Position numbers and translations under genes: made by a program
Shown: positions 1-26,742 of the stretch, piece by piece
Layout: each line of letters opens with the position of its first letter
How positions within the stretch are numbered: position 1 is the stretch's first letter
The notes under the pieces: model-generated
Databases searched by the model: none
What the model was told of the DNA's origin: nothing
The model's input: the letters and a program-made list of their open reading frames with translations, nothing else
From: a bacterium
GTDB lineage: Bacteria; SM23-31; JAUVVT01
NCBI GenBank assembly: GCA_030616165.1
Contig: JAUWXV010000025.1
Coordinates: 1 to 26,742, forward strand
DNA: 26,742 nt
Direction: 5' to 3'

Positions 1-2961
1 GGTATATATGACCAGGACCAGATTGAACATATTACTATAAAATATTTAGAAAAGAAGAAAGAGCAAACCGTTAAAAAACAGGACTTGAATTATTTATATT
101 TAAAATCGGATATGAGACGCGGAGCGGAGATTATACTTACGGAAGGTATAAATAAAAAAAGGTTAAATATTTTTGATGCGCAAAAAAAATACCCACAGTT
201 CGTTATGGTAGGAGAACCAGGCTCAGGCAAATCTTCTTCATTATTAAGCCTCTATTCTTGGAATATTGAAGAACTTTTAAAAAACAGGAATATAAAAGAT
301 ATAATTGCGGATGATAAAATTAAAGGAGTGATTCCGATTTTTATAGAATTGAATATGTATCGCATAATTGAACACGGAGAAAACTGGATTTATAATTCTA
401 TAGTTAATGATTTGAATTCATTTATTCATAATGTAAATGTGCATGAATTGGCAGACTATTTTTTAATGCGTGGGAAACTATTAATACTATTAGATGGATT
501 AAATGAGGTATCAATAAAAAATTCGGCAAGAGCAGTTAAAGAGATAAAGGAATTTTTATTAAGATATCCCAATAATAAAATAATTATTACCGTTAGACAG
601 CAGGATTATAAGGGATATTTTTCTCTTCCAGTATTATATATTCAAAAATTTGATACCGAAATAGTAAAAAAAATAATGCAGGCGGAACTTTCAGAAAAAA
701 TCGGAAAAAAGATAAATATCGAAGAATTTTATGAGCATCTTGACAGCAGAGTGAAGAAATTAATTCAAAATCCCATGCTTCTTATGATGTTTATAAGTAT
801 AGTAAAAAATGATTCAGAGAGGATACCTTCAAATAGGGGAAGTTTGTTTATTAGGTTTATAGAATATTGGTTTGAAAGAGAAGAAAAGAAGGGTATAGAA
901 AAACCGAAAAGAATAGAAAGAATTATCAAGCAGAGCAGTTTGGCTTCTTTGGGATTTGCAATGCAAATGCGCGGAGAAACAAGAGTCTCGGAGGAGATCG
1001 TCTGTGAAAAATTGGCTAAAAATCTTATTAAACTTGAAAATAATAAGATTATAAGAAAGGGTAAATTAGGTGCTGTGGATGTTTATAATGATTTAAAGTC
1101 TATGGGATTTATTGAGGAAAATTATGGTATGGTAAAGTTTTTTCATCCATCTTTTATGGAATACTTTGCCGCGGTTAATATAAAAGATAAAAGCAAAGAG
1201 GAGGTATTAAAATATTCGGACGAAGTTAATTGGGAAGAGACTATGAATTTTTATTATGGACTAATAGATGATTGTTCATTTTTTATTGAGCATTTTTTAA
1301 ATCGGAATCGTGTCTTTGATGCTGCAAACTGTATAATCTTTGGTGAGTCTAATAGGAAAGAATTGATAGAAAAGGTAATATGTAGTATATCAGAATATCT
1401 TGAAAATAAATATGAATATTACAGAAACAGAGCGGAGGAGTATCTAATTAAGATAGATAATCCAATGGTTGATTCCATTCTTATTCGATTACGTGATAAG
1501 CAAAAAGATGAAACTGAATTTTCAATATATCGCGAAATTTTAAGAAAAAGAGAAATAATAAAGAAAAAAGAAATAAAATCAGCGATTAGACCTGATGAAA
1601 GTAAATTTTTAATCTCAGAAAATAAACCGTCTTATTCAACAAAGAAGGAATTTTTCTATTTATTGGATAAATTTAAAAAAGATAGCCTGAAAGGTTTATT
1701 TTTAGAGAGAATGGAAGAATATGTTATAAAGAAAAGACAACCTGAACTTGCTGACATCCTCATCAAAATTGCAAAAAACAGCAGTTATGATATAAGTACT
1801 AAATGGTATGCTATCTTGTTTCTTGAAATATCTCTGAAAAAATGGGGCATTGATATATTGTTTGAAATTATGACAAAAAGGCAGATTAAGAAATTTATCC
1901 TTGATGTGGATGGATTGAGAGAATCGCAAATCGATAAAAAATATGTTATACTGAATTTACTTATCGACCAGAGAGTGGGAAAAAGACTTCGAAGAGAACT
2001 ATGTGTGAATCATATCAGTGATATTGAAGAAGAAGGGATTGCTTTTTATATAATAAATTTTGTAGAAAATAATCTTGCCAGGATGGAGAAAGACCTGTCC
2101 AATGTTTATTCTCTCGTTGTTGAGAGTTTATTTAGAATAGATACATCTGCTGCTGAAGAATATATGATATTTCTATTAAAGAGGTATCAAAGAGATAAAA
2201 AATTAAAAATTGAACTTTCAGAGATTCTAAAAGACAAAGCGATATTAGAAAAGCATTACAGATTTTTTGTTTCCTGTTTAAAAAAGGAGAGAGAACCTAA
2301 GATAAGGCAGAATATTATAAGTGCTATCTCCAATACAAAGGATGCTCAATTTTTGATTCCGCTTCTTTCTCTGATTAAAGCTCCAAAAGAGCCTGTATCG
2401 GTCAGGAGAAGGGCTATAGAAGCGGTAGGGGAGATTGGCGATATAAATATCATTCCAATGCTGAAAGAACTTTCGGTTGATAATAATCCTGAAATTTATA
2501 ATCCTGCATTTACTGCGTTAAAAATAATAGAGAGAAAGAATGCCTTTGAAGAGAGATATTTGCTGAAAACAGATATTCGTGAGATCGAAGTTGATGAGCA
2601 GATACTTGATTATGATTTTCTTGATGAGGAGAAGAAATTTCCAAAGGTTAAGATATATGAAGATAATAAAGAGATTGTAGAAGTAGAAAATGTTATGATA
2701 AATTTAGGTCCAATTTCAGGATTGATATTTTATCTGATTGCGGTCAATGCTCGGATTGATAAACCTATAAATATAGATGGTATAGTAAGTAAACTTAAAG
2801 ATGATGGAATTTATATCGATAGAGACAGGATAAAATGCAGGATTGCTGATATAAGAAAAAAAATAGAACTGAAACTTAAAGATAAAGTTGACCCATATTT
2901 TCTGATTGAAAATGTGAGAAGATTTGGTTATAGAATCAACGCTTCTGTTATTAGGGATTGA
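1..2961 (+). CDS. NACHT/STAND NTPase with C-terminal OmpR-type winged helix (5' end off window)
   Basis: The frame is open from base 1, so the gene starts outside the window; the TTG at 85 is only the first in-window candidate. A P-loop GEPGSGKS is encoded at 211-234 and a Walker B with the NACHT-style acidic tail (LLILLDGLNEV) at about 478-510. A helical STAND-like region follows, with 'FFHPSFMEYFAA' near 1140. A long alpha-helical stretch ends in HEAT-like repeats at roughly 2270-2540. The last 80 or so residues (about 2700-2958) resemble an OmpR/PhoB winged helix: a helix with R..IADIRKKIE, then LIENVRRFGYRIN, the usual 'TVRGxGYR' wing. STAND proteins are signal-sensing ATPases used in transcription control, cell death and phage defence. 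The N-terminal effector or sensor is missing from view. The NACHT call is firm, the winged helix likely, the role unknown. No partner gene lies downstream. Confidence 0.8.
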   Translation, partial: GIYDQDQIEHITIKYLEKKKEQTVKKQDLNYLYLKSDMRRGAEIILTEGINKKRLNIFDAQKKYPQFVMVGEPGSGKSSSLLSLYSWNIEELLKNRNIKDIIADDKIKGVIPIFIELNMYRIIEHGENWIYNSIVNDLNSFIHNVNVHELADYFLMRGKLLILLDGLNEVSIKNSARAVKEIKEFLLRYPNNKIIITVRQQDYKGYFSLPVLYIQKFDTEIVKKIMQAELSEKIGKKINIEEFYEHLDSRVKKLIQNPMLLMMFISIVKNDSERIPSNRGSLFIRFIEYWFEREEKKGIEKPKRIERIIKQSSLASLGFAMQMRGETRVSEEIVCEKLAKNLIKLENNKIIRKGKLGAVDVYNDLKSMGFIEENYGMVKFFHPSFMEYFAAVNIKDKSKEEVLKYSDEVNWEETMNFYYGLIDDCSFFIEHFLNRNRVFDAANCIIFGESNRKELIEKVICSISEYLENKYEYYRNRAEEYLIKIDNPMVDSILIRLRDKQKDETEFSIYREILRKREIIKKKEIKSAIRPDESKFLISENKPSYSTKKEFFYLLDKFKKDSLKGLFLERMEEYVIKKRQPELADILIKIAKNSSYDISTKWYAILFLEISLKKWGIDILFEIMTKRQIKKFILDVDGLRESQIDKKYVILNLLIDQRVGKRLRRELCVNHISDIEEEGIAFYIINFVENNLARMEKDLSNVYSLVVESLFRIDTSAAEEYMIFLLKRYQRDKKLKIELSEILKDKAILEKHYRFFVSCLKKEREPKIRQNIISAISNTKDAQFLIPLLSLIKAPKEPVSVRRRAIEAVGEIGDINIIPMLKELSVDNNPEIYNPAFTALKIIERKNAFEERYLLKTDIREIEVDEQILDYDFLDEEKKFPKVKIYEDNKEIVEVENVMINLGPISGLIFYLIAVNARIDKPINIDGIVSKLKDDGIYIDRDRIKCRIADIRKKIELKLKDKVDPYFLIENVRRFGYRINASVIRD

Positions 2962-3066
2962 AATTTTATCATATTTAGTCTAAATAATTCATAAACTTCT
3001 TTATTTTAGATTCTTTCTGTAATTTTGAGATGATTACTTAATTTAAATTTTTACATTTTCCTTTAT

Positions 3067-3101
3067 ATTGTAGGGACAGAACAGTGTTCTGTCCCTACAA
3101 T
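3067..3101. repeat. Family-1 palindrome, perfect 17-bp arms
   Basis: The arm attgtagggacagaaca is followed by one central g and its exact reverse complement. It is the best-preserved member of the 'gtagggacagaaca' class. It is in frame with the following RAYT remnant, where it reads as IVGTEQCSVPT. Confidence 0.9.
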
Positions 3102-3333
3102 TAATACAAATGCTCATTATGGATTAGTATCAAAAATAATTAAATCATTCAAAGAAATCGTTATAAAAACCATTAGGCAGCAATGTGGGAATTTTGATTT
3201 CCAATGGCAGAGATCATTCTATGACCATGTAATCAGAAATGAAAAATCATTAAGGAATATCAGGAAATATATTATAAATAATCCATTGAAATGGGAATTA
3301 GATGAATATAATCCCGTCAATTTTTTTACATAG
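3067..3333 (+). pseudogene. Remnant of REP-associated tyrosine transposase (C-terminal half)
   Basis: The frame ending at the TAG of 3331-3333 encodes the C-terminal half of a RAYT (Y1/HUH transposase family): 'WQRSFYDHVIRNEKSLRNI' and then 'KYIINNPLKWELDEYN', where the Tyr of KYI matches the catalytic Tyr position. The same block in the intact RAYT at 9014 reads WQRGFYDHVIRNEKDFLEKV. The N-terminal part with the His-X-His motif is absent and no start codon can be assigned. The frame runs open through the palindrome at 3067-3101, so that element is in frame here as well. A decayed palindrome lies just downstream at 3351. RAYTs mobilise short palindromes by single-strand DNA cleavage, so a remnant between two palindromes fits the family. 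Confidence 0.75.
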
Positions 3334-3350
3334 TTAATAAGCTATTTATT

Positions 3351-3389
3351 GTAGGGATAGAACACAGTGTGCAGGCAGTGTTCTGTCCT
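3351..3389. repeat. Decayed family-1 palindrome
   Basis: The left arm gtagggatagaacac and right arm gtgttctgtcc pair with one mismatch around a loop of about 12 bases. It is the same class as 3067-3101 but with a longer centre and a lost right end. It lies 17 bases after the RAYT remnant stop. Confidence 0.7.
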
Positions 3390-3542
3390 TTTTTTAGAAT
3401 CAACATATATAAATATAAAAAAGATTATTTCTAAAGATATATGAAAGTTGTGGAAGTTTACCAATGATTACTTAATTATCACAAAAAATTCAGAAAGACC
3501 AATTAAAATTTAATTTTAATTATTAAGAATAATTCATGTAAA

Positions 3543-3548
3543 AGGAGG
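3543..3548 (+). promoter_or_regulatory. Strong Shine-Dalgarno of dnaK
   Basis: A perfect AGGAGG lies 9 bases before the dnaK ATG. Several other genes here (batB, batC, batD, batE) have no clear Shine-Dalgarno, so this strong site suggests high expression of dnaK. Confidence 0.85.
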
Positions 3549-3557
3549 AGTGAAATT

Positions 3558-5474
3558 ATGGGAAAAGTTATAGGTATAGATTTAGGAACTACCAATTCTT
3601 GTGTAGCAGTAATGGAGGGTGGGGAGCCGGTTATAATTTCAAATAATGAGGGATTTCGGACTACGCCTTCGATGGTTGCTTTTAAAAAGAGCGGAGAGAG
3701 GATTATAGGTCATCCTGCAAAGAGACAGACAATAACAAATCCTGAAAATACTGTATATTCTATAAAAAGATTTATGGGAAGATTTTATGATGAGGTAAAT
3801 CACGAGATGGAACAGGTTCCATACAAGGTTATCAGAGGTACAAATAATGTAGCAAGGGTTAAGGTAGGTGATAAGGTTTATTCCCCTCCCGAGATATCTG
3901 CAATGGTTTTACAGAAGATGAAACAGACGGCGGAAGATTATTTAGGAGAAAAGGTTACAGAGGCTGTTATTACAGTTCCTGCATATTTTAATGATGCCCA
4001 GAGACAGGCTACTAAAGAGGCAGGAGTTATAGCGGGATTTGATGTTAAAAGGATTATAAACGAACCGACTGCGGCATCTCTTGCTTATGGACTTGATAAG
4101 AAGAAAGATGAAAAGATAGCAGTTTTTGACTTTGGTGGTGGGACTTTTGATATTTCCATACTTGAAATTGGTGATGGAGTATTTGAGGTAAAATCGACAA
4201 ATGGTGATACTCATCTGGGTGGGGATGATATTGACCAGAGGCTTATAAATTGGATAGCAGAGGAATTTAAAAAGCAGGAAGGGATTGACCTCAAGAAAGA
4301 CCCCATGGCATTACAAAGGCTTAAAGAAGCTGGCGAAAAAGCGAAAGTGGAACTGTCTTCTACACTTCAGACCGAAATAAATCTTCCATTCATCACTGCA
4401 ACAGAAAGCGGTCCAAAACATCTTGTTATGACATTAACAAGAGCGAAATATGAACAGCTGTGCGACGACCTCTTTCAGAAAACAATTGAACCAGTCGAAA
4501 AGGCTCTAAAAGATGCAAACATAAGAGCCTCTGATATTGATGAAGTTATATTAGTCGGTGGTTCTACAAGGATACCCAAGGTTCAGGAGATTGTGAAGGA
4601 TTTGTTCGGAAAGGAACCTCATAAGGGGGTTAATCCTGATGAGGTTGTAGCAGTCGGTGCAGCAATTCAGGGTGGAGTGCTGGTAGGAGATGTAAAAGAT
4701 GTGCTTCTGCTTGATGTTACGCCGCTTTCTTTAGGAATAGAGACATTAGGGGGAGTATTTACAAGACTTATAGAAGCCAATACAACAATCCCTACAAAAA
4801 AGAGCCAGATTTTCTCTACTGCTGCTGATAATCAAACCTCAGTGGAGGTTCATGTCCTTCAGGGTGATAGGGAGATGGCAGTCTATAACAGGACTATTGG
4901 CAGGTTTCATCTGGACGGGATTCCACCTGCTCCAAGAGGGATACCGCAGATTGAAGTCACATTTGATATAGATGCAAATGGTATATTGAGCGTTTCTGCA
5001 AAAGATAAAGCTACAAGTAAGGAGCAGAACATCCGTGTTGAAGCCTCAAGTGGGCTTACCAAGGAAGAAATCGAAAAGATGAAACTGGATGCTAAATCTC
5101 ATGCTGCTGAAGATAAAAAGAAAAAGGAAGAAGTCGACATAAAAAATCAAGCCGACCAATTGGTATATCAAACAGAGAAAAATATTAAAGAATACGGTGA
5201 CAAATTCGATGCTAATATAAAATCGCGTCTTGAGGCTGGAGTGGGAAGGATTAAGGAGGCAATAAAGTCTAATAATATTAATGAAATGCGCTCAAGTGTG
5301 GATGCCCTCAATCAAATATGGAATGAAGCATCACAGCAGATGTATCAGGCATCCGCTGCTCAGCAACAGGAATATTCTAAGACTGATAAGGCTCCAGGTG
5401 CAGAAGATAAAGATAAAAAGAAAAAAGGTGAAAAAGAGGTCGATGAGGCTGACTTTGAAGTGGTAGATGAATAA
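3558..5474 (+). CDS. dnaK: Chaperone protein DnaK (Hsp70)
   Basis: ATP-driven cytosolic chaperone that binds exposed hydrophobic segments of unfolded proteins. At 638 residues it has the usual length. The N-terminus [20 protein letters not shown] is the Hsp70 phosphate-binding loop; [12 protein letters not shown] near residue 195 and the [11 protein letters not shown] block near 334 complete the three Hsp70 signatures. The interdomain linker [13 protein letters not shown] is near residue 385, followed by the substrate-binding domain and a helical lid. The tail [12 protein letters not shown] is a normal bacterial DnaK end. The start is fixed by the strong Shine-Dalgarno and the canonical N-terminus. 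No grpE, dnaJ or hrcA is adjacent; instead an Hsp20 gene follows 124 bases later, making a compact heat-shock pair. Confidence 0.98.
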
Positions 5475-5523
5475 GGTCAAGAAAAAAATCATTTAAATAA
5501 AAAGCAATAATTTAAATATTTTT

Positions 5524-5550
5524 GGGCTTAATTTACTGAGCCCTTAATAT
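5524..5550 (+). terminator. Possible weak terminator after dnaK
   Basis: The hairpin gggctta/tgagccc (one G-T pair, 6-base loop) is followed by a T-rich but broken run (ttaatatt). It fits a weak intrinsic terminator or attenuator between dnaK and the Hsp20 gene. The poor T-tract keeps the call tentative. Confidence 0.4.
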
Positions 5551-5598
5551 TATTGTGAAATAGAAAATAATAATCTATCTTAAAATGGGAAAAGTGAT

Positions 5599-6015
5599 AT
5601 GCCAAAAAAGAAGAAAAAAGAGGAAAGTAATACATTTAAAAAGAGTCTTCAGGAGGAACTTCCAAGCCATCTTAAAGGTGGACTTAGGAAGGTTGTAAAT
5701 GAAGAGGTTATTCTTTCTCCACCAGTGGATATTTGTGAAAATAAGAACGATTATGTTCTTGTATTTAATATGCCTGGTATGAAAAATGAAAATGTAGATG
5801 TAAAAGTGATCGATAATGAACTCTATATAGAAGAGGAAAAAGGAAAGAAGAGAACTAAAAAGAGAAATGCTATTTTGGAAGAGATTGAAAAAGGGAGATA
5901 CTTTCGGAAATTCAGACTAACTTCTGAAATTAATAATGAAGAAATTTCAGCAGTCCTTGAAGATGGTGTATTGACAGTGAATTTGCCAAAGAGAAAGGGA
6001 GAAAAAGAGGAATAA
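5599..6015 (+). CDS. Small heat-shock protein, Hsp20/alpha-crystallin family
   Basis: ATP-independent holdase that binds unfolding proteins and passes them to the DnaK system. The 138 residues start with a lysine-rich segment (MPKKKKKEE). The alpha-crystallin domain spans about 40-132: PPVDICENKNDYVLVFNMPG opens it and the signature EDGVLTVNLPK closes it near residue 121-131. The C-terminal tail (KRKGEKEE) is short and lacks the I-X-I/V motif that most family members use to oligomerise, so assembly may differ. A GGGA lies 8 bases upstream of the ATG. The position directly after dnaK supports a shared heat-shock role. Confidence 0.93.
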   Translation: MPKKKKKEESNTFKKSLQEELPSHLKGGLRKVVNEEVILSPPVDICENKNDYVLVFNMPGMKNENVDVKVIDNELYIEEEKGKKRTKKRNAILEEIEKGRYFRKFRLTSEINNEEISAVLEDGVLTVNLPKRKGEKEE

Positions 6016-6144
6016 TTATTCAGAAATCTTTAGTTTCAGCACAGAAGACAGCAGAAAGTTTTAATCATCAGTATTTGAAAAAGTGAAAGAGAAGAAAATC
6101 AAAGAGGTTGAAACTGAAACTGTTTTATGAATGTAATTTATTTT

Positions 6145-6228
6145 GCAACTTTTTTGAAAAAAAGTTGCACAAAAAACTTTAAACTTATTTTTCATTCCCC
6201 CGATTAATCGGGGGAATGAAAAATAGTG
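6145..6228. repeat. Composite repeat: H1 hairpin, linker, H2 palindrome
   Basis: H1 (6145-6168) is gcaacttttttg paired with aaaaaagttgc. The linker acaaaaaactttaaactta follows. H2 is a perfect 40-base palindrome at 6186-6225, with arms containing ttcattcccccgatt. The same H1-linker-H2 order with different arm sequences occurs at 10436-10515. The rest of the gap (6016-6398) has no gene. Confidence 0.85.
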
Positions 6229-6235
6229 AAATTTC

Positions 6236-6285
6236 ATATTTATCTCCTTTACTGCTGGTAGTGATGAGAAGAAAGAGATAAATAT
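6236..6285. repeat. Inverted repeat, 14-bp arms
   Basis: Arms atatttatctcctt (6236-6249) and aaagagataaatat (6272-6285) pair with one mismatch around a 22-base loop. It lies directly after the composite repeat and upstream of the small TPR gene. Function is unknown; it could be another decayed repeat. Confidence 0.5.
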
Positions 6286-6398
6286 TTATATGAATGATTT
6301 AATATTGAATCACTAAATTTTCTTGTATTTAAATTTGTATTTTACTATATTTATCTTCAAGAAAACTTAACAGTAAAGAAAGAATAATGGAGTGTTAT

Positions 6399-6764
6399 AT
6401 GAACAGCAGGACATTATTAAAATTATTTATTTTATTTTTTATATTTTCTATAATTTTCGTTTGTGGCAAAAAATTGACCGATAAAGAGATGATGGAGTTT
6501 GCTCAAAAAGAATACAGCAGGGGGAATCATGAAAAGGCTGTAAGTTATTACGAAAGAATAGTTAGGATTCATCCAGACAGCGAGTTATGCCCTACGGCAC
6601 TCTTTATGATTGGATATGTTAACGCAAATGAATTGAAAAATTACGAAGAAGCCGAGAAAGTTTACAGTGAATTTTTGGAAAAATACCCCGAGAGCGAACT
6701 TGTGAGTTCAGTAAACTTTGAACTCGAAAATATGGGGAAAAGTCCTGAGCAGTTAGTACCTTGA
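6399..6764 (+). CDS. Small exported TPR-like protein, possible lipoprotein
   Basis: The protein has 121 residues from the ATG at 6399, chosen because a ggag lies 6 bases upstream; an in-frame ATG at 6387 would add four residues. A hydrophobic N-terminal segment (LLKLFILFFIFSIIFVCG) is followed at once by Cys. This looks like a lipoprotein signal, but Val at -1 is unusual for a lipobox. The rest contains one to two TPR-like helix pairs: FAQKEYSRGNHEKAVSYYER with IHPDSELCPTALFMIGYV, then EEAEKVYSEFLEKYPES. This pattern is seen in YbgF/CpoB- and BamD-like envelope proteins. A strong terminator follows, so it is probably a separate unit from the Bat operon. The precise role is unknown. Confidence 0.75.
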   Translation: MNSRTLLKLFILFFIFSIIFVCGKKLTDKEMMEFAQKEYSRGNHEKAVSYYERIVRIHPDSELCPTALFMIGYVNANELKNYEEAEKVYSEFLEKYPESELVSSVNFELENMGKSPEQLVP

Positions 6765-6791
6765 TTTTATCAGGTCTAATTATAATTATTT

Positions 6792-6826
6792 AAAACCGAT
6801 AAATTGAATGATTTATCGGTTTTTTT
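6792..6826 (+). terminator. Intrinsic terminator
   Basis: Arms aaaaccgataaat and atttatcggtttt form a perfect 13-bp stem with a 6-base loop, ending in a run of T. This is the clearest rho-independent terminator in the window. It separates the TPR gene from the Bat operon. Confidence 0.88.
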
Positions 6827-6953
6827 ATTTCAATTATGAATTTTCTTTTTTTAAAATGAACTAAAAACGGAACTTTTAAGTTTATGATAAGTATTAATTA
6901 ATGAAAATTTTTATTTCCCACGAATCCGCGATGAAAAAATAATAATATTGGTT

Positions 6954-7889
6954 ATGAGAAGGTTTTTATCATCTGAATTAAGTCTTATCTTATTAATAAA
7001 TTTATGCTTATTTGCCAGTGAGCAGGGAAAAAATATAAAAGAAGAAATTTCAATCACTGCTTCAACAAACCAAACAACCATTCCGTTAAACAGAACAGTT
7101 GATTTTTCTATCACAGTCAGATGGAAAGGAGGCCAGGAAAGATATAGTATAGAAGACTTTGATAATCCAAATCTCACTGACTTTGAGATTGTCAGTACTT
7201 CATCATCTAATATAGTCGAAGATGTTGATGGAATTCAATATTCAAAAAAGATATATTCATATACTTTGAAACCGATAGAATTAGGTATGGGTTATGTTGA
7301 TGGAGTATTCTTGAGATACACCGATAATCAGACTCAGGAGAGCAATACTATTGTTACCAAGAGGATTGGCATAAAGATTATAAAACCGATAAAAGAGACT
7401 GATTATTCGTATATCATTTATGCTGTTTTATCTTTTTTCGTAGTTACTGCTGTTGCTTTTTCTATAGTTTTTGCAGTTAAGAGAAGGAGAAGGGTAGAAA
7501 GAGAGAGGCTTGAAAAGGAGAAAAAAGTGGTGGATTTGGAGAGTCAATATTTGCAAATCATTAAAAGTTTTAAACCTGATGCAGCAGGGGATTTGAACAA
7601 ATTCTTAAATGAGATTTCTCAGGCACTGAATAAATACATATCACGAAAATACGAATTTGAGACAACTGGTCTTAACAAAAATGGGATTGTTGCCGGGCTA
7701 AAAGAGAAAGATGTTGATGAAAGTTTAATTGAGAAAATAGATAATGTCATCGAAAAGAGTGATATATATAGATTTTCAGGGCAGACGATAGATTTATCAG
7801 AATATGAGTTTATATATTCGCTGATTGAATCAATAATGGAAAAAAATTATCAAGTATCAAAAGAGTTAAAAGAAGTTAAGAACCAGTAA
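6954..7889 (+). CDS. Short BatD-like membrane protein
   Basis: First gene of the Bat cluster, 311 residues from the ATG at 6954; a TTG two codons upstream is less likely. An N-terminal signal segment (LSLILLINLCLFAS) precedes a beta-rich, BatD-like extracytoplasmic domain at about 30-145 (ISITASTNQTTIPLNRTVDF, then SYTLKPIELGMG). A membrane span lies at about 152-175 and is followed by RRRR. The charged C-terminal helical domain (about 180-311) contains a segment with FLNEISQALNKYISRKYEF, similar to the cytoplasmic tails of BatD and of the protein at 10799. This suggests a membrane anchor that presents a helical domain to the cytoplasm, where MoxR and the DUF58 protein act. Its reduced size and position before moxR set it apart from the full BatD at 15040. 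Confidence 0.75.
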   Translation: MRRFLSSELSLILLINLCLFASEQGKNIKEEISITASTNQTTIPLNRTVDFSITVRWKGGQERYSIEDFDNPNLTDFEIVSTSSSNIVEDVDGIQYSKKIYSYTLKPIELGMGYVDGVFLRYTDNQTQESNTIVTKRIGIKIIKPIKETDYSYIIYAVLSFFVVTAVAFSIVFAVKRRRRVERERLEKEKKVVDLESQYLQIIKSFKPDAAGDLNKFLNEISQALNKYISRKYEFETTGLNKNGIVAGLKEKDVDESLIEKIDNVIEKSDIYRFSGQTIDLSEYEFIYSLIESIMEKNYQVSKELKEVKNQ

Positions 7890-7911
7890 GAAATCTTGCT
7901 ATATATCGTTA

Positions 7912-7936
7912 GTAGGACAGACATTCCTGTCTGTCC
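7912..7936. repeat. Family-1 palindrome (gtaggacagac class)
   Basis: Arms ggacagac and gtctgtcc flank attcct, preceded by gta. It lies in the 92-base gap between the BatD-like gene and moxR. The same class recurs at 11783 and 21741. Confidence 0.85.
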
Positions 7937-7981
7937 AGTTGTAAGAGGTTAGGAAAAAATAATAAATATTGGGGAGGCAAA

Positions 7982-8971
7982 ATGCACAAGGATATAAAAG
8001 CGATAAATGAAAAGATAGAAAGGGAGAGTGAGTTTGTAGAGAGGTTAATTGCTGAGATACACAAAGTAATTGTCGGTCAGAAATATATGATAGAGAGGCT
8101 TATCATAGGGCTTTTATCGAATGGTCATATACTGTTAGAGGGGGTTCCCGGTCTTGCAAAGAGTTTGTCGGTAAGCACACTTTCAAAATCAGTTCGCACA
8201 AAATTTCAAAGAATCCAGTTTACACCCGACCTTTTACCGGCTGATTTGACTGGGACACTTGTTTATAATCAGAAAGACGGGACATTTCAAACGAAAAAGG
8301 GACCTATATTTTCAAATCTTATACTTGCAGACGAGATAAACCGTTCCCCGGCAAAAGTCCAGAGTGCGCTTCTTGAGGCGATGCAGGAAAGACAGGTAAC
8401 AATCGGAGAAAATTCTTACCCCCTTGAAGAACCGTTTTTGGTGCTTGCAACACAAAATCCGATTGAGCAGGAAGGGACATACCCTCTTCCTGAAGCGCAA
8501 ATTGACAGGTTTATGCTCAAGATTAGTATTGGATACCCCAATAAAGAAGAAGAGCTCGAAATAATAAATAGAATGACAGGAGACGGCGTAGTTGATGTTG
8601 CGCCTGTGGTAACACCAGAAGATATAATCAAGGCAAGACATGTCGTTACTGAGGTGTATGTTGATGAGAAGATAAAAAGATATATTCTTGATATAGTCTT
8701 TGCGACCAGAAATCCCGATAATTATGGGCTTGATGACCTTAAACCGCTGATAAGATATGGTGCATCGCCAAGGGCATCTATATATTTGACCCAGGCGTCA
8801 AAATCGCACGCTTTCCTGAGGAGAAGGGGATATGTTACCCCGGAAGATGTTCGTGCAATCGGGATGGATGTTTTAAGACACAGAATCATCATTACGTATG
8901 AGGCGGAGGCAGAAGAAGTAACATCAGAAGACATCGTAAGAAAAATTCTTAACAAAATTGATGTCCCTTAA
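7982..8971 (+). CDS. moxR: MoxR-family AAA+ ATPase
   Basis: Chaperone-type ATPase of the MoxR subgroup, which typically works with VWA-domain partners to remodel or mature client proteins. The 329 residues contain Walker A GVPGLAKS (54-61), Walker B LILADE (113-118) followed by INRSPAKVQSALLEAMQER, sensor 1 ATQNP (156-160) and the EAQIDRF arginine-finger region (171-177). The C-terminal lid has the GASPRASIYL block typical of MoxR. The start is set by GGGGAGG four bases upstream. Normally the DUF58 gene follows almost immediately; here a transposase-family gene has been inserted between the two. Confidence 0.97.
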   Translation: MHKDIKAINEKIERESEFVERLIAEIHKVIVGQKYMIERLIIGLLSNGHILLEGVPGLAKSLSVSTLSKSVRTKFQRIQFTPDLLPADLTGTLVYNQKDGTFQTKKGPIFSNLILADEINRSPAKVQSALLEAMQERQVTIGENSYPLEEPFLVLATQNPIEQEGTYPLPEAQIDRFMLKISIGYPNKEEELEIINRMTGDGVVDVAPVVTPEDIIKARHVVTEVYVDEKIKRYILDIVFATRNPDNYGLDDLKPLIRYGASPRASIYLTQASKSHAFLRRRGYVTPEDVRAIGMDVLRHRIIITYEAEAEEVTSEDIVRKILNKIDVP

Positions 8972-8977
8972 AATCCA

Positions 8978-8995
8978 CTTTCTTTGAAAAGAAAG
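8978..8995. repeat. H1-type hairpin after moxR
   Basis: Arms ctttctt and aagaaag around tgaa, six bases after the moxR stop. It lacks the conserved caaaaaacttt linker found after other H1 copies; the RAYT gene begins right after it. Confidence 0.65.
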
Positions 8996-9013
8996 GGAAA
9001 TGTCAAAAATTCT

Positions 9014-9511
9014 ATGAAAAAAAATATAAATTCGCGTAGGGGTGAACTTATTCACCCTGATGATTATTCTTTCTGTCGCAAGAATTCATTGCGTTTAAAA
9101 GACTATGATTATAACCTGCCTGGTCCTTATTTTGTTACAATCTGCACAAATAAAAGGATAAATTTATTTAAATGTTCTGCTGTTCGTGATTATGTAACAG
9201 ATATAATTAAAATCGTAGGGGCGGATTTATCCGCCCGAATTCATTGTGTTGTTATTGCTGTAGACCATATTCATGGATTATTCAGTTTACCAGAAGACAA
9301 AAAGGTTTCTTTATCTAAATTTGCAGTAATAATAAAAGTTCGCATAACACAATTTTTGCGAGAAGGGCGGGTAAACCCGCCCCTACGAATATGGCAGCGA
9401 GGATTTTATGACCATGTGATAAGGAATGAAAAAGATTTTTTAGAGAAAGTACAGTATATAGAAAATCATCCAATAAAAGAAGAAAGCAATACTTATACTG
9501 AGTGGCATTGA
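9014..9511 (+). CDS. REP-associated tyrosine transposase (RAYT, Y1/HUH family)
   Basis: Single-strand DNA nuclease of the IS200-like/RAYT family, which acts on short palindromes rather than on full insertion sequences. It has 165 residues from the ATG at 9014; a TTG at 8984 is an alternative, and no good Shine-Dalgarno is seen. Motifs: NSLRLKDYDYNLPGPYFVTI near the N-terminus, the metal-binding His-Ile-His in AVDHIHG (9266-9274), IWQRGFYDHVIRNEK, and the catalytic Tyr in VQYIENHP. The reading frame is complete, so the enzyme may be active. Oddly, three family-1 palindromes lie inside the coding region, encoding RRGELIHPD, VGADLSARI and EGRVNPPL. It sits between moxR and the DUF58 gene on the operon's strand, so it is probably co-transcribed. 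Confidence 0.88.
   Translation: MKKNINSRRGELIHPDDYSFCRKNSLRLKDYDYNLPGPYFVTICTNKRINLFKCSAVRDYVTDIIKIVGADLSARIHCVVIAVDHIHGLFSLPEDKKVSLSKFAVIIKVRITQFLREGRVNPPLRIWQRGFYDHVIRNEKDFLEKVQYIENHPIKEESNTYTEWH
9036..9058. repeat. Family-1 palindrome inside RAYT (N-terminal codons)
   Basis: gtagg followed by the palindrome gggtgaa-ctta-ttcaccc (9040-9057). It is translated as RRGELIHP near the protein N-terminus. If the true start were further downstream it would be untranslated, so the in-frame claim is weakest for this copy. Confidence 0.75.
9215..9237. repeat. Family-1 palindrome inside RAYT (before HIH motif)
   Basis: gtag followed by gggcgga-ttta-tccgccc (9219-9236). It encodes VGADLSAR about ten codons before the catalytic His-X-His. 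A near-identical palindrome with the same flanks occurs in the remnant at 24930. Confidence 0.9.
9365..9386. repeat. Family-1 palindrome inside RAYT (after HIH motif)
   Basis: gggcggg-taaa-cccgccc (9365-9382) followed by ctac. It encodes REGRVNPPL just before IWQRGFYDHV. Its outer end (cctac) is on the right, so it is oriented opposite to the copies at 9036 and 9215. Confidence 0.9.
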
Positions 9512-9556
9512 CAATGATTTTTATGGTGCCTTTATAATTTATAAGAGGATTAAAAT

Positions 9557-10435
9557 ATGATACCCAAGGAGATATTAAAAAAGGTAGGGCAGATAGAGAT
9601 TCAGACGAGGGGGCTGGTGAATGATGTGTTCAGCGGTGAGTATCATTCTGTATTTAAGGGGAGGGGTATGGAATTTTCTGAAGTGAGAGAATATCAATAT
9701 GGAGATGACATAAGGACAATCGACTGGAATGTCTCGGCAAGGATAGGTCATCCGTATGTGAAAGTATTTGAGGAAGAAAGAGAACTTACGGTTATGCTGT
9801 TGATTGATGTTAGTTCTTCGGGTGAGTTTGGGACAGTGGAGCGGATGAAGGGAGAGATTGCAGTGGAAATTTGTGCACTCCTGGCATTTTCGGCAATTAA
9901 AAACAACGATAAGGTGGGGCTGATAATTTTTACCGATAAAATTGAAAAATATGTACCACCAAAAAAGGGAAAACAGCATGTTTTGAGGGTGTTGCGGGAA
10001 CTGCTTTACTTCGAGCCGGAAGACAAAAAAACGAATATCTCCGTTGCTCTTGAATATTTGAGTAATGTGGTCAGAAAAAGGAGTATTGTATTTTTAATAT
10101 CTGATTTTATTTCTGAAGATTTCAGCAGGGCTTTGAAAATTGTGAATAAAAAACACGATGTAGTTGCTGTAAATATAACCGATCCACGTGAGAAGGAACT
10201 GCCCGATGTTGGCTTTATCGAATTGGAAGATGCAGAAAATGGTGAGATAATAACCATTGATTCTACTGATTCAGAATTGCGAAATTTATATTATACATAC
10301 AATCGTAAGCAAAAGGAGGATAGAGATAGACTATTTAAATCTATGAATGTTGATTTCATCGATATTTCGACCGACAAATCTTATATTGAACCTTTGATAA
10401 AATTTTTCAGAATGAGGGCGAAAAGATTCAGGTAA
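9557..10435 (+). CDS. DUF58-domain protein, VWA-like MoxR partner
   Basis: Cytoplasmic partner usually encoded directly after moxR. It has 292 residues. The DUF58 signature REYQYGDDIRTIDWNVSAR is at 44-62, after the typical GEYHSVFKGRGMEFSEV. The following region has a von Willebrand A-like fold with a MIDAS-type LLIDVSSSGEFG (Asp84, Ser86, Ser88), suggesting metal-dependent binding. No signal peptide or membrane span is visible. An agagga 7 bases before the ATG supports the start. It is separated from moxR by the RAYT gene. Its stop codon is followed with no spacing by an H1 hairpin. Confidence 0.93.
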   Translation: MIPKEILKKVGQIEIQTRGLVNDVFSGEYHSVFKGRGMEFSEVREYQYGDDIRTIDWNVSARIGHPYVKVFEEERELTVMLLIDVSSSGEFGTVERMKGEIAVEICALLAFSAIKNNDKVGLIIFTDKIEKYVPPKKGKQHVLRVLRELLYFEPEDKKTNISVALEYLSNVVRKRSIVFLISDFISEDFSRALKIVNKKHDVVAVNITDPREKELPDVGFIELEDAENGEIITIDSTDSELRNLYYTYNRKQKEDRDRLFKSMNVDFIDISTDKSYIEPLIKFFRMRAKRFR

Positions 10436-10515
10436 GTTACTTTCTTTGAAAAGAAAGTAACCAAAGAAACTTTATACTTATTCCTCACTCCGAGTACTCG
10501 GAGTGAGGAATATAG
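10436..10515. repeat. Composite repeat: H1 hairpin, linker, H2 palindrome
   Basis: H1 at 10436-10461 (gttactttcttt paired with aaagaaagtaac) begins on the base after the DUF58 stop codon. The linker caaagaaactttatacttat follows, then H2, a perfect palindrome at 10479-10512 with arms containing ttcctcactccgagt. The order and linker match the copy at 6145, but the arms differ completely. The bases to about 10560 hold more broken hairpin sequence (ccgccataggcggg). Confidence 0.85.
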
Positions 10516-10570
10516 TAAGTTTTCCCCGCCATAGGCGGGTTCTTCGGACTGCTTACTTTTTTTTAAAAAA

Positions 10571-10732
10571 GATGAAAAGGGAAAAGTAAAAAGACAGAAA
10601 ACTTTTGAAGAAGCGAAAGAGGAAATTTATAAGGAAGTATTGGTAGAAAAACAGAAGGAAGTGATGGATGAACTCCTTTTAAATCTGATGAATGCTCAGG
10701 ATGTTAAGATTTTTGAAGATAAGGTGAAATAA
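10571..10732 (+). pseudogene. C-terminal fragment, possibly of a PpiC/SurA-type peptidyl-prolyl isomerase
   Basis: An open frame without any start codon encodes about 53 charged helical residues ending at TAA 10730-10732: DEKGKVKRQKTFEEAKEEI, then KEVLVEKQKEVMDELLLNLM, then DVKIFEDKVK. This pattern (R..TFEEAKEEI...L....) is typical of the last helix and tail of parvulin-type PPIases (SurA/PpiD/PrsA). The in-frame sequence upstream runs into repeat DNA (LLFFKK) and then a stop at 10532, so the rest of the gene is gone. It is probably gene debris carried or left behind by repeat rearrangement. The family assignment is tentative. Confidence 0.4.
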
Positions 10733-10770
10733 CTTACTTCTTTTGAAAAAGAAGTAAGCAAGAAAACTTT
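10733..10770. repeat. H1 hairpin with linker
   Basis: cttacttctttt pairs with aaaagaagtaag (10733-10758). It starts on the base after the stop of the PPIase-like remnant and is followed by caagaaaacttt, matching the linker of the other H1 copies. No H2 follows. Confidence 0.8.
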
Positions 10771-10798
10771 CTAATATTTCTTTTAATGAAATCTGAAA

Positions 10799-11761
10799 AT
10801 GAATGATTATTTAAGTAAAATAATGTTAGTAATTTTATTGTTATTTATTATAAATCCCGTTATTGCTCAGCATGGTCAGATTTCAATATCATCGAGCGTG
10901 GACAGGGATGTAATAACAATAGGTGATTTAATAAATTATAATATATCGGTGGCACATGACAAAGGAATAAAAGTTGAGTATCCCGGATTGGGTGTTAATC
11001 TCGGAGCGTTTGAGATAAGAGATTATAAAATTTTTGAGCCGGAAGAGGTTGATAAAAGAATAATAAATAAAGTAGGGTATATAATAACAACATTTGATAC
11101 TGGGAATTATGTTATACCACCCATAACTGTGAGTTATTTTTCGTCTGATTCAATTGAAAAGGAATTGAAAACAGATATTATAAAAATCCGTGTGAACAGT
11201 GTAAAACCAAGTGAGGCAAAGGATATTAAAGATATTAAACCGCCAATGGAGATTAAAGTAGATTATAGAAGATACATATATTATGGACTTGCTGGATTGG
11301 GGGCTGCTTTATTGGCTTTTATTCTTATTTCTTACTTTAAAAAAAGAAAAAGAGGAGAAAATATTATTCCGAAAAGAAGAAAGCCTATTAAACCTGCACA
11401 TATTGAGGCGATTGAAGAGTTGGAAAAAATTATAAATTCTAATCTCCTTTCGGATGGTTGGGTTAAAGAATTTTATATTATTATTTCCGTAATTATCAGG
11501 CGATATATTGAAAATAGATACTTTATATATGCCCTTGAGATGACAACAAATCAGGTCTATGATTCTTTGTACAATATTGATGTAGATAAAGAAAATATTG
11601 AGTTAATTTATGAATTCCTGAGTTCGTGTGACCTTGTGAAATTTGCGAAATATATACCGGAAGAGGATGAGAATAAGAAAGTTATTGAACAGGCATTTGA
11701 TATAATTAATAAAACAAAAATCGAATTTTCTTTTCAACCGGTTGAAGCAAAGGCAGAGTAA
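10799..11761 (+). CDS. Second short BatD-like membrane protein
   Basis: 320 residues between the DUF58 gene and batA. The N-terminal signal peptide (KIMLVILLLFIINPVIAQ) is followed by a beta-rich domain at about 26-135 (SISSSVDRDVITIGDLINYN, then FDTGNYVIPPITVSYF), like the Ig-like repeats of BatD. A membrane span lies at about 160-181 and ends in KKRKR. The cytoplasmic helical domain (about 195-310) includes WVKEFYIIISVIIRRYIENR and LSSCDLVKFAKYIPEEDE, as in BatD tails and DUF4381-type proteins. The region KFAKY..EE matches RFAPTEAN of BatD at 15040, so the two C-terminal domains are probably homologous. No Shine-Dalgarno is visible. Confidence 0.8.
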   Translation: MNDYLSKIMLVILLLFIINPVIAQHGQISISSSVDRDVITIGDLINYNISVAHDKGIKVEYPGLGVNLGAFEIRDYKIFEPEEVDKRIINKVGYIITTFDTGNYVIPPITVSYFSSDSIEKELKTDIIKIRVNSVKPSEAKDIKDIKPPMEIKVDYRRYIYYGLAGLGAALLAFILISYFKKRKRGENIIPKRRKPIKPAHIEAIEELEKIINSNLLSDGWVKEFYIIISVIIRRYIENRYFIYALEMTTNQVYDSLYNIDVDKENIELIYEFLSSCDLVKFAKYIPEEDENKKVIEQAFDIINKTKIEFSFQPVEAKAE

Positions 11762-11854
11762 AAATATGTTAAGCTTTCAGCGGTAGGACAGACATTACTG
11801 TCTGTCACCTTAAATATTAAGCAAAGGCAGAGTAAAAATATGTTAAGCTTTCAG
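11745..11854. repeat. 36-bp direct repeats flanking a palindrome at the batA start
   Basis: The 36 bases at 11745-11780 recur exactly at 11819-11854. Each copy covers the last codons and stop of the BatD-like gene plus the batA start (aggcagagtaaaaatatg and the MLSFQ codons). The 38 bases between them hold a family-1 palindrome. The upstream copy now encodes only a seven-codon decoy, MLSFQR-stop, at 11766-11786. The true batA ATG is the downstream copy at 11840. Confidence 0.95.
11783..11806. repeat. Family-1 palindrome (gtaggacagac class)
   Basis: gtag followed by gacagac-attact-gtctgtc. It is the same class as 7912 and 21741 and lies between the two 36-bp direct repeats. Confidence 0.9.
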
Positions 11855-12832
11855 AGTCCATATTTTTTAATATTTTTGGTTATAATACCGATTTTAGTTT
11901 ATTGGTTTTTTCGGAAGGAGTATTCTAAGGGGGGGACTATAAAGTTTCCGAATCTTAATGTGGTAAAGAGGGTAAATACATCCAGAGCAAGGAGAGCAAA
12001 AGTCATGCTTTTTTTGATACGCGCTGTTGCAATAACATTGATAATTTTGGCAGTGGCAAGACCGCAATCTGGAAGCAGTGAGGAAGAGGTAATAACGGAG
12101 GGGATTGATATAATACTTGCGATGGACGTATCCACATCAATGAGAGCAGAGGATTTCAAACCCAAAAACAGACTGCAGGCCGCAAAAGTTATTGCAGGTG
12201 ACTTTATTAAAGGAAGAATGAATGACCGTGTCGGGATGGTTGTGTTTGCAGGAAACAGTTTTACTCAATGCCCCCTTACTCTCGATTACAGTATCGTTTT
12301 AAAATTTCTTGATGAGATTGAGACCGGTATGATAGAGGACGGCACCGCTATTGGAATGGCAATTGGAAACTGTGTGAATCGACTGAAAGACAGCAAGGCA
12401 AAAAGCAAAGTTGTGATTCTTTTAACTGACGGCAGGAATAACAGGGGCGAACTTGACCCTATTACTGCTTCTTATGTTGCAGAAACATTTGACATAAAAA
12501 TTTATACCATTGGTGCCGGGAAAAGGGGTGAAGCATTATATCCCATTGATGACCCGATATTTGGAAAGAGATATGTGAGAATGCCGGTTGAAATAGATGA
12601 AGATTTATTAAAAAAGATTGCCGATATCACCCTTGGAAAGTATTTCAGGGCTACTGATGAAGAAAAATTAGACCAGATTTATAAAGAAATAAGCAATATG
12701 GAAAAGACAGAAATAAAGGTAAAACAATATACAAGATATTCGGAAATGTTTGCTTACTTTTTGAATCCTGTTTTGTTTTTAATTATGCTTGAAATTTTTC
12801 TTTCAAATACAATATTCAGAAAAATACCTTAA
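11840..12832 (+). CDS. batA: BatA, VWA-domain membrane protein
   Basis: 330 residues with the standard Bat layout. Two N-terminal membrane spans (about 7-24 and 55-74) precede a von Willebrand A domain, and a third span is near the C-terminus (about 305-325). The MIDAS motif is DVSTS (96-100), with Thr169 in EDGTAIG and Asp197 in LLTDGRN, so metal binding should be intact. The signature VVFAGNSFTQCPLTLDY is shared with BatB. BatA and BatB are thought to sit in the inner membrane and work with MoxR. The ATG and its upstream context exist twice because of the 36-bp direct repeat; only this copy leads into the gene. Confidence 0.95.
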   Translation: MLSFQSPYFLIFLVIIPILVYWFFRKEYSKGGTIKFPNLNVVKRVNTSRARRAKVMLFLIRAVAITLIILAVARPQSGSSEEEVITEGIDIILAMDVSTSMRAEDFKPKNRLQAAKVIAGDFIKGRMNDRVGMVVFAGNSFTQCPLTLDYSIVLKFLDEIETGMIEDGTAIGMAIGNCVNRLKDSKAKSKVVILLTDGRNNRGELDPITASYVAETFDIKIYTIGAGKRGEALYPIDDPIFGKRYVRMPVEIDEDLLKKIADITLGKYFRATDEEKLDQIYKEISNMEKTEIKVKQYTRYSEMFAYFLNPVLFLIMLEIFLSNTIFRKIP

Positions 12833-12854
12833 AAATTCTAAATTTTTTATAATT

Positions 12855-13883
12855 ATGGTAAGATTTGCTGATTTTCATTATATTTATCTTTTTATATTAC
12901 TGCCATTGTTAATAACGTTTTATTTTTATGCATTTTATAAAAAGAAATCTCTACTAAAGATGTTCGGCAGTCTTGGGCTTATGAAGTTACTCGCTGGTAC
13001 CACGAGCCGAAAGCGTCAGATTTTTAAAGTATCTCTGTTGTTGTTGGGTTTTTCATTTTTGATATTGGCGTTGATGAGACCCCAGATAGGAACCAGACTT
13101 GAAACGGTAAAAAGGGAAGGACAGGATATCGTAATAGCCCTGGATGTTTCAAAAAGTATGCTTGCAGAGGATATAAAGCCTAATAGGCTTCAAAAGGCAA
13201 AGCATGAAATAGCAGGATTGATTGATAGACTTGAGGGGGATAGAGTCGGTCTTGTCGCATTTGCTGGACAGAGTTTTACACAGTGTCCGTTGACTCTCGA
13301 TTATGGTGCTGCTAAAATTTTTCTTGATATTATGGATACCGAAACCATTCCTGTTCCCGGAACAGCAATAGGTGAGGCTATAAAAACTTCGATTAATGTA
13401 TTTGACAAGAAAGAAAGAAAACATAAAGTACTGGTTTTAATCACGGATGGGGAAGACCATGAATCTGAACCTCTAAAATGGGCAAAGGAAGCGAAAAATG
13501 AGGGGATAATTATATATACTGTTGGCATCGGTTCTATTGAAGGTGTTCCTATCACTGAAAATCCTTCTGAAGTTAGTAAAGGTTTTAAAAAGGATAAAGA
13601 TGGTGAGGTCGTAATATCAAAACTCGATGAGGTAACTCTGGAAAAGATTGCACTTGAAACGAATGGGAAATATTACCGTGCAACACCAAGAGAAGCAGAA
13701 CTCGATAAGATATATGAGGATGTCTATGGAATGGAGAAAAAAGAACTTGCTTCTCTTCAATTTACTCAATTTGAAGATAGGTTTCAGTATTTCCTTATCA
13801 TTGCACTTGTCCTGATTGTCTTTGAGTTCATTGTATCCGACAGGATTAAAATGAAAAAGGAATGGAAAGGAAGATTTGAATAA
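12855..13883 (+). CDS. batB: BatB, VWA-domain membrane protein
   Basis: 342 residues from the ATG at 12855. An upstream in-frame TTG at 12789 would overlap batA and add a non-conserved tail. The layout matches BatA: membrane spans at about 9-27 and 57-74, then a VWA domain with MIDAS DVSKS (97-101), Thr170 in VPGTAIG and Asp198 in LITDGED, and a C-terminal span near 318-335. VAFAGQSFTQCPLTLDYGAA is the shared BatA/BatB signature. It starts 22 bases after batA without a visible Shine-Dalgarno, suggesting translational coupling. The stop is followed immediately by a double H1 hairpin. Confidence 0.95.
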   Translation: MVRFADFHYIYLFILLPLLITFYFYAFYKKKSLLKMFGSLGLMKLLAGTTSRKRQIFKVSLLLLGFSFLILALMRPQIGTRLETVKREGQDIVIALDVSKSMLAEDIKPNRLQKAKHEIAGLIDRLEGDRVGLVAFAGQSFTQCPLTLDYGAAKIFLDIMDTETIPVPGTAIGEAIKTSINVFDKKERKHKVLVLITDGEDHESEPLKWAKEAKNEGIIIYTVGIGSIEGVPITENPSEVSKGFKKDKDGEVVISKLDEVTLEKIALETNGKYYRATPREAELDKIYEDVYGMEKKELASLQFTQFEDRFQYFLIIALVLIVFEFIVSDRIKMKKEWKGRFE

Positions 13884-13884
13884 C

Positions 13885-13940
13885 CTTCTTTCTTTGTAAA
13901 GAAGACACCTTTTTTGTAAAAAAGGTGTCCCAAAAAACTT
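13885..13940. repeat. Double H1 hairpin with linker after batB
   Basis: Hairpin cttcttt/aaagaag (13885-13904) runs straight into a perfect one, gacacctttttt-gt-aaaaaaggtgtc (13904-13929), and then the linker ccaaaaaactt. The first hairpin begins one base after the batB stop codon. The second has almost the same arms as the copy after batD at 16893. Confidence 0.85.
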
Positions 13941-13987
13941 TTGACTTAAATAATTACCTGAAAATTGCGATACAAAAATAAACATTG

Positions 13988-14014
13988 GTAGGGGCGAACC
14001 GGTGGTTCGCCCTA
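13988..14014. repeat. Family-1 palindrome (gggcgaacc class)
   Basis: gtag followed by gggcgaacc-ggt-ggttcgccc and then ta. It lies 4 bases upstream of a second palindrome of a different arm class, so two elements sit in tandem. Confidence 0.9.
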
Positions 14015-14018
14015 TTCT

Positions 14019-14043
14019 GTAGGGACAGAACATTGTTCTGTCC
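14019..14043. repeat. Family-1 palindrome (gtagggacagaaca class)
   Basis: gtag followed by ggacagaaca-t-tgttctgtcc. It is the same arm class as the palindrome at 3067 and lies inside the 22-bp inverted repeat. Confidence 0.9.
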
Positions 14044-14157
14044 ATTTAATATTCATAAATCCTTTTTCACTAATTTGATTCAGACAATTTATTGTTTTTA
14101 TACATCTTGATTATCCTATCGCAATTTTCAGGTAATTAGAGAGTGAAATAATCACCA

Positions 14158-14856
14158 ATGAAAAAAGTAATTTTCATAATAATTGGATTAACTGTATTAC
14201 ATATTCAGTTATTTGGTCAGTCAACCAGAAAAAAAGTAGAATCCGGGAATGAACTTTATTATCAGGAAAAGTATGATGAGGCGCTGAACAAGTATCAGGA
14301 TGCTTTAATTGATAATCCCGAATCTCCTGAAATTAACTTCAACGTGGGGAATTCACAATATAAAATGAAAAAATATGATGAATCTTTAAAGGAATATGAA
14401 AAATTGTTGACAGTTCCGGATGCGATGTTTCAGTCTAAGGTTTATTATAATATTGGGAATACCCTTTTCCGTTCAGGAAGGATTGCAGAGTGCATACTTT
14501 CATATAAAAAAGCCCTTGAACTGAATCCGGATGATATGGATGCCAAGTTTAATCTTGAGTTCGCCAGAAATTTTCTAAAGGAACACGCCGAGAAAGAACC
14601 AATGCCGCAGCAGAAACAACAGCAGGTAAGCGAGCAGGAAAATATGCAGCAGAGCGGTGAAGAGAATGAACAGGAGAAATCCGAAAATCAGGAAGACAAG
14701 CAAAGTGCGGAACAGAAAGAAGACGAAAAAAAGGAAATCTCAAAAGAGGAAGCAGAGAGTATTCTGAGGGCTCTCGAAAACGATGAAAAGAAAGATTTGA
14801 AAAATGCAAAGAAGATGAAAATACCCGGGAATGTCCGGGTTTTGAAAGATTGGTAA
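14158..14856 (+). CDS. batC: BatC, TPR protein
   Basis: 232 residues: signal peptide (MKKVIFIIIGLTVLHIQLFG), then three TPR-like helix pairs at about 20-135 (NELYYQEKYDEALNKYQDAL; FNVGNSQYKMKKYDESLKEY; GNTLFRSGRIAECILSYKKA). A low-complexity Gln/Glu/Lys-rich linker lies at about 142-195. The conserved BatC tail follows: EEAESILRALENDEKKDL and the final KDW. TPRs act as protein-binding scaffolds, so this is probably a periplasmic partner of the BatA/BatB VWA domains. It is separated from batB by 274 bases of repeats. The gagag just after the inverted repeat is too far from the ATG for a normal Shine-Dalgarno. Confidence 0.92.
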   Translation: MKKVIFIIIGLTVLHIQLFGQSTRKKVESGNELYYQEKYDEALNKYQDALIDNPESPEINFNVGNSQYKMKKYDESLKEYEKLLTVPDAMFQSKVYYNIGNTLFRSGRIAECILSYKKALELNPDDMDAKFNLEFARNFLKEHAEKEPMPQQKQQQVSEQENMQQSGEENEQEKSENQEDKQSAEQKEDEKKEISKEEAESILRALENDEKKDLKNAKKMKIPGNVRVLKDW

Positions 14857-14883
14857 CATTATTGTTTGCATTTTTTTGAAAAA

Positions 14884-14906
14884 GGCTTGATAAATCAGGC
14901 TCTTAC
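14884..14906. repeat. Decayed family-1 palindrome (gcttgataaatca class)
   Basis: ggcttga-taaa-tcaggctcttac resembles a family member in which several right-arm bases have mutated (gc/ct in place of gcc). It follows a broken H1-like stretch (tttttttgaaaaa) after batC. Confidence 0.55.
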
Positions 14907-14934
14907 AATCATAACAATAATATAATCATATTTC

Positions 14935-14959
14935 GTAGGGGTTCGATTTATCGAACCCG
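14935..14959. repeat. Family-1 palindrome (gggttcga class)
   Basis: gtag followed by gggttcga-ttta-tcgaaccc. The ttta centre is the same as in the copies at 9219 and 24944, although the arms differ. It lies in the gap between batC and batD. Confidence 0.9.
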
Positions 14960-15039
14960 ACTTTAAAATATTTTGACGATTTAGATAAAATAAAAAATTA
15001 ACATTAGTTCTGACTTGATATTAAAAATATTTTTAAGAA

Positions 15040-16893
15040 ATGAAAAAGTTTTTAATTCTTGTATTTCTAATACTATTAATAGTAACAAAAGTAAATGGTC
15101 AGGAAATTCAATTCACAGCCTCTGTGGATAAGACGGTTTTATCTCTTGAGCAGACATTAACATTAACCTTTCAAATAACCAGCAGTAGTGCGAATATATC
15201 TGGTACGCCCGAAATGCCTGAACTTGACGGACTGACTGTTGTTTCGGGACCAAACCTGTCCACCAGTATATCTTTTGTAAATGGACAGGTCTCTTCAAGC
15301 AGGTCATACAGTTATATTCTGATTCCGACGAATGTTGGCAAATTGACAATAGGTTCTGCCGTTCTGAATTATAATGGTAAAGTTTATAAGACGACACCCA
15401 TAGAAGTAGAGGTAGTAAAATCTGCTGCTCCCCAACAGCCGAAACCACAAACACCACGAACTGAAGTGCCTCAGGATGAATCTTCCGATTTAAGCAAGCA
15501 GGTCTTCCTGAAAGTATTTGTTGATAAAAAAAATCCATATCAGAATGAAGGAGTGACTGTATCTTACAAACTCTATACCCGTGTTCAGGTTAGAAGTTAC
15601 GGAATTTCAAAACCGCCCACCGCTACCGGGGCATGGATTGAGGAATATGCTATGCCGCAACAGCCAGTTTTATCGACCGAAGTGATTGATGGAATAAGTT
15701 ATCAGAGTGCCGTTATAAAAAAACTTGAACTTTTTCCTGCAAAATCTGGGGAACTAACACTCGAGCCCCTTGTTATACAGGCTGATGTTATAGTCAGAAG
15801 TAGAACACCGAGGAGTTTTTTTGATTTTGACTTTGATAGTTTCTTCGATGATGATTTTTTTGGAAGAACAGAAAGAAAAAATCTTGTTGCTCCTTCGGTT
15901 AAATTGAATGTTTTACCACTTCCGGAAGAGGGGAAACCTGCTATATTTAAAAATGTTGTTGGAAAATTTTCTCTCAACAGTGAGACTGATAGAACTGATG
16001 TTTTGACAAATGAGGCGGTTTCGCTTATCATCAAAATATCGGGTACAGGTAATATCAAACTCATTGAATCGCCTGGAATAAAGATTTCTGGTGATTTTGA
16101 AATGTATGAACCAAAAGTTGAAGAGAAGATCAATCGAAGTGGAGAGAATATTTCCGGTGAAAAGGTTTTTGAATATGTACTTGTGCCGAGACTTCCCGGG
16201 GTACAGAAAATAGAACCAATTATATTTTCCTATTTTAATCCTGAGACCAAAAGATATACCATTTTAACGACCGAAGAAATTTTTGTGAATGTAGCCCCTG
16301 GAAAAGAGAGATTAAGTGCATATCCGGGAAATCTCTCCCGGGACGAAGTTAAACTTATAGGAAGCGATATAAGGTTTATAAAATTAAAGCCGATTCAGTG
16401 GAATAAAGCAGGAGACAGATTTTACAAAAATTATATCTTTTTAACGTTGATTATTTTTCCTCTTATATTAATGGGAGTTACGATTATTTATAATAGTCAT
16501 CTTGAAAAGATAAATACAGACATTGGTTATAGAAGGGACAGGATGGCAGTAAAAACGGCAGAGAAGAGATTGAAGGAATCCGCTGAATATATGAAAGAAG
16601 AATCAAGAGAGAAGTTTTATTTGACATTGTCATCGGCGCTTCGTGGTTACATTGCAGATAAACTCAATATATCAGAGGTTGGGTTTCTGACAGATGAAGT
16701 TAAAGAGATGCTCGAAAATAAAAAGGTTGATGGGGAGATTTCTAATAAATTTCTTGAATTGATAAATACATGTGATTATCTGCGATTTGCACCGACTGAG
16801 GCAAATCTGCAAGATATGAAAAAGATTTATCAGGAATCCAGGGAAACAATTCTTTTGTTTGAAAAACACTTTAATTCTCTGAAAATTAAATAG
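15040..16893 (+). CDS. batD: BatD, large extracytoplasmic Bat protein
   Basis: 617 residues, the usual BatD length. A signal peptide (MKKFLILVFLILLIVTKVNG) is followed by Ig-like BatD repeats: EMPELDGLTVVSGPNLSTS (about 62-80), SRSYSYILIPTNVGKLTIG (about 88-106), and the family's Phe/Asp-rich FFDFDFDSFFDDDFFG near 265. A single membrane span (about 466-486) precedes a cytoplasmic helical domain including FYLTLSSALRGYIADKLN and LINTCDYLRFAPTEAN. It probably forms the periplasmic arm of the Bat complex. Its stop TAG shares its last base with the following H1 hairpin. The two shorter BatD-like genes upstream share the same domain order. Confidence 0.94.
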   Translation: MKKFLILVFLILLIVTKVNGQEIQFTASVDKTVLSLEQTLTLTFQITSSSANISGTPEMPELDGLTVVSGPNLSTSISFVNGQVSSSRSYSYILIPTNVGKLTIGSAVLNYNGKVYKTTPIEVEVVKSAAPQQPKPQTPRTEVPQDESSDLSKQVFLKVFVDKKNPYQNEGVTVSYKLYTRVQVRSYGISKPPTATGAWIEEYAMPQQPVLSTEVIDGISYQSAVIKKLELFPAKSGELTLEPLVIQADVIVRSRTPRSFFDFDFDSFFDDDFFGRTERKNLVAPSVKLNVLPLPEEGKPAIFKNVVGKFSLNSETDRTDVLTNEAVSLIIKISGTGNIKLIESPGIKISGDFEMYEPKVEEKINRSGENISGEKVFEYVLVPRLPGVQKIEPIIFSYFNPETKRYTILTTEEIFVNVAPGKERLSAYPGNLSRDEVKLIGSDIRFIKLKPIQWNKAGDRFYKNYIFLTLIIFPLILMGVTIIYNSHLEKINTDIGYRRDRMAVKTAEKRLKESAEYMKEESREKFYLTLSSALRGYIADKLNISEVGFLTDEVKEMLENKKVDGEISNKFLELINTCDYLRFAPTEANLQDMKKIYQESRETILLFEKHFNSLKIK

Positions 16894-16930
16894 ACACCTT
16901 TTTTGAAAAAAAGGTGTCCCAAAAAACTTT
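16893..16930. repeat. H1 hairpin with linker between batD and batE
   Basis: gacacctttttt-g-aaaaaaaggtgtc (16893-16918), then ccaaaaaacttt. The first base is the G of the batD stop codon. It fills almost the whole 49-base gap to batE, and no H2 follows. Confidence 0.88.
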
Positions 16931-16942
16931 ATACCTAATTTT

Positions 16943-17698
16943 ATGAAAAGAGCAGTTCTGATTGGAATATTATTAATTTTTGATTATTCTTTTTCACAAG
17001 AAAATGTGGGGGAGATATTTGATAGTGCGAATAAATTTTATATAGACGAAAAATATCAGGAGGCTGTTGATGAATATGTGAAAATATTGAATACGGGATA
17101 TGAAAATGGAGCGATTTACTTTAACCTTGGGAATGCATATTACAAACTTGGAAGTATTGGTAAGGCAATTTTATATTATGAAAAGGCAAAAAAGATTATC
17201 CCCAGTGATGAAGACATTATTAACAACTTAAATCTTGCGAATCTTTATATAGCAGATAAAATAACCCCTATACCTGAACTTTTTTATATCAGATATTTCA
17301 AAAGTTTTACAAAACTGATGAGTCCGAATAACTGGATGAAAGTCTTTTTAACACTATACGTAATGCTTTGTCTGGTTATTTGTGGTCGAATTATTATAAA
17401 AAAACAGAAAGTTAAGAACTTCCTTCATAAATTAATATTCCTTTCTGCATTTCTAACCGCCCTCTCTCTTTTTATTTTGCTCTATTCTTTTTATGAGTTA
17501 AATAGACACGACTGGGCGATAGTTATGAGTGATAAAGTAGAGGTCAGTTCTTCCCCGACCGAGGATTCAACCCAACTTTTTTCTGTCCATGAAGGGACAA
17601 AAGTCAAAATAAAAAGAACTAACGAAAAATGGATTGAAATCTCCTTGGCGGATGGAAAGGTTGGATGGATTACTAAAGACCATATTGAAATTATCTAA
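16943..17698 (+). CDS. batE: BatE, TPR plus SH3-like membrane protein
   Basis: 251 residues. The signal peptide (VLIGILLIFDYSFSQ) is followed by TPR repeats at about 25-100 (YIDEKYQEAVDEYVKIL, AIYFNLGNAYYKLGSIGKAI, YYEKAKKIIPSDEDIINNLN). Two membrane spans lie at about 134-152 and 160-182. A C-terminal bacterial SH3-like domain spans about 193-251: MSDKVEVSSSPTEDSTQLFS, then GTKVKIKRTNEKWIEIS, then DGKVGWITKDHIEII. TPR, membrane and SH3 in that order is the BatE plan; the SH3 domain may bind peptidoglycan or partner proteins. It is the last gene of the Bat run. No Shine-Dalgarno is visible; the start lies just after the repeat linker. Confidence 0.9.
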   Translation: MKRAVLIGILLIFDYSFSQENVGEIFDSANKFYIDEKYQEAVDEYVKILNTGYENGAIYFNLGNAYYKLGSIGKAILYYEKAKKIIPSDEDIINNLNLANLYIADKITPIPELFYIRYFKSFTKLMSPNNWMKVFLTLYVMLCLVICGRIIIKKQKVKNFLHKLIFLSAFLTALSLFILLYSFYELNRHDWAIVMSDKVEVSSSPTEDSTQLFSVHEGTKVKIKRTNEKWIEISLADGKVGWITKDHIEII

Positions 17699-17786
17699 CC
17701 ATTTGTTATCTCTAATATTATATTTTCTGAAATTTTTATTGATAAATTGATTGACTATATTTTATTTATTTAGTAAATTTTTCTAG

Positions 17787-17819
17787 TTCTCGTTCCCAAA
17801 CTCAGTTTGGGAACGAGAA
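17787..17819. repeat. Palindrome with 16-bp arms downstream of batE
   Basis: ttctcgttcccaaact, one central c, and the exact reverse complement. It is GC-richer than its surroundings and is followed by a dispersed repeat at 17821. It has no T-run, so it is not a standard terminator, although it could still act in mRNA 3' end formation. Confidence 0.85.
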
Positions 17820-17820
17820 T

Positions 17821-17874
17821 GAAAATTAAGGAACTTTTTTTGTAAAAATTACAAAAAAGAACATATATTATTTT
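17821..17874. repeat. Dispersed repeat, copy 1 (aattaaggaacttttttt ... acaaaaaagaacat)
   Basis: It contains a hairpin (ctttttttgtaa/ttacaaaaaag). Both halves recur at 21949-22040, where 40 extra bases separate them. The rest of the gap to yicC (17875-17995) is AT-rich with a broken hairpin at about 17930-17955 and no gene. Confidence 0.75.
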
Positions 17875-17995
17875 ACATGGCACTAATTTCATTCCGAGTA
17901 TCAGGACCATAAATCAGAGGGCTGCTTTGTCACTTCATTTTTCAAAAGAAAGTGAATAATTCATAATTATAAAAGGAATAAACAAAGGGTAAACA

Positions 17996-18877
17996 ATGAC
18001 ATACAGTATGACGGGATACGGAAAGGGGGAATTTAAGGTCGGTTCAACTGTTATTAATGTTGAAATTAAGTCTGTTAACAGCCGGTTTTGTGAAATACTT
18101 ATAAAGATGCCTGTCAAATTTACAGCTCAAGAAGAGATGCTTAAAAATTTTATTAAAGATAATTTAAAGAGAGGGAAAATAGATGTTTTTATTGAGATTT
18201 CCGGGAAAGAAGATTTTGAATCGGCGATTGATGTGAATGAAGAAAAACTTTATGGATATCTTAATGCAGTTAAAAAGATAAAAGAAAAATTTAAGATTGA
18301 TGGAGAAATAAATATTCAGAATATTTTGGAAATTCCGGATATTTTTGTAACAAGAGAAGAAAAAGATATTGTTGAGAAGTTTTGGAAAGGAGTAAATGGG
18401 GCTACATCGAAAGCGATAAAAAATTTAATTAAATCACGAAGAGAAGAAGGAAGAACCCTTGCAAAAGATTTGAAAGAAAGAATAAACACGATAATTAAAA
18501 ATCTTAAATGTATAGAAAGAATAACTGAAAAGAAGAATAAACAGATTTTTAAAAGACTTAAGGAAAAGATAAATACATTGGTTGAAGGTATTGAAAAGAT
18601 TAATAAAGAAAGGCTCGAACTGGAAGTGGCATTTTTATCTGAAAAGTATGACATAACTGAAGAATGTGTCAGGTTGAACCATCATAATAATTTTTTTCTC
18701 CAGACACTAAAAGATGGGGGCGAGATAGGGAAAAAACTGGAATTTATTCTCCAGGAGATGTCCAGAGAGATAAATACAATAGGTGCCAAAGGGAACTTGT
18801 TTGAAATATCGGAATTTGTTATATATATTAAAGAAGAAATCGAAAAATTGCGAGAGCAGGTGAGAAATATATTGTGA
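17996..18877 (+). CDS. yicC: YicC-family endoribonuclease-like protein
   Basis: 293 residues, normal length. The N-terminus MTYSMTGYGKGEFKVG is the YicC signature (usually MIxSMTGYG), followed by VEIKSVNSRFCEILIKMP. The C-terminal DUF1732 part contains SREINTIGAKG, close to the family's QEMNREINTIGSKA. YicC proteins are linked to stationary-phase growth and RNA degradation. An aaggg 7 bases upstream of the ATG supports the start. Proximity to gmk is conserved in many bacteria, although here 358 bases of mostly repeat DNA lie between the two genes. Confidence 0.95.
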   Translation: MTYSMTGYGKGEFKVGSTVINVEIKSVNSRFCEILIKMPVKFTAQEEMLKNFIKDNLKRGKIDVFIEISGKEDFESAIDVNEEKLYGYLNAVKKIKEKFKIDGEINIQNILEIPDIFVTREEKDIVEKFWKGVNGATSKAIKNLIKSRREEGRTLAKDLKERINTIIKNLKCIERITEKKNKQIFKRLKEKINTLVEGIEKINKERLELEVAFLSEKYDITEECVRLNHHNNFFLQTLKDGGEIGKKLEFILQEMSREINTIGAKGNLFEISEFVIYIKEEIEKLREQVRNIL

Positions 18878-18935
18878 AAACCTGATTAATAGGCTGGAAT
18901 TTAGGAAGTTTTTATTTTTCATTAAGTTACCTTCT

Positions 18936-19078
18936 TTTAAAAGATGGCATGGCAAAAAGTAGAGACATGCCATGGCATGTCTCTACAATATTAACCTAAA
19001 TACATATTTTACAATCGAATATTTTTGTAAAAAGATTTAAAAATAAATTATTTGGACTTTTTGCCGTGTCATCTTAAA
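18936..19078. repeat. Imperfect inverted repeat enclosing a palindrome (yicC-gmk gap)
   Basis: The left arm aagatggcatggcaaaaagt (18941-18960) pairs with actttttgccgtgtcatctt (19056-19075) with two mismatches. A perfect palindrome (18959-18986) lies at its inner left edge. This resembles a small non-coding mobile element. The rest of the gap up to 19235 holds a 14-base palindrome (cctgaatattcagg, 19110-19123) and no gene. Confidence 0.7.
18959..18986. repeat. Perfect 28-bp palindrome
   Basis: gtagagacatgcca and its exact reverse complement with no spacer. The outer gtag/ctac ends match family 1, but the arms form yet another class. Confidence 0.9.
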
Positions 19079-19235
19079 AAATAAAGTATAAAAGAAAACT
19101 TAAAATTGCCCTGAATATTCAGGATGACCAAATTTCTCATCTCCTGAGGTGAAAACGATTATTTATGATAATTTTAGTAAATTATCCGAAATTTGATAAA
19201 TTTTGTTTGATGAATTTAAAAAGTTATTAAAAATT

Positions 19236-19790
19236 ATGGGTAGAATAATAGTAATATCCGGTCCTTCCGGTTCGGGAAAGACTACAATATGTTGGAGACT
19301 GCTTGAAATGTTTCCTGAGTTGGCGTATAGTGTTTCCACTACTACAAGAAAGAAAAGGAATAATGAAAAAGAAGGGATTGACTATTATTTTGTTGATAAG
19401 GTAGAATTTAAGGGGATGATTGGTAATAATGAATTCATTGAATGGGAGGAGGTTCACGGGGATTTATACGGAACTCTTTACAGAGATATTGAAAAAAAGC
19501 GAAACGAAAAGGCAGGTATATTGATGGATATAGACCCTAAAGGGGGAATTAATATTAAAAGGTTGTATCCGGATTCTGTTTTGATATTTCTAAGTGTTCC
19601 CTCTATCGAAACTCTTATTGAAAGACTGAGTAAAAGAAGAACCGAAGATGGGTTTGATATTGGTAAGAGGGTCGAAAGGGCAAAGGAAGAATTCGAACTT
19701 TCAAAAAATTATGATTTTATTGTTGAAAACAACGATATTGATATTACCTTGAAAAAAGTATCGAATATCATAAAAGAAAATATGTTTTGA
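19236..19790 (+). CDS. gmk: Guanylate kinase
   Basis: Phosphorylates GMP to GDP with ATP in purine nucleotide metabolism; cytosolic. It has 184 residues from the ATG at 19236, giving the standard MGRIIVISGPSGSGKTTI start; an upstream TTG at 19203 would add 11 poorly conserved residues. The P-loop GPSGSGKT is followed by the GMP-binding STTTRKKRNNEKEGIDYYFV and EFIEWEEVHGDLYGT blocks, then DIDPKGGINIK and IFLSVPS. The stop TGA overlaps the coaBC ATG by one base, so the two are translationally coupled. rpoZ, often found between them, is absent. Confidence 0.97.
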   Translation: MGRIIVISGPSGSGKTTICWRLLEMFPELAYSVSTTTRKKRNNEKEGIDYYFVDKVEFKGMIGNNEFIEWEEVHGDLYGTLYRDIEKKRNEKAGILMDIDPKGGINIKRLYPDSVLIFLSVPSIETLIERLSKRRTEDGFDIGKRVERAKEEFELSKNYDFIVENNDIDITLKKVSNIIKENMF

Positions 19791-20998
19791 TGAAAGAGAT
19801 ATTAGAGAGTAAGAGGGTATTAATTGGTATCACAGGTGGGATAGCCGCTTACAAGGTAAATTTCCTGATACGGGAATTGAAAAAGATGGGGGCAGACGTT
19901 CGGGTAATTATAACCGGGGCTGGGAAGGAATTTGTTTCAGTATTAACTCTGGAGACGCTTTCAAACAATGAGGTTTACAGTGAACTTTTTCCGAAGACAG
20001 GTGACAAACGGATACCCCACATAGAACTTGCCAGATGGGCTGACTGCTTTTTGGTATGTCCTGCTACGGCAAATTTTATTGCAAAGAGTGCATTGGGACT
20101 GGCAGATGACCTCCTATCCACAGTATTTATCTCTTATAACTCAAATGTAATTATTGCTCCGTCGATGAATGAAAATATGTATTTGAATAAGGTTGTTCAG
20201 GAAAATATAAGGAAACTTCGTGAAGGGGGACATATTATTATAGAACCCGAAATTGGTGAGTTGGCTTGTAAAGAAGAGGGAATTGGAAGGCTGGCATCTA
20301 TTGAGAAGATTATTGATTGGATTAAAAATGTTCTTATTTATCGGGATGAGTTTAAAGGGAAAAAGGTTCTCGTTACGGCAGGAAGAACTGAAGAACCAAT
20401 TGACCCGGTGAGATATATAAGCAATTATTCAACGGGGAAGATGGGTTTTTCCATTGCGGAGGAGGCAAACCTGAAAGGGGGCGAAGTTACCCTAATCAGC
20501 GGTCCAACTTTTTTAAAGCCGTCATCTAACATTAAGTATATTCCGGTAAAGACTGCCGAAGAGATGGCTGAAGCAGTTAAAAAAGAATTCTTAAGGAATG
20601 ACGTCCTTATAATGACTGCTGCTGTTAGCGATTATAAACCAAAAAGAGTTTCGAAAAGTAAAATAAAAAGAGAGAATGAAAGAATTCAGATTGAACTTGT
20701 AAAAAACGAGGATATTCTCGAATCTATTGGAAAAGCAAAAGGAAATAAGATTACTGTGGGATTTTCACTGGAAACCGAAGACGAAATCTCAAATTCTATA
20801 AAAAAATTGAAGAAAAAGAACCTTGATTTTATTGTAGTTAATAATCCCCTTGTTGATGGAGCAGGGTTCGGAAAGGATACCAATGTTGTGAAGATAATCG
20901 ATAAAGACGAAAATATTGAATCACTCCCGCAAATGACCAAAAATGAACTCGCAATAATAATACTAAATAAAATCTTAAAATTGATGAATGAAAGATAA
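19790..20998 (+). CDS. coaBC: Bifunctional CoaBC (phosphopantothenoylcysteine decarboxylase/synthetase)
   Basis: Two consecutive coenzyme A steps: ligation of cysteine to 4'-phosphopantothenate (CoaB), then decarboxylation to 4'-phosphopantetheine (CoaC). It has 402 residues from the ATG in the TGATG overlap with gmk. The CoaC flavoprotein half (about 1-180) has GITGGIAAYK, the active-site His in IPHIELARWAD, and PSMNENMY, a variant of PAMNxxMW. The CoaB half (about 185-402) starts VLVTAGRTEEPIDPVRYISN with STGKMGF and contains AAVSDYKP. The 3' end overlaps the next gene by 11 bases. Confidence 0.97.
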   Translation: MKEILESKRVLIGITGGIAAYKVNFLIRELKKMGADVRVIITGAGKEFVSVLTLETLSNNEVYSELFPKTGDKRIPHIELARWADCFLVCPATANFIAKSALGLADDLLSTVFISYNSNVIIAPSMNENMYLNKVVQENIRKLREGGHIIIEPEIGELACKEEGIGRLASIEKIIDWIKNVLIYRDEFKGKKVLVTAGRTEEPIDPVRYISNYSTGKMGFSIAEEANLKGGEVTLISGPTFLKPSSNIKYIPVKTAEEMAEAVKKEFLRNDVLIMTAAVSDYKPKRVSKSKIKRENERIQIELVKNEDILESIGKAKGNKITVGFSLETEDEISNSIKKLKKKNLDFIVVNNPLVDGAGFGKDTNVVKIIDKDENIESLPQMTKNELAIIILNKILKLMNER

Positions 20999-21677
20999 TA
21001 TAACGATTAAAAAACTTGAAGTAATCGAATTGGCAAGGAGATATATGCTTCAGCAAAGAGATATTTATGGTAACCAGCTGTGGGGGGATTTCAAAGTAAA
21101 AAATGAAAGAAGAGCAAAAAATGTCTATTCTTCATTGGGGGAGATGTATAATGATGTAAAGGAATGCCAGAAATGTCCGTTGGGTTCACTGAGGATAAAC
21201 TTTGTATTTGGAGTGGGTAATCCGAACTCAAAGATTGTTCTTATTGGTGAAGCACCGGGAAGAGATGAAGACCTTAAAGGGGAACCGTTTGTTGGCAGAG
21301 CAGGACAACTTTTGAATAAAATATTGAATGCTATAAACTTAAAAAGGGAGGAAGTCTATATTGCAAATATCCTCAAGTGCAGACCGCCTGGAAATAGAGA
21401 ACCACAGGGAAGTGAAGTGGAACTGTGTCTGCCTTACCTGAATGAGCAGATTTTGATTATTAAGCCAAAAATTATATTGTCGCTGGGCAGAGTTGCTGCA
21501 AACTGCTTGTTGAAGACCAAGATGAATATGAAAGACTTAAGGGGCAAGATTTTTAGTTACATGGGAATTAGAATGTTAGTTACGTATCATCCTGCCGCCC
21601 TTTTAAGAAATCCAGGTCTTAAAAGACCTACATGGGAAGATGTCCAATTTGTGAAAAAACTATACGATGAAACATAA
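20988..21677 (+). CDS. Uracil-DNA glycosylase, family 4 (Fe-S type)
   Basis: Removes uracil from DNA to start base-excision repair. 229 residues. Motif A is [20 protein letters not shown] (87-106) and motif B is HPAALLRNP (201-209). Four cysteines, Cys60 and Cys63 in CQKCPLG plus Cys131 and Cys147, match the 4Fe-4S ligands of the family. An N-terminal extension of about 50 residues precedes the core, as in homologues resembling the N-terminal part of phage DNA polymerases. The ATG lies inside the last codons of coaBC, so translation is coupled. Confidence 0.94.
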
Positions 21678-21740
21678 GTATAGTAAAATTAATTGTATCA
21701 TTTTCAAGTTGTATTTATAAATTTATGATAAATCTACATA

Positions 21741-21764
21741 GTAGGACAGACATTCCTGTCTGTC
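21741..21764. repeat. Family-1 palindrome (gtaggacagac class)
   Basis: gta followed by gacagac-attcct-gtctgtc, the same arms and centre as the copy at 7912. Confidence 0.88.
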
Positions 21765-21837
21765 TTTTTGGAAAAAAGCGAAGCTAGTGCTTTGTTAAAT
21801 AATAAATTATATATATTTTTTTAACATTTTTAAAATA

Positions 21838-21864
21838 AGGACAGGACATTGTCCTGTCCCTACA
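21838..21864. repeat. Family-1 palindrome (ggacaggaca class)
   Basis: ggacaggaca-t-tgtcctgtcc followed by ctaca. The left end has lost the gtag found in other copies. Confidence 0.88.
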
Positions 21865-21890
21865 ATATATTTAATCACAAATAATTATGA

Positions 21891-21916
21891 TGTAGGGACA
21901 GAACAGTGTTCTGTCC
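21891..21916. repeat. Family-1 palindrome (gtagggacagaaca class)
   Basis: tgtag followed by ggacagaaca-g-tgttctgtcc. It is the same class as 3067 and 14019, with the right outer end lost. Confidence 0.88.
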
Positions 21917-21948
21917 GTTAACATATTTTTGCAAATTATATAAATATA

Positions 21949-22040
21949 AAATTAAGGAACTTTTTTTATTTTCTCATTAAAAAAGTGCTTTACTATAGTC
22001 AACTTTTATAAAAATTACAAAAAAGAACATATGTTATTTA
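21949..22040. repeat. Dispersed repeat, copy 2, with 40 extra bases
   Basis: aattaaggaacttttttt (21950-21967) and ataaaaattacaaaaaagaa onward (22008-22039) match the two halves of 17821-17874. The 40 bases between them, absent from copy 1, include attttctcattaaaaaagtg. Confidence 0.75.
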
Positions 22041-22229
22041 ATAAGGTACTGGGTGGTTAAAAAATCGCTTGAGTAAAGAAATAAAAGAAATAATTCATAT
22101 TCGCGGTAGTTATCAAGTACAAGGACAAGATGAAATTATTATTAGATGTTTTATTTATGGCAAAGTGCGTAATTTTGGATAGAAGTGAAAATATAAAACG
22201 GATATTTAAAACAAAAAGAAGGGATAAAG

Positions 22230-24638
22230 ATGTTTGGTAACTCTAAGTATCCCATCAATAGAAACAAAAAAGGTTTTTGGCACATCTTATTTGCCTCTAA
22301 AAAGAATAAGATGAACTCGCTTGGTAAATTGATTCCGGTCTTTCTCGCTGTAACTATAATTACCGCAATGACCTTTGCAGTTGGGTGTAACCGGCAGTCT
22401 GCGTCTGGTATAATCTACAGAAACCCGCGGGTGTACAACGTTGATTATTCCTTTGAGTTGATTCCCGATCCCGCAAAAATTGATAGATCCAAAGACCTCA
22501 AATTGTGGCTGCCCATACCGCGGGAATGGGATTCCCAGAAGGCGGTAAATATTATTTCCGTTCAGCCGCCACCACATGCTGAATACGAAGACCCAGAGTA
22601 TGGCAATCGTATGTTGTTCTGGGATTTTGGCAATGAACCGGAAAAGGCGTCTTACAAGGTTAATATCAAATTCCGCCTGGAAAGTTATGAGGTCCATGAG
22701 GAGGTTGATCACGAGCAGATAGGACCATACGACAAAACGAGTAAAGAGTGTGCACTTTATACACGAAGCGAGCACACGATCTGCATTACTCCGAAGATAA
22801 AACAAATGGCACAAGGGGCTATTGGAGATGAAAAGAATCCTTACCTGCAAGCAGAGCGAATCTTTAAGTTCGTTAGAAAGAAGGTACGCTACAAGATGCA
22901 TCGCTTGGAGCGAGGGGTAGGCACTGAAGTTCTCTTGAATTTTCCTATCAAGGACGAGAAGGCAGGAGAAGAGTATTATGAGGGGGCTTGCGGCCAACAG
23001 AGTGCGCTCTTCATCGCTTTGTGCCGTGTGGTGGGTATCCCGGCAAGAGCGGTTGTGGGATTCGTTGGCTGGCGTCCCTCGATTAAGGAGGAAGACTTGA
23101 AGATCTTTTTGCCGAGGGAACTGAACCTGTCACCAGAGAGGCTGGCTGGGACGCAACATTACTTAGCAGCAATGCCTCATGTTTGGGCTGAGTTCTATAT
23201 TCCGGACTATGGCTGGGTTCCTGTGGATGTGACGGGGCGTAGCTTCGGTCATCTTGGGAACAATAGGGTGATTATGAGCAAAGGGTGCGACGTTAAAATT
23301 GGTCCAAATGCTCCAGAGAAGCAAAGCGAAGGTTACGGCTTTCAGTGGGTTCTTCTCAACAACGGAAGAGCGGATTTGCTGCAGTCGGGTGTCTGGAACA
23401 TTGCTAAGATCCGCATAGCAAAGGTTAAAATTCTCCACCATTCTGACCCATTCCCGGCCGACGGGCTCGCCGGCTATACTGTAAACCTTTTTACAAAAGA
23501 GGATGTAGAAAAGAATCTTAGACATTGGCGTAAAGGAGTTTTAGGATTGCATTCTAGTTTGGCAAGAAGTTTAGTTCCGGACAATTTGAATTTGGAGCAA
23601 TTCTATAATGATTATCCACTTGCCAAGGAGGCGAGGGAAGCTTTCGTCTGCCATATGCTGCATAGACAATTGGGTGATGAAGGGTTCTTTAAGCTTGTCG
23701 ATACATATGTGGATCTGCGACAGAAATCCAATCAACCAGTATCAACAACTCTTTTCCGAAAACTTGCTGAGGATGTTTATGAAGAACCATTGGACTGGTT
23801 TTTCAACCAGTGGGTAAATAGTACGGAACTACCCCGAATTAAATTGGAAAAGGTCGCTGTTAGGAAAGACAAAAAGTGCTGGCAGGTCCAGGGGCGTCTT
23901 CTACAATCAGGTGAGACTATCTTCCGGCTGCCGATTGAACTCGCTATCGATACGAAAAACGGCAGAGAAATAGAGAAACTTTGTGTTGACAGCAGGGCTG
24001 TAGATTTCGAACTCCGTACGCAAAATGAACCACAAAAACTTATAGTTGATCCTGACTGTAAGATTCTCAAGATTCAAAGGATGCCTCAACCCCTTTCGTC
24101 GTTTTGGGATGTTTATCCTGAATATATCGTAATTTATGGTACCTTATCTGAATCTGAAGCAAACAAAACTGCTGCCGAGCGCTTCAACGAAGAATATCTT
24201 GGGTTAGGCAATGAGATAATCAAAGCAGATACCGATGTGAGTAAAGACGACCTGAAAAGTAAGTGTGTTTTTCTCTTTGGTCGACCAGAGACTAATAAGA
24301 TAAGTCAACAGTTTAAGGATATTTTCCATATAAAGTTCGATGAGGACAAGTTCACCTGGCAAGGAGTAACTTATGATCAACCAACCCAGGAAGTTGCCCA
24401 GATTGTTGAAAATCCTGATGATCCCCAAAGTCTAATGATAATGTATGCTGGCCTGAGCGGAGAAGCGATACAAAAGTTTTGTGACTTATATTTGTATGAT
24501 GCAGATGCTTCGTACGTCATTTTCGATCGCGACAAAGAGATAGTCTCCGGCGATTGGGAAGTGGACGAAGTGGACAGCGACTTGTACTGGAATTTCGACA
24601 CTAATACATCAGTTCAATCAGCACCGAATAAAGAATGA
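22230..24638 (+). CDS. Transglutaminase-domain lipoprotein with M1-peptidase-like C-terminal region
   Basis: 802 residues. An ATG at 22311 would give a textbook lipoprotein signal (MNSLGKLIPVFLAVTIITAM, lipobox AVG-Cys53); the 22230 start has the better Shine-Dalgarno (agaaggg). The transglutaminase-like domain (about 200-340) keeps the Cys-His-Asp triad: Cys254 in GACGQQSALFIALCRVVGIP, His317 in HVWAEFYIPDYGWVPVD, Asp333. Residues about 440-625 resemble the C-terminal half of M1 aminopeptidases (EAFVCHMLHRQLGDEGFF, then DWFFNQWV, then LIVDPDCKIL), but no HExxH zinc site is present. Residues about 640-785 form another domain (IVIYGTLSESEANKTAAERF, then CVFLFGRPETNK) of a kind found at the ends of some peptidases and esterases. 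Base composition is clearly more GC-rich than its neighbours, suggesting transfer. It is probably surface or periplasmic, a protease-like or cross-linking enzyme. Confidence 0.85.
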   Translation: MFGNSKYPINRNKKGFWHILFASKKNKMNSLGKLIPVFLAVTIITAMTFAVGCNRQSASGIIYRNPRVYNVDYSFELIPDPAKIDRSKDLKLWLPIPREWDSQKAVNIISVQPPPHAEYEDPEYGNRMLFWDFGNEPEKASYKVNIKFRLESYEVHEEVDHEQIGPYDKTSKECALYTRSEHTICITPKIKQMAQGAIGDEKNPYLQAERIFKFVRKKVRYKMHRLERGVGTEVLLNFPIKDEKAGEEYYEGACGQQSALFIALCRVVGIPARAVVGFVGWRPSIKEEDLKIFLPRELNLSPERLAGTQHYLAAMPHVWAEFYIPDYGWVPVDVTGRSFGHLGNNRVIMSKGCDVKIGPNAPEKQSEGYGFQWVLLNNGRADLLQSGVWNIAKIRIAKVKILHHSDPFPADGLAGYTVNLFTKEDVEKNLRHWRKGVLGLHSSLARSLVPDNLNLEQFYNDYPLAKEAREAFVCHMLHRQLGDEGFFKLVDTYVDLRQKSNQPVSTTLFRKLAEDVYEEPLDWFFNQWVNSTELPRIKLEKVAVRKDKKCWQVQGRLLQSGETIFRLPIELAIDTKNGREIEKLCVDSRAVDFELRTQNEPQKLIVDPDCKILKIQRMPQPLSSFWDVYPEYIVIYGTLSESEANKTAAERFNEEYLGLGNEIIKADTDVSKDDLKSKCVFLFGRPETNKISQQFKDIFHIKFDEDKFTWQGVTYDQPTQEVAQIVENPDDPQSLMIMYAGLSGEAIQKFCDLYLYDADASYVIFDRDKEIVSGDWEVDEVDSDLYWNFDTNTSVQSAPNKE

Positions 24639-24929
24639 AAGGCAAATCAGGAATTGATTCGAACGAAGTAGGAACAATCTGTTATGTTGGTATCAACAGT
24701 TCTTTCATGCTACCTGGACATGTTTCTGCGACGTATTGCAAAATTAGAAGCCCCTTACTAATTAGGCTTTACTGAAAAAGTTTCAAAGGTAATATAAGTA
24801 CTTGATATTATAATAATTATTTATTATATTGTAGCAATTTATAATGTTAAAAATGAACATAAATTTCAAACTAATCTGAAAAAAGCAAGCAATTTAATAT
24901 AAAAATTACTCCAATTTTTAGTTGACCCT
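24639..24929. other. Intergenic, nothing recognised
   Basis: AT-rich sequence with no coding frame of note. A weak stem (agcc...ggct, 24750-24769) is the only structure seen and is not a convincing terminator. Confidence 0.5.
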
Positions 24930-25041
24930 AATTAAGATCGTAGGGGCGGATTTATCCGCCCGAATTCATTGTGCTGTTATTGCTTAAGACAGTATTCATT
25001 AATTATTCAACAAGAAGGGCGGGCAAGCCCGCCCCTACACG
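24930..25041 (+). pseudogene. Internally deleted RAYT remnant bounded by two palindromes
   Basis: This matches two separated blocks of the RAYT gene at 9014. First, 24930-25010 matches 9206-9282 (the same palindrome gggcgga-ttta-tccgccc, then gaattcattgtg, then a degraded version of the sequence around His-X-His). Second, 25011-25036 matches 9360-9386 (agaagggcgggcaagcccgc in place of agaagggcgggtaaacccgc). About 75 bases between the blocks are missing. An in-frame TAA and other changes remove coding ability. In the right-hand palindrome both arms changed (gggcggg-taaa-cccgccc to gggcggg-caag-cccgccc), mostly in the centre. It looks like a MITE-like derivative of the transposase gene. Confidence 0.8.
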
Positions 25042-25200
25042 GGAACAAAGATATTAGTTTATTGATAAAAAAGGTGAGAAATTGAGCACTCAGGAGTCTA
25101 TATAATTCCAAAACATTAGAAACCAAGTAGTAGAGAAGTTTTTTTAACTTTATTAAGGAAATAAAAATAGGTTGAATGTGTGATAAACCTAATGATAGTT

Positions 25201-25247
25201 CGCAAAACGGCTTCGTATAGCGTCAAACGTTAGACGAAATTGCCCGT
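25201..25247. other. Imperfect hairpin with GTTAGAC core (weak attC-like)
   Basis: ggcttcgt (25209-25216) can pair with acgaaattgcc (25234-25244), and the centre cgtcaaacgttagacg is a near-palindrome containing GTTAGAC (25229-25235), which fits the integron-core consensus GTTRRRY. The partner RYYYAAC box is not found nearby, and no second copy follows the next genes. It lies 18 bases upstream of a small gene. Only a hint. Confidence 0.25.
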
Positions 25248-25264
25248 GAGAATGGAAAATAAGT

Positions 25265-25786
25265 ATGGAAAACATTATCCAGTATATTAAAGAATGGTTT
25301 GTAACGAAGCAAGAGTATCTTAAATCATTTGCTCGAAATGACGCTCGTGTTGAATCTTGGTTCAAAGGAGAATTGCTGCTTTTTTTTGAACGACTAAAAT
25401 CCCAACGCTTAATTGATGGCTTTGAGCGGGAACGTAATTTAAGAACTAGCAAAGGTAGGAAACAAATTGATTTTATGGTCAGGATTAAAGAAGTAGAACA
25501 TCTTTGCGAGTTAAAAGCTATGAGTATTAGTCAATCAATGGGAACTCCACGTAATCTTGCATTCTACTTTAGAGATGACAGTGTTGGTATAATCAAAGAT
25601 TTCAAAAAATTAGACCAAGTATTGGATTACAATAAATGGGTACTCGCTTTTATTTACCCTAAACCCTCAGAGTCGGATTGGAAAAACGTAACTACTTCAC
25701 TTTCTGAAAATGTTCAACACTGGCATTGTGTTACAAGAATCAAGGATTATCCAGAATATTTATTCATTGCTCTTTGGAGTTCATAA
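25265..25786 (+). CDS. Small PD-(D/E)XK nuclease-like protein
   Basis: 173 residues, not a family I can name. The central part has the pattern of a PD-(D/E)XK nuclease core: Glu36 (WFKGELLLFFERLK), Asp69 in KGRKQIDFMVRI, then Glu82-Leu-Lys84 in HLCELKAM, with the expected hydrophobic strands around them and a 12-residue gap between Asp and Glu. The C-terminal third is beta-rich (NKWVLAFIYP and EYLFIALWSS) and could complete the fold. No helix-turn-helix, signal peptide or membrane span is visible. A lone gene of this size could be a restriction-like or repair nuclease, or a defence effector. Its codon use is less AT-biased than that of the gene after it. Confidence 0.6.
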   Translation: MENIIQYIKEWFVTKQEYLKSFARNDARVESWFKGELLLFFERLKSQRLIDGFERERNLRTSKGRKQIDFMVRIKEVEHLCELKAMSISQSMGTPRNLAFYFRDDSVGIIKDFKKLDQVLDYNKWVLAFIYPKPSESDWKNVTTSLSENVQHWHCVTRIKDYPEYLFIALWSS

Positions 25787-25872
25787 ATGGGCAACATATG
25801 TCATTAAAACAAAAGATTTCTTTGCATCGATAAAGATGATTTTATTGAGATAGGTTTTTTTATTTAAAAAAT

Positions 25873-26709
25873 ATGAAAAAGCAAATAATTAAATATAAAG
25901 AAAATAAAAACGATATTATCCAAACTGTAGAAATTGACTTATCAGAAATTGTTATTAAAATTGAAATTAACAAATATAAGAAACATATTGATAAAAAATA
26001 CAGAAATATATTTAAATATAATGTTGATAAAAAACTTATATATAAAACAGAAGCTTTAATACCTAAAGTAAATAAAAAAAGGATTAATTTATTATTGGTA
26101 TTAGGGAATCCTGCTGTTCACTCGGTAGCAGAAAGAATGCCCTTTTCATATGAAAAAACGCGAAGTATAGGAAAATGGAAAGAACATAGATTTTGGAAAG
26201 CCCTAAGAGATTGTGAGGTTTTAAAATTTAATAAAATTTTAGAAAAACCAAATCCTAAAAATATTGTGAAGATAAATGATTATAAGAGGAATTGTTTGTT
26301 AAAAGGGAATTACATTAGCGATTTTAATATATTTCTTTTGCCATATTTTTCTTTTCCTACTCCTGCCTCAGAGAAATATAATGGAGTTGATGGAATTAAA
26401 AAAATATTCGGTAAGTATTTATTTAATGAAATGAAAAAATTTGAATTTCAGCGATTTAAAAATATTGTTTTAAATAATAAGATTAAAAATATAATCTGTT
26501 TTCAAAAACTTGCTATAAATGAGATAAAACAAGATAAATACAAGCAAATTGGTAAAATATTAAATAATCCAGATTATGAGATATATAATGTTTTAAAGAA
26601 TATCACTTTATATACTGCTCTTCCAACAAGATATATTCTTACTAATAAAGGTAAATCTATATTAAAGAATATATTATTTGATATTAAAAGGAAAAATAAA
26701 ATAGACTGA
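25873..26709 (+). CDS. Hypothetical protein, possible uracil-DNA glycosylase-like fold
   Basis: 278 residues, extremely Lys/Ile/Asn-rich because of the very low GC content. The N-terminal 65 residues are charged and look like a separate segment. From residue 72 the sequence INLLLVLGNPAVHSVAERMP, with EHRFWKALRDCEVL at about 104-117, resembles the 'GNPAxxS...FW..L' start of UDG-superfamily-like proteins. NIFLLPYFSFPTP (about 152-164) and KIKNIICFQK (about 203-212) sit where the later strands of that fold would be. The resemblance is only by eye, and catalytic residues cannot be assigned. There is no signal peptide, membrane span or Shine-Dalgarno. It lies 86 bases after the nuclease-like gene on the same strand and may belong to the same accessory unit. 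Confidence 0.45.
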   Translation: MKKQIIKYKENKNDIIQTVEIDLSEIVIKIEINKYKKHIDKKYRNIFKYNVDKKLIYKTEALIPKVNKKRINLLLVLGNPAVHSVAERMPFSYEKTRSIGKWKEHRFWKALRDCEVLKFNKILEKPNPKNIVKINDYKRNCLLKGNYISDFNIFLLPYFSFPTPASEKYNGVDGIKKIFGKYLFNEMKKFEFQRFKNIVLNNKIKNIICFQKLAINEIKQDKYKQIGKILNNPDYEIYNVLKNITLYTALPTRYILTNKGKSILKNILFDIKRKNKID

Positions 26710-26742
26710 CATTCATAAGGCTGTGGCAATGCTATTTTTTTA

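What the first reader, a model, noticed from the sequence alone, without database searches (positions are those of the whole stretch)
9014..9511. Transposase gene carries three of its own likely substrate palindromes in frame
Palindromes at 9036, 9215 and 9365 share the gtagggg/cccctac ends of intergenic copies, yet they are translated within an intact RAYT frame that still has His-X-His and the catalytic Tyr. The gene may encode both enzyme and substrate, so excision or hairpin formation could control its own expression. In-frame palindromes are known from Rickettsia (RPE elements), but as far as I know they are not typical inside RAYTs.
Basis: partly seen in the sequence, partly recalled or inferred. 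Interest (0 to 1): 0.72.

Follow-up and report, generated by a model that had tools for sequence, protein, structure and literature searches.

The report
Transposase gene carrying its own target hairpins
A small bacterial transposase gene contains, within its protein-coding sequence, copies of the same DNA hairpins that are scattered through its genome as the transposase's likely targets; comparison with about 100 related genes suggests the hairpins are kept there in place of the copies that usually flank such genes.

Summary
The RAYT-like ORF (9014-9511) carries three in-frame GTAG-tagged hairpins: REP1 9036-9057(+), REP2 9215-9236(+), REP3 9365-9386(-). Codon shuffles gave 0.003 per gene; the genome holds 117 hairpins of this class against 2 for the reversed pattern.

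In-frame REPs in RAYT genes are already published (Quentin et al. 2018, subclass 2.4), so "not typical" is wrong.

What looks new is the arrangement. REP2 and REP3 are an inverted pair enclosing the HuH codons. Of 98 related genes, 71 have in-frame REPs and 38 have one on each side of HuH, 37 in this orientation. The two REPs of a gene match (88% identity; 41% between genes), stems covary in coding DNA, and they match the genome's dispersed REPs where these exist. Paired genes mostly lack flanking REPs (30/37 have none within 400 bp; 3/26 of genes without in-frame REPs; p=3e-8).

In the window, REP2 is not an insertion: relatives have the same length there with other residues. The repeats are not simply gene relics, although one TIR-bounded MITE family here carries RAYT HuH-coding DNA.

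Best reading: an internalised REPtron, enzyme and substrate in one ORF. Cleavage, excision and self-regulation are untested.

The parts
9014..9511 (+). RAYT / TnpA_REP-like Y1 HuH transposase ORF, 165 aa from ATG 9014, stop included
   Evidence: Pfam Y1_Tnp 31.4 bits; NCBIfam NF047646 REP_Tyr_transpos 79.2 bits, just under its cut-off of 80; best solved relative 4ER8 by sequence and fold; HIH 85-87, WQRGFY 127-132, Y148
9036..9057 (+). REP1, GTAG-tagged hairpin at the 5' end of the ORF (codons 8-15); the same left-end sequence recurs in short dispersed elements
9215..9236 (+). REP2, GTAG-tagged hairpin (codons 68-75) at the end of a helix and the turn before a strand; length-neutral against relatives
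9365..9386 (-). REP3, GTAG-tagged hairpin in inverse orientation (codons 118-125), in the loop before WQRGFY; same type as at least 14 sites in the fetched part of the genome
9215..9386 (+). Internal REPIN-like segment: REP2, HuH codons, inverted REP3. The two REPs are 92% complementary and pair with each other in the predicted fold
   Evidence: I12; z -5.8 DNA, -7.4 RNA
9008..9545 (+). Duplicated unit: homology with the second copy (contig C283) starts and ends near here, flanks unrelated; ends approximate
   Evidence: 92% identical copy; NG86 dN 0.078, dS 0.137
24758..25038 (+). Partial member of a roughly 350-bp TIR-bounded MITE family carrying RAYT-derived DNA: REP2-type hairpin (24940-24961), a decayed copy of the HuH codons, REP3-type hairpin (25017-25038)

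Best explanation
This is an internalised REPtron. A RAYT (REP-associated tyrosine transposase, IS200/IS605-type HuH enzyme) normally lies between two inverted REPs, which are its recognition hairpins. Here, and in many related genes, the inverted REP pair sits inside the ORF, on either side of the HuH codons, and flanking REPs are absent. The hairpins are tolerated because they encode peripheral loops. They appear to be maintained at the nucleic-acid level as cognate REPs that stay linked to their enzyme and change together with it. Shown here by sequence: position, frame, orientation, covariation, within-gene matching, match to dispersed REPs, lack of flanking REPs. Inferred: that the protein binds and cleaves its own in-gene REPs, and that RAYT-mediated exchange or selection keeps the two copies alike.
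For: In-frame REPs far exceed chance: 109 of 196 A/B regions in 98 genes against 2.35 expected; 38 genes with both against 0.00; other tags GATG 16, GTGA 5, AGTG 3, CTAG 1 against GTAG 109. Of GTAGGG heads in these regions, chosen without regard to pairing, 114 of 121 are followed by a hairpin, against 2.8% in shuffles. 37 of 38 pairs are A(+)/B(-) around HuH. Compensatory changes in coding DNA: pair 8-23 is AT 11, CG 5, GC 2, TA 1 and pair 9-22 CG 10, GC 6, TA 2, AT 1; covariation score 0.443 against 0.124 shuffled. Within-gene A/B identity 0.88 against 0.41 between genes; A is closer to its own B than to the nearest relative's A in 21 genes, the reverse in 7 (p 0.013). In genome G593 two intact RAYT paralogues carry different REP subtypes, each with its own dispersed set, and a third, degenerate copy carries a third subtype. 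Flanking REPs absent in 30 of 37 paired genes, present beside 23 of 26 genes without in-gene REPs (p 3e-8; same trend inside the clade). Window: no REP within 1 kb on either side.
Against: No biochemistry. Most paired genes come from one clostridial clade; the window gene is a distant relative with REPs in different loops, so its arrangement is analogous, not shown to be homologous. One of the two window-genome copies (C283) has a decayed REP2 (GTAGGGTCGG). Several genomes (G245, G426, G596) have few or no dispersed copies. Dispersed dimers in G593 are tail-to-tail while in-gene pairs are head-to-head.
Confidence: 0.62

Rival explanations
1. Neutral insertion: REPs landed in the RAYT gene by chance and persist because they encode flexible loops (the view of Quentin et al. 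2018 for subclass 2.4). No function in the gene.
For: REPs also occur in other genes (0.14 per kb in other ORFs; Di Nocera et al. 2013, PMC3733652). REP-encoded residues lie in a tail, a turn and a loop of the model. C283 REP2 has decayed.
Against: RAYT cores carry about 5 times the REP density of other ORFs (0.68 against 0.14 per kb). Stems covary, the two copies in one gene match each other, and paired genes lack flanking REPs. REP2 in the window is not a length insertion.
Confidence: 0.2
2. Self-regulation: REP2 and REP3 pair in the mRNA, or REPs act as operators bound by the RAYT, limiting its own expression.
For: The REP2-REP3 segment folds at -70 kcal/mol as RNA, z -7.4 against shuffles, with REP2 paired to REP3; the DNA fold of L364 is likewise strong.
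Against: Covariation and inversion follow equally from a DNA substrate. GTAG at the foot, needed for RAYT cleavage in E. coli (PMC8266576), is not explained by RNA folding alone. No expression data.
Confidence: 0.1
3. The dispersed repeats are fragments of the gene, so the palindromes are simply gene sequence that spread.
For: The MITE family (C140, C42, C121, window 24758-25038) contains decayed HuH-coding DNA between REP2- and REP3-type hairpins. Short elements join the gene's 5' end with REP1 to REP3.
Against: That MITE has TIRs (TAGGGTCTACTGAAAAA) and was probably spread by a DDE-type transposase. Most dispersed REPs have no gene-derived spacer. In G200 and G196 homology to the gene is limited to about 24-43 bp around the REP. 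Relatives lacking the hairpins have different residues at these sites.
Confidence: 0.06
4. Chance or low-complexity palindromes.
For: None beyond the short arm length.
Against: 3 observed against 0.0032 expected; 117 dispersed copies against 2.
Confidence: 0.005

Closest known systems
TnpA_REP subclass 2.4 (RAYT group 4) with in-frame REP insertions, Quentin et al. 2018, PMC6006769
   Same: REPs inside the tnpA_REP gene without breaking the frame.
   Different: Reported generally between HuH and Y, in genes that also have flanking REPs and a long HuH-Y distance (median 88). Here the HuH-Y distance is 63 (window) and 65 (clostridial clade median), one REP lies on each side of HuH, and flanking REPs are mostly missing. 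The paper's supplementary figure could not be read, so it may show some such cases.
Canonical REPtron (Nunvar et al. 2010, PMC2817692)
   Same: One RAYT gene linked to two inverted GTAG REPs that match dispersed REPs and coevolve with the enzyme.
   Different: There the REPs flank the gene; here they are inside it.
REPIN (Bertels and Rainey 2011, PMC3116915)
   Same: Inverted REP doublet with a spacer, able to fold into one long hairpin.
   Different: The spacer here is the HuH-coding part of the enzyme gene; mobility of this segment is not shown.
Rickettsia RPE and other intragenic REPs (Di Nocera et al. 2013, PMC3733652)
   Same: Palindromic repeats translated in frame.
   Different: RPEs sit in unrelated genes and are insertions; here the host gene is the presumed enzyme and REP2 is length-neutral.

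Membership tests
RAYT / TnpA_REP | Y1_Tnp fold with HuH and a catalytic Tyr in a Y-x-x-x-x-P motif | tested here: met
   HIH 85-87, YIENHP at 148, Pfam hit over cut-off, 4ER8 best match by sequence (3.9e-18) and fold
RAYT / TnpA_REP | Matches the curated RAYT model better than the IS200 model | tested here: inconclusive
   NF047646 79.2 bits against a cut-off of 80; NF033573 IS200 24.3 bits against 55
RAYT / TnpA_REP | Gene flanked by two inverted GTAG REPs | tested here: not met
   None within 1 kb; an inverted pair is inside the gene instead. Filed as a variant for this reason
RAYT / TnpA_REP | Cognate REPs dispersed in the genome | tested here: met
   117 copies of the class, at least 14 of the REP3 type in fetched loci
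RAYT / TnpA_REP | Cleaves REP ssDNA at a dinucleotide guided by GTAG | not testable with these tools
   Needs purified protein
TnpA_REP subclass 2.4 | Long variable insertion between HuH and Y (median distance 88) | tested here: not met
   63 residues in the window gene; clostridial clade median 65
REPIN | Inverted REP doublet forming a hairpin | tested here: met
   REP2-REP3, 92% complementary
REPIN | Replicates as a unit within the genome | tested here: inconclusive
   Related pieces occur in other places, but the clearest family is TIR-bounded

The most novel reading that the evidence does not exclude
A class of RAYTs has moved its REP pair from the flanks into the ORF, so that one stretch of DNA codes for the enzyme and at the same time is its substrate; the loop residues of the protein are set by the need to keep a hairpin that matches the enzyme's specificity.
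Probability: 0.4. Interest if true: 0.78.

Novelty: new variant of a known kind. Interest (0 to 1): 0.6.

Why it matters
How RAYTs and REPs stay matched is an open question. A gene that carries its own REP pair under covariation gives a direct record of enzyme-substrate coevolution, one locus to test it, and a way to predict a RAYT's REP from its own coding sequence. It also explains how enzyme and substrate could travel together by horizontal transfer when no flanking REPs are present.

Tried and rejected
(1) REPIN birth from the gene as the main explanation: rejected after the MITE family proved to end in TIRs and after G196/G200 showed no gene-derived spacers. (2) Clean insertion of REP2: rejected by alignment. 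(3) Covariation as an artefact of choosing hairpins: checked by selecting on the GTAGGG head only. A fixed-offset set of 21 equal-length genes was noisier because not all share the register or the REP; paired fraction 0.57 against 0.43 shuffled, shuffle maximum 0.55. (5) 'of' class search gave no kinship for the clostridial genomes, so a dated or species-level tree was not made.

Full report
Observation. The window holds a 165-aa RAYT-like ORF from ATG 9014. Three GTAG-tagged hairpins lie in frame at 9036-9057 (+), 9215-9236 (+) and 9365-9386 (-), with ssDNA energies of -6.9, -8.6 and -9.1 kcal/mol. Codon shuffling of the gene gave a mean of 0.0032 and a maximum of 2 such hairpins in 5000 trials. 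The genome (3.74 Mb, 343 contigs) holds 117 matches of the class GTAGGGGYGR..YCRCCC against 2 for the reversed pattern. In the fetched loci 52 of 59 distinct sites are outside ORFs of 100 aa or more, and 5 of the 7 inside are in the two copies of this RAYT.

The enzyme. Pfam Y1_Tnp scores 31.4 bits; NCBIfam REP_Tyr_transpos 79.2 bits, just under its cut-off of 80, and IS200 24.3 bits against 55. The best solved relative by sequence and by fold is 4ER8, the E. coli RAYT bound to a REP. HIH is at 85-87 and the catalytic Tyr is Y148. A model (mean pLDDT 81) puts REP1 residues in a low-confidence tail, REP2 residues at a helix end and turn, and REP3 residues in the loop before WQRGFY.

A second copy. 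Contig C283 has a 92% identical copy; homology starts near window 9008 and ends near 9545 with unrelated flanks, so the unit has been duplicated. NG86 dN is 0.078 and dS 0.137, weak constraint. In C283 REP1 and REP3 are intact and REP2 has decayed.

Insertion or not. Against relatives lacking the hairpins (L069, L070, L071 and others) REP2 is ungapped, and the residues differ; REP3 adds about 1-2 residues. L068 has its own, different REP at the REP3 site.

Gene-derived DNA elsewhere. About ten loci carry gene positions 190-271 joined to 348-383, that is REP2, HuH codons and REP3. Alignment shows that the fullest copies form a roughly 350-bp family ending in TIRs TAGGGTCTACTGAAAAA (inferred from the sequence). 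This looks like a MITE spread by a DDE-type transposase that carries RAYT-derived DNA; it does not show RAYT activity. Separately, short elements join the gene's left end and REP1 to an inverted REP3 (C306, C56).

Generality. Among 80 relatives, RAYT cores carry 0.68 REP per kb, other ORFs 0.14, non-ORF DNA 1.81. A search of 391 genomes of one class with a clostridial profile, plus fetched regions, gave 98 non-redundant genes with clear motifs: 38 have REPs on both sides of HuH, 4 only before, 29 only between HuH and WQ, 27 none. The codon-shuffle expectation is 2.35 regions against 109, and 0.00 double genes against 38. In 37 of the 38 the orientation is (+) before and (-) after HuH, as for REP2 and REP3 in the window.

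Constraint at the DNA level. The two in-gene REPs are 88% identical over positions 8-20, against 41% between genes. A is nearer to its own B than to the A of the nearest relative in 21 genes, the reverse in 7, ties in 9 (p 0.013). In 19 distinct site-A sequences all four Watson-Crick pairs occur at two stem positions with no mismatch; 95.4% of cells pair, covariation score 0.443 against 0.124 shuffled and at most 0.127 in slid controls. Choosing by the head alone, 114 of 121 GTAGGG heads are followed by a hairpin, against 2.8% in shuffles.

Match to dispersed REPs. In G196 nearly all of 44 dispersed REPs equal the in-gene REP of L081; in G200 homology to the gene is limited to the REP and repeated about 100 times. 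In G593 the dispersed dimers fall into three subtypes; intact paralogues L364 and L365 carry one each, and a degenerate one, L366, carries the third at one site. Dispersed types 1 and 2 share a spacer, so the REPs at both ends changed together. Some genomes (G245) have only the in-gene copies.

In place of flanking REPs. Of 37 paired genes with enough flank, 30 have no REP within 400 bp and none has one on both sides; of 26 genes without in-gene REPs, 23 have a flanking REP (p 3e-8). Within the clostridial clade the figures are 29 to 6 for paired and 6 to 10 for others. The window gene has none within 1 kb.

Folding. REP2 and REP3 are 92% complementary and pair with each other in the predicted folds of 9207-9394: DNA z -5.8, RNA z -7.4.

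Prior knowledge. Quentin et al. 2018 (PMC6006769) describe predominant in-frame REP insertions in subclass 2.4 genes, generally between HuH and Y, in addition to flanking REPs, and judge them likely harmless. Nunvar et al. [quoted passage not shown] Di Nocera et al. 2013 (PMC3733652) describe intragenic REPs and REPs overlapping RAYT ends. I found no description of inverted in-gene pairs around HuH that replace flanking REPs, but the library lacks most subscription papers and supplements were not readable.

Verdict. A known kind of oddity in a variant form. The most likely mechanism is an internalised REPtron: the inverted REP pair that belongs to a RAYT lies inside its ORF and is kept as a hairpin that matches the enzyme. 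That the protein acts on these hairpins is inferred.

Noticed in passing
3067-3390: Remnant of another RAYT (WQRSFYDHVIRNEKS...) between two hairpins of a different REP type, GTAGGGACAGAACA...TGTTCTGTCC.
   Followed up: partly
24758-25038 and loci L185-L187: Roughly 350-bp family with TIR TAGGGTCTACTGAAAAA, probably a DDE-type MITE that carries RAYT coding DNA as cargo.
   Followed up: partly
L366: Degenerate RAYT with REPs of two different subtypes at its two sites, a possible intermediate of a subtype switch.
   Followed up: partly
L367-L379 (genome G593): Tail-to-tail REP dimers of about 117 bp; subtypes 1 and 2 share a spacer but differ in both REPs.
   Followed up: partly
L033 (contig C268): REP3 and REP1 joined tail to tail by 9 nt, reminiscent of an IS200/IS605 circle junction.
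   Followed up: no
6142-6188, 10435-10481, 13903-13949, 16892-16938: Another dispersed inverted repeat family, CTTTTTTGAAAAAAAGG..., between genes.
   Followed up: no
11745-11854: Exact 36-bp direct repeat around a GTAGGACAGACATT hairpin at the end of an ORF.
   Followed up: no
L049: A REP inside a 606-aa Ser/Thr kinase-like ORF, a case of an intragenic REP outside RAYTs.
   Followed up: no
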